64,000 nucleotides of DNA from a virus: positions 19,607 through 83,606 of the IMG/VR virus record IMGVR_UViG_3300043539_002606. The stretch is one strand, 5' to 3'. This document shows positions 1 through 64,000 of the stretch, piece after piece (position 1 is the first letter of the stretch; each line of letters opens with the position of its first letter). A model generated the notes under the pieces. It was not told the DNA's origin, searched no databases, and saw nothing but the letters and a program-made list of their open reading frames with translations. The translations under genes were made by a program, and so were the position numbers.

Positions 1-360
1 CTCAAGAATCTTTTGATAATCACGATTATGTGATTCCTGATTAAGCATCTCTCCGTCAAGCCAGATCTCAAAGATATTTGGCTTTTGACCTCGTACTACT
101 CGATATTGTTTGGTGCCGCAACGAAACCATATTTCAACGAGCAGACCTTTGCCGTTGATGCTATTCACAAGCTGTGTTTTGTTAATGCCTCGATGAGGCT
201 TGCCAAAAAGTACAAAGCTAATCGCATCAAGCAGCAAACTCTTGCCACTGCCGTTTTTTCCAACAATAAGAGTTGATCTATATCCTTCGAGATCAACTTC
301 AATAGGAGAAGCACCAACGCTCAGGAAATTTACATATTTAATTTTTTCGAAAATGATCAT
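1..360 (-). CDS. 46: Recombination endonuclease subunit gp46 (SbcC/Rad50-like ATPase), N-terminal part
   Basis: This is the first 120 residues of a gene that runs off the left edge of the window. The translation starts MIIFEKIKYVNFLSVG and has a Walker A loop, GKNGSGKS, near residue 36, then AISFVLFGKPH, the pattern of Rad50/SbcC-type ATPases. With gp47 it forms the nuclease that resects DNA ends for recombination-dependent replication in T4-type phages. Its ATG overlaps the gp47 stop (ATGA), so the two are translationally coupled. The start at 360 is the only ATG that includes the N-terminal beta-strand. The coiled coil and Walker B lie outside the window. Confidence 0.93.
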   Translation of the reverse strand, partial: MIIFEKIKYVNFLSVGASPIEVDLEGYRSTLIVGKNGSGKSLLLDAISFVLFGKPHRGINKTQLVNSINGKGLLVEIWFRCGTKQYRVVRGQKPNIFEIWLDGEMLNQESHNRDYQKILE

Positions 361-1442
361 AGACTATCAAGGGCTTGGGCTTCAACATAAAGTTCTTGCA
401 ATAATGTTTTAATTCGATCTCTGTCAAGATCTGTTTCAACAGCATCTACATAGTTATTAAGCAAACTAACTGTGTCTGTTGCAACTGTAGATTCATCGAT
501 CGTTACATTGCTTGCATTATATTCATCAAAATTTTCAACTGTCTTTACTTCAAATGGATTTGTTGCTTGTATTGCATCAACAAATTTGTCAAAGAGATAG
601 GGATTCTTTTTGACTCTCACAACTAGCTTGACATAGGTCGATGTTAATGCACTAAAATCATATTCAGCGAGATCAGCATAGATGTTATCATCTGCATCGC
701 TATCATCATAAACAAGCTTATTGAAAAGAGTAATGGGATTACGAATTGCAGTTAGCTCACGAGTCTCACTATCAAGAATATGAAAATATTTTGGATCATC
801 ACAATCTGCCCATGTTAATTCATAGGGTGTGCCAAGATAGTGTATATTTCCTTTGTCACTTTTTGTATGATAGTGACCACTCAACACACTCTCATAGCGA
901 GAGAAAAGTTCTGCGTTCATGCCATGACTTGCAGCTGGCATGCCTTTCATCATCTCAAAGCCAGCAAGCTCTAGATGTGCACCAAGTATTGGAGCTTGGG
1001 CAGTTTGTATAAATTCAATGCTGCTAGCATAATTCTCTGGATTAATCCATGGCAGCAGTGCAATCTTTAATCCATCATAATCCAAAATTGTTGGACTCAT
1101 ATGCAGCTTAATAACATCGCTATGCAACATGACAATCTCTTGCAAGCTGCAGACATCGTTTGTGCTCTTGTAATAGACATCATGGTTGCCAGGAATAATA
1201 TTCATCGTCATGCCATATTCACGAAGCTTTTCAATGAAATTGGCTTTGTTTGCAGCCAATGCTTTGATGTTCGTAAATTTGCGATGATCATAATAATCAC
1301 CTAGATGCAGGATTTCAGTGATGCCTTGTTTTTTACATTCAGGAAAAAATACTTCATCATAGAATCTCTTTTCATTGTTAATAAAGACATCGCTGCCATT
1401 TTTGATCCCGCTATGGGTATCTGTGATAATAGCTATTTTCAT
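357..1442 (-). CDS. 47: Recombination endonuclease subunit gp47 (Mre11/SbcD-like phosphoesterase)
   Basis: This 361-residue protein is a metallophosphoesterase of the Mre11/SbcD family, the nuclease partner of gp46. The metal-binding motifs are visible in order: DTHSG (residues 8-12), LGDYYDHR (about 47-54), GNHD (about 85-88) and GHYHTKSD (about 190-197). The length is close to T4 gp47 (339 aa). It ends in an ATGA overlap with gp46 and begins just inside the 3' end of gp55, so gp55-gp47-gp46 look like one transcript read from the promoter upstream of gp55. Confidence 0.95.
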   Translation of the reverse strand: MKIAIITDTHSGIKNGSDVFINNEKRFYDEVFFPECKKQGITEILHLGDYYDHRKFTNIKALAANKANFIEKLREYGMTMNIIPGNHDVYYKSTNDVCSLQEIVMLHSDVIKLHMSPTILDYDGLKIALLPWINPENYASSIEFIQTAQAPILGAHLELAGFEMMKGMPAASHGMNAELFSRYESVLSGHYHTKSDKGNIHYLGTPYELTWADCDDPKYFHILDSETRELTAIRNPITLFNKLVYDDSDADDNIYADLAEYDFSALTSTYVKLVVRVKKNPYLFDKFVDAIQATNPFEVKTVENFDEYNASNVTIDESTVATDTVSLLNNYVDAVETDLDRDRIKTLLQELYVEAQALDSL

Positions 1443-2083
1443 AGTGTTGCAAAGAAATCACTCAATGGACCAAGTTCTGGTGTTTTTTTAGCTGGTCGAC
1501 CTCTTTTCTTTTTGGTCGGCAATGGCTCATGATCCTTAACGCTGCAAAGATCATCATTATAAAAGTCTCCATCAAGTTTATGACGAGCTCGTTCAATCAT
1601 GCTCTCTCCGATCTGACCGCTGTCGTCACCAAAGTCTGCAAATGAATCAAGACTTGAACCTTCAATAAGTTTCTGCTTAATCTCGGTTTGTTTCTTTTCT
1701 TTTTCAATGCGTCTCAAAAAGGCATAATAACTGATTTGGGTAAAATAGCTAAATGCATTTGGTGTGCCAGTTCGAGTAGGAGCATCAATATTAAAGTTAT
1801 TGACAACCTTAATGCAATTCTCAACTGCATCCATAACCATATCATCTCGATAGCTATAGTTCATGAAGTTGGGACTTCTTGATAAGCCATTGGCAATCTG
1901 ATAAATCCCCAATGCAATATAGTCTGTAACTACTGGATCCTCAATGCCGCTTGCTCGGGCAGTTTTAACGCTTTGAACATATGAGGCCAAAGCCAAACTA
2001 AGTTCTTTATTGTTAATATAATCGGATCCTTCTTTTCTTTTACGTGTACTTTTTACTTTTTTTGGTTGATCTTCTTCAATCAT
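1439..2083 (-). CDS. 55: Late-promoter sigma factor gp55
   Basis: Phage sigma factor that directs host RNA polymerase to TATAAATA late promoters together with gp33. The protein (about 214 aa; T4 gp55 is 185) has an N-terminal Lys-rich stretch (VKSTRKRKEG) and a conserved core around ELSLALASYVQ, YIALGIYQIANGLS and MDAVENCIKVVNNF, ending in a region with FSYFTQISYYAFLRRIEKEKK that matches the sigma region 2-like part of gp55. An upstream in-frame ATG exists at 2107, but the promoter -10 box (2091-2096) lies between it and the ATG at 2083, so 2083 is taken as the start and the mRNA would be leaderless. The last bases overlap gp47. Confidence 0.9.
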   Translation of the reverse strand: MIEEDQPKKVKSTRKRKEGSDYINNKELSLALASYVQSVKTARASGIEDPVVTDYIALGIYQIANGLSRSPNFMNYSYRDDMVMDAVENCIKVVNNFNIDAPTRTGTPNAFSYFTQISYYAFLRRIEKEKKQTEIKQKLIEGSSLDSFADFGDDSGQIGESMIERARHKLDGDFYNDDLCSVKDHEPLPTKKKRGRPAKKTPELGPLSDFFATL

Positions 2084-2090
2084 GCTATCT

Positions 2091-2118
2091 AGTATACCAC
2101 AAAACAAAAGTTTGTAAA
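2091..2118 (-). promoter_or_regulatory. Host-type promoter for gp55-gp47-gp46
   Basis: On the minus strand TTTACA (2118-2113) is followed after 16 bases by TATACT (2096-2091). Only seven bases separate the -10 box from the ATG at 2083, so transcription should begin at or next to the start codon. The same -35/-10 pair occurs upstream of the nucleotidyltransferase at 59490 and in the two repeated cassettes. Confidence 0.75.
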
Positions 2119-2142
2119 CAATTATTTTTATGAATTTTTTGG

Positions 2143-2170
2143 TTTACAAACAATCAGATTCATGTATAAT
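2143..2170 (+). promoter_or_regulatory. Plus-strand host-type promoter of repeat cassette A
   Basis: TTTACA (2143-2148), a 16-base spacer and a perfect TATAAT (2165-2170). It points right, away from gp55 and against the minus-strand glf gene. The only thing it can express nearby is the 22-codon ORF at 2178-2246 or a small RNA. The -35, spacer length and -10 are the same in cassette B at 15537-15564. Confidence 0.75.
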
Positions 2171-2209
2171 AGGTGCCATGCACCTTCGGCTGAATGTAAT
2201 GAAGCCGAT
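2162..2209 (+). repeat. 48-bp exact repeat, copy A
   Basis: Forty-eight bases identical to 15556-15603. The block spans the -10 box, a near-perfect inverted repeat GGTGC-CAT-GCACC (2172-2184), an ATG and a second hairpin-capable segment with arms TCGGCT and AGCCGA. Upstream the copies share only GTTTACAAAC and spacing. Downstream they diverge at once. Confidence 0.95.
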
Positions 2210-2246
2210 AGATGTTGCTGATTGTTTGCTCTTAAAATATCTATAA
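2178..2246 (+). CDS. Candidate 22-aa leaderless micro-ORF (cassette A)
   Basis: The reading frame MHLRLNVMKPIDVADCLLLK + YL starts seven bases after a perfect -10 box and stops at TAA 2244-2246. No ribosome-binding sequence is possible if transcription begins near the ATG, as the promoter predicts. The first 11 codons are identical in cassette B. The frame could be real (a conserved peptide) or incidental to a conserved small RNA or operator. The 48-bp identity is too perfect to separate these. The tail looks amphipathic and helical. No known family was recognised. Confidence 0.4.
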   Translation: MHLRLNVMKPIDVADCLLLKYL

Positions 2247-2270
2247 TGATATTATAATCTCATAAGAGCA
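2227..2270 (+). terminator. Two-tier hairpin, possible end of the cassette A transcript
   Basis: Outer arms TGCTCTTA (2227-2234) and TAAGAGCA (2263-2270) enclose an inner hairpin AATATC-TATAAT-GATATT (2236-2253). The micro-ORF stop lies in the inner loop. On the plus strand the outer stem is followed by a T-rich but broken tract, so it is only a modest terminator candidate. It sits just past the end of glf and could serve either strand. Confidence 0.35.
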
Positions 2271-2273
2271 TGA

Positions 2274-3299
2274 TTATTCTTTAATCTTTCGAAAGCCAAG
2301 TAAGGTATGTTTTACTGCCATCCACATGTCTAGATACTTATAGTTGCTTAATCTGCCTGTAAACATTACATTCTTTTCTTCGGCTTTAAGCTTTTCATAT
2401 TGGGAGTATTGACGCTGTGCATCTCCCCATGGTATTGGATAATAAGGTATATCATTCTCTCTTGCCTCTTTTGGCAATTCGCTTGTAATGACAGTCAAGC
2501 CTTTATGATCTGGGTTAAAATAGCTATGATCATAGATTCTTGTATATGGCACATCAGCTCTATTTTGATTGACAATAAATGTTTCTTGTTTTGGAACAAA
2601 TGCCTTATGATGAAATTCCAAACTACGATATGGCAATCGTCCATAGCAATAGTCATAATATTCATCAATTTTTCCAGTATAGACCAATAGATCTCGAGGA
2701 GCAGATTTCCATGCATCACCATCGGAGTTTATATGCACAGTTATATTCTCATGATCAAGCATGCTGGCAAACATAGCGCTATAGCCATGCTTTGGCAAGC
2801 ACTGATATTTTTGATGTCGAAACCATGTTGGATTTTCATCATCTGCTGTTTGAGGTATGCGATTTGTAATGGTTTGTGGGATTTCTTCAAATGGCACACC
2901 CCATTGTTTTTCGCTATATTCCTTAAAGAAATATTCTCGAATCTCCTCTGGCTCAAGTTCTCGACCCAGTGCTGCAACTGTTGCCCGTGAATATGGCAAT
3001 GGCACAACTCCCAATCGAGTATCTCCTAATGGTCTTAATTCAAATGGAATCCATTCAGTGAATCGACTCAAAAATTCAAAAACCTCTTCATCATCAGTAT
3101 GAAAAATATGAGGACCATAGGTGTGTACTCTTACGTGACCCATTAACTGATCTGCACAATTGCCTCCAATATGATCACGTGATTCATATATTGTTACGTT
3201 CGCGCCAGCATCAGCAAAGCATCGAGCAGCTGTGCAGCCACTTAGGCCTGCTCCAACCACTACTATATTTTTATTAACATATTCCATTGTCTTTTGCAT
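2274..3299 (-). CDS. glf: UDP-galactopyranose mutase
   Basis: Flavoenzyme that interconverts UDP-galactopyranose and UDP-galactofuranose. The 341-residue protein has the N-terminal dinucleotide-binding motif VVVGAGLSGCTAA, then IGGNC, HTYGPHIFHTDD (the conserved 'yGpHiFHT' of this family), the central RxPxR-type GVVPLPYSR, and the C-terminal FTGRLSNYKYLDMW signature. Length is typical (about 340-390). An ATG at 3287 would trim the 26-base overlap with the upstream gene and still keep the FAD motif. It is not a T4 core gene. With the adjacent glycosyltransferase-like gene it forms a cargo pair inserted between gp55 and uvsW, probably for galactofuranose transfer to the host surface, a virion protein or DNA. 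Confidence 0.93.
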   Translation of the reverse strand: MQKTMEYVNKNIVVVGAGLSGCTAARCFADAGANVTIYESRDHIGGNCADQLMGHVRVHTYGPHIFHTDDEEVFEFLSRFTEWIPFELRPLGDTRLGVVPLPYSRATVAALGRELEPEEIREYFFKEYSEKQWGVPFEEIPQTITNRIPQTADDENPTWFRHQKYQCLPKHGYSAMFASMLDHENITVHINSDGDAWKSAPRDLLVYTGKIDEYYDYCYGRLPYRSLEFHHKAFVPKQETFIVNQNRADVPYTRIYDHSYFNPDHKGLTVITSELPKEARENDIPYYPIPWGDAQRQYSQYEKLKAEEKNVMFTGRLSNYKYLDMWMAVKHTLLGFRKIKE

Positions 3300-3951
3300 A
3301 TCTATAGACTAATTCTTCTTGATATTTTGTATCTGTATATGTTGCAATAATTTCATCGAGATTCTCATGAAATGCCTTTGCTATTTTCTTCATATTCTGA
3401 AGATCACCACAATAAAAATTATCAACACCAATTACTGATCTGCTTAATCTTGGATGTCTAAAGACGAACTCTCTGGTAAAAATTAATTTATTGCATATTG
3501 ACATATTTGCTTGACATATTGGTCGGGTGAAATAGTCCCAACGTGTATTAATGATTCTAAAATAATCATCTGGTATTTTCTCTAATCCGCTGTGTATGCC
3601 AGCCCACATATTTTTCCAACTTATTTTTGGTATTTTACTTTGACAAATTTGACCATCAATCGTTTGATGTAGTTTTAATTTGCTATCATCAAGAATCGTG
3701 ATATTTTTAATAATATCCTTATGCTCAATAAAATAGTGTTCAATAAGATTTGGAGTAACAATCAATTTTGCACTATTATTGACTTCGCGATAGCTGCTAT
3801 CAGCTTCAGCATATTTCCAACTTTGACAATAGACGTGTAAATCAACATCGCGTTTGCTTCTTAAATTTTGTACAAATTCCTTTAGACTTGGACTAAATAA
3901 GCCATCACGAATATGTCCTCGAATATAAAGGGCTATTTTGTGTTTGTTCAT
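3274..3951 (-). CDS. Glycosyltransferase-like protein next to glf
   Basis: A 225-residue protein of uncertain family. The N-terminus IALYIRGHIRDGLF resembles the first beta-strand and loop of nucleotide-sugar-dependent transferases, and RIINTRWDYFTRP (about residue 133) looks like the 'R-x-D' element of small phage and bacterial glycosyltransferases annotated near capsule genes. There is no signal peptide or membrane segment. It overlaps glf at its 3' end and touches uvsW at its 5' end (ATG within the uvsW stop region), so it is co-transcribed with glf. The likely job is to use the UDP-galactofuranose made by Glf. The assignment is inferred mainly from context and weak motif resemblance. Confidence 0.45.
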   Translation of the reverse strand: MNKHKIALYIRGHIRDGLFSPSLKEFVQNLRSKRDVDLHVYCQSWKYAEADSSYREVNNSAKLIVTPNLIEHYFIEHKDIIKNITILDDSKLKLHQTIDGQICQSKIPKISWKNMWAGIHSGLEKIPDDYFRIINTRWDYFTRPICQANMSICNKLIFTREFVFRHPRLSRSVIGVDNFYCGDLQNMKKIAKAFHENLDEIIATYTDTKYQEELVYRYAKDNGIC

Positions 3952-5432
3952 ATCTTAACTGTATATATTTTGTAATTAAAGCCTTCTTTATCATAGATAG
4001 CAACACGCTCTGCTCCATGCTTTAGGCTGAAGTTTTTCTTTTTCTTCCATGAGAAGTTATCGCTAATATCATAGACAGTGGTAGCTTGACCATTATCGCT
4101 CAATCGCAGGCCACGACCAATGCTTTGTAGAATTTTAATTTGGCTTTTGGTTGGTGCTGCAAAAATAATATTATGCAAATTGCGTATATTAATGCCTGTG
4201 CTAAAAGTAGCGCTGCTCGCAACAATAACTGCATTTGACTCGCTCTCTACTTCTCCACGTACTTTTTCGCGAACATCTGTATCTGTTTCACCACTGACAT
4301 AATAGATCTTACGATCTGGCTCCGCTGCAACCAATGCAGCATGCAACGGCTTGCCATGTTTTACTACATAGTTGAAAATTACAAGTGTATTGCCTTTGAG
4401 GCCTCGAGCAAGATTAACAATAAACCTATTGCGGGCAGAATGAGAAATAATCACATCAATCTCGCTAGCATAATCAAGCTTGCTTACTGCCTTTTTAACT
4501 TCATCATCATAATCAAGCACGATGCAGTGTATATTCAACTCTGCAAGTGTCTTGCTCTCCATAAGAGCCTTTGTTGTTGTGACTTTAAATATTGGCCCAA
4601 AATGTCCAACAAGCACACGCTCATTGCATTTGCTGCCATCAAGTGTGCCCGTTGTGCCAATGCGATAGCTTGCATTGGTCAGTGTATTCATAATTGTATT
4701 GAGACTCTTTGCTTTAAACTGATGTGCTTCATCCCCAACAATCATGCCATATTTTTTGAACCAACTTTCAGGACATGTGATTGCACTCTGCCATGTTGTG
4801 ATTGTCACTCGTGTGCCAGCAACTTCTTTTTCTTTGCCGCTATAGATGCGATGCACTAGTTTTTCAGAATCAAATTCATTATCATGAGTGCTATAGTCTG
4901 CAAAATCGCTGGCTAGCTGTTCAACAAGACTGGTCGTTGGCACAACAACTAGTGCCTTTTCAGTCTCATGATCAATATACCAACGCAGCAGCATATAAAT
5001 GATCAAGCTCTTGCCGCTGCCAGTTGGACTCAAGACAAGTGTTCTGCCGCTTGTCAAGCTTTGTACAACTGCTTCAACCTGATAATCATGTGGTGTTATG
5101 CTATTTCCACGAGCAGATAGATTTAATTTTGAAATATAGTCAATCACCTCTTGACGAGATGGCAAAGGAGCTCGCAAGCTGTCATCATAATCAACTGCAT
5201 AGCCTCGTTCTTTTGCAAATTTTGCTAGCTCACCAATCAAGCCATAAGGCAGTGTATGCGATCTTAAATTAAACAATCTGATTTTGCCATCCCAGAGTTT
5301 ATTACGATATGCAGGAATAAACTTATAGCCTTCTGCATAAAACGTAAAATGCTCACCAAGCTCCATGAGTGCACCAGTATCGGCGCTTCTCACAAAGATC
5401 TCTGCTTCATTCTTTTTACTTAGTTTAAACAC
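3948..5432 (-). CDS. uvsW: UvsW recombination helicase
   Basis: SF2 DNA/RNA helicase that drives branch migration and removes R-loops at origins, helping the switch from origin- to recombination-dependent replication. Motifs: LSPTGSGKSLI (Walker A), VVPTTSLVEQ (Ia), VGDEAHQFK (DEAH-type II), GTTGTLDG (III), STGINIRNLHNIIFA and QSIGRGLR (VI). I choose a GTG start at 5432, which overlaps the uvsY stop. From it, MFKLSKKNEAEIFVRSADTG to the conserved EGYKF is 38 residues, exactly the spacing in T4 UvsW. Starting instead at an ATG at 5528 would overlap uvsY by over 100 bases. Length from GTG is 494 aa (T4: 503). Confidence 0.93.
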   Translation of the reverse strand: MFKLSKKNEAEIFVRSADTGALMELGEHFTFYAEGYKFIPAYRNKLWDGKIRLFNLRSHTLPYGLIGELAKFAKERGYAVDYDDSLRAPLPSRQEVIDYISKLNLSARGNSITPHDYQVEAVVQSLTSGRTLVLSPTGSGKSLIIYMLLRWYIDHETEKALVVVPTTSLVEQLASDFADYSTHDNEFDSEKLVHRIYSGKEKEVAGTRVTITTWQSAITCPESWFKKYGMIVGDEAHQFKAKSLNTIMNTLTNASYRIGTTGTLDGSKCNERVLVGHFGPIFKVTTTKALMESKTLAELNIHCIVLDYDDEVKKAVSKLDYASEIDVIISHSARNRFIVNLARGLKGNTLVIFNYVVKHGKPLHAALVAAEPDRKIYYVSGETDTDVREKVRGEVESESNAVIVASSATFSTGINIRNLHNIIFAAPTKSQIKILQSIGRGLRLSDNGQATTVYDISDNFSWKKKKNFSLKHGAERVAIYDKEGFNYKIYTVKI

Positions 5433-5871
5433 CTGCTTGGAATCTCTTAAAGTCAATAATGTTCTTGATTGTTTGATGTCTCCAACGCAACGTATCAAGT
5501 ATTTCTTTGCATGTATCAACATACACACCTATATATTCACATGCCATTTTGCACTCACTGATGTCAGTGTCTGTGTTATAATACATATCCATATCACCCT
5601 TAAGTGGTTTATTCATGCCATGAAATGGATCATATATCCAGCCTCGCGCATCCATTTCATCCTTTGTCATTTTGCCATTATAATAGAGCCACTTATCTTT
5701 TTTAAGTATGGCAAGATCAAGCTCTTTCTTTTTTAATCTCAGTTTGGCAACTGTATGGAATTCAAGATATTTGCTATGCAGCATTGCACCTCGTAAGGTT
5801 GTTTCATCAAGCGCATGCTCACTAATCTTTGAATCATTTGCCCATTGTTTTAATAGCTCTTCGACATCCAT
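5425..5871 (-). CDS. uvsY: UvsY recombination mediator
   Basis: Loads UvsX recombinase on gp32-covered single-stranded DNA. The 148-residue protein matches T4 UvsY (137 aa) in layout: an N-terminal helix MDVEELLKQW, the LHSKYLEFHTVAKLRLKK helix with its basic cluster, LDYY-like WLYYNGK, and the C-terminal IKNIIDFKRFQAGV that mirrors T4's 'IKHIQDMRAFEAGK'. It lies directly upstream of uvsW as in related phages, and its stop overlaps the proposed GTG start of uvsW. Confidence 0.85.
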   Translation of the reverse strand: MDVEELLKQWANDSKISEHALDETTLRGAMLHSKYLEFHTVAKLRLKKKELDLAILKKDKWLYYNGKMTKDEMDARGWIYDPFHGMNKPLKGDMDMYYNTDTDISECKMACEYIGVYVDTCKEILDTLRWRHQTIKNIIDFKRFQAGV

Positions 5872-5879
5872 GAATTTAT

Positions 5880-6338
5880 CTATACAAGATCAAATTCGTC
5901 ATAACTGAAACTTATGTCAAAGCTAGCATAGCCTGGCTCACCACTGCTATTAAATTCAATTGAGCTCAAACTGGTTGGAAATGCATTTGCAAATCGAAAG
6001 CCGCGACTAACATTAAAATGGCTTGTTAGAGTCTCAATAGTGATATCAGTTGTTTTAATATCTGGTCCATCCTTTGCATTATGTTTAAGCCATGAGAAGC
6101 ATTCGAGATATGCTGTCATCTTTTCATCACAAAGCAGTGTACAATTAAGAGCATCATATGTCAGGCTATTTCCAGGTGTAAATCCAGGCAAATTTCGATA
6201 TTTAGTCGATATGGCTTCGCTCGAAACACCAGGTAAAGTAACACTAGTTGCAAAAAATGACAACTTTGGAAATTCATTTGTTCCGCCAATTATCACGCGA
6301 AATTGACTATTGGCTAATAGGCTATTATCAATGCTCAT
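5880..6338 (-). CDS. Tail-tube-like protein (gp19/gp54-fold paralogue)
   Basis: A 152-residue protein with the tail-tube fold pattern: FRVIIGG near the N-terminus, SVTLPGV (the 'lPg' strand before the long hairpin), and an end with SSIEFNSSGEPGYASFDISF, the conserved final strands of gp19-type proteins. It is distinct from the gp19 gene at 11507 and the gp54-like gene at 51576, so the window encodes three tube-fold proteins. Its late promoter is five bases upstream of the ATG. It sits between uvsY and the gp23 terminator and so has its own transcript. It may be a minor tube or baseplate-interface protein. Confidence 0.7.
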   Translation of the reverse strand: MSIDNSLLANSQFRVIIGGTNEFPKLSFFATSVTLPGVSSEAISTKYRNLPGFTPGNSLTYDALNCTLLCDEKMTAYLECFSWLKHNAKDGPDIKTTDITIETLTSHFNVSRGFRFANAFPTSLSSIEFNSSGEPGYASFDISFSYDEFDLV

Positions 6339-6343
6339 GACTA

Positions 6344-6351
6344 TATTTATG
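6344..6351 (-). promoter_or_regulatory. Late promoter (CATAAATA) of the tube-like gene
   Basis: Minus-strand CATAAATA ends five bases before the ATG at 6338. In T4 the box covers about -13 to -6, so the first base of the mRNA would be the A of ATG. It also lies inside the T-rich tail of the gp23 terminator. Confidence 0.7.
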
Positions 6352-6384
6352 CAAAATAAAGCAGGGGAGCCGTAGCTCCCCTGC
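6351..6384 (-). terminator. Rho-independent terminator after gp23
   Basis: Minus-strand arms GCAGGGGAGC and GCTCCCCTGC (10 perfect pairs, loop TACG) at 6361-6384 are followed by TTTATTTT. It is 37 bases past the gp23 stop and is the strongest terminator in the head module, as expected after the most highly expressed gene. Confidence 0.9.
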
Positions 6385-6420
6385 TGGGTTTCGTCCTAAG
6401 GTAAATGGACGTTAAGTTAA

Positions 6421-7731
6421 TTAGAATCCGTATTGACCGGAGAAGTTAGGCTCACCGCTGTTGATGTTAGTCACGCTAAAGTTACGGAAGTAAACGTTAG
6501 AATTTTCAGTGATTGCACCAAGAGTGTTTGTTGGACCAGAACCTGCGCTGAATGGGTTAGCAACTAGACCGTAACGAGTCTTGAAGCCAATTTTTGGCTG
6601 GAAGCTTGCTTGGTCAACTGCACGAACCATAGTAAGTGGTACATATGGGCAGTAGTAGATACCTGCGTCATAAGCATTCGAACCTTTGAAACCAACAGTG
6701 ATATAATCAGCTGTGCTATAAGGGTCGATGAATACTTTAAGACGGCCATTGATGATACCAGCAAATGTGTTGCCAGTGTCGTCAACGTTAAGGCTTGTTG
6801 ACAATGCTGGAGCATAGTCAAGTACACCTGCTGCTGCAAGAGCGCTAGCTACGTTGCTTGAGCAGATAACGAAGTTACCTTTACCACGACGTGTTGCTTT
6901 AGCAATCGCGTTAGCTTCTTTTTCAATTTGGAAAAGAAGAGACTTGAATTTTTCAACAGCCCAACGACCGTCTGCATCAACTGCAAGGTCAAAGTCACCG
7001 CTGATACCACCTGTGCTAGCAGACCAGTTGATCTTGTTGATAACCTCACGGTTGATTTCAGCAAGAATTTCTGTGCTCAAGATGTTAGCAAGTTCAGTTT
7101 CAGCGTCAAGGCCGTGAACACTCTTAAGGTCTTGTGCAAGCTCCATTGAGTATTCAGCTTTAAGCTGACGAGTTTTAGCTTCAACAATGCATTTTTCGAT
7201 TGTGAAACCCATTTCGCCTGAAATGTTACCTTCACCAGCAGAACGCTCAAGGCCTTGACCAGTTGGTGTACCGGATGTACCAGAGAATGCGGTGTTAGCT
7301 TCATTGAAAAGCGCTTCTGGGTTATTAGCGTTACCACCAGTTGATTGAGTTGCGTCAAGACCATCACCTTTTCCTGCTGCGTCATGGCTATTGTAACGAG
7401 ACTTCATCGCAAAGATAAGACCTGTTGGTCCTGTCATTGGCTGAACGCCAGCTACGTCATAAGCGATAAGGTTAGGCATCGCGCGGCGTACAAGGCTGAT
7501 GAGAACTGGATCCCAGCGATCAACACCTGCACCTTGATAGTTACCGCCTTGGGCGCTAACATCAGTTTCAGTTAGGTATTGTGCTTGTTCGCGAGCCTCA
7601 CGAGCTGCTTTTTGTTGGTTTTCCAAAAGAACAGCAGTTACACTCTTACGATATGTGTCTGCGAATTTTGGTGCGTCGGCAGCCTCAAGAATAGGTGCCC
7701 ATTTTTTTTCTAGTGCTTCTGATTTAAACAT
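6421..7731 (-). CDS. 23: Major capsid protein gp23
   Basis: HK97-fold shell protein. The 436-residue precursor has the typical N-terminal scaffold-binding helix region, followed by YLTETDVSAQGG, a plausible gp21 cleavage neighbourhood, and then the conserved WDPVLISLVRRAMPNLIAYD and GVQPMTGPTGLIFAM. The C-terminus has FQPKIGFKTRYGLVANPF, a hallmark of T4-type gp23. It is shorter than T4 gp23 (521 aa), as in marine T4-like phages that lack part of the insertion domain. Codon use is noticeably more G/C-tolerant than its neighbours (for example GGT, CGT), consistent with very high expression. It follows gp22 by 29 bases and ends before a strong terminator. Confidence 0.97.
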   Translation of the reverse strand: MFKSEALEKKWAPILEAADAPKFADTYRKSVTAVLLENQQKAAREAREQAQYLTETDVSAQGGNYQGAGVDRWDPVLISLVRRAMPNLIAYDVAGVQPMTGPTGLIFAMKSRYNSHDAAGKGDGLDATQSTGGNANNPEALFNEANTAFSGTSGTPTGQGLERSAGEGNISGEMGFTIEKCIVEAKTRQLKAEYSMELAQDLKSVHGLDAETELANILSTEILAEINREVINKINWSASTGGISGDFDLAVDADGRWAVEKFKSLLFQIEKEANAIAKATRRGKGNFVICSSNVASALAAAGVLDYAPALSTSLNVDDTGNTFAGIINGRLKVFIDPYSTADYITVGFKGSNAYDAGIYYCPYVPLTMVRAVDQASFQPKIGFKTRYGLVANPFSAGSGPTNTLGAITENSNVYFRNFSVTNINSGEPNFSGQYGF

Positions 7732-7760
7732 AGTAGTTATTTTGTTTTTTAGTTTGGGAA

Positions 7761-8900
7761 TTAGTAAGTAACGCTTTTATTCATTGCGTTAAGTGCTTTT
7801 AGGTATTGTGACATCTCAGGATCAAGTTTAGTTTGTTCTAAAATTTGGCCTTCGACGATTGTTTCAATTTCAGAATCTTCGTATTCGGAAGTTTCTTCGG
7901 TTAGAGTTTTCTTTGTTTTATTCTTTGAACTCTTGTTCGTAAAATAAAACTCTTTAAGGGTTTTAACCTTATCTGCAAATGTGTTTTCACTTGTAAATTC
8001 AACGCTCTCTGCAAGCTTCTTCAAACGAAGTGCTTCAGTTTGTGTCAAATCTTCGCATGCTTCTTCAATTGCTTTTGCGCGAGATAGATCTTCTACTTTT
8101 TCAACAAGACCGCCAAGTAGTTCAAGTGATCGACCAAGTTTGGTTTCAACCTCTTGTTTTTCCTCTTCAAGTTTTGCGAATAGGTCAAGCTTGCTAGCTG
8201 GAACTTCAACATAGCTTTCAGTGAAGAGAGTCTTCAATGAGCCCATGAAGTTTTCAGCAATCTCTGTACGAAGGCTGCTTTCAATTGCAACTTGATTTTC
8301 TTTCATCCATTGCTGTACAGCATAGGTGAGATAGCCATCAATTTGCTCTGTAAGAGAGTCTTCAACAAATGATACTGCTTCTTCTAGACGACGAGTGTAA
8401 GATTTTTTAAGACCTTCTCTAATGGTGCGAAGTTGTGATTTAACCTCAGCTTCGAAAATAAGGGCAGCTTTGCTCTTAAATTCTTCAGTAAGACCAGCTT
8501 CACTTTCGATTAGATTGCTAACGTTAGTAAGATCGACTTTGAAGTTTTCATATTGTTCTTCAACTTCTTCCTCATCTTCTTCCTCATCTTCGTCTTCTTC
8601 TTTAGATTCGCCTTCAGACTTCATTTCGTCCTCGTCTTCTTCTTCAGATTCTTCTTCAGATTCTTCTTCATCTTCGCCTTCAGACATGTCATAATCACAG
8701 GAAGCTTCATCAACTTCTTCCTCATCTTCTTTGTCTTCGCCTTCAGACTTCATTTCATCTTCGTCCTCGTCTTCTTCAAGATCATCTTCGTCCTCATCGC
8801 GCGCTTCTTCCTGAGACTGATAGTCGGACTCATCAAGAGCGAGCAAATCAGAATCAACAATATCTTCGATAAGATCTTTTAGTTTTGATTTTTGTTTCAT
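7761..8900 (-). CDS. 22: Prohead core scaffold protein gp22
   Basis: Internal scaffold degraded by gp21 during capsid maturation. The 379-residue protein begins with a Lys-rich start and LIEDIVDSDLLALDESD, then carries about 90 residues of almost pure Glu/Asp/Ser with repeats of DEDEMKSEGE. A helical, coiled-coil core follows (LIESEAGLTEEFKSKAALIFEAE and on), ending MSQYLKALNAMNKSV. T4 gp22 is 269 aa. The extra length is mainly the acidic repeat tract. Position between gp21 and gp23 supports the call. Confidence 0.9.
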   Translation of the reverse strand: MKQKSKLKDLIEDIVDSDLLALDESDYQSQEEARDEDEDDLEEDEDEDEMKSEGEDKEDEEEVDEASCDYDMSEGEDEEESEEESEEEDEDEMKSEGESKEEDEDEEEDEEEVEEQYENFKVDLTNVSNLIESEAGLTEEFKSKAALIFEAEVKSQLRTIREGLKKSYTRRLEEAVSFVEDSLTEQIDGYLTYAVQQWMKENQVAIESSLRTEIAENFMGSLKTLFTESYVEVPASKLDLFAKLEEEKQEVETKLGRSLELLGGLVEKVEDLSRAKAIEEACEDLTQTEALRLKKLAESVEFTSENTFADKVKTLKEFYFTNKSSKNKTKKTLTEETSEYEDSEIETIVEGQILEQTKLDPEMSQYLKALNAMNKSVTY

Positions 8901-8988
8901 CTATTTTGTTTTCGTTGTTGAGAGGAGGTTTATCCTCAGTCTCACATTTTCACCTTTCCCATACTAAATTCAAATAATCCATAATATA

Positions 8989-9642
8989 TTAAAACTTGAC
9001 TGAAATTTCAGTCAAGAAATCTTTGAAAATTTTAGCTTGCTGTTCAACAAGTTGTTTCTTATTAAGCTTTTTAATTTTTTTAACTGCTTGTTCTGCAGCA
9101 ACAGCAACAATCTCGTTGCCTTTATAGAAATATTCAACGCCTTCCATGATGCCATTAACAAATGCACTTGGTGCGCTTGGATCCTGTACAATATCAACTG
9201 TAGCAAGAATAAAGTCGTCATTAACTTTACTTGTGCCTTCAGTTTGACTAACACTGCCCATACCTCGGCTTGATACACCGAGCTGACAACCACCTTCAAG
9301 TAAACCTTTTGCGATGTTGCCCATAGGTGTGTTTAGGATAAGAGCTTTGCCATAGACATCGTTTTTATCCCAACGCAATTCAGTGATGCGGTGACTTACT
9401 TTATCGAGATTAATTGCTGGACCTTCGGGGTGATTAAGCTCACCAACTGCACGGCCTTTTGAAACATATTCTTTTACATAACGATCAACAGCAGACTCAA
9501 GAACCGCTTTAGGATAGATTCGTCCATTGCGATTTTTTTGCTCTGCTTGCATGAAAATACCTTCGATGATATATTTCTTATCACCCTTCTCACCTTCAGT
9601 AAGAAACTTAATATTTTCGTTATGTTCAGTAATTAACTTCAT
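8989..9642 (-). CDS. 21: Prohead maturation protease gp21
   Basis: Serine protease (U9/S78-type, herpes assemblin-like fold) that trims gp22, gp23 and other prohead proteins. The 217-residue protein shows the catalytic neighbourhoods: His in GELNHPEGP (about residue 71), Ser in LGVSSRGMG (about 125), and Asp/Asn context in ATVDIVQDPSAPSAFV. NGRIYPKAVLE near the N-terminus is the family's typical strand. Length equals T4 gp21 (212). A late promoter lies 10 bases upstream. Confidence 0.95.
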   Translation of the reverse strand: MKLITEHNENIKFLTEGEKGDKKYIIEGIFMQAEQKNRNGRIYPKAVLESAVDRYVKEYVSKGRAVGELNHPEGPAINLDKVSHRITELRWDKNDVYGKALILNTPMGNIAKGLLEGGCQLGVSSRGMGSVSQTEGTSKVNDDFILATVDIVQDPSAPSAFVNGIMEGVEYFYKGNEIVAVAAEQAVKKIKKLNKKQLVEQQAKIFKDFLTEISVKF

Positions 9643-9652
9643 CTCTGATCTT

Positions 9653-9660
9653 TATTTATA
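9653..9660 (-). promoter_or_regulatory. Late promoter (TATAAATA) of gp21
   Basis: Perfect TATAAATA on the minus strand, ten bases before the gp21 ATG. The resulting leader would be about five bases, too short for a normal ribosome-binding site. Confidence 0.75.
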
Positions 9661-9672
9661 TAAAATCACTTT

Positions 9673-9828
9673 TCAACTTTCACTGTTGAAAACTTTATTT
9701 GCAACTTCAACTCTTTGTTGATCAATCGCAACTGCAATTTTATCCTTTAGGATTTGATCAAGACGCAAATTAGCAATCTCCATCTTATTATCCTGCACAT
9801 CATGTATTAGACTCTTTACTTCGCTCAT
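9673..9828 (-). CDS. Small prohead-core-like protein between gp20 and gp21
   Basis: A 51-residue ORF beginning MSEVKSLIHDVQDNKMEIAN and ending IDQQRVEVANKVFNSES. It occupies the position of T4 genes 67/68 (prohead core). The C-terminal pattern of a helix with 'R-x-E-V-A-x-x-x-F' resembles the short proteins seen at this site in marine T4-like phages. It is predicted to be all helical. A late-promoter-like AATAAATA sits seven bases before the ATG. Function is inferred from position. Confidence 0.7.
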   Translation of the reverse strand: MSEVKSLIHDVQDNKMEIANLRLDQILKDKIAVAIDQQRVEVANKVFNSES

Positions 9829-9835
9829 AACTTTT

Positions 9836-9843
9836 TATTTATT
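9836..9843 (-). promoter_or_regulatory. Late-promoter-like AATAAATA before the 51-aa core gene
   Basis: Minus-strand AATAAATA, one base off the late consensus, ends seven bases before the ATG at 9828. It lies in the 23-base gap after the gp20 stop. Confidence 0.5.
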
Positions 9844-9851
9844 TGTTTAAT

Positions 9852-11456
9852 TTATGCTTCTTCTGGAGGAGCTTCATCCGCCGGTTCTTCTTCAGCACCG
9901 GCATCAATTTCAGGCTCAGGAGATTCATCTGCTCCAAAATCCATGCCGCTATCACCTCCAAAGTCATCAGCCGACGGCTCTTCTTTTTTACCTCCAGCTT
10001 TTGCTTCAGCATTTTCGCTATCCATACGCTCAATATCTTCATCGCTTTGATTGAGAATATTGCTGCGTACCCATTTTTCGCTATAATATTTTCCAATATA
10101 TTGTTCAATGCTGCTTAATACTTCAAGACGATCTTTAATAATCTCGAACTCTTTAATCTCACTGAAATAGTTGTCTTCAATAAAGTCAACACTAATATTC
10201 TCGCGAATGATTTTCCATTCTTCAGGTGTGCAAACATTTTTTAGGATGCATTGTACACGCAGTGCATTAATAAAGAGCAAGCTAAATTTGCGGCGCAGTT
10301 TATTAACGAATTTCTGAAACTTAACCTCTTCACGAGTAATCTCAGAGACACGACCAATGTTATAGGCATTATCAGCATCAAGACGACCAGCTGGTACGTT
10401 AAGAGCTCTATATAGTTTTTTCTGGAAAAAGACGATATCTTCAATCTGACCCAAGTTTTCTCCACCTGGCAATGTTTGAATCTCTGTGCCTCTGCCGCCT
10501 TCGCGACGTGGCAACCAGAAATCCTCCATGATATTCATGCTCTTGCGATCTTCTCGAACTTCACCGCTGCTAGCATCATATACAAGCTTGTTTTTATATT
10601 TGCCCATGATGCCTTGCACATATTCTTCAGCTTTGCCTTTTGGCAAGTTGCCTACATCAATATAAAAGATACGACGTTCTGGTGCACGAGAGATACGATA
10701 GATAACCAAGCTATCCTCCATGATACGCAACTGATTCACAAGCTTAATGCACTTATGCAAATAGCTAATTGAAAACGCTCCGCTCTCATCAAGCAAGCCG
10801 CTTGGCACATAACATATGCTATCAACGTGAATTTTTAATGCATCGCTGCTAGTATGAATGTCTTCAGTATAGAGATAATATTCATCACTAACAAACTTAA
10901 CGCGAGTGCCAGTTTCTTTGTTTGTTCGAGTTGTTACCTCTTTGACTTTTTTCATTTTAAGAGGGTCAATGAGACGCATCTCTTGAACACCTTTTTCAAC
11001 TTTTTCATTATCAACAACAAGGTGATAATAGAGTTTGCCGTCAACATACCAACGGCGGAAAATATCATGGCCATCAAAGTTGAAGTTTAGCATCTTAACG
11101 ATGTTATCAAACTCATCGCGTAATCGATTTTTAATTTCATCAGGATAGTCAAGACTATCAAGCGTTAGTGTAACTGGTGTTTTATCGCTATCACTAATAA
11201 TTGCTGCATTAACAATATCGCTAACAGCAAGGTCACACTCAGGTTGAGCAGCTGCCATACGATATTTTAGGATAAGACCTTTTTCATCGTTGACATTAAT
11301 GTCATCCATATTCAACACATGCCCATAATAAGCACTTGTCATGCTGCCATTGATTTCAATGGTGCCGTCAGTTGAAATTGGGGTAGAAAAGCCTTCTATT
11401 GTTTTTGACTTTCCAGCTTCTACAGCTTTACCTATTTCGAATCCAAAAATCTTCAT
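9852..11456 (-). CDS. 20: Portal vertex protein gp20
   Basis: Dodecameric portal through which DNA is packaged and to which the neck attaches. The 534-residue protein (T4: 524) carries the T4-portal pattern: LILKYRMAAAQPECDLAVSD near residue 65, a long clip/stem region with KLYYHLVVDNEK, RISRAPERRIFYIDVGNLPK, and EDFWLPRREGGRGTEIQTLPGG (about 330-350), all highly conserved. The C-terminal 40 residues are an acidic Pro/Glu tail. Gene order gp19-gp20-small core protein-gp21 is as in T4. Confidence 0.96.
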   Translation of the reverse strand: MKIFGFEIGKAVEAGKSKTIEGFSTPISTDGTIEINGSMTSAYYGHVLNMDDINVNDEKGLILKYRMAAAQPECDLAVSDIVNAAIISDSDKTPVTLTLDSLDYPDEIKNRLRDEFDNIVKMLNFNFDGHDIFRRWYVDGKLYYHLVVDNEKVEKGVQEMRLIDPLKMKKVKEVTTRTNKETGTRVKFVSDEYYLYTEDIHTSSDALKIHVDSICYVPSGLLDESGAFSISYLHKCIKLVNQLRIMEDSLVIYRISRAPERRIFYIDVGNLPKGKAEEYVQGIMGKYKNKLVYDASSGEVREDRKSMNIMEDFWLPRREGGRGTEIQTLPGGENLGQIEDIVFFQKKLYRALNVPAGRLDADNAYNIGRVSEITREEVKFQKFVNKLRRKFSLLFINALRVQCILKNVCTPEEWKIIRENISVDFIEDNYFSEIKEFEIIKDRLEVLSSIEQYIGKYYSEKWVRSNILNQSDEDIERMDSENAEAKAGGKKEEPSADDFGGDSGMDFGADESPEPEIDAGAEEEPADEAPPEEA

Positions 11457-11467
11457 AAAGTATATAT

Positions 11468-11489
11468 GCGGGGGTTTTTCAACCCCCGC
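11468..11489 (-). terminator. Very stable GAAA-tetraloop hairpin between gp19 and gp20
   Basis: On the minus strand, arms GCGGGGGTT and AACCCCCGC (nine perfect pairs) close a GAAA loop. It lies 17 bases past the gp19 stop and 11 bases before the gp20 ATG. No T tract follows, so it is not a standard terminator. It may attenuate, mark a processing site, or protect the 3' end of the gp19 message. Confidence 0.6.
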
Positions 11490-11506
11490 AGTAGAATATC
11501 ATTTAA

Positions 11507-12067
11507 TTAGTCAGTAATAACTTCGTTACCAACTCTTTCCCAGTATTGATATGCAAATTCAACTTCGAAAGTTTCAACTTCGTCAGTTTCATAGCTAAGC
11601 TCAATTGCATTAACATTAACAGGAAACGCGTCGATAAAACGATATTGAGCAATGCCAATATCTTCACTACGACCGCTCTTATCAAGCTGTACTACTTGCA
11701 AATCACGCATATAATTCAATGGTGCACCAACTGCAGCATCAGCCGCAAAGTTACGGCTGTGAGAGTTAATGCTATTCATCCATTTTTCAAATGCGTTACG
11801 CAAATCGAAACTTGTGTCGTTATATACTGTTACTGTCCAGTTGTCTTCAAATGTACGTTCACCTGCAACCTTTAGATTACGACCACGATATGGCACGTCA
11901 ATCTTTGTGATTGTGCTAGCAGGAATGCTAGCAGCTTTAATCATAAAGCTTGCTCTACGGGTTGTGTTTGTATTTCCAGCGATACTTGGAAAGTCAACTA
12001 CACACTTGAATAGGTTTGGTCTTGCTCCTCCGGCAAAATTACTTTTAAATTGAGAAATATTACTCAT
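11507..12067 (-). CDS. 19: Tail tube protein gp19
   Basis: Forms the inner tube of the contractile tail. The 186-residue protein has FKCVVDFPSI near the N-terminus, KAASIPASTITKIDVPYRGR (the signature before the long beta hairpin), AFEKWMNSINSHS, and the closing strands VNVNAIELSYETDEVETFEV. Length is close to T4 gp19 (163). It lies between the sheath and portal genes as in T4-type phages and has its own late promoter. Confidence 0.95.
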   Translation of the reverse strand: MSNISQFKSNFAGGARPNLFKCVVDFPSIAGNTNTTRRASFMIKAASIPASTITKIDVPYRGRNLKVAGERTFEDNWTVTVYNDTSFDLRNAFEKWMNSINSHSRNFAADAAVGAPLNYMRDLQVVQLDKSGRSEDIGIAQYRFIDAFPVNVNAIELSYETDEVETFEVEFAYQYWERVGNEVITD

Positions 12068-12089
12068 AGTTCTTTATTGTTTTCTTTGT

Positions 12090-12097
12090 TATTTATA
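12090..12097 (-). promoter_or_regulatory. Late promoter (TATAAATA) of gp19
   Basis: Perfect TATAAATA overlapping the gp18 stop codon. The leader to the gp19 ATG would be about 17 bases and contains AAAGAA but no clear ribosome-binding site. Confidence 0.8.
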
Positions 12098-13868
12098 GTG
12101 TGCTTGTTCCAATTACTTCTTCAAACGATACACCTGTGCGAACAGCTACAAAGTTTAGAGTGATATAGTTAATGCTCTTAGATGGCTTGATAAAGATCGT
12201 ACCAACAAATCGATTGTTATCAACAACTTCAGATGTGTTATTGCTTTCATCGCAAATTACTCTAAAGTCAATGATGCCTCTACGACCTTGAACTTCACGG
12301 AGATATGGCTCAACTGCATTTCTGAATGCTGCACGAGTAAATTCGTCGTTAAGTTCGAATAGCAAGAATTTACTTGCTGTAGCAATTGCCTTTTCAATTG
12401 TAATAAAGAGGCGGCGAACGTTGATGCGGTCAAACGCACCAGGTTTAGCTTGCGCTGTTTTATCACCAAAGAGAACAATGCCATTACCTGGGCTGCTAAC
12501 GATTGGATTAATACGTGCAGTGTATAGATCATCGCGATCAGTCTGTTTTGGATTATAAGCAAGTTTTGTTACACCCAATAGATTGCCTCTGTTGAATCCA
12601 GCAGGACTAAACCATGGATCAGCGAGACGATCTGTTTTGGCGCAAAGACCAGCCATATGTCCGCAAGCCGGAATCCAAACAAAAGCATCACGATAACGGT
12701 TATAGACATAAACTGGAGTGCTATCAAATACAGTATAGCTATTTGCTCCACTAAGAGCACTGAATTTAGCTTTAACTGTTTCAAGCCTATCAGTAGATGA
12801 AGTAGCTATTGAAAGTGGTGCACTAATAAAAGCTAAACAATCGCGACGAGATGATGCAAGTTCAATAAGCTTATTATCTACTTGCAATTGAGTTGCTGTT
12901 ACTGCAAAATTATGAGCAAACACAAAGTTAATATCAATTGATTCAGCATTTTGAAACTCGTCAATGGATGCTAATATAGTAGATTCAGAAAATGTAGTAG
13001 AATCAACTCCACCTTCAAAAAGATATGGACCGTCAAATAATTCAATAGTGAAATAATCAACATATGATGCTGATGTTAAACCATCTTTATCAGTTGTGAA
13101 GTTTACACCCCAAACATAACTTGAATTATTATTAAGAACATCAGCCCAATAGATTGATTGACCTGAAGTATTTTTTGCTGCAGTAAAGTAAGAAAGACCT
13201 TGATATACCTCAAGAACTTCTCCAGCAGTACCAGTAATAAGACCCAATCTATCATAAACAATAATTGTTAATTCATCATTTACTACAGTCTTATTAAGTA
13301 TACCTGCTTGATCGTCGCTCCAACCAGTAGAACTTGGATTATATGTTTTTGCTGATTTAATAGCCGCTGGTATTTCGATATCAGTTGTATTTGAATCAAT
13401 AACAAATACACTAATAGAATTTCCAAGTGCACCAGGGTAACGGGAAACAAATCTTATACGAGAGGCTTGAAGCGCACTTTGACTATTTGAAAGGTCACCA
13501 ATATTATTAATATTAAGAGCTGGAGAAATGCCTGTGCCATTAGCAGTTTCACCGTAGCCATAACCAGCGGTAAAATCATTTGAACTATGAGCATTTGAGC
13601 TGCCATCGGCTGTACGAACAACACGCAATGCGTTGCTATATTTCAAATAGCTTGCTGCTGTCATGAAACTAGTTTCATAATCTCCTGCACTTGTTGGTGC
13701 TCCGAATGTTCGTGCTAGTTCAGTTTCAGAACCGATGTTAACTGGTGTGTTAACTGGTCCCCATCTAAAAAACCCTGCAAAACCACCAACGCTTGTTGCT
13801 AGTGCGGGTATGATATTTGTCAAATCTGTTTCTTTGACTTCTACTCCAGGTGATATTAAAAATCCCAT
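12093..13868 (-). CDS. 18: Tail sheath protein gp18
   Basis: Contractile sheath subunit. The 591-residue protein begins MGFLISPGVEVKETDLTN, the nearly invariant N-terminus of T4-type sheaths, followed by VGGFAGFFRWGPVNTPVNI. The C-terminal domain has NPIVSSPGNGIVLFGDKTA, DRINVRRLFITIEKAIA and FVAVRTGVSFEEVIG, all typical. Length is between cyanophage and T4 sheaths (659). It is preceded by a perfect late promoter and a 58-base leader that carries one of the few clear AAGGA ribosome-binding sites in the window. Confidence 0.97.
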   Translation of the reverse strand: MGFLISPGVEVKETDLTNIIPALATSVGGFAGFFRWGPVNTPVNIGSETELARTFGAPTSAGDYETSFMTAASYLKYSNALRVVRTADGSSNAHSSNDFTAGYGYGETANGTGISPALNINNIGDLSNSQSALQASRIRFVSRYPGALGNSISVFVIDSNTTDIEIPAAIKSAKTYNPSSTGWSDDQAGILNKTVVNDELTIIVYDRLGLITGTAGEVLEVYQGLSYFTAAKNTSGQSIYWADVLNNNSSYVWGVNFTTDKDGLTSASYVDYFTIELFDGPYLFEGGVDSTTFSESTILASIDEFQNAESIDINFVFAHNFAVTATQLQVDNKLIELASSRRDCLAFISAPLSIATSSTDRLETVKAKFSALSGANSYTVFDSTPVYVYNRYRDAFVWIPACGHMAGLCAKTDRLADPWFSPAGFNRGNLLGVTKLAYNPKQTDRDDLYTARINPIVSSPGNGIVLFGDKTAQAKPGAFDRINVRRLFITIEKAIATASKFLLFELNDEFTRAAFRNAVEPYLREVQGRRGIIDFRVICDESNNTSEVVDNNRFVGTIFIKPSKSINYITLNFVAVRTGVSFEEVIGTSTL

Positions 13869-13931
13869 ATTTGTTTCCTTTCAGTTGTTGTTAATAAGTT
13901 TATTGCATACTAAGTTTATGACTCACAAACT

Positions 13932-13939
13932 TATTTATA
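13932..13939 (-). promoter_or_regulatory. Late promoter (TATAAATA) of gp18
   Basis: Perfect minus-strand TATAAATA just past the gp17 stop. The leader to the sheath ATG is long (about 58 bases) and contains AAGGAAAC close to the ATG. This gene therefore uses a conventional translation signal, unlike most late genes here. Confidence 0.8.
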
Positions 13940-13951
13940 AATTATTCACTT

Positions 13952-15529
13952 TCAAAGAGTATGCCACTCTCTTGCATTATCTATAAGCTCATCATATGCA
14001 CTGCCCGTTGATGATGTTGTTGAAACATAACCAAATGGTGGTAGATCCTCTTCCATCTCAAGCATCTTTTCGCTATATAACAACTCGCGCAGGTCAGTAT
14101 CGCTCATGCCATTAAACACGTCCGTACTCACAAACCACGAGAAGAGTACGAAATTCATAACACTATCATCATGTGCGCCTTCACTTGCAGCAAAGCTATC
14201 ACCCTTTGGTACAAAGTTTGCAAGTTCAGCAATAGTATATGCATCAACAATATGCAGTTTATTAGCTTCAAGCAAGTCTTTTAAGTTACTGCAGCCAATG
14301 CGTTTAACTTTTTTGGTCATGACAACGCCAATGCCATTGCTCTTAACAGCACTTGTCGTAAACATATTTTCATATTCATAGTCATAATAAACAGCATTAC
14401 ACACAACCTGACCAACGTCATTGTTTTCAATAATAACAAGTGCTTGATTATATTGCGTTGCTGCCCGAACAATAAGATTTGGAAATAGCAGTGGTGAAAT
14501 GGTATTGTTGCGATAGGTACAAACCTGCTTAAATGGTTTAGTTGATATATCAATTACCGAGAAGGTGCTATAATCCTGTCCACGACCTTTACTAACATCA
14601 GCTACAAGTATATAGGCATGATCTTCTTGTGGTGCCTCATAATAAACAATATCATGCTGCATATTAATTGGACTTTGTGCTTGCAAGCCCAACAAACATG
14701 TGCTGCCTATTAGTGTATCAGCGCTGCCAACAAATTCACAAGAGAACTCCTGTCGAAACTGTGCTTCACTTGTATTTGCAATTGTCTTTGCACGCCAATC
14801 ATCATCTCGACCTGGCACATCACGCCAATTAATAGTAAACGGTTTAAATTCGTTGCTATTACTAATTGCGCCTTGCCATAGTTTATAGAACATATTGCCA
14901 ACACCATTTGGTGTGCTTGTAATAATAACCTTTGTATCACTGCCAGAACTAATTACTGGATAGGTTGAGGTATAAAACTCTTCAGCTTTATGCACAAAGG
15001 CAAACTCATCAAGAAAAATAATGTTTGCACTTATGCCTCGAATACTGCTGCTGCTTGTTGCCGCTGCAATAATCTCACTATTATGAGCAAATACAATATT
15101 ACCTTTATTGAGCACTCGCACACCTGGCTGCAAAAAGAATGGCAGATTTTCAAGCATGAGAGTAAAGCGACTCAACATCTCGCGAGCAGTTGCACCTTTA
15201 TTAGCAAGCACTGCAACCTTTTTATCTGCATTGAAAACCATATAGTGCAGCAGCCATGCAACACTAGTCACACTCTTACCGCTCTGTCTAGGTGCTAGAA
15301 CAATACTAAATCGATTATCACTATAGTGTTTTACAAGATTGCTCTGATAGCCTCGCAATTCAAATGGCACAAGTCCATGATCCAGACTAATAACCTTTAC
15401 ATAATTCTTGCAAAAATATTCAACATCATTTCGGCAACGAATATATTCGCTAACTTCATGCGCTGAGAAATTTTGTTGTACCCCATCTGCTTTGATTTTG
15501 GGATTTCCATTATATGAATTATTTTGCAT
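13952..15529 (-). CDS. 17: Terminase large subunit gp17
   Basis: DNA-packaging ATPase and headful nuclease. The 525-residue protein has Walker A LAPRQSGKSV (about residue 80), Walker B NIIFLDEFAF (about 172), the coupling motif IITSTPNG, and an RNase H-like nuclease domain with VADVSKGRGQDYSTFSVID (first acid) and GAHDDSVMNFVLFSW (last acids). T4 gp17 is 610 aa. The ATG at 15529 is next to the repeat cassette B promoter, which reads the other way. Confidence 0.97.
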   Translation of the reverse strand: MQNNSYNGNPKIKADGVQQNFSAHEVSEYIRCRNDVEYFCKNYVKVISLDHGLVPFELRGYQSNLVKHYSDNRFSIVLAPRQSGKSVTSVAWLLHYMVFNADKKVAVLANKGATAREMLSRFTLMLENLPFFLQPGVRVLNKGNIVFAHNSEIIAAATSSSSIRGISANIIFLDEFAFVHKAEEFYTSTYPVISSGSDTKVIITSTPNGVGNMFYKLWQGAISNSNEFKPFTINWRDVPGRDDDWRAKTIANTSEAQFRQEFSCEFVGSADTLIGSTCLLGLQAQSPINMQHDIVYYEAPQEDHAYILVADVSKGRGQDYSTFSVIDISTKPFKQVCTYRNNTISPLLFPNLIVRAATQYNQALVIIENNDVGQVVCNAVYYDYEYENMFTTSAVKSNGIGVVMTKKVKRIGCSNLKDLLEANKLHIVDAYTIAELANFVPKGDSFAASEGAHDDSVMNFVLFSWFVSTDVFNGMSDTDLRELLYSEKMLEMEEDLPPFGYVSTTSSTGSAYDELIDNAREWHTL

Positions 15530-15536
15530 TTTTTTG

Positions 15537-15564
15537 TTTACAAACTTTCAACATTATGTATAAT
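15537..15564 (+). promoter_or_regulatory. Plus-strand host-type promoter of repeat cassette B
   Basis: TTTACA (15537-15542), 16-base spacer, TATAAT (15559-15564), identical in arrangement to cassette A. It points right into the minus-strand gp16 gene, so its transcript is antisense to the 3' end of gp16. Confidence 0.75.
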
Positions 15565-15603
15565 AGGTGCCATGCACCTTCGGCTGAATGTAATGAAGCC
15601 GAT
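15556..15603 (+). repeat. 48-bp exact repeat, copy B
   Basis: Identical over 48 bases to 2162-2209. The identity starts three bases before the -10 box and ends inside codon 11 of the small ORF. It lies in the gp17/gp16 gap, which in T4-type phages is normally almost absent. Confidence 0.95.
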
Positions 15604-15637
15604 TGCTACATCTTATCTATGCCTGTTGATTGCTTAA
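15572..15637 (+). CDS. Candidate 21-aa leaderless micro-ORF (cassette B)
   Basis: The frame reads MHLRLNVMKPIATSYLCLLI + A and stops at TAA 15635-15637. It starts seven bases after the -10 box and shares its first 11 codons with cassette A. The C-terminal half differs in sequence but is again short and hydrophobic, and the lengths are nearly equal (21 and 22 aa). It overlaps the gp16 3' end on the opposite strand by 21 bases. Real peptide, regulatory RNA or promoter relic are all possible. Confidence 0.4.
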   Translation: MHLRLNVMKPIATSYLCLLIA

Positions 15638-16051
15638 GAATTTTTGAAGTTCAATAGTTGTACCAACAAAAATTGCATTGTTTGTTGTACTATTTGCCTC
15701 ATTAGGTTTATTTCCTTTGATCAACAGCTTACGCTGCTTTTGAAGATCAAGTAGCTGCTGATTCATTTCAGCACTTTGTTTAATCATATTGCCAAGCACC
15801 TCATATGCCCGAGGATGTTCAGCATCGGTAGCAAGTGCATGTAAATTACTAATTACTTCATCACTTGTATCAAGCAATTTTTTCATGCGCACTCGAGCAT
15901 ATTCAAAATCATCCTGTGCATCGCTTATTAGTGCTTCATCGCTTGGCTCAGGTGTTAAAATCTTTGGAGCTGGTGGGGCTGGCATCATAATCTCAAGCTG
16001 ACCAGTCAAATTTTTCATTAACTCGCTCTTATGGGATTGGTCTGGTTTCAT
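15617..16051 (-). CDS. 16: Terminase small subunit gp16
   Basis: DNA-recognition and regulator subunit of the packaging motor. The 144-residue protein is mostly helical, with EDS-like acidic DEALISDAQDDFEYARVRMK and YEVLGNMIKQSAEMNQQLLD, the pattern of T4 gp16 (164 aa) central coiled coil. It sits between gp17 and gp15 as expected. The first 23 bases overlap the end of gp15. Confidence 0.85.
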   Translation of the reverse strand: MKPDQSHKSELMKNLTGQLEIMMPAPPAPKILTPEPSDEALISDAQDDFEYARVRMKKLLDTSDEVISNLHALATDAEHPRAYEVLGNMIKQSAEMNQQLLDLQKQRKLLIKGNKPNEANSTTNNAIFVGTTIELQKFLSNQQA

Positions 16052-16835
16052 AAGTTACTGGTATGGGTGGAAATTGTTCCTCAAAATATTCAATCTCAAA
16101 GCCTTCATTAAGGGATGTTTGATCCTCAAAGTGTGCACGTGTTCGAGTTGACACCAAAGGATCTGCATCAGGCTCACTGTCAAAGTCAAAATAGCTAACA
16201 TCAACTGCACTAATTAATCCGCCTCCTGCACTTAGATTAATTGGAGCGCTGATAAATTTAACGCGCACATCAAAGTCAAGGGTGTAGATAACAGTTCTTC
16301 TGCTATTTTCATAATCACCTTCATAGTTGTCTTCTTTATTAACCGCAGTTAGACTAACGGGTATATCTGTCAAACTATCAGGACCTTCTAGACCCTTTGC
16401 AGTAACACTATATGTTGGATTGAAATATGGCAAGATCTGTTCAACAATTTGCATTGCCTCGTCATGACCGCGACTTATAATGCTAAGACTAAAGTTTAGG
16501 ATATATGGCACAGCTTGCCAGACTTTAACAACATTGTCTCCGTCTTGTTGTACAGTGCGATTCATGCGATTAAGCTTTGATTCTGTGTCAAGATTCATGC
16601 TTGTTATTTCAAAAGCCATGCGAGGCAATTTGATACTAATAGCATCAGCTGGACCTTTAGCATTAATACGAGAAAGATAGCGTTCGATCGGTGCATAGGT
16701 TAATGGCACACGAACTGTGCCAACACCTGCTCCATTTTCAGCAGGACGTACAATCTTTATATCATTAAAAAGTGTGCCAAAAATAGCTACAGTCTTTTTA
16801 ATGGTTTTGTTATAATAATATTCGCGACTCATCAT
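16029..16835 (-). CDS. 15: Tail sheath stabiliser / completion protein gp15
   Basis: Caps the tail and joins it to the neck. The 268-residue protein (T4: 272) starts with the conserved REYYYNKTIKKTVAIFGTLF and contains RVPLTYAPIERYLSRI and NFSLSIISRGHDEAMQIVEQILPYFNP, all close to the family consensus. Two ATGs in tandem (16835 and 16832) are possible starts. It overlaps gp16 at its 3' end and follows gp14 closely. Confidence 0.95.
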   Translation of the reverse strand: MMSREYYYNKTIKKTVAIFGTLFNDIKIVRPAENGAGVGTVRVPLTYAPIERYLSRINAKGPADAISIKLPRMAFEITSMNLDTESKLNRMNRTVQQDGDNVVKVWQAVPYILNFSLSIISRGHDEAMQIVEQILPYFNPTYSVTAKGLEGPDSLTDIPVSLTAVNKEDNYEGDYENSRRTVIYTLDFDVRVKFISAPINLSAGGGLISAVDVSYFDFDSEPDADPLVSTRTRAHFEDQTSLNEGFEIEYFEEQFPPIPVTYETRPIP

Positions 16836-16838
16836 GGC

Positions 16839-17759
16839 TTAACTAGGCTCCCCAAATGGATTATCTTCAGAGAAATCAATAAAGTCCTCTTCAATTGCTG
16901 TTTGTTTAAATTTGCTATTTTGACTCATGCGATCATTGTTGAATAGCAAATCGTTATTATCACCAATGACATAGCTATCTATAACTGTTGCAACTGCACC
17001 TGATTTTGTGCCAGTAAAGACAGTGCCAACACCAAGTTGGGTAGGCGCTCCTGTTGTAAAGGTTGGCACACCTACAATTATTTGATTTTTATTTTCGTCA
17101 AGTTTATATTTGTAGAATTTAACAAGACCGCTTGTTCCAGAGAATGTAAATGTTAGGCTTTCACCAGCAAGAAACTCACCAGTTGCCGTTGTAGAATTAT
17201 ATTCAAAAATATTACTATCGCTGTTATTATATTCAATGCTATCAATCTCGTGCACACCTGTGTTTATATTCTGACTTTCATATTCAAAAAGTTCACATGT
17301 GAGTGTCCAGATCGGTGCATCCTTTAATTGTAAAAAGGGCTTTTCATTTTCCACATATTTGATTTCAAATAATTTTTTAATAGGACTAAGCGGAAAGAAT
17401 ATAAGATCACCTTCTGTTGGTCGATTATTATTAACACCAAACCCATAACGACCAACTCCTTGAATCCAACGACGTTTGCTAACAACAAGATTCATCTGAT
17501 CTCGTATCTCGAGGCCAAATTTACCAAGCAGCTTGCCATCACCCTCATAGCCATCAATACTTTCAACATACATTTCAATCTTAAAACTATGGATGAAATT
17601 GCTTAGCAGATCTTCGTTTAGGATATTATCTTTTGTTACAATATGACGAGGTATATAATAGACGTCGGTGCCATAGATCTTAATGGCCTCAATGATTAGA
17701 TTTTCATAGAGTTCCTTTTCTGATCTCTGACCATTCTGGAAATATTGATTAACTGGCAT
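16839..17759 (-). CDS. 14: Neck protein gp14
   Basis: Neck/collar subunit that completes the filled head. The 306-residue protein begins with NQYFQNGQRSEKELYENLII and continues IYGTDVYYIPRHIV, EMYVESIDGYEGDGKLLGKF and RWIQGVGRYGFGVNNNRPTEG, typical of gp14 in T4-like phages (T4: 256 aa). The C-terminus has an extra variable segment. It is three bases downstream of gp13. Confidence 0.92.
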   Translation of the reverse strand: MPVNQYFQNGQRSEKELYENLIIEAIKIYGTDVYYIPRHIVTKDNILNEDLLSNFIHSFKIEMYVESIDGYEGDGKLLGKFGLEIRDQMNLVVSKRRWIQGVGRYGFGVNNNRPTEGDLIFFPLSPIKKLFEIKYVENEKPFLQLKDAPIWTLTCELFEYESQNINTGVHEIDSIEYNNSDSNIFEYNSTTATGEFLAGESLTFTFSGTSGLVKFYKYKLDENKNQIIVGVPTFTTGAPTQLGVGTVFTGTKSGAVATVIDSYVIGDNNDLLFNNDRMSQNSKFKQTAIEEDFIDFSEDNPFGEPS

Positions 17760-17762
17760 AAT

Positions 17763-18512
17763 TTATCCAACAAAAAAGTCAACAGGATTGCTATAGAAAA
17801 GATCAAATCTTTCTTTAAGTTCTTTGAGATCTGTGACAGCATCATCATAGATCTGACGACCACTAATTGTCACACCGCCTGGTAATTGCATGCCTTCGAA
17901 CTTGCTAAGATTCTGACCCCATTGTTTTTTAATCATTAGTGTCAGCAGCTCTTTAAGTGCCATGTCATTATAAACATCTGGATAGCCATTAGGATCGACG
18001 CTCGTATAGCATTCAATAATAATAAAGTCACCTACTTTTGTTTTATCTCGCAATAGACCATGAAATTGAAGAGTGTCCATGTGACGAGCATAGCTTAATT
18101 GACCAGTATGACCTGTGATAATATTCTGCACAAGACTAATATATTGACTTGTCATCTCATAGTTAATAATGCCACCTGGGTTTCTCAGACCATATACGTC
18201 ATTAAGAAACATTTGATATTTAGCGCTAAACATACTCGCGCTGCTCGTATCATTAAAACTAAGTATTCGAGTGACACTTAAGATATTCTCTGGCAAATTG
18301 CTAATCTTATTGTCATCGAGATCAGATTGTGTAATCTCATGCTTAAGAAGTGTGCGTACAACTGCGTCGCTGTGATATTCTTGCCAATATTGAATTGCTT
18401 CATCAATGCGATCCTCTAATTGATCGTCATCAATATTAATCTCCATAACTGGTGCACCAAGTGCGCGCAAACAATAGTCGGCCAGTTCTTGTCTTGTACT
18501 AGGTCTTGCCAT
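17763..18512 (-). CDS. 13: Neck protein gp13
   Basis: Head-completion and neck protein. The 249-residue protein opens with STRQELADYCLRALGAPVM and INIDDDQLEDRIDEAIQYWQ, the standard gp13 N-terminus, and later has CYTSVDPNGYPDVYNDMALK and LTLMIKKQWGQNLSKFEGM. T4 gp13 is 309 aa. A perfect late promoter is five bases before the ATG, so this gene heads the gp13-gp14-gp15-gp16 transcript with no leader. Confidence 0.95.
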   Translation of the reverse strand: MARPSTRQELADYCLRALGAPVMEINIDDDQLEDRIDEAIQYWQEYHSDAVVRTLLKHEITQSDLDDNKISNLPENILSVTRILSFNDTSSASMFSAKYQMFLNDVYGLRNPGGIINYEMTSQYISLVQNIITGHTGQLSYARHMDTLQFHGLLRDKTKVGDFIIIECYTSVDPNGYPDVYNDMALKELLTLMIKKQWGQNLSKFEGMQLPGGVTISGRQIYDDAVTDLKELKERFDLFYSNPVDFFVG

Positions 18513-18517
18513 AAGAC

Positions 18518-18525
18518 TATTTATA
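18518..18525 (-). promoter_or_regulatory. Late promoter (TATAAATA) of gp13
   Basis: Perfect TATAAATA ending exactly five bases before the ATG at 18512, predicting a leaderless mRNA for the neck operon. Confidence 0.8.
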
Positions 18526-18541
18526 TGTTAAATAAGATCAT

Positions 18542-19138
18542 TCAATTCTTTTCTTTTTTACATATGTAGGGCAAGCTAATGACTACGCTTAGCATTGCAG
18601 CACTATATAAAAAATTCTTGAATCGTTCTAAAGATTGTGTAATCTTTACAGCATTTGAATTTACATAAGACGTCTTGATATTTAGAATCTCATTTATGGC
18701 AGAGACTGTTGGATCAGTTAAGCTATACATTTCTTGCACAACATTTGATTTGTTAACGCTAATATCTTCAGTCAACACTTTATCAATAAAAAGATCTATC
18801 TTAACGTCATTGTCTTTTATAAGCTGCATATATGCAAGTTCATCTGGCGTAGTAGTTTTAAAATATTCATTAAGCAGTTTATTTTTTTCTTCGCGCTGAC
18901 TTAACAAGATCTTTTTTAAATCTTCTTTGCTTTGCATGCCATATGAAAATTTAATAATGTTATCAACTATGGTTAATCCATACCAGTCGAATACCAGGCC
19001 GATATTTTCAACTGTTGCTTTTTGCTGTGTCAAATTATCATTTATGGTTTTCTCAACATGATTCACTGTCTTAACACCTTGAAAGACAAATCCAAGAATG
19101 ATTATTGTTAAGCAAATAATAAAGGTTCTTGGTTTCAT
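18542..19138 (-). CDS. Two-TM protein with periplasmic four-helix-like domain, holin partner
   Basis: The 198-residue protein has one membrane segment at the N-terminus (FIICLTIIILGFVF, about 5-20), a charged all-helical region of about 150 residues, and a second membrane segment near the C-terminus (FLYSAAMLSVVISLPYI) followed by CKKEKN. This is the layout of the ligand-sensing half of a methyl-accepting chemotaxis receptor (4HB_MCP-like) with nothing after the second membrane helix. Its start overlaps the holin stop by four bases. It could be an antiholin that senses superinfection or envelope state (by analogy with T4 RI, which acts in the periplasm) or a spanin-like protein. It has no recognised family. 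Confidence 0.5.
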   Translation of the reverse strand: MKPRTFIICLTIIILGFVFQGVKTVNHVEKTINDNLTQQKATVENIGLVFDWYGLTIVDNIIKFSYGMQSKEDLKKILLSQREEKNKLLNEYFKTTTPDELAYMQLIKDNDVKIDLFIDKVLTEDISVNKSNVVQEMYSLTDPTVSAINEILNIKTSYVNSNAVKITQSLERFKNFLYSAAMLSVVISLPYICKKEKN

Positions 19139-19452
19139 CTTTTGATAAATTTTTCAGGATTGTTTTGAAATTTTTTTCCAAGCTTAACGAGGCCGTTAAT
19201 AATCTCTGGACTCACTACGCCGATGATACCATATGCAATAGCTTTATACAAACTAGAAATATCTGTTTGTTCAAGAATAAACCAGGCAATACCAGATGCG
19301 ATTGCTGCACTAAATATTTTCTTAAGCTGTTCAAGTAAACTAAATTTAGTATCACTTGACATTAAGCGCGCTAGCATTGCAGCGGCACCAATAAGAGGAA
19401 TAATCCATCCACCTTCGATAAATTGTTTTGCTAGAGCTCTAAAGTCTTCCAT
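19135..19452 (-). CDS. Holin (LydA-like, holin superfamily III)
   Basis: The 105-residue protein has hydrophobic segments GGWIIPLIGAAAMLARLM (about 14-31), a central IFSAAIASGIAWFILE (about 46-61) and IAYGIIGVVSPEIINGLVKL (about 72-91), ending in a basic tail KFQNNPEKFIKR. This matches the three-segment P1 LydA-type holin family in order and length. It would make membrane lesions that end the infection. The late promoter box ends six bases before its ATG. The partner gene downstream and the CHAP-like protein at 46914 are the other lysis candidates. Confidence 0.75.
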   Translation of the reverse strand: MEDFRALAKQFIEGGWIIPLIGAAAMLARLMSSDTKFSLLEQLKKIFSAAIASGIAWFILEQTDISSLYKAIAYGIIGVVSPEIINGLVKLGKKFQNNPEKFIKR

Positions 19453-19466
19453 AAATACTATTTATA
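19450..19466. promoter_or_regulatory. Overlapping divergent late promoters
   Basis: The 17-base inverted repeat CATAAATA-C-TATTTATA gives TATAAATA on the minus strand (19466-19459, six bases before the holin ATG) and CATAAATA on the plus strand (19450-19457, 29 bases before the ATG at 19487). One of the two boxes even includes the holin start codon. Only one polymerase could occupy the site at a time. Confidence 0.7.
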
Positions 19467-19486
19467 AAAATAACAATATTAAGATT

Positions 19487-19654
19487 ATGAAACGTATATC
19501 TATCAATGACAATTACAAACAGCTATTCTGGAAACTTGGTTGCGGAACAGTTGAATATATCGAAATCTATAATGAAGATGGAGATAAACTATATTTTAGA
19601 GCCGGCTCAGGTCGGTTTCATATGTTAAGGGGGGAGCTAGCTGATTATCAATAA
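19487..19654 (+). CDS. Plus-strand 55-aa protein of unknown function
   Basis: The frame begins MKRISINDNYKQLFWKLGCG and ends RFHMLRGELADYQ. Composition is that of a folded small protein with strands (VEYIEIYNEDGDKLYF, AGSGRFHML) rather than random sequence. It is the only plus-strand gene in the left 51 kb and lies between the divergent holin and a minus-strand gene whose last seven bases it overlaps. A plus-strand CATAAATA is upstream. Not recognised. Confidence 0.6.
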   Translation: MKRISINDNYKQLFWKLGCGTVEYIEIYNEDGDKLYFRAGSGRFHMLRGELADYQ

Positions 19655-20016
19655 GCTAGCTCAATTTTTTTCCAGGCACGGCCGCCATTCTCTGCAAAAT
19701 CAGCTGGCACAACATAGTCAAGATCATAGAGAATAGTTTCAAGAATAACTGGCACAATCTGATAAAATTCAAGTGCTGGTGCGGCTCCTAATCCTGCAGT
19801 TGCATTCATAATGCCTATAACTGCATTTGTTGGAAACTCAGTACTAACAATAGTACTTACACCGGCTGTAGTTGTAATTGACAGGAAAAAAACAATTGGA
19901 TATGCAAGCGGACTATAGTCAACTGTATATGCACCCAATTGATTTAATGCAGCACGCGACTCGTTGTATGTCGCGGCTGTCAGCAATGTATCGACGTTTT
20001 GTGTAACTTTTGGCAT
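19648..20016 (-). CDS. Unknown protein, tail-fibre region (122 aa)
   Basis: The protein starts MPKVTQNVDTLLTAATYNES, continues LNQLGAYTVDYSPLAYPIVF, and ends NGGRAWKKIELAY. No signal peptide or clear membrane helix is present, although FFLSITTTAGV and VIGIMNATAGLGAAPALEF are hydrophobic. The late promoter is exactly five bases before the ATG. It is probably a virion or fibre-associated protein because it heads the fibre gene series. No family recognised. Confidence 0.6.
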   Translation of the reverse strand: MPKVTQNVDTLLTAATYNESRAALNQLGAYTVDYSPLAYPIVFFLSITTTAGVSTIVSTEFPTNAVIGIMNATAGLGAAPALEFYQIVPVILETILYDLDYVVPADFAENGGRAWKKIELAY

Positions 20017-20021
20017 AAACC

Positions 20022-20029
20022 TATTTATG
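20022..20029 (-). promoter_or_regulatory. Late promoter (CATAAATA) of the 122-aa gene
   Basis: CATAAATA ends five bases before the ATG at 20016 and overlaps the stop of the upstream gene. A leaderless message is predicted. Confidence 0.7.
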
Positions 20030-20465
20030 CTGTTATATCGCTGGTCTCTTCAGTAATAATTTCAGGCTCTGGAGTTATAACCTCTTCAATCACTTGTGGC
20101 TCAACAATAATTTCAGGCTCTGGAGTTATAACCTCTTTTACGATTAAAGAAACAACTCCATCAACAATTTCAAACTCTCGACCTGCAACAGCAATTGCTG
20201 TGACTCCTTCGCTATTTGCTCTGCTCTTAATTTCATTTAATGCTGTAGCACTATATTCATGATTAGTGAATAACGACAAGAGTTGATTGTTGTCATATAG
20301 CTTTTGTAGAACCGCTGTCAATCTATCGTCAGGTAGACTCCAAAAAACTCGGTGAGAGTTATTGAGAGAATCTATAGCAGCATTAACAGCATTCAAAAAT
20401 GTTGTTGCTGATGCTTCTATACTGGCGATGTCAATATCTATTTGTTGTTTTGTTATTAAGTTCAT
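20025..20465 (-). CDS. Unknown protein with repeated ITPEPEII tail (146 aa)
   Basis: The N-terminal 65 residues look helical (IDIDIASIEASATTFLNAVN, LTAVLQKLYDNNQLLSLF). The C-terminus carries a tandem repeat of KEVITPEPEI and EEVITPEPEI separated by IVEPQVIEE. In DNA this is a 33-base near-exact direct repeat at 20058-20136. It lies between two fibre-region genes and starts four bases from the large fibre stop. A linker or chaperone role in fibre assembly is possible, but nothing in it is diagnostic. Confidence 0.55.
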   Translation of the reverse strand: MNLITKQQIDIDIASIEASATTFLNAVNAAIDSLNNSHRVFWSLPDDRLTAVLQKLYDNNQLLSLFTNHEYSATALNEIKSRANSEGVTAIAVAGREFEIVDGVVSLIVKEVITPEPEIIVEPQVIEEVITPEPEIITEETSDITA

Positions 20466-20468
20466 ATT

Positions 20469-23147
20469 TTAAAATCTTAGTGAGTTCCAATTTGATGGGG
20501 CTGATGAAGTTCCTGTTACTTTATAATGTAGGTAATCTATGAAAAGTTGAGATCTATTAGGAGCAGTATAAACGAAATGTCCACTTTGCAGACCAATCTC
20601 ATTACTAGCACCAGTGGTATGTAAACCATTTCTGTTTGTCCATGTGCTAACAACGGGGTGCGTAGCTACATTATAACTAGCTTGAAATAGGACTACATTA
20701 TCCCTAGAGATAATGATTGTTATAGTAGGTCCAACCGCACGATCAATCTTATATGTTATGTTCACCCATTTAAATAACAGGTCAGTGAAATTAACTCCAG
20801 TGTTTAAGAAGTCAACATTTGCTGATGTAGTTGTAAATGTAAATGGAGTTACAACGCCAGATTTATGAACTCCAAGAACTAAATTAGTGGGGTGTAGATA
20901 AGGATTAAATATCAAACCTCCTTGTAATGTAGTATCAGATCCTCCTGTTCCACCTTTTTGTATTGGTCCAACTTTCAAATATCCTTGAGTCGCAAAATCA
21001 TTACCAGTTATAAATACACGAGATGTAAATTCATCTACTCTATTTGTTAAGCCATATGGTATAGTTGTTCTGTTTATGCCAATGTAGAATGCTTGACTAT
21101 TTGCAGTTGGTCCTCTAACAAGAAAAACGCCTCGATGTGTATATAAATCATTACCTGTAAATCCAGGTGCATACACGTTACCTGAAACCCAAGTATCACC
21201 AAAAACTGGACTTGCTGCAAACGTTGTCGCACCAGAAGCAGCAGTTATTATAAGATCTTGGTTATATTGATCATCAAAATCTAAAAATTGCTCCCATGTA
21301 GTTTGAACAAATGTAGTGTCATCAATGATTCTTTTGTTTCGGCTAGTATATCGAGAGTCTGCCGATCCTTTTATAATTATATCAGATGTAGCGACAGCCA
21401 ATTGATTTGGCAATCTATTTGCAGTTCCATTTCCAACAATACTATCAGAGAATGTCTTTACTCCAGCTATTGTTTGATCTCCAGTTGAGTATGCCAAATT
21501 GCTTGCAGTTACATTTCCACTAGCAATTATATTACCAGAGACAGTTAGTTTTTCAGTTGGTGATGTTGTGCCTATACCTACATTACCTGCAAAATATCCA
21601 TTGCCTTGATAATCAATAGTGTGAATAAGAGAACCTCCAAGAGTGTATCTTGTAAAGAATTTAGAACCTGTGCCACCAGTTCCACCAGTAGCATCAATGT
21701 TAAACAGTGAATATCCACCTGTACCTGTATTATTTAATGCAACCGTGCCAAGTGTAAGTAGTTTATTCTCACCCCCTGAAGCAGTCCAAGTAGTGGGGTT
21801 ATATCTGACAAATGATGTATTGCCGAGAGAGGTTCCTGAGTCAATAATAGAAGCCCAATCAGTACCACCTCTTTCCAAATCAAAGTTCAACGCCACTGAA
21901 ATATTGGAAGATTTTAATCTTACTTTCCTTAATGCTCCTGTACCTCTACCAAAAGTTCCAACTTCAAATACGTTGTTAATCCAGTTTAGTCCACCGTATT
22001 CAACATTGTTCTCTTCATCTGTTGTGTTGTATAAGACGACCTGCGGAAACGTTGTACCAGTTGCAACTTCTCTTTTCGACATTCTAAACGAATTATACGG
22101 ATTTGCGAGTTTCAATGCTCCAGTGCTGTCTATTTCGATGTTTTTAGTTCCATCAGCAAATATATTACAAGCTGTTGTATTACCTACGAAGCGTGTTCTA
22201 TATTGTAAGTTAGAAGTAACAGTTGCAGTATTATCTACATACAAAGTGGTTGTATTGTCACTAACCGTTGCTAAAAAACCAGCCACAGCAGTTGAAGTTC
22301 CACGATAAATTTTCCTTGCTATTACTTTCGGATCACTTGATACAGGGAGTGTTACATTGACCTGTGCATTTGCGGCAGAAGCTACTGTTATATTTGCAGA
22401 ATCACCAAACTCCGTTTCGCCATCTGCTGTAACATAAGTTATATGATAGTAGTTTGTTCCAACTGGAACATTACCAGCAAGACCAGCTAGAGCTAGTGTA
22501 GGTGCTATAGGTTTTGTAACATAATCGAAATCAATACCTTGCTTTATTATACTTAATCTATTCTCTAGATCAACATTACTACTGATAACAAATTTAGCAC
22601 CTGATCCTACTGCACTAAGAATAGTACTACCTACGGAATTTGTTGTAGCGTTCCAGTAATTATTTGTATCATAACCAAATCTTACTTGCTCTGTTGTGGA
22701 GATTGTGTGAAGTTTAGCTGACGGTGTTGTTGTACCGATACCAACATTACCCGCAGCAAAATTATGAATCGTTGTTGAAGCGTTACCGTAATTGATCGTT
22801 GTGAAATATGTAGCAGCTCCTAGCGTTAATGAATTAGCTCCTTGAGTGAGAGATTGTTGGCTGTTCAAATATAAAATATAGCCGCCGCATAATATATTAC
22901 CACCAATCTTAGCTGCTCCCACTACATCTAGTGCGTAGCCAGCAGTTGGTGATGTTGTACCAATGCCTACACTATTATTGACACTATCAACAAACAATGT
23001 ATTTGTATCAACTGTTAAATTACCGCTTAAAGATAATGTATTATTAATCTGTGTCGGCACTGACAAAGTAAAGGAACCATCATTGTTGATGTTGGTTTGT
23101 GCAGCACTTGGTGCTAATACTTTTGATGTGATTTTAGTTCTTGCCAT
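20469..23147 (-). CDS. Large tail fibre protein (GIGTTSP-repeat type)
   Basis: The 892-residue protein starts MARTKITSKVLAPSAAQTNI and carries several copies of 'VGIGTTSPT' (near residues 57, 137 and 525), a motif typical of trimeric phage fibres and of proteins that end in an intramolecular chaperone. Here the C-terminus (SQLFIDYLHYKVTGTSSAPS) does not show an obvious S74 peptidase triad. The middle contains YRGTSTAVAGFLATV, a fibronectin-like segment. It is likely a receptor-binding or long tail fibre subunit. Confidence 0.75.
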   Translation of the reverse strand: MARTKITSKVLAPSAAQTNINNDGSFTLSVPTQINNTLSLSGNLTVDTNTLFVDSVNNSVGIGTTSPTAGYALDVVGAAKIGGNILCGGYILYLNSQQSLTQGANSLTLGAATYFTTINYGNASTTIHNFAAGNVGIGTTTPSAKLHTISTTEQVRFGYDTNNYWNATTNSVGSTILSAVGSGAKFVISSNVDLENRLSIIKQGIDFDYVTKPIAPTLALAGLAGNVPVGTNYYHITYVTADGETEFGDSANITVASAANAQVNVTLPVSSDPKVIARKIYRGTSTAVAGFLATVSDNTTTLYVDNTATVTSNLQYRTRFVGNTTACNIFADGTKNIEIDSTGALKLANPYNSFRMSKREVATGTTFPQVVLYNTTDEENNVEYGGLNWINNVFEVGTFGRGTGALRKVRLKSSNISVALNFDLERGGTDWASIIDSGTSLGNTSFVRYNPTTWTASGGENKLLTLGTVALNNTGTGGYSLFNIDATGGTGGTGSKFFTRYTLGGSLIHTIDYQGNGYFAGNVGIGTTSPTEKLTVSGNIIASGNVTASNLAYSTGDQTIAGVKTFSDSIVGNGTANRLPNQLAVATSDIIIKGSADSRYTSRNKRIIDDTTFVQTTWEQFLDFDDQYNQDLIITAASGATTFAASPVFGDTWVSGNVYAPGFTGNDLYTHRGVFLVRGPTANSQAFYIGINRTTIPYGLTNRVDEFTSRVFITGNDFATQGYLKVGPIQKGGTGGSDTTLQGGLIFNPYLHPTNLVLGVHKSGVVTPFTFTTTSANVDFLNTGVNFTDLLFKWVNITYKIDRAVGPTITIIISRDNVVLFQASYNVATHPVVSTWTNRNGLHTTGASNEIGLQSGHFVYTAPNRSQLFIDYLHYKVTGTSSAPSNWNSLRF

Positions 23148-23186
23148 TGTGATTTTTTGTTTGTGACATTGTTATAAATTTAAATA

Positions 23187-25691
23187 TTAAACTCTGTAAG
23201 CCAATGAGCGTATATTATGAAATGCAAATCCAGAGCTGCCAGCTCCACCGCTATTGGTAATTTGAAAAGAACATACATGGTTATTAGTAGTTACTGAGCC
23301 AGTTGGTCCTCCAATTAGTGATGGTATGGTAGTAGAATTTAGGTAGCCACTAACTTGTCCATTATAATAAGACAACTTCCAGTCTGCTACAGTTGTCCAA
23401 GACGTGTATGCTAATTGACCGCCTTCAAATAAGTTGGTTCCATCGTGCGCCCAAAGACTTATTCCTGTAGGTGTTGCTTTAAAACCGAATCCTTTTTTAT
23501 TTGGAAGCGTTACTGGTATGGCTTTATTAAATGTCTCTCCTATTACAAACCAAAACACTGACGCGCTATTACCAAATGTAATACGGCTCATTATCATTTC
23601 CAACATAAATACTTTGTTATCGAATGAAAGTGCTGATACATCACCAGCAAGGATAAATGGACTAACTGGTTGTTGTGCGCTAGTCCAGTTATATATTTGG
23701 TCGGCTGTTGAATTATTAAAACCTACACCATCATTTGTAGAATTTGCTACTTGCCAAGATTTCCATTTTGGACCAAATCCTAAAAAGGATTCGTCATACA
23801 ATCCTTTTGTCATTACATGAGAATCTCCTAACGCGCTTAAAGCTGGTTGTCCTACAACTGTCAATTCGCCAGAAACTTCAATGTTATTATCTAACTTAGC
23901 ACTCGTTACGCTGCCATCACTTGGTACAACCTGTCCTACTTGCACAGTATTGACTGGCGATATTACCACTGCTTTTGCTCCAGATTCGAGAGGCGATGTG
24001 AATATTATATTTCCACCGCTAACACTATAGTCAGCACCTGGCTCTTGCAATGCACCATCAATAGCAACAATTAATGCACTTGGATTAGTTAGTCCGCTTG
24101 CACCACTAATAGCATATACACTAGTTGAGCCATTGCCAGTAACTGTTGTGCGAACAGGATCAACGTAAGGAGCCGGTGGACCTTCAGGACCAACATCACC
24201 TTTTTCAGATGTTAATGTAACAGCAACAAACTTTAAGAATTCAACCTTGATACTAGCAGTGCTATCTTTGTTTTGAACAATAAAAAATATTCTATCACCT
24301 GGATTTAGATCAAGAACTGTTTGAACAGCAGCAGCTGATGGTTTAGTCTGACTTACAGCGTTGGCATATATCTCACTTTCACTAATACGATTGAGATTTG
24401 GATCTAACGCTGATCCAGGAACTGTATTTTTACCTATGTAAAATCCACATGTATCATTTGAGCCTGAGTAAAAGTTGAAACTAGCAACCACATGAAAACG
24501 CCCACCGTCACCTGTATATTTCAATGAATTGGTAGTTGCATCCTTCTCAAAATTGAATAATAAACCAGTCTCCATTGTACCTGCTACAACTGCCCTACCA
24601 TTTATGCTTGGTATAGTTGTTGCTGTAGCATTATTTTTTAAGTAGATTACACCAACATCATGATTACCTGCAACACCTGATCCAGGCAAGCCTTGATCGC
24701 CTGTATCGCCCTTCTCACCCTGAATTCCTTGTATGCCTTGTATGCCTTGTATGCCTTGATCACCAGTATCACCTTTGTCACCTTTTAAACCCTGTATGCC
24801 TTGAATGCCTTGATCTCCCGTATCACCTTTGTCACCTTTTAAACCCTGTATGCCTTGATCACCAGTATCACCCTTTAATCCTTGAATTCCTTGAATTCCT
24901 TGATCACCTTTTAAACCCTGTATGCCTTGTATGCCTTGATCACCAGTATCACCCTTTAATCCTTGAATTCCTTGATCACCTTTTGATGCAGCGAGAACCC
25001 AATCAACACCAGGATAACCTGGATAATACGAAGAATACACACCAGTTGCTGTATAATAAAGAGAGCCATTATAAGTGACGAGATCTCCAGCAGCATAGTC
25101 ATACCCATTGACCCACACGCCTCTAAAATTCCAAAGTGCATCTGCACCGTCTGCGCCATTAGAACCTTGTATGCCCTGATCACCCTTTAAACCTTGTATT
25201 CCTTGTATGCCCTGATCACCCTTTAAACCTTGTATGCCTTGTATGCCCTGTATACCCTGTATGCCTTGATCACCTTTATCACCCTTCTCGCCTTTATCTC
25301 CGCGTGGTATTGTAAAGTTTATGATTGCATCATGAATACTACCAGCATTTGTTATAACGACATTTGATCCAGCGGCACCTGTTGTTACAGTGCCAATACT
25401 TATAGTAGCTGCATCACCTGTATCTCCCTTTGGTCCTTGAGCTCCAACATCTCCACGAGGTATTGTAAAATCAAAAATAGCAACACTGCTTGTGCCTCTA
25501 TTGTTAACAATTACAAGACTGCCTGGTGCACCTGTTGTTACTGTGCCAACACTTATAGTAGCTGCAAGACCCTGAGGACCTTGTGTGCCAGTTTGAAATA
25601 TAGGCCCAACATAATTGCCAGCTTCATGCAATGCTGGTATAATCAAATTAGGATTATTGTTAATTATAACGGGTGGTAATATTTCAGACAT
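23187..25691 (-). CDS. Collagen-like tail fibre with carbohydrate-binding-like module
   Basis: The 834-residue protein has N-terminal Gly-X-Y runs (GTQGPQGLA, GAQGPKGDTGDA), then a long collagen-like tract of GDQGIQGIQGLKGDKGDT units. The tract is interrupted near residues 195-235 by NFRGVWVNGYDYAAGDLVTY, the 'W-x-x-Y-x-x-G-D-x-V-x-Y-N-G' pattern of chitin/cellulose-binding CBM5/12-type modules. After the tract come a beta-rich domain (about 345-500) and a lectin-like C-terminus. It should be a trimeric triple-helix fibre that binds a surface polysaccharide. Confidence 0.8.
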   Translation of the reverse strand: MSEILPPVIINNNPNLIIPALHEAGNYVGPIFQTGTQGPQGLAATISVGTVTTGAPGSLVIVNNRGTSSVAIFDFTIPRGDVGAQGPKGDTGDAATISIGTVTTGAAGSNVVITNAGSIHDAIINFTIPRGDKGEKGDKGDQGIQGIQGIQGIQGLKGDQGIQGIQGLKGDQGIQGSNGADGADALWNFRGVWVNGYDYAAGDLVTYNGSLYYTATGVYSSYYPGYPGVDWVLAASKGDQGIQGLKGDTGDQGIQGIQGLKGDQGIQGIQGLKGDTGDQGIQGLKGDKGDTGDQGIQGIQGLKGDKGDTGDQGIQGIQGIQGIQGEKGDTGDQGLPGSGVAGNHDVGVIYLKNNATATTIPSINGRAVVAGTMETGLLFNFEKDATTNSLKYTGDGGRFHVVASFNFYSGSNDTCGFYIGKNTVPGSALDPNLNRISESEIYANAVSQTKPSAAAVQTVLDLNPGDRIFFIVQNKDSTASIKVEFLKFVAVTLTSEKGDVGPEGPPAPYVDPVRTTVTGNGSTSVYAISGASGLTNPSALIVAIDGALQEPGADYSVSGGNIIFTSPLESGAKAVVISPVNTVQVGQVVPSDGSVTSAKLDNNIEVSGELTVVGQPALSALGDSHVMTKGLYDESFLGFGPKWKSWQVANSTNDGVGFNNSTADQIYNWTSAQQPVSPFILAGDVSALSFDNKVFMLEMIMSRITFGNSASVFWFVIGETFNKAIPVTLPNKKGFGFKATPTGISLWAHDGTNLFEGGQLAYTSWTTVADWKLSYYNGQVSGYLNSTTIPSLIGGPTGSVTTNNHVCSFQITNSGGAGSSGFAFHNIRSLAYRV
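24681..24980 (-). repeat. Collagen-like coding repeats, second tract
   Basis: About 300 bases of 9-, 18- and 27-base units encoding Gly-X-Y triplets (GIQ, GLK, GDK, GDT, GDQ). Neighbouring units are nearly identical in DNA, so length variation by recombination or slippage is expected. Confidence 0.85.
25160..25310 (-). repeat. Collagen-like coding repeats, first tract
   Basis: A shorter block of the same Gly-X-Y units on the N-terminal side of the carbohydrate-binding-like insertion. GIQ triplets are encoded by near-identical nine-base units. Confidence 0.8.
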
Positions 25692-25695
25692 AATT

Positions 25696-26049
25696 TTAGT
25701 TTACAACTGGTGGTCTTGTCGCGCGCGGTGTGATTGTAACTTGTCCTTCAATAACACGTATAACATCATTGTCATTTGCGGTATAAACTTCAATGTCAAA
25801 TACATATCGTCCAGCTTTCATGCCTGAGGTCTGAGCTGGTGTTAGACTAATTCTTACGAGTCCATCTTCAGGATCGCCTTGCACCTGAACAAGAAAGTTA
25901 ACTGCAAGAGTAGCATTATAATTGCGACGAATCTGACCTCGACCAGAATAATTAGTCAGATCAAGCGGCAAATTATTTAATGTCAATACAGGCAGAGTTG
26001 CATTATATGCAGAGCCTTGATCAATAATAATATCTGTATAGAAAGCCAT
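25696..26049 (-). CDS. Small virion-associated protein, BppU-N-like
   Basis: A 117-residue beta-rich protein: MAFYTDIIIDQGSAYNATLP, LDLTNYSGRGQIRRNY, GLVRISLTPAQTSGMKAGRY, VFDIEVYTANDNDVIRVIEG. This order of strands ('DQGs-y', 'DLTgy-a-r-qiR', 'grYvYDve', 'rvl-G-v-v-p') is common in small structural proteins next to tail fibres of marine phages and resembles the N-terminal domain of BppU-type baseplate proteins. The late promoter is five bases before the ATG. Confidence 0.65.
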   Translation of the reverse strand: MAFYTDIIIDQGSAYNATLPVLTLNNLPLDLTNYSGRGQIRRNYNATLAVNFLVQVQGDPEDGLVRISLTPAQTSGMKAGRYVFDIEVYTANDNDVIRVIEGQVTITPRATRPPVVN

Positions 26050-26054
26050 GTTTC

Positions 26055-26062
26055 TATTTATA
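26055..26062 (-). promoter_or_regulatory. Late promoter (TATAAATA) of the 117-aa gene
   Basis: Perfect TATAAATA ending five bases before the ATG at 26049, predicting leaderless transcription. It heads the transcript for the 117-aa protein and the collagen-like fibre downstream. Confidence 0.8.
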
Positions 26063-26107
26063 AGATATAAACTTCAACAGAACGTGAGCTGTTTATATCA
26101 ACATTAA

Positions 26108-26404
26108 TTATGCCCAGAAAATATTAGGCGTCGCATCGTCAGTTGGTCGCGGCTCATCTGATGTGCTTGTCCAATGAATATATTGTTCACTGCCTTCAGG
26201 AATCGGAATACCGACAAGATCGCGAAACAACACCCACCATTGACCATCACCGTTATGCTCGCCAATGACGCACAGTGCGTGTTCGTGAGATGCAAGGGTT
26301 GATTGAGGTTCACCATTCTCGTCGATTGTTGTAAAGCCGTTGTCAATACCAAATTGTACAGCTACTTCTTTGCTTGGAAATTTCAAGATGTAATCTATAG
26401 TCAC
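26108..26404 (-). CDS. Unknown 98-aa protein after the lectin-like fibre
   Basis: The protein reads MTIDYILKFPSKEVAVQFGI, then HEHALCVIGEHNGDGQWWVL and ends DDATPNIFWA. It overlaps the upstream fibre gene by four bases (ATGA) and shares its raised G+C content. It may be a fibre assembly or cap protein acquired with that gene. No family recognised. Confidence 0.65.
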   Translation of the reverse strand: MTIDYILKFPSKEVAVQFGIDNGFTTIDENGEPQSTLASHEHALCVIGEHNGDGQWWVLFRDLVGIPIPEGSEQYIHWTSTSDEPRPTDDATPNIFWA

Positions 26405-27957
26405 GTTGTGAGTGATTGGAGCTTCGCGTTAGGGAGGCGTTTCTTAAAGTATTGGATTCGGGCGATGTGTCCGTTAAGGAACAACGAAGCCCCATTACCT
26501 CGGCTTCCAATGCTTAATGATGTGCTAATATCTCCTTGCAAGGGATCGGCTTGCACTGTCTTAGCTAAACTGCCATTAAGGCAAATCTGCTCGCCAGACG
26601 TTAATGCGATTTTATTCAGTTCAGTTAAAGAATATGCGGCGTTAGATGATGCGTCTAATCTGCTTGCTGCACCTCCGTGTCGGTAGATACATCTATTAAA
26701 TACTCCCCCAACCCCAGTAAAACTAATACTTTGCCAAGAAACTGAAGGACTTCCCTCCGTAATCATAGCACCACTAATACCCTGCCTAACAAAATAGCCT
26801 ATTACTATCGTGTCGTCTCCAGCGTTTGCCCAACCAGCAGTCGTCACACTACACACATCCGCGCTGCGGGTGAGTGCTGTGGTGGTTGTTGGAATGTAGC
26901 TGGTGGGGAAGGAGCCAGCTTCTAGTTGTGCAAATTGAACCGTTCCCGTAACTGTTAAAGTAAGAGTGCCTGCCGTTGGTGTAAATGTAAGTGTGGTTCT
27001 AGCGGGATACGCTCCCGTGCCAACAACAGTTGCTGTATGCACCCCAGACAAGACAACTGTTCCTGTTCCGTAGAACGAAAGAGTGCGAGCAGCGGCAGTT
27101 ACCGTTACGCTTTGAGTCGATAAGTTATCTGAGTTAAGCAGTGAGTTTTGCCTCGACTCCTCGATCAACAGCCCTTTGCAAGCAAGCGTCACAGGGTCGT
27201 GGTCAAAGCGTGGAGCATAGTAGGGATTTGTTAATGTTTGAAAATGTGGCCATGCAAATGTACCAGATGATAGTTGGCAGCTGCCGACGAGCAGACCGCG
27301 AATAGCAGTGATAGGACTTCCATAATAGTCAGTGTTTGTGAAGACCAACTTATGAGTAGTAGACGAGGGTGTTTCACCTGGCAGATAAGCAATTAGCTTA
27401 TACCATCCATTAGACTCTACTATCGAGCCAGTCGCACCTTCTGTCTGTGTTGCTACTGACCAAGTAGCTGTAGAGAAAGACACCCTTGCATTGTCTTTAT
27501 ATACTAAATGCAAATATGCAGGAAGAGTCACTCCAGGAGATGGCTTAACCCACCAGCTAAAAACACGTCTACGTGTATATGCATCAGCAAAGGAAGATGG
27601 AAGTTCTGTTCTTGCCTGTGATGAAATATTCGTCTCGACAACCATTAAGCAAGAACTTCCGCCGTCTGGATCTAATTCGTTGCTTGCATATTTGGTAGCA
27701 AATGCGCTCGTACGAGATGCGCCTCCACTATTCAAGAAAAGATTCTCAGGAGCATATTGAATCAATCCCGCTTCATTAACTCTAGTTGCGCTTGTTCCAC
27801 GGCTGAAAGTCGGGGTCGGGCCCTTTCTAGCTGTCAGCGTCTTATCAAGCGCAAAATCAAGATACAATGATAATTCATTGATATCAATATCATCATTTTT
27901 TTCTAATGAAAAAGCTTGAGGTCGATATAACGGCTGATATAGTGGCTGAGCGATCAT
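26401..27957 (-). CDS. Lectin-like tail fibre/adhesin, probably acquired
   Basis: The 518-residue protein has LDFALDKTLTARKGPTPTFS, RGTSATRVNEAGLIQYAPEN, SYIPTTTTALTRSADVCSVT and a C-terminal concanavalin-like half (IGYFVRQGISGAMITEG, SIGSRGNGASLFLNGHIARI). This arrangement is common in tail fibres of prophages of Proteobacteria. Base composition differs from its neighbours: 27061-27120 is 32/60 G+C, against 22/60 at 28441-28500. With the 98-aa gene it looks like a transferred cassette. Likely sugar-binding adhesin. Confidence 0.7.
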   Translation of the reverse strand: MIAQPLYQPLYRPQAFSLEKNDDIDINELSLYLDFALDKTLTARKGPTPTFSRGTSATRVNEAGLIQYAPENLFLNSGGASRTSAFATKYASNELDPDGGSSCLMVVETNISSQARTELPSSFADAYTRRRVFSWWVKPSPGVTLPAYLHLVYKDNARVSFSTATWSVATQTEGATGSIVESNGWYKLIAYLPGETPSSTTHKLVFTNTDYYGSPITAIRGLLVGSCQLSSGTFAWPHFQTLTNPYYAPRFDHDPVTLACKGLLIEESRQNSLLNSDNLSTQSVTVTAAARTLSFYGTGTVVLSGVHTATVVGTGAYPARTTLTFTPTAGTLTLTVTGTVQFAQLEAGSFPTSYIPTTTTALTRSADVCSVTTAGWANAGDDTIVIGYFVRQGISGAMITEGSPSVSWQSISFTGVGGVFNRCIYRHGGAASRLDASSNAAYSLTELNKIALTSGEQICLNGSLAKTVQADPLQGDISTSLSIGSRGNGASLFLNGHIARIQYFKKRLPNAKLQSLTT

Positions 27958-28295
27958 CGATTATGAACAATAGCTGTTAGTTTAATAGCTGGAGTGGTTG
28001 TTGATCCAGTTACTCTAACAGCAAGCAATTTACTAGGTGGTGAAGTAACAATAGCACCGCCACTACTTGTTAGTGTAACATCTTCATTACTTGCATTTTT
28101 AAATGACACAAAGGTATCAAGACTATCAATAAATCCAAGAGTAACTGTATCACTACCAAAAGTTCCAGCAGCATAGAGCACATAATTTGTACCAGCAAAT
28201 GGAGCAACTAATGCATAGGTATTATTAGTCGCGATGCTTGTGATGCCAGTCGTTGGGTTATATTCGACGTAATTCGGTGATGTTGGTATTGCCAT
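27954..28295 (-). CDS. Small beta-rich fibre-region protein (113 aa)
   Basis: The protein begins MAIPTSPNYVEYNPTTGITS and continues with alternating strands (YALVAPFAGTNYVLYAAGTF, DTFVSFKNASNEDVTLTSSG) ending AIKLTAIVHNR. It overlaps the lectin-like gene by four bases. The late promoter is five bases before the ATG, so it heads that transcript. Probably a structural linker. No family recognised. Confidence 0.6.
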   Translation of the reverse strand: MAIPTSPNYVEYNPTTGITSIATNNTYALVAPFAGTNYVLYAAGTFGSDTVTLGFIDSLDTFVSFKNASNEDVTLTSSGGAIVTSPPSKLLAVRVTGSTTTPAIKLTAIVHNR

Positions 28296-28300
28296 AATTC

Positions 28301-28308
28301 TATTTATA
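28301..28308 (-). promoter_or_regulatory. Late promoter (TATAAATA) of the 113-aa gene
   Basis: Perfect TATAAATA, five bases before the ATG at 28295. The box lies in the 21-base gap between two genes. Confidence 0.8.
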
Positions 28309-28316
28309 TGATAATG

Positions 28317-28727
28317 TTATCTAAAGATGTCTTTAAACTGTTCTTCACTAATATCAAGAGCAGAGCATATCTCACTCATATTTTCTGCAATATAAGCATA
28401 GTCTGGAGATATTGTTGGGCTAGCATCATAACGCAACTTTTCTTCAAGAGGTAAGCTTTCAAGAATAGCTGAAAATGCTGTTGCAAGATTGCGTTCAATT
28501 AGTCGATCAACTAATTCTCGTTTTGTGAGAGAACGCAATTTCTTATCCTTTTGAATAAGAGTCGCGCCTAATTGTGATATTGCTGAATCTATATTGTCAG
28601 CACTAACAATATTATGTTTAATCCTATCTAACAAATTAGGGGGTATTTCTCTAATTAAAAATAGTTTATTTTCAATCGTAATATTCGCTGAAAATTTACT
28701 TGCTGAATGGTAAAAAAAATGTTTCAT
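28317..28727 (-). CDS. Unknown helical protein in the fibre region (136 aa)
   Basis: The protein starts MKHFFYHSASKFSANITIEN and turns helical (LLDRIKHNIVSADNIDSAIS, LRSLTKRELVDRLIERNLAT, DISEEQFKDIFR). It lies two bases downstream of the 476-aa fibre gene. A small helical protein at the 3' side of a fibre gene is often a fibre-assembly chaperone. That role is inference only. Confidence 0.55.
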   Translation of the reverse strand: MKHFFYHSASKFSANITIENKLFLIREIPPNLLDRIKHNIVSADNIDSAISQLGATLIQKDKKLRSLTKRELVDRLIERNLATAFSAILESLPLEEKLRYDASPTISPDYAYIAENMSEICSALDISEEQFKDIFR

Positions 28728-28729
28728 AT

Positions 28730-30160
28730 TTAAGCTGGATCGTAGTAATAGTATTGTCTTTCAATATCTGTAGGATCTGAACTCATTTGCAGATCATAGG
28801 ATGTAAAGTAGAGATTATTAACATAATTACGATAAGGAAAAACACCAATATTTGGTACAGGAGTCATTTCTGTTAATATCGTAGGAGTCGAAGTACTAAA
28901 ATAAAGAACACCATTTGATTGTGAATAAAAGTTTCCTGGTGATAAAGAATTATAGGAAGGCCAATCTTCTATCGTAATATAAGGATCAACACTTATACCG
29001 TCAAATGGCCAATCTATAGTCCATCCTGAGTCTAACATTTTTTCAATTGTAGCTTGTATCGGTTCAGAAAAAAAACATCCACCGTTACTAAAATTAGCTG
29101 AGGCTAAATCTAATAATCTTACGAAGCTAGCTGGATAATCCAGCATAGTATTACAATTTCCAATCGTTTCTATAATAGCATCAATTGTTGGTTTATCTGC
29201 TGGATTTGATGTAGCAGTAATTATTGAGTTTAACGAAAATGGCAACGGATCATAACCATAATAACTATTTTGAGTTAATGGTAAAACAAAATCTCCATCA
29301 ATTACTAATTCTTCTAATCCATCAGGAAATATTGTTACTTCATATCCAGTATTGCCAGGACCATATACATAATTCCAACCATCATATTGCCAATATGCAG
29401 GAACCACAGTTTCTGCTAAGTGCTTATTATACAAATAAGGTTTAAGTATTTCAGGACCAGTTGGGCCCGGTGGTCCTTGTATGCCCTTTAGATTAACTCC
29501 TTCTTCTGGCCAAACACCAGCACTCTTTGGACCAAATAACACATAATTAATTCTATCAAGATAATAATCACCATCTTGACTCGATTCAGGAGGAGTCTCT
29601 AATATTCCACTAATTATTGTAGTGCCATTTGTGCCATTCAAACCAGAAGCAGCAACTGTTGCTCCAGTTAATTCTGTCCATGTTCCGCTGCTAGCAGTAG
29701 AATAGCTATAGATTCGTGGTCCAACTGGACTAAATTTAACACCAGGTGTCGCTGAATTTAGTCCTTCACGAACAATAAAGAGTGTGCCATTTTTATTTAG
29801 GACATTAGCTATTGTGCTGCTATTTGGTAATTGATTAACATAATCAACAACACCATCAATAGCAAGACCACGACCTGCTGGACCAACGACATTACCTAGA
29901 GCCTTTGATGTATTGTCTGAATATCTTGCAACCAATACTCCTTCAGAATTTAGATCAACGTCGCGCACATTAATTAAATCAGTTGACGTCGTTAAATCAA
30001 TTTCAATAATAGGATTTATTGCGTCACGATTTTTATAATAGAGTTTGTTATCTGGAATGTTAATAAAGATTTCACCAAGCAATAGATCGCTATCAACTGG
30101 TTTTTCTCCAGAAACATTGCTATGGCGTAATACAATTCGAGATGGTGTTAGACTAGGCAT
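28730..30160 (-). CDS. Tail fibre protein with short collagen-like linker
   Basis: The 476-residue protein starts with a typical fibre attachment domain (RIVLRHSNVSGEKPVDSDLL, LGEIFINIPDNKLYYKNRDA). It then has GNVVGPAGRGLAIDGVVDYV and GPKSAGVWPEEGVNLKGIQG with a short GPPGPTGPE linker near residue 230, and a C-terminal half rich in Tyr, Pro and Ser. The 'L-R-H-S ... GE-x-x-I-N ... LYYKN' start is widespread in phage fibres. Confidence 0.75.
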   Translation of the reverse strand: MPSLTPSRIVLRHSNVSGEKPVDSDLLLGEIFINIPDNKLYYKNRDAINPIIEIDLTTSTDLINVRDVDLNSEGVLVARYSDNTSKALGNVVGPAGRGLAIDGVVDYVNQLPNSSTIANVLNKNGTLFIVREGLNSATPGVKFSPVGPRIYSYSTASSGTWTELTGATVAASGLNGTNGTTIISGILETPPESSQDGDYYLDRINYVLFGPKSAGVWPEEGVNLKGIQGPPGPTGPEILKPYLYNKHLAETVVPAYWQYDGWNYVYGPGNTGYEVTIFPDGLEELVIDGDFVLPLTQNSYYGYDPLPFSLNSIITATSNPADKPTIDAIIETIGNCNTMLDYPASFVRLLDLASANFSNGGCFFSEPIQATIEKMLDSGWTIDWPFDGISVDPYITIEDWPSYNSLSPGNFYSQSNGVLYFSTSTPTILTEMTPVPNIGVFPYRNYVNNLYFTSYDLQMSSDPTDIERQYYYYDPA

Positions 30161-30167
30161 ATGAGTT

Positions 30168-30175
30168 TATTTATC
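30168..30175 (-). promoter_or_regulatory. Late promoter (GATAAATA) of the 476-aa fibre gene
   Basis: Minus-strand GATAAATA ends seven bases before the ATG at 30160, abutting the stop of the upstream gene. Confidence 0.6.
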
Positions 30176-33100
30176 TTATAGGATATCGCGATCAATCTTC
30201 TTAAATTGAGGAATTGTTTTTAATTGTGTAGAAACTGGGAAATATGAACGACTAACTTCTTTACCGGCAACATAAACTCTTCCAATATCTTCACCTTCGT
30301 CCTTACATAAGATATATGTTTGATCCATCGCACCAGCTATATTGACAATATTTTTTGCATTTTCTGGAAAGATAACCTTAGCATATTTTGGTGTTGCAAC
30401 TCCTAAAGATACACTTGTGCCAAGAATATAGTTAATATTAATTCCACCAACATAGAGTTCAAAGATACCACTGCTTGGAGCTGTTTCCACGATTACAAAT
30501 ATTCGGGTGCGGCTTGCGTCATCAATAACGAAAAAGTCATGAACATTTGGCAGGTTAAAACTTGTCCATATTGATATATTACCCGTAGCAGCACTACCAC
30601 TATTTGCACAACCGCTTGCACGATTGCCCGCGAAATATAATACTCCGTTACTAGCTAGAGCAAATGAAACTGCACTAAAATTACATGTTTGTATTTTAAC
30701 TATTTTATTATTAGTTCCAGGAGCAGATCCACTAAAGGCTGTTATTGTTGGTAAATTTGGATTAGTCAAATTATCTTGACCAACTGCCAAACGACCATTG
30801 CTGTTTAAGCCACAGCAATATAATCTATCAGTTAAAATGTTTTGTTCAGGCACACTATCAAGTAATCCAGCTGGCAGAGTATCAAACGTTAAAGCTTTTC
30901 TGAGTATAATGCCGTCACCTGAAGTATCAGCTCCAGTGCCTCGAGAAACACTAATGTCAACAATACCTCTTAGTCTGCTACGACGTAGGTTAGCTGCTGC
31001 AATTCCATTAGTTGCACTATTAGAAAGAAGCACATCGTCTGTTGTTTGACTAGAACCAATAAATGCAAGTCTAGCACCATTAAAACTACTGAATAGTCTA
31101 AATTGCGTTGCACGATTTGCTCCAGCAGCATTTCCTAAAATTACATAATAGTTTGTTGTGCCATATGTTAATGTATCAAAATCTAATAGGTTATGTGCTG
31201 CAAGATTTGAACGTTCAAAAACTGTTCCAGTTGCAGTTGGTGTTGTTGTTCCTAATACTCTAAATGTGCCAGCGATATTTGATGGTTGAGGATTAATAAC
31301 AGCATCAGACTCTGCAGTTAACATTGGGGCAAAATCGCTAAGACTTAAAGAGTTAGCTCTTAGATTTCCAAATGCACCTTTACGATTTACACCTGTACAC
31401 CAAACCTCGTTATCACTTTCGTTTCCTGGTTTTCCAACAATTACATAATGAGCATCATATGTTCGTACTACCTTTTTAATATACCAACTATAGTCATTAA
31501 ATGCTTCGGTAGTTAAACCCGTTTGCGTTCTCCATGCACTTAGTGCATCTGGAGCTGATGTAGCAAGGCCTCCTGCTGTTATTGCATTTGGTTTAAACCA
31601 ATTGAATCTCTTACGAATTTGTTCAGAGCTGCTGCTATTCAACAATGTTGTTAATTCTCCAGGTGTTTTAATCGTTTGCTTTTGTGTTTCAGTTAAAGCA
31701 AAATTATACCAAAGATTTCTACCAGGAGAATCAACAGTTGGTCCCCAAACAAGTGGGCCAGTTGCTGCTGAAGTTGATACAAGATCTCCACGACCAAATT
31801 GACCAGTATTATTAAGACCTGTGCTTAGATAATAACCACGTGTATATGGTATAGTGCCATTGAAATAGCTAACTAAGCCTGATGTTGCAGAATTAACGTT
31901 ATTGTAACTATTATCATAACCATCCTTTGTTTTTAAGGTTATATTAGAATAGCTATCGTTAGAACCCGATATACCAGTTACGCTATCAAGTAATACTGCA
32001 TTTGCTGACCATTTTTCTTTAATTGGCAAAAACGCAGGCAGAAGCTGACTAATTTGAACAGAGCTATTATATGGATTAGTTGGGAAAAATCCGTCATAAT
32101 AGCTGCTAAATTCACTAATACCACGACTTGTTGCAGCAATATCACCTCTTGCATTTGTGCCATAGCCATATACTACATCATCTTGATCAACAAAAAAGAA
32201 TTGATCAGGTGTTGCAAATGTTCGTTGTAATTGTGTAACCTTTCCTAGGTTAGAACCAAATGGGCCAATACTGTTTAATGTAACATCAGCATCAATTGAA
32301 CCTGAAGAAAGTGTGCTTGTTGCAACTGTTCTCCATGCTCGGCCTGCTCCACTTTTATCAACAATACTAAACGAATTTTTAGCGTCGCTATAGCCTAAAC
32401 CATCTGAAGATTCCATTAAGTCAAAGCAACTGCCTTCAACTCCACCCGATAATATTCGTGTATCAACATACTCTTTATTTACTGCATCTGTATTTGCAGC
32501 AGGAGTTGCAGTAGTTAAGCGACCACTATTATAACGCGGAATATTTGTTTTTAGTTGAAGTTGTCCACCTGTAAATTGAAAAACAGTACTATCAGCATTA
32601 AGTGCAATATGAGTTATTCCATTTTTTAATGACGCAGTATTTTTTGGAGTAGTGCCATTTGCTTCAAAAAATGATATACCATTTCCTTTTGCTAGTGAAA
32701 AACTAGAAACAGCATCAGGCAAATATTTAATAAGTTTAACAGTCGCCGGTGATCCTGTTGTTGAATTTGGTAATAGAGTCGCACTTCTTGGAAAACCAGT
32801 TTGACCGGGAACAAGCAAATCAACTAGTTCTACAAAAACACTATTTGCATCAGTTGCAGTAATTGTTCCTCCATTTAAGATAAGCCAACCATAAAAATCT
32901 TCATCTGGTATATTTCCACCAGCTAATGAACCCGACCATTGTTGAGCTTTTGTTGTATCAACTTCAATGATCGTGCCAACAGGCATCATTTCATTAGTAT
33001 TAATTAACGCAACACTACTAGCAATTTCACTAGTTAAATCTTCAACAAGTGAAGTAGCAGATTTCCAAACAATTGCTGAAGTTCCTGTATCATATGTTAA

Positions 33101-33625
33101 TACTGATTCAACACCAGGAAAACTAGGAAATGTCCATGTATTAGCGCCAAATTTAATTTTTGAATTTTGAATTTCTAAATTAACATTGTTGGCAATCTTA
33201 AAAATTCCACCAGCTGTTTCATAATCAAGAATTAGGGTGTTAAATGTTGAAGCAGTTGGAAAACTAAAACTAAATCCATAGTCTGATGCATTTGCTAGCA
33301 AATTAATGCCATTTGCTCCAATAAAATTTATATTGCCGTCAACAGCATATGTTGAATTGAACTGTTTAGCCGCATTATTTGTTTGAATAAGGCCATTGGC
33401 TAGATTTAAGTTACCGCTGATTGTAACATTTGAATTAAAAATACTAGCATTGTCAAATGTTTTTACTCCAATAATTGTTTGATCATTTTGACGATCAACA
33501 TATTCATCATTAACTGCGAAATTTGTAGTTTTCAACTCAGTAACAATATCATTGAATCGATCAATCCACACTTTAAAATTATCGCTATATGCGATAGGCT
33601 CAATACTGTATAGTATAGTACTCAT
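30176..33625 (-). CDS. Giant fibre/baseplate protein with collar domain and RCC1-like repeats
   Basis: The 1149-residue protein has an N-terminal attachment region (NFKVWIDRFNDIVTELKTTN, TIIGVKTFDNASIFNSNVTI), a phage collar-like segment (MMPVGTIIEV ... FYGWLILNGGTIT, about 210-255), and then a long region with repeated units resembling RCC1 beta-propeller blades: VYGYGTNARGDIA, YYLSTGLNNTGQFGRGDL, EVWCTGVNRKGAFGNL, RLYCCGLNSNGRLAVGQ, VLYFAGNRASGCA and LYVGGININYILG. Blades are irregularly spaced by 50-120 residues. It is likely a short-tail-fibre-like adhesin whose propeller binds the host surface. Confidence 0.7.
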   Translation of the reverse strand: MSTILYSIEPIAYSDNFKVWIDRFNDIVTELKTTNFAVNDEYVDRQNDQTIIGVKTFDNASIFNSNVTISGNLNLANGLIQTNNAAKQFNSTYAVDGNINFIGANGINLLANASDYGFSFSFPTASTFNTLILDYETAGGIFKIANNVNLEIQNSKIKFGANTWTFPSFPGVESVLTYDTGTSAIVWKSATSLVEDLTSEIASSVALINTNEMMPVGTIIEVDTTKAQQWSGSLAGGNIPDEDFYGWLILNGGTITATDANSVFVELVDLLVPGQTGFPRSATLLPNSTTGSPATVKLIKYLPDAVSSFSLAKGNGISFFEANGTTPKNTASLKNGITHIALNADSTVFQFTGGQLQLKTNIPRYNSGRLTTATPAANTDAVNKEYVDTRILSGGVEGSCFDLMESSDGLGYSDAKNSFSIVDKSGAGRAWRTVATSTLSSGSIDADVTLNSIGPFGSNLGKVTQLQRTFATPDQFFFVDQDDVVYGYGTNARGDIAATSRGISEFSSYYDGFFPTNPYNSSVQISQLLPAFLPIKEKWSANAVLLDSVTGISGSNDSYSNITLKTKDGYDNSYNNVNSATSGLVSYFNGTIPYTRGYYLSTGLNNTGQFGRGDLVSTSAATGPLVWGPTVDSPGRNLWYNFALTETQKQTIKTPGELTTLLNSSSSEQIRKRFNWFKPNAITAGGLATSAPDALSAWRTQTGLTTEAFNDYSWYIKKVVRTYDAHYVIVGKPGNESDNEVWCTGVNRKGAFGNLRANSLSLSDFAPMLTAESDAVINPQPSNIAGTFRVLGTTTPTATGTVFERSNLAAHNLLDFDTLTYGTTNYYVILGNAAGANRATQFRLFSSFNGARLAFIGSSQTTDDVLLSNSATNGIAAANLRRSRLRGIVDISVSRGTGADTSGDGIILRKALTFDTLPAGLLDSVPEQNILTDRLYCCGLNSNGRLAVGQDNLTNPNLPTITAFSGSAPGTNNKIVKIQTCNFSAVSFALASNGVLYFAGNRASGCANSGSAATGNISIWTSFNLPNVHDFFVIDDASRTRIFVIVETAPSSGIFELYVGGININYILGTSVSLGVATPKYAKVIFPENAKNIVNIAGAMDQTYILCKDEGEDIGRVYVAGKEVSRSYFPVSTQLKTIPQFKKIDRDIL

Positions 33626-33632
33626 ATATTGT

Positions 33633-33640
33633 TATTTATG
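33633..33640 (-). promoter_or_regulatory. Late promoter (CATAAATA) of the RCC1-like fibre gene
   Basis: CATAAATA ends seven bases before the ATG at 33625 and contains the stop of the upstream 68-aa gene. Confidence 0.65.
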
Positions 33641-33842
33641 CTAGCAAAGTTTGTATTTTTTTCTCTAATTCATGGACACGCATCTCAAGATTATCAATTC
33701 TTTCTAATAGTTTTTTCTCGTGAGCAGCTCTCTTTTTACGGGCTAATGCCGCGGCATATGCTTCATTATCAACATTAATTACTGCTCCAGATCGCGGGTC
33801 TTTTGCAAGACCCGCATTACCTTGAACTTTAACTAAACTCAT
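33636..33842 (-). CDS. Small conserved coiled-coil protein of marine T4-like phages
   Basis: The 68-residue protein has the N-terminal signature MSLVKVQGNAGLAKDPRSGA + VINVDN, well known next to the baseplate genes of T4-like cyanophages, followed by a basic segment ARKKRAAHEKK and a C-terminal coiled coil LLERIDNLEMRVHELEKKIQ. It overlaps the DUF4815 gene by four bases. It is probably a minor virion or assembly protein. Exact function is not known. Confidence 0.75.
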   Translation of the reverse strand: MSLVKVQGNAGLAKDPRSGAVINVDNEAYAAALARKKRAAHEKKLLERIDNLEMRVHELEKKIQTLLA

Positions 33843-36800
33843 AGTGTTGCAATAGCTCTAAAGTTTCTAATTGTTGGAACGTCAATATAATCTTTTCCTC
33901 TAAATTCGATCTTAACTGCAAATTGTTTGAAATCAACTGGAGGATTAACATTGAATTTTACTTCGCTATATTTTGCACGATCGCTATTAACTGGTATAAT
34001 TTTTGGCGATGCTGGTGTTAATTCAATCCAATCTGTTTCAACTGAAACGGGCAAAGCAATACTATTTGAATCAACATCAACTTTTCCACTTGTTCCAGAT
34101 GCTGGCACTAAATCATAGGGAGTTGCGGTATTAATTGCTGTTTTTTCGGCATAGTAATAACGCCAAACACCGTCAACCTGTTGAATATCAATTATGATTG
34201 CAACTACATCTTGTGTGTTATTAGCAACTAATCTCCAACCAACATCAACACCACTGAATCGAACTCCTGAATTTGGAGATTTTCTTGTGAAATATTTGTT
34301 ATCAATAGCATTGCTATTCTCATCAAAGAATTGACCATAGACTTTAACATTTGATGTTGTTGTTGGCAAATTAATATCAATAATAACATCAAGCTGATCA
34401 GCTGGGTCTGCAAGATATACTGGTTTTGAAAAATATCGGCTAGTAGCACCAGACTCTCTTATCGCATATTCTCTTGTTTCAAGACTAAGTGATTCGAGAT
34501 CAATAACAGGACTAATACGATTATCTGTTGTTGTTAAACGTGTAGACAATCTAACATCAGCTGTTGTATCAGTACCAATTGCAAAATTGCTATTAACGAG
34601 ATCTTCAATAGGCTCTCCAGATTCAACACTATATGTTCTAGCATTAGCACCAGTATCAAGTTCAAGAATATTGGAAATTTGTGTTTTTCCACTAAGTTCA
34701 ATAAACTTCTGATTGAGATTAAATGCACCAATTCGATATTGAGGACGTTTGCCTGCAAATGTTGCGCTTCTTACAATAGTTCCAGTTGTTTGATTAGTTT
34801 GAGTGACAGTAATTACTGGATCACTTGTATAACCAGTTCCGGGCTCAGTAATATTAAATCCAACAATAGCAGTATTAATGCTATTAAAGACTGGACTAAC
34901 AACTGCATTTCTACCACCAGCTGGAGCTGCAGTAACACTAACAGTTACTACAGCAGATGTTTCCCAACCAATGTTTTCAAAAGGTGCACCGATGACATCA
35001 TTAAACGAGGATATATCAACTCTATGTAAACCACTGCCAATAACAGGATTAACTGCCAGTGTTCCACTTGTCGCGTTAAAGTTAGCACGATTAATCTTGA
35101 ATTTAAGATCTCTGTTTTGTGATGCTGACCATGTTGTTTTATTTGCGCTAGTGAAAAATACACCAACTGCAGGCTGTTCAGAAATAATATCTCCAGCATT
35201 TGTAATATCAGGTGCACCTAAATCTGCGATATATGCTTTATAACCATATGAACCGCTAAATGCAACAACTGCATATTCAACATTTGGCTCAAGATAGATT
35301 GGATTATCAAACTCAAATCGAGTCATAGCACTTGAATCATCGCTAACAACAATTTCACTATTTTTCAAACTCGTCTCACTGCCTGGCACAATGAAATCAG
35401 TTGGATAGCCATTAGCCACTGTCACAAGATATACCTGTACTTGAGCACTGCCAACTGGTGGTTTTTGTGCAAACGCAAGTTCTATGCTGCTTGCGAATAT
35501 ACCGCTATCATCTTGAATTCTGAATGTTTGGGCAATCGGATCGTTTTTGCGTACACAAATTCTATTGCGTTTAACCTCTTGACGTTTTACACGTGGAACT
35601 TGTGTTGAAATTACAGTTTCAGCACTATCAATATCAAGACCATTTGATATAAAGCGCGCTTCAGCAAAACTATCCTCTTCATCGTTAATATTGCGAGGAC
35701 TGTTTGTTAAACGAAGTAATTTTTCTCCAGTTGAGAATTTAAAGTTCGCATCATTTGGTATGATAAACATAGCAACAATATTGCCATCATCATCACTCTT
35801 CAATTCGAGCTGTGGAGTTGTGGAATATTTAGCTAAGAGTTCTGCTTGTGATTTACCTTCATCTGCTGTCAGATTATAGGTCGCAGGATCAAATGCATCA
35901 GGCAATAGTTTTACAAATTGTGTAACATCTTTACCATCAAAAAATGCATAGAACTGAGTATTTGGTTTTACACCTGCAACATCAACGAGAACAGGTCGTG
36001 TTCTCATATATGTTGAGATCTTTACATCTTTGACATAATCACCTAAACTCTGTTCAACATCTTCAAATGCAAGATCAGTTTGTATGCCGCTTGCTACTTG
36101 GTTTTGAATAGTAATTCTCTTTTTCTTTTTGCCGAAAAGGCCGCCGAAAAGTCCACCAAATTTATTAGAAAATTTACCAATATCAACACCTGTTGCTCCA
36201 TTAGCTTCTAAGAACTTAAGAGCAGCTTTTTTGTTTTTAACTTTCTTAGAAACCTTTGATGTTGTTACCCATGAATTCCATTGTGTGCCAGTAAAACCAG
36301 CTTCATTTGCAAAATCTCGCAATACACTATCAAATCCGTCATAGAGTTCAACAGTTGTTTGAGCTTGTTCTGATTTTTCAGACCAGGTATCAACTTCTGG
36401 AGTCAGATTCATAATACCAACATCAGCGCTCTGCTCATGTGGTTGTAGATCAATAAATTGACTTGCTGATAACTGTGTCAAATAATCAACATCTGTTTCA
36501 GTATATGATAAAAATGCTTTATTATTTTTAATAGTAATTCCATTGCTTATCGCATTTGGATTAAATGGTATGCTATATCCAGTATGATATGGATAGAGTA
36601 TGCCTCGTGCACTATCGATCGAACATAGAAACTCTGGCTGAGAACTATCGCTAACATCTAGATTTCTAAAGCCATCAGTGATAAATCCATTTTTGAATTT
36701 TTCACCATCTGTTCCAAAAATACTACGATCATTTGCATCTCTTTCTAATAGAGATAGACTTGTGTAATATTCAATAGCACCAATGCGTTTTTCAATATTT

Positions 36801-39337
36801 CCAATATCGCTCATAGTATAGCGACGATTTTCAATAAATCGTACGTCAACATCAGTTGCATTTGCAGTAAATTGTGGCACATAGAGTGCATATATTGCCA
36901 TGCCATCATCTGGAATATTTGGCAATTTTGGCTCAAGGTCAGATTGACCGTTGATAACAACCAAACTATTGTCGCTATTTACACAGATCAAGTCAAGTCT
37001 TGGCAAGTAGAAATCGATATCGGCTGTGATAGCGCTATATGGATCAAGACTCAAACGAAGTGATCCAGGAAATGTTCTGCAATCAACAGCGTCACTTAAA
37101 GCAATATCACCATATGTTGGAATTTCATCAAGTGGCGCTTGTGTTAAAGTTGTGATATTTCCGACCTTATAGCTATTAACTGTATAATAATTGGTACCAG
37201 TTGTTATAAAGTCCCAGTGAGTTACTTCTATGTCATCTGATGTTGATGCATTGCCGATTCTTCTAACTTTAGCATTAACATAGCTATTATCGCGTTGACC
37301 ATCATCGACTAAAATCCAGTTATTAGTATCAGTAACGCTAATAGCATGATATACATTATTAAGACTATAAATGTCTCCTTCGACTGCAGTTAAACCCACT
37401 AGTTCAGTTGTTTTTAACTTTGTACCAAGACTTGATTCAATATCTCCAGTTTCAGTTACAATAACAGAAATTACAGTACCAATTGTTTGATTCGCATCAA
37501 AGATAATACTAATTGCTCCGTTACTAGCTGGAATAATATAATATCCTGATGTTATGATTTGTTCATTTTTTGCAACAATGACATTATTGCGACTTGCATC
37601 CAATGATCTTAGACTAGATGTAGGTTCAAACGTGACAACGTTATTAGCCGATGTTAGTGTTTGTGTTAAAGATAGACGACGACTGACAACTAAATTCTTT
37701 ACATCAGTAATAGCTTGATTGGAAAATTCAAAGATTGAATCATTATTGTTAATGTCATTTAGTGCTATGCCATTTAGTTTTTCAACAACAAAATTAAATA
37801 TTCCAAAATTATTAATATCAGCTCCTAATATTTCAACAACATCGCTAAAGCGCTTACCACTATTAAGAACAATACTATGAAGATATACTCGTGCGCGAAT
37901 TTGACCAGTTGCTTCTTCTCCTTCTGGCTCGATGCCTAATATTTTTGTAGTACCAATAACTTGATCATAAAGATCTAAAAGATTATAGCTAATACTATCA
38001 TTTTCAAAACTAGGCAAACCGCTGCCGCTTAGACCTGCAGTATAACCAACAACATAGTTTCCATATATTGCAGTTGTTGCTGCATTATATGTTGTTCTTT
38101 GACCCTTTCTTTCAAATGTCAAATCAGTATATGTTTTTGTTGCTTTAGGAATAACTAAATTAGTAGGAGCAAGGGTCTCAACTCTTTTTCCTTTAACATA
38201 AGCAACTCCAGGAGAAAGCTTTGCTGCAAAATATTTAGATGCATCTGTTGAAGATATGCCTGTAAAATCAAGTACATCATTAGAAGAGGTATAGAGTGCG
38301 TTATAATCTGAACCAAATAATTCTTTTAGTTCAAGTTCGAAATTCTTTACAGTATAATTCCCAGATTCCTCGTAAGTTCTACGTGCAAGAGTATCTTCAA
38401 GAGTAGCGCCACTTTGATCAATGCCGTTATATTGAATATAAATTTCGTTTGATCTAATATCAGCTAGCTTAACTGCATTTGCCGCGATGCTTAATTCCGC
38501 TGCTGTTAAAAGTTTTAAGGTTAAAACAATTTGATAACGATCTGCACCAGATTCTAAAAAGTTACTTGTATCAAATGCATTGTCGTTTAGAGTAGAATCA
38601 TCATATGATTCACCTCCATTTGAGGAAACATATCGTTCTTCAACTAAGAAATAAGCAAATCCATTGAAATTATCACTATCTGTATCGAGAGGTCTTGCTG
38701 CATATTGTCTTTGCGCAGCAACCATGCTGCCTCTTACAAAATAAATGCCAGCATCTGCTGTTAAGCCAATTGCTTTTTTATAATCAATTGGAGTTAGTGT
38801 ATATGAGTCAGTAATAACATCACCATATAATAGTGTTAAAGCTTCGCTTGTTGAAATAACATTTTCAATTGGAGTGCCTTCCGTATTTTTATAATAGATG
38901 CGATGAGTTGCACCTGGAGAACCTGGCGCAGTTGAATTTGTAACGGACTCAATAGCAGTAACAGTAGCTTTGCTAATAGCAGCAGTAGAATCAGATGTTT
39001 GTCTTGTAATTTTAAGAAGTGTCAAATCCTCTTGAAATTGTGTAAGTAAAGATTCTGTAATTTGAGTATTATCTGTAATAGAAAATTCAATACAACCAAT
39101 AGTAGAATCGAGTGTAACTTGTCCACCAACAACCTGGCTATTAGGTTTAAATAGTCCAGATCCAAGACGATCGATTTGCGCTTGCAATATGCTCTGTGCT
39201 TGGTTAAGTTCGCGTGTTTGAACATTAACACCTGGCTTAAAAAGAACTCGTAGATAATTCTTATCAAGATGTGAGCCATCAGCATATTGAACGTTTAAAT
39301 CGTCAAAATATGTGTCAGTTTTGGTAGTGATTGCCAT
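33839..39337 (-). CDS. Giant DUF4815-type baseplate/tail protein
   Basis: The 1832-residue protein begins with the DUF4815 signature: TDTYFDDLNVQYADGSHLDK, NYLRVLFKPGVNVQTRELNQ, AQSILQAQIDRLGSGLFKPN. The middle contains mixed beta modules. Residues about 1040-1070 include FGGLFGGLFGKKKKRITIQN, a glycine/lysine patch. Later parts contain RRICVRKNDPIAQTFRIQDD-like sequence (NRICVRKNDPIAQTF) that is typical of fibre-connecting proteins. In marine T4-like phages this protein takes the place of T4 gp9/gp10 at the baseplate periphery and links fibres. It is the longest gene in the window. Confidence 0.85.
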   Translation of the reverse strand: MAITTKTDTYFDDLNVQYADGSHLDKNYLRVLFKPGVNVQTRELNQAQSILQAQIDRLGSGLFKPNSQVVGGQVTLDSTIGCIEFSITDNTQITESLLTQFQEDLTLLKITRQTSDSTAAISKATVTAIESVTNSTAPGSPGATHRIYYKNTEGTPIENVISTSEALTLLYGDVITDSYTLTPIDYKKAIGLTADAGIYFVRGSMVAAQRQYAARPLDTDSDNFNGFAYFLVEERYVSSNGGESYDDSTLNDNAFDTSNFLESGADRYQIVLTLKLLTAAELSIAANAVKLADIRSNEIYIQYNGIDQSGATLEDTLARRTYEESGNYTVKNFELELKELFGSDYNALYTSSNDVLDFTGISSTDASKYFAAKLSPGVAYVKGKRVETLAPTNLVIPKATKTYTDLTFERKGQRTTYNAATTAIYGNYVVGYTAGLSGSGLPSFENDSISYNLLDLYDQVIGTTKILGIEPEGEEATGQIRARVYLHSIVLNSGKRFSDVVEILGADINNFGIFNFVVEKLNGIALNDINNNDSIFEFSNQAITDVKNLVVSRRLSLTQTLTSANNVVTFEPTSSLRSLDASRNNVIVAKNEQIITSGYYIIPASNGAISIIFDANQTIGTVISVIVTETGDIESSLGTKLKTTELVGLTAVEGDIYSLNNVYHAISVTDTNNWILVDDGQRDNSYVNAKVRRIGNASTSDDIEVTHWDFITTGTNYYTVNSYKVGNITTLTQAPLDEIPTYGDIALSDAVDCRTFPGSLRLSLDPYSAITADIDFYLPRLDLICVNSDNSLVVINGQSDLEPKLPNIPDDGMAIYALYVPQFTANATDVDVRFIENRRYTMSDIGNIEKRIGAIEYYTSLSLLERDANDRSIFGTDGEKFKNGFITDGFRNLDVSDSSQPEFLCSIDSARGILYPYHTGYSIPFNPNAISNGITIKNNKAFLSYTETDVDYLTQLSASQFIDLQPHEQSADVGIMNLTPEVDTWSEKSEQAQTTVELYDGFDSVLRDFANEAGFTGTQWNSWVTTSKVSKKVKNKKAALKFLEANGATGVDIGKFSNKFGGLFGGLFGKKKKRITIQNQVASGIQTDLAFEDVEQSLGDYVKDVKISTYMRTRPVLVDVAGVKPNTQFYAFFDGKDVTQFVKLLPDAFDPATYNLTADEGKSQAELLAKYSTTPQLELKSDDDGNIVAMFIIPNDANFKFSTGEKLLRLTNSPRNINDEEDSFAEARFISNGLDIDSAETVISTQVPRVKRQEVKRNRICVRKNDPIAQTFRIQDDSGIFASSIELAFAQKPPVGSAQVQVYLVTVANGYPTDFIVPGSETSLKNSEIVVSDDSSAMTRFEFDNPIYLEPNVEYAVVAFSGSYGYKAYIADLGAPDITNAGDIISEQPAVGVFFTSANKTTWSASQNRDLKFKINRANFNATSGTLAVNPVIGSGLHRVDISSFNDVIGAPFENIGWETSAVVTVSVTAAPAGGRNAVVSPVFNSINTAIVGFNITEPGTGYTSDPVITVTQTNQTTGTIVRSATFAGKRPQYRIGAFNLNQKFIELSGKTQISNILELDTGANARTYSVESGEPIEDLVNSNFAIGTDTTADVRLSTRLTTTDNRISPVIDLESLSLETREYAIRESGATSRYFSKPVYLADPADQLDVIIDINLPTTTSNVKVYGQFFDENSNAIDNKYFTRKSPNSGVRFSGVDVGWRLVANNTQDVVAIIIDIQQVDGVWRYYYAEKTAINTATPYDLVPASGTSGKVDVDSNSIALPVSVETDWIELTPASPKIIPVNSDRAKYSEVKFNVNPPVDFKQFAVKIEFRGKDYIDVPTIRNFRAIATL

Positions 39338-40809
39338 TATAGTTGAATTATGATTTTGATTTCTTCGTTTTGACCTTGTTCGCGAGTAACCGCACCTCTA
39401 TTATCTATAAAGAGAATTTCACCAGTAGCTGTATTAAATAGATTGCTACTATCGTTTAGATCATATTGGTTTGAGGCGAGAGTTATATTAGAAGTTATAT
39501 TAATATATGATGGAGCAACAAGAGTTAATGATGCAGTATCGTCAATATTAAATAAACCAGCTTGAATACTATTACGATAATAATAATGCCATACACCATC
39601 TTTAAATTCAACAGCACTAATTGTCGCAATATCGTATGTGCCTTGTTGAATTTTCCAATCAGCATCAACATCAAAACCATCAACAGTTAATCTAACATTG
39701 GCTGGTTTTCCATTTCCAGTTGTAGAAAATGATTTATGAATACGATCATATGTTGCATCGATCATGCTGCTATTATTATTTCTCTTTGGATTTTTAATAA
39801 TTGAGATTTGTCGATACGTAGTTCCACTTGGTACGAATTGTGCATTAATAGTATCAGCTCCAACACCAACATACCAACTTGGCAATGTTGTTTGAATATT
39901 ATTCTCATAGCCATTACTTGGTGCAACAATTGGAACAATACGCGTTGATGTATAACCTGCTGTTGTTATTCTTGCAGTAACATTTGAAAAGAGTTTATAT
40001 GTTGTACCACTGGTAATATCAGCATTTAGAGTTACTTTGACAATTTTTCCATTTACTATTTTAAGTAAAGCTGGAACGTCGGATAATGTTGTTTTAACAC
40101 CATTTTTTAAACCTTTGATTTCTATTGTAACAGCAACAGAATCGGCATTTGTTAAACTAACACCTCCATTAATAACATGAAAGCCATGAATAAGTCCTTC
40201 AGATACTGCTGAAGAAATAGTTTGTTCAAAATCATATGCAACAAATGCTCCGTTATTTACTGCAGTAGCTGTTGGCGAATAACGACCCATATAAAGCCAA
40301 GTATAACCATCTTGCGAATAAGAATAAAGACCCGGAACTGCAGCAGTAGGTGAACCAATACGCCCGTAGCTATAACTTGCTACCGTTGCAGCATGAGTTT
40401 TAGCTACGCATAAAAACACGTGATCGCCTGTTCCACCACCAACTGTGTCTAGTCGTGATATCACAAAGCATGGAAATTCACTAGAGCTAGCATAAAAACA
40501 TGTAGGATCATATGGGTTATAAACTTTATAACTACGATCTGCTTGAATTATGTGTTTTGGCAACATTGTAGAAATGCTACTGCCCAATACTTTAAATAAG
40601 GCAGAAATATTATTTCTTACTTCAGTTGCGTCTCCTGGTGTGCCAGCTGGAAATGGACTAGATGGAACCGTTTGATCAGGGTTTAATTCTGACCAAGCAT
40701 CTTGTTTACCAATGCTAATATAATAATTGTTATTAGCATTATTCTTAATATCATCAAATAGTCTTTTTCTAGAATTGATTCTAAATTGTTCTGTTATAAT
40801 CGCTGCCAT
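39337..40809 (-). CDS. 8: Baseplate wedge protein gp8
   Basis: The 490-residue protein matches the T4 gp8 pattern: IITEQFRINSRKRLFDDIKN (compare 'IVTSKFRTEKMLNFYNSI'), YYISIGKQDAWSELNPDQTV, a central GYTWLYMGRYSP, YRQISIIKNPKRNN and the C-terminal EEIKIIIQL. T4 gp8 is 334 aa. The extra length is in the C-terminal half, with PANVRLTVDGFDVDADWKIQ repeated in style from the neighbouring DUF4815 protein. It forms part of the baseplate wedge with gp6 and gp7. Confidence 0.85.
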   Translation of the reverse strand: MAAIITEQFRINSRKRLFDDIKNNANNNYYISIGKQDAWSELNPDQTVPSSPFPAGTPGDATEVRNNISALFKVLGSSISTMLPKHIIQADRSYKVYNPYDPTCFYASSSEFPCFVISRLDTVGGGTGDHVFLCVAKTHAATVASYSYGRIGSPTAAVPGLYSYSQDGYTWLYMGRYSPTATAVNNGAFVAYDFEQTISSAVSEGLIHGFHVINGGVSLTNADSVAVTIEIKGLKNGVKTTLSDVPALLKIVNGKIVKVTLNADITSGTTYKLFSNVTARITTAGYTSTRIVPIVAPSNGYENNIQTTLPSWYVGVGADTINAQFVPSGTTYRQISIIKNPKRNNNSSMIDATYDRIHKSFSTTGNGKPANVRLTVDGFDVDADWKIQQGTYDIATISAVEFKDGVWHYYYRNSIQAGLFNIDDTASLTLVAPSYINITSNITLASNQYDLNDSSNLFNTATGEILFIDNRGAVTREQGQNEEIKIIIQL

Positions 40810-40818
40810 GGTTATTTG

Positions 40819-40826
40819 TATTTATA
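40819..40826 (-). promoter_or_regulatory. Late promoter (TATAAATA) of gp8
   Basis: Perfect TATAAATA ending nine bases before the ATG at 40809. The predicted leader is about four bases. Confidence 0.75.
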
Positions 40827-40836
40827 TTGATTTGTT

Positions 40837-42144
40837 TTAAAAAATAATTGCTCCTTCATCGCTAATAGCAGAAGCTTCATTATCGTTGTTATAGTTTTGT
40901 GATGTTCCGAGCTGATCATAACCTGAATTATAATTGCCATCAAATACAAAATATGAATTTAGACTATTGAATTGTGGGCCAGAACCTGTTATTGGTGGAT
41001 TTGCAATTGCATCTGATAATGTCAAATCTCCATATTCAGCAAGACTTGCGCTATCAATTGTTTTATCATAACCGTTCCAACCTTCTCTAAAGATTGACAG
41101 CGGTGTATTTTGATTTGTATTAGTTATGCCATATGTTGTATAAAATGCTCTAAGAGCTTCATCAAAAACATATGAGCCATTATTACTTCTAATTGGTCTT
41201 AGATTTCTAATAAAATGATAACCACCATCAGGCAGCAATGATAGGATTGTAATAAAGTCGTAGATATATGCTGCACTTTGATTTGTCGGCGTATGCTTGC
41301 CTCTAGCAGATTCCCAGTTAATACTACGCCAACAGTTATCATCAACTATAGGATCTATTTTATCAAGATTTAAATCCAATTCAATGAAATAATAATAATC
41401 TTCGCCGTTTTCGAAATAATAATAGTCATTATCTGGACCAGCATAAGCATTATCTCTAGATATATTTGGAGTTTCTGACCAATCAATATTCAAACAACCA
41501 ATATTTGTCCAATCATTATTATTCGCAAGCTCAAGTACAATTGTTGCAAAAAACTTTAAACCAGCTGGGTGAATGTATTTTGCATATTCTAGACCCCATT
41601 CACTTTTATCCAATTGGGTATAAATGACATATGAATAGTTTTGCCAGCGTTGATTATCATTTAAACGATAAACGTCAGATGTCTTTGATCGGTTAATATC
41701 ACTTGTTGTAAACAAAAAGTTTTTAGGATAAAACAGACTAACGATTTCATTGAAAAACAATCGAAAGAAACTAAAGATACTCTCTTCACTGCCACGATTT
41801 GTATAATAGTTTGCAATAATCTTGTAAAGACGCACTCGGTCAATAGATTGACTTGGCGGTATATAAGAGCCAATAAGTCTTTCAATAGCATCAAGATAAC
41901 GATCATCTGTCGTCATATCAATGTCATGATTTCGAGTAATATTGCTTATCTCAAAACTTGCTCCGCTTGAATTATTGTCAACTCCAGTATATTTCTTATT
42001 AAGAAATCGATAATAAGCTTCAAGCAATTTCACTAATTCACCTGCTTCATTTTCAAAATGATGCGGCAAACTGCTTAAAGCCTTTGCTGGCTCAACAATT
42101 TCAGAATATTCGATACGCGCGTTGGCTGTTACTAATTCACTCAT
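40837..42144 (-). CDS. Baseplate wedge protein in gp7 position
   Basis: The 435-residue protein starts with SLPHHFENEAGELVKLLEAY + YRFLN, then YIPPSQSIDRVRLYKIIANY, YTNRGSEESIFSFFRLFFNE and VSLFYPKNFLFTTSD. This series ('F-x-x-ea--lv-fL-aYY', 'iyrsKGt-es--fFfR-lFn', 'iyyP') is the conserved core of a baseplate protein that lies between gp6 and gp8 in T4-like marine phages. It overlaps gp6 by four bases. It probably replaces the much larger T4 gp7. Confidence 0.75.
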   Translation of the reverse strand: MSELVTANARIEYSEIVEPAKALSSLPHHFENEAGELVKLLEAYYRFLNKKYTGVDNNSSGASFEISNITRNHDIDMTTDDRYLDAIERLIGSYIPPSQSIDRVRLYKIIANYYTNRGSEESIFSFFRLFFNEIVSLFYPKNFLFTTSDINRSKTSDVYRLNDNQRWQNYSYVIYTQLDKSEWGLEYAKYIHPAGLKFFATIVLELANNNDWTNIGCLNIDWSETPNISRDNAYAGPDNDYYYFENGEDYYYFIELDLNLDKIDPIVDDNCWRSINWESARGKHTPTNQSAAYIYDFITILSLLPDGGYHFIRNLRPIRSNNGSYVFDEALRAFYTTYGITNTNQNTPLSIFREGWNGYDKTIDSASLAEYGDLTLSDAIANPPITGSGPQFNSLNSYFVFDGNYNSGYDQLGTSQNYNNDNEASAISDEGAIIF

Positions 42145-44063
42145 CTATCTTTAGGAAATGTTTTATAATCAACACTACGACTATTACCACCTCTAGCAAT
42201 TTCATCAACAAATACATTGGTTGTTGAAAGAGATTCATTGATCTGCAATAGTGTATTTCTTTTTGCTATGACGTCATTTGAAAAGCTATTAACAATAAAG
42301 TTAAATGTTACATTGCTATCACTATAAAGAGTGTTAAGAGTCATTATGCCAGTTTCAATGTTAAAAGTTCCAACATCTGCATATTTTACTTGCTTATTAT
42401 CTCTGATATAATAGCTATAGATTTTTATAATCTTTTTGTCAGATGTTTGCTCTTCATTAAAATAAAGTTCAAGATCACCTAAAACCCATGGCACATCGCT
42501 AACAATGTTAACAAAAACTTTGCCATCATCGGTCGCACAGCGTGCACCAAAATTCAAAGAAACGTTATTAACTCCAGTATCATTTAACGTAAATGATTGA
42601 CTAAGATAGACACGAACAAGGCTGTTTAATATGGAATTAGAACTATCTTCAATTGCTCTCACAAATTGGCTATGTCTAAAAACACTATTAAATTCATTGA
42701 TGCGATTAACATTATAGCTTGTTATGACATCATCAATTCGCGATGCAATAGCTGATTGAGATAGTGACGTGATATTTGGATTATATTTTACCAAAATATC
42801 CAATACAATATTGCATGTATTAGGATCAATTATTTCTGGAAAAATACTCAATACCTTTTTAGATTGCAAATAGTCAAGTATATCTGCTTTATCAGAATCG
42901 CTAAGAGTTGTGATTACTGACGCATTCTCGACTGTTTGAATCTTATTAGCGCTAATAAAAACTTTACCATAGACTGGAGGCACATTATCTTCTCCACCCC
43001 AAACGCTTAGGCTATTGATATAACCAAATTGGGCTTTAATTAGATTGGTATAGTCATCGCTTGTAACTGCACGATTTTGGGTAGCAAAACTTGATATTGC
43101 ATTATTTTTTAGTGCAGATATACTTTCTTTTTCTTGACCACCGCTTGAACGGCCTAAAACACTTAGCGAACCTATCGTTATATTGCCAATTGTATTTGGA
43201 TTTGAAACAATCAGATTCTGATTAATAAGCGTTCTACAATTATTTGCAACTACACCATTTGTAACAATATATTCAAGTCGAATGATATCGCCTGATTCTA
43301 GTTTTTTTCCAAAGACTCCATCACCAAAACTAATTTCATATTTTCCAAAAATGTTTTCAGTAATGAAATATACAGCAGTTTTATCAGTTACATTTGAACT
43401 GCTATTAAACTGCTGAAATAATAAATTACTCGTGAAACCAGCGGAACCTGATGATTCTACTCGCACCTTTAGTGAAGAAATATCAATGTTCTCGTCAGTT
43501 ATTTCATAGGTTGCGCTTGAATCATATGCAAGAGCTGAATATGATCGTGTTACTAAACTTCCTTCATGAGCAATAACATTGGTTGCGACATAGTTATCTC
43601 CAGTTAGTGTTAATACTACATCTTCAAGTAGAGTAAAATTATAATCGCCTGAATCATTTTGAGCACGCACAGTTGAAGTTGTATTATTAACTACACCTCC
43701 GCTAATTGTTATTTGTTGATCTGGATCAGTAGCATTAGGATTTTTAGGTATGCTAATATTGAATGTTATTTCTGATGAACTACGACTACGCGGTATATAA
43801 CCTAATAGTTTGGCTGCTGATACAACACTGCTTCTTAATTGTGCGCTATCAATGAAACTTTCATTAACTGCCATATGAGCAAGCATCGCATTATAGTGTG
43901 TATTATATGCAAGCACATCGATTATTGTATTAAGATTGCTGCCTTCAAAATCCCAATCCGAAAATCGACCATTTTCATCATTTTTGAAATAGTTAATAAG
44001 ATTGGTTTTGATTTGATCAAAATCAAGAGTTGTAACATCGATCTGTTTGCCTAGATTTGCCAT
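42141..44063 (-). CDS. 6: Baseplate wedge protein gp6
   Basis: The 640-residue protein (T4: 660) shows the baseplate-J-type pattern: IDVTTLDFDQIKTNLINYFK, WDFEGSNLNTIIDVLAYNTH + YNAM, AVNESFIDSAQLRSSVVSAA and LLGYIPRSRSS near the N-terminus, and GRSSGGQEKESISALKNNAI, RAVTSDDYTNLIKAQFGYIN in the middle. All are highly conserved in gp6. It forms the iris-like core of the wedge with gp25 and gp53. Stop and start overlap those of gp25 by one base. Confidence 0.95.
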   Translation of the reverse strand: MANLGKQIDVTTLDFDQIKTNLINYFKNDENGRFSDWDFEGSNLNTIIDVLAYNTHYNAMLAHMAVNESFIDSAQLRSSVVSAAKLLGYIPRSRSSSEITFNISIPKNPNATDPDQQITISGGVVNNTTSTVRAQNDSGDYNFTLLEDVVLTLTGDNYVATNVIAHEGSLVTRSYSALAYDSSATYEITDENIDISSLKVRVESSGSAGFTSNLLFQQFNSSSNVTDKTAVYFITENIFGKYEISFGDGVFGKKLESGDIIRLEYIVTNGVVANNCRTLINQNLIVSNPNTIGNITIGSLSVLGRSSGGQEKESISALKNNAISSFATQNRAVTSDDYTNLIKAQFGYINSLSVWGGEDNVPPVYGKVFISANKIQTVENASVITTLSDSDKADILDYLQSKKVLSIFPEIIDPNTCNIVLDILVKYNPNITSLSQSAIASRIDDVITSYNVNRINEFNSVFRHSQFVRAIEDSSNSILNSLVRVYLSQSFTLNDTGVNNVSLNFGARCATDDGKVFVNIVSDVPWVLGDLELYFNEEQTSDKKIIKIYSYYIRDNKQVKYADVGTFNIETGIMTLNTLYSDSNVTFNFIVNSFSNDVIAKRNTLLQINESLSTTNVFVDEIARGGNSRSVDYKTFPKDR

Positions 44064-44500
44064 TATCGTATTTTGTTAAGTATAAATTTAATTTCTCCAG
44101 TTTGGGAATATTTAGTTTGAAAAAAGATGCTAATGTTATAACTATTGCCATCATAATCTGCAACGGTCTTTACATTAAAGTCTGAAACTCGAGGCTCAAA
44201 GTTTCTAATGCCATTTTCAATTTCAAGCGTAATTTGACGTTGTGTTATAATGTCAATATTTTCAAATAGCAGACTCGTCACACGTGTGCCAAACTCTGGA
44301 TTAAATGGTCGCGTACCGACTTCGGTCAAAACAATGTTTTTAACACTATTTTTAATAGCATCAATATCACTTGCTACCATAACATCACCTGTTGCTGGAT
44401 GTATAAAACGAGTGTGAACATCACGATATATGTCAGCCGCAGCAATAACTGGTCGATATTGTTCTGTGTTATAATCGTTAAGATTAAGAGCTCTACTCAT
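44063..44500 (-). CDS. 25: Baseplate wedge protein gp25
   Basis: The protein (145 aa from the ATG at 44500; T4: 132) is a gpW/gp25-family protein with the signature ILTEVGTRPFNPEFGTRVTS (VLTEVGTRPF here) and LFENIDIITQRQITLEIENG followed by RNFEPRVSDFNV. It is sheath-initiator-like and similar to the EPR motif family (E in FEPRV). A TTG codon three bases further upstream is in frame, but the late promoter at 44507-44514 favours ATG at 44500. Confidence 0.95.
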   Translation of the reverse strand: MSRALNLNDYNTEQYRPVIAAADIYRDVHTRFIHPATGDVMVASDIDAIKNSVKNIVLTEVGTRPFNPEFGTRVTSLLFENIDIITQRQITLEIENGIRNFEPRVSDFNVKTVADYDGNSYNISIFFQTKYSQTGEIKFILNKIR

Positions 44501-44506
44501 CAAATC

Positions 44507-44514
44507 TATTTATA
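44507..44514 (-). promoter_or_regulatory. Late promoter (TATAAATA) of gp25-gp6
   Basis: Perfect TATAAATA ending six bases before the gp25 ATG. It would give an almost leaderless message for the wedge operon. Confidence 0.8.
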
Positions 44515-44533
44515 CACAATCTTGGGAACTATT

Positions 44534-46075
44534 TTATGCGAATAGCTCCTGAGCCTTTAGATACTTCTTACTAGTCTTTGTGCCAAGTTCAACCATATAA
44601 ATTTGAACTTGAGAAGTATTTGAATTTTTATATTTTGAAGCATCTTCTGGTTTTTCAATATAAACATCAAGTCTATCCCATGTTTTTTGACTAACTGGAC
44701 CATAATCTACAATCGTAACAATGCCTGTTGGATTTAATCCTGCTGGATCATATATCGAACCATCATTATTTTTTAATTGTAGTTTTGTTCCACCTGGCCA
44801 ACGAGCCGATGCACATGAATATCCACTAATTAATTTTCCAAAAGCGCCATTTGATGTATCGGAAAGCTTTAATGTTCCAGGCTTATATCCCTGTCGCTCT
44901 AGACTAGCTAAACCTGCACTAATACGTGAAGGACTATATTTTGCAATAAGATCTGGTCGTTTTTCTCTTTCGCTTGGTGCTAGATCAAGGAATGTTGTAA
45001 AATCCCAACTAGGATCACCATAGATTGTAATGCCAGATGAAACGCGTTGACCATATTGTGTATTATTCTTTTGAATAGTCCAATCACGCAACGTCTTATG
45101 TTCAGTTTCAGCAATTGTTATAGATTCTTGAGCTTTTTGTTTATAAAACTCACGAGTCTCTGGAGACCATTCATAGCTATATTCAGCTATTTTTCGATCA
45201 ATTTCACCTTGGAAAAGTGCACGTAATTTACCAACCTCGTCATCTGTTGCAGTGCCATAGCGATTAACAACTGCACGTGAAAAATTCTGCAAAGGATTTA
45301 ATGCCGCATTTACTGCTGGTATAGTTTGAGGCATATTTGCAGCTAATCTATTTGGCACAAAATCAATTACATTTGTTATTTCATAGCCGATGCGAGATAT
45401 GACATCTTCGTATTTTTGTTTCTTTTCAATTGATGCACTATCAACTTCAACAATAGTACCAAAGTCGGGCAAAGCTTCAGGCTTCATATTTTTAACGCCG
45501 CTCGGCATGGGACCTCCTCCAAGACCCATCATAGTGCATATATTTAGATTATCGATATTAGCCAAAATCTCATTAAGATTGCTAATTGTGCTGCCATATT
45601 TTTCTTGTATCTGACGGAATATTTCACTGCGTTCCAATATGCCTGCTTCTTTTGCAAGTATGAGAAGTTCTAAAAATGATTTATCAAGCAGCGCTTGTGC
45701 AAAGGCAATATAACCATTGACTGTATTAATCAAGCTTATGACAGATGATACAGTCGCAAGTGCTGTGGCTACATTGCTATTTGCTAATAACAATGACGTC
45801 AATTTTTTTGTTAACCGATCAATAATGATATCATCAATATTCTTAATGCAATCTGACAATCGTGTAACAGCACTAAAATTTAGACTTTCACCACCTAGCA
45901 CTTGGCTAACATCAGCTTGAATTTTACCAATGCGTATAAGATCAGCGCTATCAATTGCGCTGCTAATATCTGCTTGACTAAGCAATCGATTTGCAGTTAG
46001 TTCATCAATTGGATTATTTGATTGCAATGAACCCAATGCTTGTTGTATTTTCGCTAGATCTTCTATATTTGACAT
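44534..46075 (-). CDS. Baseplate hub-region protein with C-terminal double-psi-barrel-like domain
   Basis: The 513-residue protein is helical for the first 350 residues (many Leu/Ile heptads, for example DKSFLELLILAKEAGILERS). The C-terminal 120 residues, GYSCASARWPGGTKLQLKNN, TGIVTIVDYGPVSQKTWDRL and DVYIEKPEDASKYK, resemble a 3D/RlpA-type double-psi beta barrel ('GT-l-l-n-dG ... v-V-D-GP ... R-DvY'). Such domains cut or bind peptidoglycan. The catalytic Asp would be in VDYGP. It lies between gp25 and the gp5 needle gene, so a cell-wall role during injection is plausible but unproven. Confidence 0.6.
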   Translation of the reverse strand: MSNIEDLAKIQQALGSLQSNNPIDELTANRLLSQADISSAIDSADLIRIGKIQADVSQVLGGESLNFSAVTRLSDCIKNIDDIIIDRLTKKLTSLLLANSNVATALATVSSVISLINTVNGYIAFAQALLDKSFLELLILAKEAGILERSEIFRQIQEKYGSTISNLNEILANIDNLNICTMMGLGGGPMPSGVKNMKPEALPDFGTIVEVDSASIEKKQKYEDVISRIGYEITNVIDFVPNRLAANMPQTIPAVNAALNPLQNFSRAVVNRYGTATDDEVGKLRALFQGEIDRKIAEYSYEWSPETREFYKQKAQESITIAETEHKTLRDWTIQKNNTQYGQRVSSGITIYGDPSWDFTTFLDLAPSEREKRPDLIAKYSPSRISAGLASLERQGYKPGTLKLSDTSNGAFGKLISGYSCASARWPGGTKLQLKNNDGSIYDPAGLNPTGIVTIVDYGPVSQKTWDRLDVYIEKPEDASKYKNSNTSQVQIYMVELGTKTSKKYLKAQELFA

Positions 46076-46084
46076 AACTTAAGT

Positions 46085-46903
46085 TTATGGTATAGGTGTG
46101 CTAGTAGGAGAACCTGGTGTAGCACTAATATGTTTATGAGTGATAAGAGAAATTAGACCAGCTACAAAATTTTCTCCACTAACTACACCAGTTGTTGTTA
46201 TAACTGGTGAATCAATTGTTGTAATTGGGCTGGTATTATTAATAAACCCAACACTTTGTAAATTTATACTATTTGATCCTGCCAGATTTAAGAGTGTGCC
46301 ACTGATTGTTGTAGAAATGCCTGATGCCATACTAATAATTCCTGCAGCACCACATACAAAATTATTTCCTAAGAAGCTTGTTGTTTGTGCATTAACAGTA
46401 AAATCTTGTGCTACACGACAATCATAGGCTCCGCCGCAACGAGTCACCATATCACCAACGCTGTGATTTTGTAATTGACTGCCGCTGTTATGAATAATAT
46501 CTCCATTTGTTGTTTCAGTAACATATGCGCCATCGCATTTTTGGACAATATTGCCTTTAACACTTACGTTCATATCCTTTAATACTGTTAGGTTATAGTT
46601 ACCACCAACAGTAGTATTGCAATCTCCATTTACAACAATATTAACTGCTCCAGTTACAGTGACACTGTCATTTCCAATAACCATTTTATAGTTATCGCCA
46701 TATACAACAATATCACAACTATCATTTGTCCAAATTTCACGAGTGCCATTAGGATGACAACGTACTCTGCGTTCTGCCCCAAGTGTATCATCAAGTTCAT
46801 CAATGTGTCCACCAATTGTTTGTGAAATTTTTACTAAACCATCAATCGAACTATTCGAATAGGTCGGCGCTGAAAAATTTTGATTCGAAATCTTATTATT
46901 CAT
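46085..46903 (-). CDS. 5: Baseplate hub needle, gp5 C-terminal beta-helix (separate gene)
   Basis: The 272-residue protein is the trimeric beta-helix of the T4 gp5 cell-puncturing needle, encoded alone. Short repeats such as CDIVVYGDNYKMVIGNDSVT, VTGAVNIVVNGDCNTTVGGN and YNLTVLKDMNVSVKGNIVQK have the 'V-x-G-x-x-x-x' octapeptide rhythm of VgrG/gp5 spikes. An N-terminal segment before it (GGHIDELDDTLGAERRVRCH + PNGTREIW) corresponds to the family's linker 'G---eiDdt-g-eRi---h-sGt--ei'. The end, LITHKHISATPGSPTSTPIP, fits the tip. The OB domain and the wall-cutting domain are in the next gene upstream. Confidence 0.85.
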   Translation of the reverse strand: MNNKISNQNFSAPTYSNSSIDGLVKISQTIGGHIDELDDTLGAERRVRCHPNGTREIWTNDSCDIVVYGDNYKMVIGNDSVTVTGAVNIVVNGDCNTTVGGNYNLTVLKDMNVSVKGNIVQKCDGAYVTETTNGDIIHNSGSQLQNHSVGDMVTRCGGAYDCRVAQDFTVNAQTTSFLGNNFVCGAAGIISMASGISTTISGTLLNLAGSNSINLQSVGFINNTSPITTIDSPVITTTGVVSGENFVAGLISLITHKHISATPGSPTSTPIP

Positions 46904-46913
46904 ATTCTATATA

Positions 46914-47882
46914 TTAGCTAACAACGCGAACCATAAATTTTACACCGGATAATTGGCGATTGCTTTGCAAAGCAATTTTTCCACCTGCCGTATTACCGTC
47001 AATCGTTTGAAACGTACTTTCACCTGGAGTAGATTTAGTTACAATACCAACGTGACTCCAACTAAAGACTACAATATCTCCAGGTTTTACATCGCGTGGA
47101 TTATATTCAAGCGCGACACGACTGCTTACATTACTCTGTCTTGCCCAATTATCAAATCCAAATGCATCTGCATTTTTTGGTCGAGAATTTTCATCAAATA
47201 AACCAGATTGTTGTATGCACCAACAAACAAATGCTGCACACCACGGCTCGCGGCTTGCAGCACCTGTTGGATAATTCGTTGCTTTAAAATATTCAGAGAT
47301 TGCTCCTGGATTTGTTGCATATGTCACGTTTCTGCTAAGTTGACTAAAAGCAGGTTGTATGATACGATTAGCAATTGTTTGATTATAAGAGTTTCCAGGC
47401 AATGTTTGATTAAACTCTTTTAATAGACCGCTGCCGTGAGCTGCAGTAAATGGTATATAACCTCCGCCAGCACTAACTCCTATACTATTTGATCCAACGT
47501 TTATTGGACCAGCATAGCTATTTGCTGGTGGCATAGAATTGCTATAGCCAGTTTGGTTAAAAATTGGGTTATATGCAGCATTTTTAGTTTGATTCCATTC
47601 GCCTTCATAGACTCCGATTACAACAGCATCTTGCATATCAGCGCTATCTCTAAAAAAACCAAATGCGCATCTGCCTATTAAACTAGAAATACTACTAGAA
47701 TTTGTTAGCAATACTGTAACAGGCAACAATAGAGTTGCCCATGGCAAATCAGACGTAAGAATCTCGGCTGATCCATTTGAATCTACTTCAAAACTGTGTA
47801 AACCAAACATACGCACTCGCACGCGTTTATTTGTCGTATCACAATCTTCAATTATACCTGTAAACCAATTATCTATTTTCAT
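46914..47882 (-). CDS. gp5 OB domain fused to CHAP-like peptidoglycan hydrolase
   Basis: From the ATG at 47882 the protein has 322 residues. Residues 1-110 are a gp5-type OB fold (NWFTGIIEDCDTTNKRVRVR + MFGLHS, DLPWATLLLPVT, GCAFGFFRDSADMQDAVVIG + VYEG). After a Gly/Asn-rich linker the C-terminus is a CHAP/NlpC-P60-type cysteine peptidase: REPWCAAFVCWCIQQSGLFD (Cys nucleophile), KPGDIVVFSWSHVGIVTKS (His), TIDGNTAGG. T4 gp5 has a lysozyme here. ATG 47882 follows the gp27 stop and an AAAGG box. The upstream in-frame ATG at 47906 would overlap gp27. It cuts the cell wall at infection and perhaps also at lysis. Confidence 0.85.
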   Translation of the reverse strand: MKIDNWFTGIIEDCDTTNKRVRVRMFGLHSFEVDSNGSAEILTSDLPWATLLLPVTVLLTNSSSISSLIGRCAFGFFRDSADMQDAVVIGVYEGEWNQTKNAAYNPIFNQTGYSNSMPPANSYAGPINVGSNSIGVSAGGGYIPFTAAHGSGLLKEFNQTLPGNSYNQTIANRIIQPAFSQLSRNVTYATNPGAISEYFKATNYPTGAASREPWCAAFVCWCIQQSGLFDENSRPKNADAFGFDNWARQSNVSSRVALEYNPRDVKPGDIVVFSWSHVGIVTKSTPGESTFQTIDGNTAGGKIALQSNRQLSGVKFMVRVVS

Positions 47883-47883
47883 T

Positions 47884-49335
47884 TTATACCTTTGGTAATT
47901 GCACAAGTTTTAAGCGGTTAATATATCGACCATCTACAAAACTATGAACACTAGCAATAATTATATAGAGACTATTTCTAGTAGAGCTCTCAGAATCTTC
48001 ATCAACTATAAGATCTATTATTTTTCCGGGATTTAGATTAATATCACCATAAACAACAATCTCACTCTGTTCGTTTGCTATTTTTGCTGTAAAAAATCGA
48101 ACTGCACGACTATGCCAATTTTTAATTTGAACAGTATCATTTAGTCCATTTGGTCCATCATATAGCGGCAAAGGTCTATTCGAAATTATTGCGGGCTGAG
48201 ATATCGATATATCATCAGCACTTAATTTCAAAGTCTTAATATAATCTTCTCTTAATTTTTTATTTCGATCAAAGCTTTCTGAATATTCAACCTCATTTGG
48301 TGTTTGTCCTAGTGTATCTTTAAGAGCAGGAACATATGGATCAATTTTTTTATCGTCATAGTCAAAATAACCAGTATAGTTAATTGTCTTAACTATCGTA
48401 TCATATTCACCCTGTAAAAACTTATTTAATTCGTTTTTTGTTACACCTGCGGTGAATTCCAATATTCTTTGTTTTTCAGATTCATAGCGTTTATCATCAT
48501 TCGTATAACTGCCATTATCGTTATTATACTTTTTTACAAACTTTCTATAAACACTATTATGTTTTTTGTCAATAAGCCAATTCCAACTTCTAGCCATTAT
48601 CTTTCTAATGGGTGAATCAGGCAATTTAGCTAAATCACTAAATATTCCATATATGAAAAATGGAGATTTATCTCCATCAAAGGACTTTGTTCGTAACCAT
48701 TCTATGGCTTGAAGTGGAGTGCAATATGGTATAACACCTCTTATTTTACTATCGCAGTTTGTTCTTGAATGTGTAGTAGAATAATCAAATTCTTTATCGT
48801 TTAATTTCAGATATTTTTTAAAAATCAAATCGACGTGTTCAATGGTATTTTTATTTCTTTTAGATACATTATGTGGTTGACCAACCGCAAATGATATTTG
48901 TTGTAAACGACTAAGCACAGCAAAGTCATCAACAGCAGTAATAACAAAAACTCCAGTATACACACCCTCGCTATCTAATTCAAAATCTCCATATTCACGA
49001 ACACTTAGTTGAAATTTTATAGTTTGATTTCCTTTAGAATCAATAAATTTTACACTTATCTCCAGAACCTCATGTCCTTGAAAAACATCTGGATTGCTTT
49101 TGAAAATTTTATTGTCTGCATTTGCAGTATCGCTGACTGTTAATTTAGCTACCATTACTGGAGAAAATAATTCTTCAGTAAATGATATATCCGTAATTAG
49201 TTCAGTAATGTTTAAGTCATTAGCAAGATCATCACGTCTTATAACTACGTTTTGTAGTTCATATGTGCCTGGTACAAGAGGTTTACCTTCGGCGTTAAGA
49301 ACCTTTGGACTATTTTTGGTATATTTCTCAGCCAT
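47884..49335 (-). CDS. 27: Baseplate hub protein gp27-like
   Basis: The 483-residue protein follows the gp27/gpD plan: ITELITDISFTEELFSPVMV (first barrel strand), AVLSRLQQISFAVGQPHNVS, VIPYCTPLQAIEWLRTKSFD and FFIYGIFSDL, and in the C-terminal barrel SEIVVYGDINLNPGKIIDLI and GRYINRLKLVQLPKV. It forms the hub ring holding the needle encoded just downstream. T4 gp27 is 391 aa. The long charged insert (about 255-370) is extra. It overlaps gp53 by eight bases. Confidence 0.85.
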   Translation of the reverse strand: MAEKYTKNSPKVLNAEGKPLVPGTYELQNVVIRRDDLANDLNITELITDISFTEELFSPVMVAKLTVSDTANADNKIFKSNPDVFQGHEVLEISVKFIDSKGNQTIKFQLSVREYGDFELDSEGVYTGVFVITAVDDFAVLSRLQQISFAVGQPHNVSKRNKNTIEHVDLIFKKYLKLNDKEFDYSTTHSRTNCDSKIRGVIPYCTPLQAIEWLRTKSFDGDKSPFFIYGIFSDLAKLPDSPIRKIMARSWNWLIDKKHNSVYRKFVKKYNNDNGSYTNDDKRYESEKQRILEFTAGVTKNELNKFLQGEYDTIVKTINYTGYFDYDDKKIDPYVPALKDTLGQTPNEVEYSESFDRNKKLREDYIKTLKLSADDISISQPAIISNRPLPLYDGPNGLNDTVQIKNWHSRAVRFFTAKIANEQSEIVVYGDINLNPGKIIDLIVDEDSESSTRNSLYIIIASVHSFVDGRYINRLKLVQLPKV

Positions 49336-50104
49336 CGTTTAGTATCTGAAAATATTGTTGTGAAACTCTTTCTGCATCTGAACTGTTCAAAACACGAATG
49401 AATTTTTTATTCTCATTTCTATCTATCTCATATTGTTCAAAACTGGTTGCAGTTTGTATATCATCGCCATTTATTAGTGCATCACGATATGATTTGAAAT
49501 TATAGGAATAAGCCGCATTTTTCATGAGATAGCGACAATTATCTGGATTGACCGCTAATTCTATTAACTGTCCAATCTGAGCTCCACTTTCATCAGATAA
49601 TTTAACATAGATCATTTCAAGACCACTCATCCACTCAGTGTCATTTTGTTTCTGACTAATGATAAATGCTCTGCGCGAGTAATCAAATTGGTGCAATACA
49701 ATATCCAATGCGGCGCCAGCTTCCTCTAGATAAAACGTCACATTTGCTGCACTATTGAAATCAATATCATAAACATCTTCATTGGCAAGAGCAAGAAAAC
49801 TATATGAGCCATATTTACTTTCAACTAATCGCTCAAGTTCAATATCACTGCATGGCCAACCCTTTTTCAAATCAGGATTTAGCAGATATAGGATCCAATG
49901 TTTCGTTGAGTCACCATATAGCTTATATGCCAGATTATCTGGTGTTTCACCGTCTCCAATATAATATTTGTCATAGCGCACAACATCTCCAATGTCTTTG
50001 AACTGTATGCTACGCGTAATATCAGTTATAGCTCTTTCTGATTTGAAATCTTTAGTTTCAAAATTATAAATTGCTCCAGTAAAATTTCTAAAAAAACCTT
50101 TCAT
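49328..50104 (-). CDS. 53: Baseplate wedge protein gp53
   Basis: The 258-residue protein has the LysM-like N-terminal half of gp53: IQFKDIGDVVRYDKYYIGDG, ETPDNLAYKLYGDSTKHWIL, YLLNPDLKKGWPCSDIELER, with the typical 'W-i-l-l-N' and 'WP-s-s-e-l' elements, and a C-terminal beta region. T4 gp53 is 196 aa. It locks wedges to gp25/gp6. It follows gp48 by two bases. Confidence 0.9.
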   Translation of the reverse strand: MKGFFRNFTGAIYNFETKDFKSERAITDITRSIQFKDIGDVVRYDKYYIGDGETPDNLAYKLYGDSTKHWILYLLNPDLKKGWPCSDIELERLVESKYGSYSFLALANEDVYDIDFNSAANVTFYLEEAGAALDIVLHQFDYSRRAFIISQKQNDTEWMSGLEMIYVKLSDESGAQIGQLIELAVNPDNCRYLMKNAAYSYNFKSYRDALINGDDIQTATSFEQYEIDRNENKKFIRVLNSSDAERVSQQYFQILNDG

Positions 50105-50106
50105 AT

Positions 50107-51096
50107 TTAATCAGTTATTAATAGTTTAGCGATTTCGTTTGCATGCAATGCTTTTGTTTCTTTAAATGTTAAACTAATATCGGTTTCAAGGGGTGAATTA
50201 TCATGGAAATATGAATTGTTTGATGAATTATAGTTTACATCACAGCCTTGTAAATAGCATTCATAAAATGATGAAAGAGGTTTTAGCACTGTTCCGTCAT
50301 TAGTTTGTGTTGCTGATAGAATAGTTAATTTCCATTTTGGTGGATATTTTAAAAGAAAGCCTTCAACTTCACCATAAACAGCAATTTGAAATAAGCGTGC
50401 GATTTGTTTTATAGTTTCAGCTTCTTGTTGTGACGATGGTATTAGTTTATATTCAAATGAATATTCACGAGTATTTGTACCATCAAATGATGTCACGATA
50501 TATGGGTTAAAACGTGCACGAGCAGCAATTCCAACAGCAGCTTTCATGCCTTCATCTTGAATAGCCCCAGAAACTGCAGCCAAAATTCCAGATTTAATAT
50601 CAGTGCCAGTCGCTCTTTGCCAGGCAGAGCCGGCTTGACCAAGTAAACCTCCAATTGCTTCTTCAGTATTTTTACTATTTTTCAAAGTATTAAGGCCGCT
50701 TAGCGTTTCATTTCCCATTATTCCGAGCTCTGAATCATTATACGTAGAAGAGTTGCTATATGATAAACCTTCGGGTGCCGGCAAATATACGCATGTTCCA
50801 GCTTCAATAATACTATGTGCTTGCAAGCATCTAAGTTCAAGCATTGGTCTATTTAAACCTATTAGCTCTGATGGAAACACTAGTCCATTTTTAGATTTTC
50901 CTAAACTGCCTTTATAACGTTTTTTAAAATCATCTAAAGAGCTTTCTTTGTTTCTGCCTTTATTAAATTCAGAACTAACATCAACATTTTTTGCTGAATT
51001 CAATACATCAGTTGCAGTAGCTAAAGAATCCTTAGCTGCATCCAATGCTGGTGTTGCATTTGGCATTGGGGGAATAGTAAAATTCGGAAACGGCAT
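50107..51096 (-). CDS. 48: Baseplate tail-tube cap gp48
   Basis: The protein (329 aa from ATG 51096; T4: 364) has ELRCLQAHSIIEAGTCVYLP, AVGIAARARFNPYIVTSFDG + TNTREYSFEYKLIPSSQQEA, FLLKYPPKWKLTI and the C-terminal TDISLTFKETKALHANEI, the standard gp48/tube-initiation pattern. An ATG at 51153 is in frame but lies beyond the late promoter at 51102-51109, which is exactly five bases before ATG 51096. That fixes the start and predicts a leaderless mRNA. Confidence 0.92.
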   Translation of the reverse strand: MPFPNFTIPPMPNATPALDAAKDSLATATDVLNSAKNVDVSSEFNKGRNKESSLDDFKKRYKGSLGKSKNGLVFPSELIGLNRPMLELRCLQAHSIIEAGTCVYLPAPEGLSYSNSSTYNDSELGIMGNETLSGLNTLKNSKNTEEAIGGLLGQAGSAWQRATGTDIKSGILAAVSGAIQDEGMKAAVGIAARARFNPYIVTSFDGTNTREYSFEYKLIPSSQQEAETIKQIARLFQIAVYGEVEGFLLKYPPKWKLTILSATQTNDGTVLKPLSSFYECYLQGCDVNYNSSNNSYFHDNSPLETDISLTFKETKALHANEIAKLLITD

Positions 51097-51101
51097 AATT
51101 C

Positions 51102-51113
51102 TATTTATAGATA
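51102..51113. promoter_or_regulatory. Overlapping divergent late promoters between gp48 and gp4
   Basis: In a gap of only 21 bases, minus-strand TATAAATA (51109-51102) is five bases before the gp48 ATG, and plus-strand TATAGATA (51106-51113) is four bases before the gp4 ATG. The two boxes share four bases. Both transcripts would start at their ATG. Confidence 0.65.
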
Positions 51114-51117
51114 GGGC

Positions 51118-51567
51118 ATGAGCAAATATTACAAAGGAAAATTTAGGCCTCAAAACATAGCAAAATATAGAGGTGATTTTTCAAATATTGTTTATCGCAG
51201 TCTTTGGGAGAGACAAGTCTTTAAGTGGTGTGATACCAATCCAAATGTAAAGAGCTGGAGCAGCGAAGAGATTGTCATACCATATCGATGCAGAACTGAT
51301 GGCAAGATGCATCGATATTTTGTTGATCTGCTCGTTGAGTTTGTTTCGGGTCAGAAATATTTGATTGAAATAAAACCAAAAAAACAAACCATACAGCCTC
51401 AGCCTAAAAAAATCAAAACAAAAAAGTATCTAACAGAGGTAATGACCTATGCTAAAAACCTATCAAAATGGGAAGCAGCACAAAGCTATTGTGAAGATCG
51501 AGGCATAACCTTTGAAGTATGGCATGAAGATACTCTAAAAGCACTTGGCATCAAGCTACTAACATAA
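51118..51567 (+). CDS. 4: Head completion protein gp4
   Basis: The 149-residue protein (T4: 150) begins KYYKGKFRPQNIAKYRGDFS, then YRSLWERQVFKWCDTNPNVK, YRCRTDGKMHRYFVDLLVEF and YLIEIKPKKQT. The order E...D-L...I-E-I-K-P-K is a PD-(D/E)XK nuclease core related to TnsA, as in all gp4(50) proteins. It closes filled heads before tail joining. First gene of the plus-strand island. Confidence 0.95.
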   Translation: MSKYYKGKFRPQNIAKYRGDFSNIVYRSLWERQVFKWCDTNPNVKSWSSEEIVIPYRCRTDGKMHRYFVDLLVEFVSGQKYLIEIKPKKQTIQPQPKKIKTKKYLTEVMTYAKNLSKWEAAQSYCEDRGITFEVWHEDTLKALGIKLLT

Positions 51568-51570
51568 ATA
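51563..51570 (+). promoter_or_regulatory. Late promoter (CATAAATA) of gp54-like gene
   Basis: Plus-strand CATAAATA, five bases before ATG 51576 and overlapping the gp4 stop. It shows that the leaderless spacing is not a property of one strand. Confidence 0.7.
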
Positions 51571-51575
51571 TAGTT

Positions 51576-52334
51576 ATGTCTATGCTAGAAGATTTAAAAG
51601 CAGCAATAAAAAAGCACGGCAGCATTGCGCGTACAAATCGATTTAAAGTTGATTTTACTGGCATAAGAGCCTATGCGTCTTCTGATGATGAGATTCGTGA
51701 TCTTGAATATTTTCTTGAAGATGTTAATATACCAGGCAAAGATGTCGAAACAATTGACTATAGTTTATATCGTAATCCTATAGCCTATGCAACTGGCTAT
51801 AAAAATAGTGACTTTAACATGAAGTTTCGTGCACCAACAAATATGTTTGTCAAACGAATTTTTGATCGTTGGATAGAACAAATCATACCACGTGAAGATT
51901 ATAAACTTCGTTATCGTAACGAAACGACTGCAGATTTTACGATTACGCAAACATCTGAAAGAACATGGGATCATGATAAGTTCCTTGGTATTGACTATTA
52001 TAGTGTTGTGATACTTGATGCATATCCAATTAGTATTAGCTCAATTGAATATAGTAATACACAAGAAGGTGAATATGTATCATTTAACGTTGATTTTGCA
52101 TTTAGAGATGTTAGATATTTTACACCAAAGGGAACAGTCATAGTTGGACCAATAGAAGAATTACCAATAGAAAATAATTCAACAGGTGTAGTTCCGGCAA
52201 ATCCACAAAATTATACTCCTGAACAAATACCAGAGGCATCAAAGACTCCACAACAAGGCAACTCTTCTCCATCCAGAAGCGAACTTCTTAAAAAACAATC
52301 GCCGTCTAATCAATCAAATAATAATCTAACATAG
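51576..52334 (+). CDS. 54: Baseplate tail-tube initiator gp54-like
   Basis: The 252-residue protein has a tube fold: ARTNRFKVDFTGIRAYASSD, YFLEDVNIPGKDVETIDYSL (the 'iPG' signature), MFVKRIFDRWIEQIIPREDY and YPISISSIEYSNTQEGEYVS + FNVDFAFRDVRYF. T4 gp54 is 320 aa. The last 60 residues are a low-complexity Pro/Asn/Ser tail (NSSPSRSELLKKQSPSNQSN). It starts tube polymerisation on top of gp48. gp48 is encoded divergently 0.5 kb upstream. Confidence 0.85.
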   Translation: MSMLEDLKAAIKKHGSIARTNRFKVDFTGIRAYASSDDEIRDLEYFLEDVNIPGKDVETIDYSLYRNPIAYATGYKNSDFNMKFRAPTNMFVKRIFDRWIEQIIPREDYKLRYRNETTADFTITQTSERTWDHDKFLGIDYYSVVILDAYPISISSIEYSNTQEGEYVSFNVDFAFRDVRYFTPKGTVIVGPIEELPIENNSTGVVPANPQNYTPEQIPEASKTPQQGNSSPSRSELLKKQSPSNQSNNNLT

Positions 52335-52345
52335 ATAAAATTGAT

Positions 52346-53053
52346 ATGAAATTACCAACCTTAAACACTCCAAAATATAGTCTTAAAGTGCCTAGCACTG
52401 GTCAGACAGTTGAATATCGTCCGTTTCTCGTTAAAGAAGAAAAGATTCTTATGATTGCCCAAGAGAGCGGCAAGCCTGAGGATGTTACACGCGCGATGCT
52501 TGACATTATTCATGCATGTACATTTGGTGCAGTTGATCCGCAAAAACTTGCTAGTTTCGATCTTGAATATATCTTCGTAAAACTTCGCACTAAGAGCGTC
52601 GGTGAAGATGTTGAAGTCGGATTAAAATGTGATAGTTGCGGTGCACTAAATCATGTAAGCATTAATCTTGAACAGATTGACATGATTGGTGAAACAAAAC
52701 TGCCAAAGAAGATCATGCTTACCGATAAGATTGGCATTGTTCCAAAATACATCTCGATTAAAGACGTTGAAGCCATTACTGCTCATCAAGATGATAAAGC
52801 AAAAAGTCTAATTATGACAATTGCTGCAAGCATCTCTAGTATTTTTGATGAAAGCAATGTATATGATATGACAGAAGCAAGCTATGAAGAGATTGATACC
52901 TTTATTAGTAGTTTGAATCGTCAGCAACTGGCTAAGATTGAAGAGCTTATTCAAAACTCACCTAAATTTGAAAAAGATGTCACATTCAAATGCATAGGCT
53001 GCGATCACGAGAATAGTCACAAACTTAGTGGCATACAGAGTTTTTTCGAATAG
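52346..53053 (+). CDS. 26: Baseplate hub assembly protein gp26
   Basis: The 235-residue protein matches T4-type gp26 (T4: 208): LPTLNTPKYSLKVPSTGQTV, YRPFLVKEEKILMIAQESG, LDIIHACTFGAVDPQKLASF + DLEYIFVKLR. Unlike many relatives it clearly keeps two CxxC pairs, KCDSCGALNH (about residue 91) and KCIGCDHENSH (about 217), that could bind one zinc ion. It acts in hub assembly beside the tape measure gene. A CATAGATA box lies eight bases before the ATG. Confidence 0.88.
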   Translation: MKLPTLNTPKYSLKVPSTGQTVEYRPFLVKEEKILMIAQESGKPEDVTRAMLDIIHACTFGAVDPQKLASFDLEYIFVKLRTKSVGEDVEVGLKCDSCGALNHVSINLEQIDMIGETKLPKKIMLTDKIGIVPKYISIKDVEAITAHQDDKAKSLIMTIAASISSIFDESNVYDMTEASYEEIDTFISSLNRQQLAKIEELIQNSPKFEKDVTFKCIGCDHENSHKLSGIQSFFE

Positions 53054-53100
53054 CTCTCTCCCATGATAGTCTTCTAAATCATTATAAGACTAATTTTTCA

Positions 53101-53238
53101 ATGATGCAGCATCATAAATACAGTTTGACGGAACTCGATAATATGATGCCTTGGGAGAGAGAAATCTACGTTTCGTTGCTTGTTAAATGGATAAAGGAAG
53201 AAGAAGCAAGACAAAAAACTAAATCAAATGGACGATAA
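53101..53238 (+). CDS. Small hub/tail assembly protein before the tape measure (gp51-position)
   Basis: The 45-residue protein reads MMQHHKYSLTELDNMMPWER then EIYVSLLVKWIKEEEARQ. 'YS-t-eLd-M-PWE-eiYv-lL--wIkeEe' is a recurrent motif in tail-assembly chaperones and in the gp26/gp51 pair of marine T4-like phages. It overlaps the start of the tape measure gene by 11 bases, so the two are translationally linked. It likely helps load the tape measure on the hub. A 47-base spacer separates it from gp26. Confidence 0.75.
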   Translation: MMQHHKYSLTELDNMMPWEREIYVSLLVKWIKEEEARQKTKSNGR

Positions 53239-55381
53239 AACCCTATTGCAAAGTCTAACCAACGAAATAAAAAAGCTTAACGAAAAAACAGCAGCTGATT
53301 CAAAAGTCTTGCGTGATAGTCTCACGCAAGACGCTGTTATTTCTCAGGGCATAAAGAACTTAAATAAGCAATTTGAAAAATCATCAAAGGAAGACAAACA
53401 AATTCAAGAGGATTCAAAATCATTGCTTGAAGAAATTCGTGATGCAATAAAGAATGATTCCAACGCAAATCCAGGAGGCATAGCACAAGCAGCTAATCTT
53501 GAAAATCTATCGACATTATTTTTCAAAATGGTTGATAGCACTAAGGATCTGATTGATGTAAATAAGAAACTCAATAAAAATATTGAAGGACTTAAACAAT
53601 CAACTGACTCATTAAGCGGCAGACTTGGTCGTTTCTTTAATATGAGTTCAACCGCTCCAGTTGGACCAACTCCAACAACAGCACCAACATCTGATGCATC
53701 GACTACAACTGCCTTAACTACACAAACAAGAGTTGGAGAATATCAAAAGGCTGCGGCCGCTCTTGGATCTTTCTTTGATGCTATTAATAATTTTAAGGTT
53801 TTGCCAGCATTTAAGGCAAGTCTTTTCATGCCTCTTATTATTAATAATCTCGTAAAGGCAATGCAAAAATTTGATAAAGCCGATGTGTTTGGTAAAATGC
53901 GAGTAACAAGCACAAAGACAAAACTTGGTAAAAAAACGGTTGATGAAACGTTTGATTATAGCGCAAACATTTTTGAATCAATACAAAAACTTGCCGATAG
54001 TTTAAATGTCATTCAGAATATTAAAATGGCAAAAACATGGCTAAATGTAAAACTTTTGTCGATGCTTATTGTTCCAAGCATAATAAAGGCAGTTAGCAAG
54101 TTTGATAAAGTTAAAACAACAACAGCAAATAAGATTGAAAAAATCGGAGAAAGTATTGGTAAGTTTTTAAAACCACTTACTGATTTTATGAGCTCATTTT
54201 TAAAAATGGGATTAGGATTGATTGCGGTCGCTGGAGGAATTGTAGCGTTGACTGGTGCGGCATATCTTGTATCTAAAATTGACACAGGATCATTACTCAA
54301 AGGCGGAATCGCTATTGGCACCTTTCTTACAACAGCTATATTAGCTAGCTCAGTTGCTGGAAAAGCAAATTCAACAAGTATTGCTTTAATTGTTTTAGGT
54401 GCAGCTATGATACCGTTTGCATATGGTTTAAGTCTATTAAAGAACGTAGGTTGGAGTCAAATTGCGGCCGCAGGTGCGTCTATTGTTGGTTTAATATATG
54501 CTCTATCTAAAGGAGGAGAAGCATTAGCAACAAATCCAAAAGCTTTATTGGGTCTCGGATTAATAACTTTAGCTATTGCTGGTATAGGTTGGTCAATGAA
54601 AATGCTAGGCGAAGCGGCAAATCTTTTTAATAGTGTTGATCCTATGAAATTGCTAAAGGTTGCTGGCGCAATGCTTGCTTTAAGCTTGAGTATATTACCT
54701 CTTGTTGTTTTTGCTCCATTCGTTGGTATATTATCATTATCAATGGCAGTACTCGCTGCAACTTTAATGGCACTATCTAAAGTTGGATTACAGCTTGAAC
54801 CAGTTACTAATTTTTTCAATGATTTTAAATCATTTATAAAAGAAATTGAAATAAGTAAAATTCTTGGTCTAAGTGCAGCAATTGGTACATTAGGTCTCGC
54901 TATAAGTGCATTTGCTGCATCTAATTTTAGTGTAGGCATTTCTGATGCATTTAGTGGTATAATCGGATTTTTCACTGGAGAAAAAAGTATAATTGAAAAA
55001 CTTAAAGAATTGTCATCATTAACTGGTTTATCAGTAGTTGGAATGGGAGTAAAAGATCTCGCTGAGGGCATGAATATGCTAGCTCAACTACAAAGTGGAT
55101 CATTTGCTGGATTTAATGAATTCCCTTGGGATAAAGTAAAGGAAATTTCAAAGGAACTTCAAGATGGTGCTACACTGCAAATCATACCCGTTCTTAATGC
55201 TAATAGTCTCAACAGCCAAAAGCTAGAAACAACAGGCGCAACTATGAGTGGAGGCAGCCAAGTAATTGTAACAAATGTAACAAATAACGGTGGCAATGTA
55301 AGCAATACAAACGTATCGAATAGCAGCAGAAATATTCGAATGGCGCCAAGCATTGAAACAGGCAGCGCTCTAGGTTATTAA
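53228..55381 (+). CDS. 29: Tape measure / baseplate hub protein gp29
   Basis: The 717-residue protein sets tail length. The N-terminal 120 residues are charged and coiled-coil-like (LLQSLTNEIKKLNEKTAADS). Central hydrophobic helices (GLGLIAVAGGIVALTGAAYL at about 330-350, and VGWSQIAAAGASIVGLIYAL, MLALSLSILPLVVFAPFVGI) could insert in the host membrane at injection. The C-terminus is Asn/Ser-rich (VTNVTNNGGNVSNTNVSNSS). T4 gp29 is 590 aa. Location after gp26 supports the call. Confidence 0.88.
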   Translation: MDDKTLLQSLTNEIKKLNEKTAADSKVLRDSLTQDAVISQGIKNLNKQFEKSSKEDKQIQEDSKSLLEEIRDAIKNDSNANPGGIAQAANLENLSTLFFKMVDSTKDLIDVNKKLNKNIEGLKQSTDSLSGRLGRFFNMSSTAPVGPTPTTAPTSDASTTTALTTQTRVGEYQKAAAALGSFFDAINNFKVLPAFKASLFMPLIINNLVKAMQKFDKADVFGKMRVTSTKTKLGKKTVDETFDYSANIFESIQKLADSLNVIQNIKMAKTWLNVKLLSMLIVPSIIKAVSKFDKVKTTTANKIEKIGESIGKFLKPLTDFMSSFLKMGLGLIAVAGGIVALTGAAYLVSKIDTGSLLKGGIAIGTFLTTAILASSVAGKANSTSIALIVLGAAMIPFAYGLSLLKNVGWSQIAAAGASIVGLIYALSKGGEALATNPKALLGLGLITLAIAGIGWSMKMLGEAANLFNSVDPMKLLKVAGAMLALSLSILPLVVFAPFVGILSLSMAVLAATLMALSKVGLQLEPVTNFFNDFKSFIKEIEISKILGLSAAIGTLGLAISAFAASNFSVGISDAFSGIIGFFTGEKSIIEKLKELSSLTGLSVVGMGVKDLAEGMNMLAQLQSGSFAGFNEFPWDKVKEISKELQDGATLQIIPVLNANSLNSQKLETTGATMSGGSQVIVTNVTNNGGNVSNTNVSNSSRNIRMAPSIETGSALGY

Positions 55382-55383
55382 TA

Positions 55384-55414
55384 AAAAAAGGTCAGAGGTT
55401 GCCCTCTGACCTTT
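55384..55414 (-). terminator. Terminator between convergent gp29 and gp32
   Basis: Arms AAAGGTCAGAGG (55387-55398) and CCTCTGACCTTT (55403-55414) form 12 perfect pairs with a four-base loop. On the minus strand the stem is followed by seven T in a row, ideal for ending gp32. On the plus strand the T tract is only the TTT of the stem, so it is a weaker stop for gp29. Confidence 0.9.
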
Positions 55415-55434
55415 GAGATTATCTTATATGACGA

Positions 55435-56355
55435 TTAGCCTTGTGCGGCCAATTTCTTGAAATATTCAAGAGGATCATCGCCGTCTTCATCATCTTCATC
55501 AAACTTACTTGATGCTACAGCTGGAGCAGGAGCTTCTGCAGTGCGTGACAATCCAGCATGTGCTGGCTCGTTAATCATCTCAACTTGAGAGATGCTTCGC
55601 GCACCGTTAACTTCTTCTTCTCCAAGAACTTCAATAAGCTTGCGCTTAAGTTCTTCATAGCTCTTATAGTTCTTAGGATCAACAAAGTCAGAAAGACTAT
55701 GCAGACTATCATATGCTTCTTTAAGCATATCTTCGTCACCAGTAAAGAGTTGGCTTGAACTATCAAACTCGCTCTTATCATAGTTGCGATAGCCTTCAAC
55801 CTTACGAATCTTAAGTTTGAAGTTTGCACCCTCCCAGAAATCAAATGGATTTACTGGAGTTTCATCTTGAAACTGAGGCTGCATGATATCCATGATCTTA
55901 TCAAAGATCTTTTTACCATATTTGAAGAGCATGACTTTGCCTTCATTTGCTGGATTGCCAGGATCTGCAACGACAAGAATGTTGCTAACATAATGCAAAC
56001 GGCGTTTGCGATCACGTACAATTTCTTTATCGCTTTCGACTCCGCTATTCCAGAGACGAGCATTAATCTCGGCGCATGGATCATCTTTGCCGATACTAGT
56101 CAAGCTGTTTTCAATATACCAACGACCAGTTGGTCCTTTGAAACCATGATCCCAGTAACGAACCCATGGCAGATCTTCTCCATCCTTTTGTGGCAAGAAG
56201 CGAATGACTGCATAGCCATTGCCGCTCTTATCAACTGTTGGATTCCAGAAACGATCATCACCATATGATTTAGTTGCTCCACCTACTTTTTCAGCAGCTT
56301 TGACGAGTTTATCAATAGCGCTTTGACGATTTGCTTTTAGTTTATCGAATGACAT
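55435..56355 (-). CDS. 32: Single-stranded DNA-binding protein gp32
   Basis: The 306-residue protein (T4: 301) coats replication and recombination intermediates. It has the basic N-terminal cooperativity region (KLKANRQSAIDKLVKAAEK), the OB core NGYAVIRFLPQKDGEDLPWV + RYWDHGF, GRWYIENSLTSIGKDDPCAE and FKLKIRKVEGYRNYDKSEF, and an acidic C-terminal tail (SSKFDEDDEDGDDPLEYFKK) that binds partners. T4's zinc ligands His-Cys-Cys-Cys are not kept: only His in DHGF and one Cys in DPCAE remain, so zinc binding is probably lost. It is convergent with gp29. Confidence 0.96.
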   Translation of the reverse strand: MSFDKLKANRQSAIDKLVKAAEKVGGATKSYGDDRFWNPTVDKSGNGYAVIRFLPQKDGEDLPWVRYWDHGFKGPTGRWYIENSLTSIGKDDPCAEINARLWNSGVESDKEIVRDRKRRLHYVSNILVVADPGNPANEGKVMLFKYGKKIFDKIMDIMQPQFQDETPVNPFDFWEGANFKLKIRKVEGYRNYDKSEFDSSSQLFTGDEDMLKEAYDSLHSLSDFVDPKNYKSYEELKRKLIEVLGEEEVNGARSISQVEMINEPAHAGLSRTAEAPAPAVASSKFDEDDEDGDDPLEYFKKLAAQG

Positions 56356-56389
56356 ATATGTTGTATTGTTGTTTTTGTGTTGTTGTATT

Positions 56390-56418
56390 ATTGTATACTA
56401 ATTTTGTTGTTTTGTAAA
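56390..56418 (-). promoter_or_regulatory. Host-type promoter of gp32
   Basis: Minus-strand TTTACA (56418-56413), 17 bases, TACAAT (56395-56390). It lies at the 3' end of gp59. The leader to the ATG at 56355 is about 28 bases of A/C/T-rich CAA repeats with no ribosome-binding site, an unstructured leader that could act as a translation enhancer or as a gp32 autoregulation target. Confidence 0.65.
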
Positions 56419-57030
56419 TAACGAAATGATAATTTCTCGTAGTTTTTTCTTATCAACGTGTTGAACCAAAAATGGACTATAAGCTCTTATCAGGTGTGAT
56501 AGATCCTTTGATAAATCAAAGGGATCACTCAATTTTTTATCTAGATCCTTTGAAAAGCCAAGTAGAGATTCAAGCGAAGCAAGAGTCTCTAATGATATTT
56601 CTCCCGATCTATATAATCTATATATGGTTGGAATTTCTGATAGATTTGAGGGACAAATTGCTTGATCGAAATCAGGCTCAGTCTCTAAGATCTTTTTCAT
56701 ATCCGACTTAAAAATATAATAGATGTTTTGCAAACGACCAGTCCAAATTTCATAATCTTCTTGGCTCATATCGCCAATCCAGGTTTTGCCATTGATTATG
56801 TTACTAACCACATAGCCAATAATCTGGTCTCGACTATAAAACTGTTTTGCAAGTCGTTCATATGCATGCCTTTGACCCATTTTCATAAAGGTCTCGCGTT
56901 TACAACGAGGTCCCTTAAAGTTAAATGAAAAGGCATTGTAATTTTTGCCTGGTGTAAAATGCAATTTGCATGCAACAAATATACTCCAAGCATCGACTGG
57001 ATTAATCTTTTCGCATGATGACATTGACAT
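56398..57030 (-). CDS. 59: Replicative helicase loader gp59
   Basis: Loads the gp41 helicase on gp32-covered forks. From ATG 57030 (just after the gp33 stop; ATG 57024 is also possible) the protein has about 210 residues (T4: 217). It follows the family plan: INPVDAWSIFVACKLHFTPG + KNYNAFSFNFKG, ETFMKMGQRHAYERLAKQFY, IIGYVVSNIINGKTWIGDMS (the invariant 'n-----WIGDis'), GRLQNIYYIFKSDMKKI. A longer frame up to 57150 would overlap gp33 and is rejected. The gp33-gp59-gp32 order is conserved in T4-type phages. Confidence 0.9.
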   Translation of the reverse strand: MSMSSCEKINPVDAWSIFVACKLHFTPGKNYNAFSFNFKGPRCKRETFMKMGQRHAYERLAKQFYSRDQIIGYVVSNIINGKTWIGDMSQEDYEIWTGRLQNIYYIFKSDMKKILETEPDFDQAICPSNLSEIPTIYRLYRSGEISLETLASLESLLGFSKDLDKKLSDPFDLSKDLSHLIRAYSPFLVQHVDKKKLREIIISLFTKQQN

Positions 57031-57031
57031 A

Positions 57032-57292
57032 TTATACTGGCAATTCAAATGTATTGTTATTTCTTGGCAACAGGTTTGATCGTTTGGCTTCTTGTTCAAG
57101 CTTGCTGCGCAATGAATTGTCAACAAGCTGGCCAATATCCTCTGGATCAATTTTTAATTCTTCACAAATATGCAATGCAGCCTCGATATAACTCATGTCA
57201 TCTCGATATACGTGCAAGCCTACTCGTGAAGCAAACTCTTCTTTACTTATTGCGATTGGCAATGTTTCTAATAATTCTTGATTCTTTTTCAT
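57032..57292 (-). CDS. 33: Late transcription co-activator gp33
   Basis: Links RNA polymerase to the sliding clamp at late promoters with gp55. The 86-residue protein (T4: 112) has KEEFASRVGLHVYRDDMSYI, EAALHICEELKIDPEDIGQL and SLRSKLEQEAKRSNLLPRN, typical of marine T4-like gp33. Its ATG overlaps the upstream stop by four bases. Confidence 0.85.
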   Translation of the reverse strand: MKKNQELLETLPIAISKEEFASRVGLHVYRDDMSYIEAALHICEELKIDPEDIGQLVDNSLRSKLEQEAKRSNLLPRNNNTFELPV

Positions 57293-58515
57293 CGTGTCTC
57301 TGAAGTTTTAACTATAATCATATTTGAATTGATTCGACCATTGACTGCTTTCTTTTTAGTAGTTAGAGCATCAAGTGCCTTATCAAGTTTTTTATCAGTC
57401 ATGCTAATCACATTTGCGAGCACATCGTGTGGCTTACGACAAGATATTGCATAGCTTGACGATGGCTCATAGTTGAGCAGCGTGCTGCCTTTAACAGAGA
57501 AGCCACTGGCGTTTTGTGCATAATAGACTAGCAGCTGTTTGTTTTTAGTATTAAACAAATAGAGTCTTTGCGCAAAGGGCACACGAGTTGGGTCGACGCT
57601 ATTAATGTTATATTCTTTGCTATCTTTTGCAAAGTTTAGTTTGCTGACTTGTGCGCCTGCTGCCTTTGGTTTTTTAACTCGTGGCTTGCGAGCTCCAGCT
57701 TTGATCTTGCCATATTGACTGCAACTTTCTAGCATGCCATTGAAAATATCAACAATCTTTTTAAGTTGTGGTCGTGATAGCCAACTATAGCCTTGAACAA
57801 GTTGTGGACATGTCTTATCATATGCCTCTTGAAATTCAGAGAGATGACGCGATATCCATTGCACAATTGGTTTTAAGCCTGCAGCTGGCACATTATGAGC
57901 ATGACAAATTGAAGAGACATCACAGCCATTAATTTTTGCAGGTGTAATATCGCTTGTAATCTTGCAAAGACTTTCAAGCCAATCTTCAAGCTCAGGCAAT
58001 ACTATACTCTCGACATTTTTAGTCATGCGTTCATGAGGATTGGCCACAACCTTTTTGGGTTTTTCTGGAGTGTTGCATGCTTGTAGCTTATATTCAAGAA
58101 TCACTCGATCAAGCTCTTCACGTATAATTTGTGACGCTGACTTTGGTCGTGGTGTATAGTCTTCAGTCTTAAATTTCTGAAAACGTTCTTCTGCATCATG
58201 ATGAAGATCTGTCATGCCACGCTGCAGCATACGACAGAGTTTGCCAACTGTTGATGGCATTGCATGGTTGGGTGCACCATTAACAAGTGCAATATCAGTT
58301 TTCTTATAACCATTTTCTCCCATCCATTTTATGACAAATGGCAGCAAACTACCACTATCACAATAATATGCATAAAAACCAAGCGCTCGGGTTAGACGCG
58401 CATAATATGCATCAAAGCTAAGAGAGGAGGCATCATTCCATGACGGCTCCTCTCCAGTATATTTCACATCAAAGGCAGCAACGTTGCCTCGCTTATCAAG
58501 TATCTTATTTTTCAT
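57289..58515 (-). CDS. Conserved protein of T4-like marine phages, unknown function (408 aa)
   Basis: The protein begins MKNKILDKRGNVAAFDVKYT. It has helical regions (SFDAYYARLTRALGFYAYYC), a basic linker near residue 285 (KIKAGARKPRVKKPKAAGAQ), and a C-terminal beta part: LYLFNTKNKQLLVYYAQNAS, GFSVKGSTLLNYEPSSSYAI and SCRKPHDVLANVISMTDKKL. The last segment ('l-VKGtTl-n-d---S--k-lRKP') is conserved in a protein that accompanies gp33 or gp32 in cyanophage genomes. The basic linker suggests nucleic-acid contact. No enzymatic motif is visible. Confidence 0.75.
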   Translation of the reverse strand: MKNKILDKRGNVAAFDVKYTGEEPSWNDASSLSFDAYYARLTRALGFYAYYCDSGSLLPFVIKWMGENGYKKTDIALVNGAPNHAMPSTVGKLCRMLQRGMTDLHHDAEERFQKFKTEDYTPRPKSASQIIREELDRVILEYKLQACNTPEKPKKVVANPHERMTKNVESIVLPELEDWLESLCKITSDITPAKINGCDVSSICHAHNVPAAGLKPIVQWISRHLSEFQEAYDKTCPQLVQGYSWLSRPQLKKIVDIFNGMLESCSQYGKIKAGARKPRVKKPKAAGAQVSKLNFAKDSKEYNINSVDPTRVPFAQRLYLFNTKNKQLLVYYAQNASGFSVKGSTLLNYEPSSSYAISCRKPHDVLANVISMTDKKLDKALDALTTKKKAVNGRINSNMIIVKTSETR

Positions 58516-58753
58516 ATTCTGCTGAGATTAGACTATCATATTTGAAACTGCGCCAGCCGTTTTTCTCGAGATCGTAAACTCGAACTGGAGAATCCTCAGT
58601 TTCAACAATAGTGTTTTTGGGAATTGCATCTTCGGGCAAGAGTGAGAGGTTTTTAGTAGCTCTCATAGCTCGATGCTCGCCATCTTTTTTAATGAATGTG
58701 ATATTGCACACACCGCTTCTTAGACTCTCATTGAGTTGTTGTTTGTCCATCAT
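58505..58753 (-). CDS. WYL_2/DUF2693-type Sm-like SH3-barrel protein
   Basis: The 82-residue protein follows the pattern 'L--g---ItFiKkDGe-R-mr-T--l--iP------------v-V-dl---gWRSF'. It reads NESLRSGVCNITFIKKDGEH, RAMRATKNLSLLPEDAIPKN and RVYDLEKNGWRSFKYDSLIS. This family of small SH3-like barrels is frequent in T4-type phages and may bind nucleic acid or RNA polymerase. It overlaps both neighbours by a few bases, so it belongs to the operon starting at 59490. Confidence 0.75.
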   Translation of the reverse strand: MMDKQQLNESLRSGVCNITFIKKDGEHRAMRATKNLSLLPEDAIPKNTIVETEDSPVRVYDLEKNGWRSFKYDSLISAEYEK

Positions 58754-59490
58754 AATAGTTTTGCTCTTTCAGTTAATAAAAATTTGCTTGCTAAATCTGC
58801 GTTGAATTCTGTTTTTAGTTTGCTTGATTCCATGACTTTCACTAGTTCATTTTTTCCTGCTTCAACCATGCTAACTAAATCATCTTTAGTAAAAAGTTCA
58901 GGTTTAGTTTTAACAGCCATTAGCAATTCATGATACTCACGATCAACATCGCTGACTCGAACAACATACTCGCCATGCTCATAGAGATATTTTCCAACAA
59001 AGACTAGGCGCAGCAATTGAGTAAAATTTTTGGGACTAAATCCAAATGTTTCAAGCTTTTGTTTTCTTAAACTTCCTAGTTGGCCTTTACGCTCGCCTAT
59101 AGCGCGTCGAGTTTCTGAGTGAACATAGCCAAGCAAACTCTGCTTTAATTTTTCACTATCAAATAGTTCATATTTTCTAGAGCGTAGATATTCAAACTCA
59201 GGAGTCATAACACTAAATGCGCTAAGCGGCGCAAATAAGACTTCCATTACTTGAGTATTTGTTTTTCTTAGTAGACTTAGAAAGTGGGCTAGTTCATAAA
59301 AGGCGGCGTCAACGTCTCCAGTTTTTACCATGCTTGAATGATCTTTGAAGCCTGCTGCAACCTGTAAATCAGTTGTTGCATAGACTCCACGATAATCAGT
59401 ATCGCTCTCTGGAGTATCAAGTCCATAGAGCTTACTGCCGCCAACAAGAAGCGCATGAGTTTTTGTTTGTGGATGTTCAACATTTAACAT
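58750..59490 (-). CDS. RlaP-type nucleotidyltransferase
   Basis: A polymerase-beta superfamily nucleotidyltransferase of the RlaP/YcgL-like type (PF10127), 246 aa. The active-site strand is GGSKLYGLDTPESDTDYRGV (about residues 17-36), with the paired acids in SDTDYRG. EVLFAPLSAF and a helical C-terminal half follow. Homologues in T4-type phages are annotated as nucleotidyltransferases thought to act on RNA ends. It is the first gene of an operon that continues to gp33 and gp59. A host-type promoter ends six bases before the ATG, so the mRNA should be leaderless. Confidence 0.85.
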   Translation of the reverse strand: MLNVEHPQTKTHALLVGGSKLYGLDTPESDTDYRGVYATTDLQVAAGFKDHSSMVKTGDVDAAFYELAHFLSLLRKTNTQVMEVLFAPLSAFSVMTPEFEYLRSRKYELFDSEKLKQSLLGYVHSETRRAIGERKGQLGSLRKQKLETFGFSPKNFTQLLRLVFVGKYLYEHGEYVVRVSDVDREYHELLMAVKTKPELFTKDDLVSMVEAGKNELVKVMESSKLKTEFNADLASKFLLTERAKLL

Positions 59491-59496
59491 GCAGAC

Positions 59497-59525
59497 ATTA
59501 TACCACAGATTATGCTATTTGTAAA
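59497..59525 (-). promoter_or_regulatory. Host-type promoter of the nucleotidyltransferase operon
   Basis: Minus-strand TTTACA (59525-59520), 17 bases, perfect TATAAT (59502-59497), then exactly six bases to the ATG at 59490. With the usual initiation distance the A of ATG is the first transcribed base. Confidence 0.8.
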
Positions 59526-59533
59526 CAAAAAAA

Positions 59534-60481
59534 TCAATGAAATGCTCTATTCTTTTCAAAGTCCCCAAAATCTCCCCATTCACGATAGCTGCTTACTGTG
59601 TCAACATCTACTTTGGAGAGATTGCGATTAATATGTGCATCAGCTCCCACATTCATAAAGATTGCCCGCTCACTTGCTCTTTCAAAGAAAGCTGGCCAAG
59701 CTTTGGCATCATATGCCGCAGTAGTTGGAAATGGCACGCAGCTTGCCTGAGGATGAGGCTTTAAAAATGGCATTGTGGCAGTTTCAACAATTGCATCTCC
59801 CTTTTCACCCTTATGAATATTACGAGCAACAGCAACACCATATGCACCTGCTTCTGGCCAGCCAATCTGACATGCTCGAGTCATTGTGCCTGTTGATACT
59901 GCACACCATATTTCACGAGGCTCATAGCCTAATTGAGTGCTAATCTTATCACACATTCTTACCAGACCAGCAGTAACCATAGCATTTCCACTAAGACCAA
60001 ATGGCAGATATTGTGCATTATTCTCACTTGCCCATTGTTTAGCATAGCTGTTTAATACTGGCATTGCTGCAATACGAACAAATCTCATATCAACATGAGG
60101 ATATGCAAAGAGTGCTGCCTGATGATCACTTACTCGTTTACTGCTCGGACAAAAGAAAACAACCTTTTTATTATAGAGCTCAGCAAGCATGCTAATAGCA
60201 TCCATAGCGTGACCTTGTCGAGGCGCACAATAAACAAGTGTGTCATAAGGACTTTCAGCAACTACTCGCTCTGCACCAAATGCTTTTAATCCGCCTGGTG
60301 CAAGATCTGCTCGTAGCACATGTCTGCCACCTTCAACCGTTTCAACAACAGGATCATCAACCTTGCTCTTAAAATCTCCCCATAGTTCTCGATAATAATC
60401 ACGAGCCTCAGCTCGATTCATGCCCATCGGTATATCTTTATTTTCAATGCTGTCTGTTATGCTAAACATGTTTGTCCCCAA
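59534..60481 (-). CDS. PLP-dependent fold-type-II enzyme-like protein
   Basis: The 315-residue protein resembles tryptophan-synthase-beta/cysteine-synthase-type PLP enzymes. RADLAPGGLKAFGAERVV (about 53-70) holds the expected Schiff-base Lys. YCAPRQGHAMDAISMLAELY + NKKVVFFCPSS parallels the 'sSGNhG-alA--A---G-k--v--P' substrate loop, although Ser-Gly-Asn is changed to Pro-Arg-Gln-Gly-His. AVSTGTMTRACQIGWP parallels the 'G-GG---G' phosphate loop. It would act on an amino-acid-like substrate by beta-elimination/replacement or deamination. It overlaps the SGNH-like gene by 25 bases. Context with the amino acid:DNA transferase-like genes suggests a role in tailoring modified DNA bases. Confidence 0.6.
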   Translation of the reverse strand: MGTNMFSITDSIENKDIPMGMNRAEARDYYRELWGDFKSKVDDPVVETVEGGRHVLRADLAPGGLKAFGAERVVAESPYDTLVYCAPRQGHAMDAISMLAELYNKKVVFFCPSSKRVSDHQAALFAYPHVDMRFVRIAAMPVLNSYAKQWASENNAQYLPFGLSGNAMVTAGLVRMCDKISTQLGYEPREIWCAVSTGTMTRACQIGWPEAGAYGVAVARNIHKGEKGDAIVETATMPFLKPHPQASCVPFPTTAAYDAKAWPAFFERASERAIFMNVGADAHINRNLSKVDVDTVSSYREWGDFGDFEKNRAFH

Positions 60482-61452
60482 TCTCTTCTACGATAATATT
60501 CTGGTGATAGATGTACGCTGCTGCTATTCTCCATATGGACCTTTGCAAACTTTTCACCGTCCATGCTATACCATTCATTTGGAGGAGATACTACTCTCCC
60601 ACCTGTTAGTTTATTTAGTGTATCAATATATCTCAATGTGAGCTCTAGTCGTGCCTCACGAGTGCCATAAAATGGAGTGCCCTTATAATAGCCAGTTTTT
60701 GGCAGCTTGCGCTCTTCATGCTCGACTGGCACTGGTGCGCTATAGTGTACTTCACAGCCATATTCACACCCAATTGCATCGCCTTGTTTGACATATTCTC
60801 GCAGCAGTTCATCAAGATTAAAGTTATCATGACGCAGCATGTGATGGCGAATGTCAATATTGCTAAGACAAAAAGTAATGTTTCCAAATGGTGTTATGCC
60901 TCTAAATTCATCTTTCAACCCACGTTTAAGTGTGCCATATAATGTTTTGCCATTTGCTCGAAAAACAAGATCGCTCTTTCGACTAAAGCTAGGGCTATGA
61001 CTATCACCAATTGTTATGCCATCGAAATGATTAACATATGCCTTTGGCAAATCTTCTTGAGCTAGCTTTTTTACGCGCTGCAGATTTTTGCTTAGCGCAG
61101 CACACCATTCCTCTGTTATGCCATGATATGTTGTTGGAGCACCAATTCTTTTTGCTAGCTGAGCTCCCCAATCGGGCATATCAATATCAAGACTGACTAC
61201 ATATGGATGTGCAGCGACTCGATTAATGCGATCATAGATTTCTTTTGTTGCTCCACCAAAAAGATTAAGTGTGCCGCCAAAATTGACACCATGTTCAATA
61301 AAGCAGACATCCCAGTTTAAAATATCTGGACTGCAGGCATGATCAATTAGAGCTTGCAGTTGATCACTCCATACACTGCTCCAGCCCAACACGTGACTAT
61401 TTTTTAGTCGAGGAATATTGCTAATCGGATTTGTAATTATTGCATCTGACAT
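60457..61452 (-). CDS. SGNH-hydrolase-like protein
   Basis: The 331-residue protein has HFDGITIGDSHSPSFSRKSD (about 142-161), where GDSH is the block I Ser of SGNH esterases, GNITFCLSNIDIRHHMLRHD (about 196-215), resembling blocks III to IV, and a late His in HMENSSSVHLSPEYYRRRD. The N-terminal 140 residues are unlike SGNH proteins (LGWSSVWSDQLQALIDHACS, DVCFIEHGVNFGGTLNLFGG) and might be a separate Rossmann-like domain. No signal peptide. A host-type promoter ends six bases before the ATG. It may be an esterase, acyltransferase or a catalytically altered relative. Confidence 0.5.
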   Translation of the reverse strand: MSDAIITNPISNIPRLKNSHVLGWSSVWSDQLQALIDHACSPDILNWDVCFIEHGVNFGGTLNLFGGATKEIYDRINRVAAHPYVVSLDIDMPDWGAQLAKRIGAPTTYHGITEEWCAALSKNLQRVKKLAQEDLPKAYVNHFDGITIGDSHSPSFSRKSDLVFRANGKTLYGTLKRGLKDEFRGITPFGNITFCLSNIDIRHHMLRHDNFNLDELLREYVKQGDAIGCEYGCEVHYSAPVPVEHEERKLPKTGYYKGTPFYGTREARLELTLRYIDTLNKLTGGRVVSPPNEWYSMDGEKFAKVHMENSSSVHLSPEYYRRRDWGQTCLA

Positions 61453-61458
61453 AATCTA

Positions 61459-61487
61459 AATATACCATATGGATGGCAATAAGTAAA
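61459..61487 (-). promoter_or_regulatory. Host-type promoter of the SGNH-like/PLP gene pair
   Basis: Minus-strand TTTACT (61487-61482), 17 bases, TATATT (61464-61459), then six bases to ATG 61452. Same -35 and leaderless spacing as the promoters of gp55 and the nucleotidyltransferase. Confidence 0.6.
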
Positions 61488-61490
61488 ACA

Positions 61491-62096
61491 TTAAATATTA
61501 TCGTTTTTATAATTGTAACTCTTCAAGCATAAAAATTCCCATAGACGTTCTATTGCCCATGGAGTTCTATACTTATATTCTGTTTCTTGTAAAATTGTAT
61601 TTGTAGGCCACTCTAAATTTTCTAATAGAGTCTGTGCAAGTGGCTTAAATTTAATGCAGCATTCATTACTCAATTTAAAATTAGCATATGGACAAAATGA
61701 CCACCAATTGGGGAGTTGAATATCACCCAATGATGCAACTTCTGCACACGGGAATTTCCAATGTGAACACCACGGTTCGCCGTAATGGTTAGACATATAG
61801 CAATAATCACCAATCCATTCAAATGGACTTTCAGTAAATTTACATAATAAATTTACGTCACTAATATGGTCAGATGGGTTACCCTGAGTAAAAACTGTAT
61901 TTGCTGCATATTCATTTGCATTTACTATATGCCAAAGATATGTATGAGACTCTCTGCCTATATTAGGTAAAACATTATCAAAAGACTGGTCTGTTCCTTT
62001 ATGATATATTGTAATTTTATCAAACCTTGAAGATATAGAATCTAACCATGAAAGATCTTCGTTATAATGTGATACTACTAATTCTGAATTTAACAT
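61491..62096 (-). CDS. DUF3431-family protein
   Basis: The 201-residue protein matches DUF3431 in order: ELVVSHYNEDLSWLDSI ('vvahynEdl-Wl'), ITIYHKG ('iYnKg'), NIGRESHTYLWHIVNAN ('nvGREa-tYL-yIi-nY') and TVFTQGNPSDH ('tvFlQG-p--H'). Family function is unknown. The pattern is glycosyltransferase-like and proteins of this family occur beside surface-glycan genes. A late-promoter-like box lies nine bases upstream, so it may be expressed late, unlike its neighbours. Confidence 0.8.
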   Translation of the reverse strand: MLNSELVVSHYNEDLSWLDSISSRFDKITIYHKGTDQSFDNVLPNIGRESHTYLWHIVNANEYAANTVFTQGNPSDHISDVNLLCKFTESPFEWIGDYCYMSNHYGEPWCSHWKFPCAEVASLGDIQLPNWWSFCPYANFKLSNECCIKFKPLAQTLLENLEWPTNTILQETEYKYRTPWAIERLWEFLCLKSYNYKNDNI

Positions 62097-62105
62097 AATT
62101 GAATT

Positions 62106-62113
62106 TATTTATC
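62106..62113 (-). promoter_or_regulatory. Late-promoter-like GATAAATA of the DUF3431 gene
   Basis: Minus-strand GATAAATA ends nine bases before ATG 62096 and overlaps the stop of the upstream gene. Confidence 0.55.
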
Positions 62114-63113
62114 TTGGATATACTTTAATGCTATCACTTCTTTTTGCTAGATCAAAACTATCTGGAAAAATCCAGTTATAAGGTATGCGTTTGGTTGGTC
62201 GCTTCTCACCACGACCAATCGCGAGATGTTTCCATGCGAAACATGTCTTGTCTTCACAATTCAACATCTTTTGACTTGTCATAGGATTACGAGGATCCTC
62301 ACAAAGTATTTTCATTTGTTGCAACCACAGTTCAGCTTGTTTGTTGAGCGGCTTAAATTCACCATCTTCATCAACATCATATTTGACTTTGCCATTAAGA
62401 TTATCTCCACCAAAGATTTGATGCAAGCCATCAAAATGGCCAGTGCCGCCAAAGAGAACTGTTTCAGGATCAACAAGATGAGGATAGCTCATAGCTATAT
62501 AGCGTGCAGTGTTTTTGCAAGGATAGAGAGGACTGCGAAAGCCTTGTGCTTTCTTAAAATAAGCCTCAAGCTTTTTAGCAAAGCCCATCATTGTATAGGG
62601 TTTGTCACGACCTTCAAAAATATCTTGCAAATCATGAGCTGCTCTCAATGGTCCATCAAGCAACCACTCTTTTACATTGGTGCCCTTTGGATAATAGATT
62701 TGGAAAAGATCATTACGAGCATGACGATTATTCACAAAATGTTGTCGTGTTGCATCAATGCCATGATCCTTTAATAGTTTGAAAGTGCCCCAATGTTCAT
62801 TACTAAAAGAGAACACAAGCGTATAGAACAATCGATCAACTGGATCTGTTACCTCTGCCATCTCATAGCAATATGGATGTTCATGCCAATGCAATCGGTG
62901 AGAAAAGATTTGATAGTCATCTCTTAATAAACGATCATCACGCTCATCAAAGACTCGACAAAAATTAAAAAATGCTTCAAGCCGCGTATCAAGGCTATGT
63001 TCTCGCATCCAGCTGTCAGTTGGTTTTTTGCCCTTCATGGGAACATCAACAAGTTCTGGCCAGACAATATCGATTGTTGGCTCATCAATAAATTCGCTTA
63101 AACTGTTTTGCAT
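62109..63113 (-). CDS. Helical enzyme-like protein, possible alpha-glutamyl/putrescinyl-thymine pyrophosphorylase relative
   Basis: The 334-residue protein is largely helical, with conserved-looking blocks: SLDTRLEAFFNFCRVFDERD, YEMAEVTDPVDRLFYTLVFS, FSNEHWGTFKLLKDHG, RSPLYPCKNTARYIAMSYPH, LFGGTGHFDGLHQIFGG and CFAWKHLAIGRGEKRPTK. The helical plan and the pairing with the next gene recall the phage enzymes that replace the pyrophosphate on hydroxymethyl-uracil in DNA with an amine (aGPT-PPlase/amino acid:DNA transferase). I cannot confirm family membership by eye. It overlaps the upstream gene by 16 bases. Confidence 0.4.
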   Translation of the reverse strand: MQNSLSEFIDEPTIDIVWPELVDVPMKGKKPTDSWMREHSLDTRLEAFFNFCRVFDERDDRLLRDDYQIFSHRLHWHEHPYCYEMAEVTDPVDRLFYTLVFSFSNEHWGTFKLLKDHGIDATRQHFVNNRHARNDLFQIYYPKGTNVKEWLLDGPLRAAHDLQDIFEGRDKPYTMMGFAKKLEAYFKKAQGFRSPLYPCKNTARYIAMSYPHLVDPETVLFGGTGHFDGLHQIFGGDNLNGKVKYDVDEDGEFKPLNKQAELWLQQMKILCEDPRNPMTSQKMLNCEDKTCFAWKHLAIGRGEKRPTKRIPYNWIFPDSFDLAKRSDSIKVYPR

Positions 63114-64000
63114 AGATCTTTATATTGTTGCACGCTCATGCCTGCACTCTTAATTATAGCATCATCACTAGGATGATTTTTCATGCCATTAAAACTCTTT
63201 ACAAGCCCAAGCTCTAGCATTGCCTTTTGTCGACCATAAGGATGATCTTTAATGCGGCAGCTGCTCCAAACTTGATCAAGATCTAGATGATCATAGTCTG
63301 CACCGGGTCTAATAAAATTTTCAATCCATCTTATAAAATCACAACATACATCTTCAGCATTATATGGCACACTGCCTGTATCGGCATAGATACGCATCAT
63401 AATCTCATCAAGAAAAGCATCAGCTGACATTTTAACAGTTGGCTTTGCAAGATAGCCTATGCACTCCCGAGCATTTGTGCCATAATAGAATAGACTATCT
63501 CGATGCACAAACTCTGGCAGCCAGTCGGCAATGTCAGCAACAATTGCAGCATATTGAAATGCATAGCGTTTCAAGCCATGCGCACTATTCCAATCAAGCA
63601 TCCAATCACCAATCTCTCGAAGAGTTTTGCGACCACCACATTCAAGGTATCGTGCAAGATCGTATGCTAGATTTGGTGCAAATTCACAGAGATAATAATC
63701 ACCGCCTCGTTTATAACCATCTGGTGGTTTTGGAAAGCTTGGAAATTGATAGCCACAGCTTGTGTAAAAAGGCTTTGGATGATTCTTAACAATGGTTGTC
63801 ATGTCATCAATGCTCTGCGCCGTGTGTAGATTAAAGAGCAGTGTATTGTGATAGCCACTTGGTTTTGTGGCATAGTTGATCGCGCTGCCGCATACTCGAT
63901 GCAAGATAAAGACATAGAGCCATTCTGGCAAACCAAAGCTACGACGCTTATCAGTCCAGTTTTGAGCAACTGCAACTCTATAGGCATGCGCTTCTCCATT
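63098..64000 (-). CDS. Possible amino acid:DNA transferase-like protein, partial at its N-terminus
   Basis: At least 300 residues; the frame is open to the window edge, so the true start lies outside (a TTG at 63931 is not needed). Blocks: LHRVCGSAINYATKPSGYHN (about 33-52 of the visible part), FYTSCGYQFPSFPKPPDGYK, HGLKRYAFQYAAIVADIADW, FYYGTNARECIGYL and YNAEDVCCDFIRWIENFIRP. The 'tGsgINYa-kPSGYhNtlL' and 'KRYAFQY---aDiAdwlP' blocks look like those of large phage proteins annotated as amino acid:DNA transferases in thymidine-hypermodifying phages. The resemblance is from memory and needs a profile search. Confidence 0.4.
   Translation of the reverse strand, partial: NGEAHAYRVAVAQNWTDKRRSFGLPEWLYVFILHRVCGSAINYATKPSGYHNTLLFNLHTAQSIDDMTTIVKNHPKPFYTSCGYQFPSFPKPPDGYKRGGDYYLCEFAPNLAYDLARYLECGGRKTLREIGDWMLDWNSAHGLKRYAFQYAAIVADIADWLPEFVHRDSLFYYGTNARECIGYLAKPTVKMSADAFLDEIMMRIYADTGSVPYNAEDVCCDFIRWIENFIRPGADYDHLDLDQVWSSCRIKDHPYGRQKAMLELGLVKSFNGMKNHPSDDAIIKSAGMSVQQYKDLCKTV

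Follow-up and report, generated by a model that had tools for sequence, protein, structure and literature searches.

Phages related to M6, such as SN1, combine a hydroxymethylase with aGPT-Pplase1, a kinase, a radical SAM (rSAM) protein, a PLP enzyme and aGPT-Pplase2 (PMC9476957). In Pseudomonas phage M6, gp51-gp55 were identified as ADDT, PLP enzyme, radical SAM protein, HMUDK P-loop protein and HMUDK_hel, respectively, in agreement with the published SN1 cassette. A different system, CmoX/CmoY of Synechococcus phage S-B43, is associated with 5-carboxymethylcytosine-glycine in DNA (PMC12783734). Here we describe a cluster of genes (P1 to P5) from an uncultured phage. That it is a cassette for hypermodification is well supported; its best explanation is probably a post-replicative cytosine hypermodification cassette, most likely a new version of the M6-type pathway directed at cytosine, with chemistry that is predicted. 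No description of this gene combination was found in the literature searched; the search was incomplete and an earlier mention is possible.

Genomic context and conservation of the cassette

The window, i.e., the whole stretch of 64,000 nucleotides analyzed, comprises bases 19607-83606 of the 83,606-base linear virus record IMGVR_UViG_3300043539_002606, whose T4 baseplate and neck genes identify the phage as a T4-like myovirus. The end of the window is the end of the contig, and P5 lacks its start because the cassette is located there. All five open reading frames reported in the first-pass annotation as contiguous on one strand are present in this arrangement (Table 1). An RlaP-type nucleotidyltransferase gene (PF10127, E 3e-17; window positions 58750-59490) adjoins the cassette and was not found in the loci of relatives.

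Table 1. Positions of the cassette genes in the window and of the hydroxymethylase gene of the same record
Feature	Position	Strand	Remarks
P5	63098..64000	-	300 of about 388 aa (length in relatives); 5' end lost at contig end
P4	62109..63113	-	overlaps P5; distant P5 paralog, candidate transferase of the same superfamily
P3	61491..62096	-	weak DUF3431 match; inserted between P4 and P2
P2	60457..61452	-	GDSH/SGNH-like motifs; N-terminal part T4 beta-glucosyltransferase-like
P1	59534..60481	-	fold-type-II PLP enzyme; PHROG family of M6 gp52
Hydroxymethylase	4916-5632 of the record (outside the window)		T4 gp42-like

Searches of IMG/VR located P5 relatives at 280 places and P4 relatives at 136; neither protein had a match at E 0.01 among 50,697 phage records. 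After removal of duplicate contigs, 150 loci were compared, of which 147 hold P5, 136 P4, 88 P2 and 85 P1. P5 and P4 are encoded on the same strand in all loci containing both (133/133) and are adjacent genes in 90. The dN/dS ratios of P5, P4, P2 and P1, determined against the 94%-identical relative L003, are 0.05-0.14. The cluster is genuine, conserved and under purifying selection, and a chance arrangement was dismissed.

Regarding the loci that hold uvsX, the cassette lies immediately before this gene in 22 of 27, with the hydroxymethylase gene upstream in 18 of these 22; this slot is that of T4 beta-gt and of the RB69 modification cluster. P1 is absent from one 103-kb cassette record, and in another record (G007) a divergent P5 (23% identity) immediately precedes P1. 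In a 183-kb phage, a divergent additional P5 copy (L278:4161-6111) is directly followed by P1 and lies close to an Asp-type hydroxymethylase. Four contigs with P5 relatives (L271-L274) were binned into bacterial MAGs and are probably phage contigs.

Between P4 and P2, P3 occurs in this phage only; at this point the P4 and P2 genes of relatives overlap. The GC content of P3 is 31.8%, compared with 39-43% for the cassette, and P3 is a recent insertion. It had initially been counted into the cluster as a DUF3431 protein. A weak match to that family was recovered (17.9 bits, cut-off 25), but on account of its low GC content and its absence from 94%-identical relatives P3 was dropped as a core part, and it probably stands outside the system.

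Several further genes were observed in the loci of relatives. A UDG-superfamily-like gene often lies between the dCMP deaminase gene and P5 (L007:1978-2394 and 33 other loci; PF03167, E 1.6e-4 in L031); its product might act in the repair of deaminated hmC or else in modification. In a lineage without nearby P1 and P2, an HhH-GPD DNA glycosylase gene is found near P5 (L114:2822-3613 and 37 other loci). A gene of the C5-cytosine methylase family (PF00145, E 9.8e-17) is present in the cassette region at L078:14242-15465 and at 5 other loci. At L142:11068-11739 and 8 other loci, all of one lineage, P4 and P1 are separated by a gene that resembles LOG on visual inspection (phosphoribohydrolase/lysine-decarboxylase-like).

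Relationships of the encoded proteins

P1 yielded a sub-threshold match to PALP in Pfam (12.4 bits) and matched phrog_7093 ('threonine dehydratase') at E 3.6e-60; M6 gp52 matches the same family at E 2.2e-159. A P1-family profile built without M6 recovered M6 gp52 at 0.0016 and M6-like relatives down to 8e-6. In the PDB, the family profile matched cysteine synthase at E 4.7e-7. The candidate Schiff-base residue, Lys66, is invariant across the P1 family, M6 gp52 included. The matches to phrog_7093 and to cysteine synthase therefore confirm at the sequence level what had been proposed for P1, namely a fold-type-II PLP enzyme, here of the PHROG family of M6 gp52. Because M6 gp52 is itself a member of this PHROG family, the type-II PLP enzyme is not new to such systems, and the claim of a new combination holds for the SGNH-like partner (P2) only. 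Relatives of P1 also occur in Erythrobacter and Microcystis phages (L161:2326-4764 and L160:7965-8675), fused or adjacent to ParB-like domains and to phrog_498/12517 domains labelled 'DNA methyltransferase'; these are perhaps another modification system.

P4 and P5 had been likened to the ADDT/aGPT-PPlase families. The two window proteins gave no meaningful match in Pfam or PHROG, with nothing for HMUDK_hel or ADDT above the Pfam cut-off, and sequence searches of the PDB were also empty. Among 42 P4 and 38 P5 family members, none scored above the gathering cut-off of a Pfam profile, ADDT and HMUDK_hel included, and direct hhalign comparisons of P5 and P4 with M6-derived HMUDK_hel and ADDT alignments stayed at noise level. 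For P5, an AlphaFold model was made from a close relative (pLDDT 85.5). Its top Foldseek match in BFVD, 63% identical, carries the name amino acid:DNA transferase. The BFVD matches, whose names are database annotation with no functional test behind them, included the ADDT-named A0A6J5LCY1 (E 1.4e-3, probability 1.00), the SP10 5-hmdU DNA kinase (8e-3), HMUDK_hel of PhiW-14 (0.017) and of RSL1 (0.18), and aGPT-PPlase1 (0.29), with endonuclease III ranked below the latter; TM-scores by target were 0.28-0.55. As judged from this model, P5 shares the HMUDK_hel/aGPT-PPlase/ADDT fold.

The profile-profile score of P5 and P4 was 35.9 over 125 columns, whereas 60 column shuffles reached 28.5 at most, and the alignment pairs the motifs GTNA.ECI / GGTGHFDG and ED..C. 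By this comparison P4 and P5 are distant paralogs, and P4 is, solely through that homology, a candidate member of the HMUDK_hel/ADDT/aGPT-PPlase superfamily. The original likening is thus retained for P5 by its predicted fold and for P4 by way of P5, but not by Pfam or PHROG profiles.

P2 proteins share invariant motifs in four blocks (GDSH..T..G..ID.RHH..SVH); a scan of these proteins against Pfam gave no SGNH profile match, so that the label SGNH-like is borne out by the motifs but not by the profiles. The Pfam model of T4 beta-glucosyltransferase (PF09198) gave a weak signal in two relatives precisely at the P2 gene; in 12 records searched for this hmC glucosyltransferase family nothing exceeded the cut-off, and the weak signals came from P2 proteins. 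When T4 BGT was used as the query, eleven P2 proteins headed the ranking of 2,292 neighbourhood genes (best E 0.0055). In hhalign, T4 BGT was the best non-member for P2, with a score of 35.2 versus at most 31.0 for real non-P2 controls and at most 24.8 in 150 shuffles. The aligned stretch contains N.FGG (BGT Asn70-Gly74), including Phe72, which helps to flip the target base. P2 has no obvious GT donor-site motifs, and its position matching Asp100, the catalytic Asp of BGT, is not invariant; in view of the latter, P2 is kept as no more than a tentative candidate for a full glucosyltransferase.

Relatives of P2 are also present in phages 44RR (Aeromonas) and IME13, both of which have T4-type hydroxymethylases. 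ORF233c of 44RR (795 aa) consists of a P2-like half (1-334) fused to a C-terminus that resembles HMUDK_hel (19.1 bits, E 9e-4, below the Pfam cut-off of 25). The likeness to BGT, together with this fusion, therefore indicates that P2, whatever its reaction, is part of the same kind of system.

The relationships of P5 and P4 could also be read as those of repair proteins with an HhH DNA-glycosylase fold, e.g., excising hmU formed by deamination of hmC, with P1 and P2 as unrelated neighbours. Foldseek searches of the PDB with P5 and P4 gave no significant match, and among the weak ones HhH glycosylases had the best TM-scores; UDG-like and HhH-GPD genes also adjoin the cassette in relatives. However, modification enzymes make up the stronger BFVD matches and endonuclease III ranks lower, the association with an M6-family PLP enzyme is constant, and a P2 relative is fused to an HMUDK_hel-like domain, which makes the repair reading improbable.

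Candidate base and predicted pathway

A search for a hydroxymethyltransferase outside the window, as the first-pass annotation had advised, found one of the dCMP type (Table 1), which is encoded apart from the cassette. It matches the T4 dCMP hydroxymethylase at E 6e-87 and is 59% identical to T4 gp42 (over 165 aa) versus 25% to the RB69 homolog; on account of these identities an RB69-type 5-hydroxy-dCMP synthase was dropped as the nearest type. The RB69 gp42 homolog reportedly produces 5-hydroxy-dCMP (PMC13390438). The residue that specifies dCMP or dUMP is Asp in the present enzyme and in 40 cassette-linked relatives, as against Asn in M6 gp58 and in canonical thymidylate synthase. In an experimental association study, phage contigs with modified cytosine differ at this position from unmodified ones, Asp marking the former, and the hydroxymethylase is linked to genes for PRA-PH and dCMP deaminase (PMC8670742). 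The present record also holds a PRA-PH gene and an Nmad1 gene (DUF1599, slightly under the cut-off).

In all 42 loci that contain both genes, the hydroxymethylase gene precedes P5 on the same strand at a distance of 1-5 genes, often with the dCMP deaminase gene in between. No PF00303 hydroxymethylase was found in three large cassette records (G013, G014 and G016), possibly because these are fragments. A search for TET/JBP found none, and a C5-MTase was present in 2 of 14 records only. Since the cassette travels with a T4-type hmC-making enzyme, cytosine is probably the decorated base. The precursor is most likely 5-hydroxymethylcytosine, not hmU; hmC as the precursor is well supported in this phage and in the group of 42 loci.

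A 5-hmdU DNA kinase was sought as well. The HMUDK P-loop kinase (PF18748) was absent from 12 records (the present one being partial), from 44RR and from IME13, with M6 as the positive control; searches for the kinase as AAA_33 and by P-loop pattern gave none either. A small P-loop kinase was found neither in the 167 kb of the cassette record G002, where the credible hits of the P-loop scan were terminase, recombination, clamp-loader, helicase, PhoH and AAA-type proteins only, nor in the 83.6 kb of the present record. Activation of the hydroxymethyl group may fall to P5 and P4 themselves or to a kinase, either of the host or one that went unrecognised; alternatively, the group may be substituted directly. 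One specific version, put forward tentatively and rather doubtful as a whole, is a kinase-free, amino-acid-derived hmC hypermodification, in which P5 and P4 would replace or activate the hydroxymethyl group without hmU-type pyrophosphorylation, and P1 and the beta-GT/GDSH-like P2 would finish the adduct.

Thymidine hypermodification via 5-hmdU, in the manner of M6 and ViI, is very unlikely: the PLP and aGPT-like proteins are such as M6 has, but the hydroxymethylase is of the T4 dCMP type with Asp, not Asn, and neither a PF18748 kinase nor TET/JBP was found. Of the earlier proposal of a base hypermodification cluster, the part that rests on the aGPT-PPlase/ADDT-like proteins and the PLP enzyme is upheld, whereas thymidine as the base is not. 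It is just as unlikely that the enzymes act before replication on free nucleotides (hm-dCMP or hm-dCTP derivatives) instead of DNA; genes for the hydroxymethylase, a dCMP deaminase and an NTP pyrophosphohydrolase lie nearby and no DNA kinase was found, but P1, P2 and P5 have relatives in DNA-level systems (M6, T4 BGT, HMUDK) and the cassette occupies the T4 beta-gt slot.

In the preferred pathway, cytosine hypermodification in DNA, the gp42-type enzyme, for which the gene and the specificity residue were observed, would form 5-hydroxymethyl-dCMP, which would replace dC at replication. P5 and P4, to judge from fold and context, would then act on hmC in DNA and couple its C5 methylene to an amino acid or amine. 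By homology to M6, P1 would trim the attached amino acid, e.g., by decarboxylation, and P2, more speculatively, would probably act on the adduct in the flipped base, e.g., as an acyltransferase or esterase. The resulting bulky base would protect the phage DNA from host nucleases. Points that weigh against this pathway are the failure of P5 and P4 to match the Pfam ADDT and HMUDK_hel profiles, the kinase sought but not found, the three cassette records lacking PF00303, the one lacking P1, and the separate location of the hydroxymethylase gene in the present record.

If this is true, aGPT-PPlase/PLP amino-acid DNA hypermodification is extended from thymine to cytosine, the cassette provides candidate enzymes for functionalising 5hmC, a base important in eukaryotes too, and bacteria should have evolved modification-dependent defences directed at the product. 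The carriers are an abundant uncultured group of T4-like phages, common in IMG/VR, in which cytosine is probably decorated in an undescribed way.

Comparison with described systems

The cassette has in common with that of Pseudomonas phage M6/SN1 two proteins of the aGPT-PPlase/ADDT/HMUDK_hel type (here as candidates), a PLP enzyme of one PHROG family and a pyrimidine hydroxymethylase. It differs in that the hydroxymethylase is of the dCMP type here and of the dUMP type there, in that no HMUDK P-loop kinase was found and no radical-SAM gene was seen beside the cassette, and in the presence of the GDSH protein P2 and of P5 and P4 proteins that fall under the profile thresholds. With the hmC glucosylation system of T4 (gene 42, beta-gt, uvsX) it shares the gp42-type hydroxymethylase and the slot before uvsX and gp41, and T4 beta-GT resembles the N-terminal part of P2; in contrast to T4, no match to the beta-GT family above the threshold was obtained in 12 records, and aGPT-like and PLP enzymes are present. 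Phage 44RR likewise has a T4-type dCMP hydroxymethylase and, in ORF233c, a P2-like N-terminal half with an HMUDK_hel-like C-terminus, but ORF233c is one fused protein of 795 aa, and 44RR has no P4 or P5 match. CmoX/CmoY is alike in that an amino acid is carried on a C5-modified cytosine of phage DNA, as proposed here; that system relies on a homolog of the Cx-SAM C5-methyltransferase together with an ATP-dependent amide ligase, whereas the present phage would use gp42 and aGPT-like proteins.
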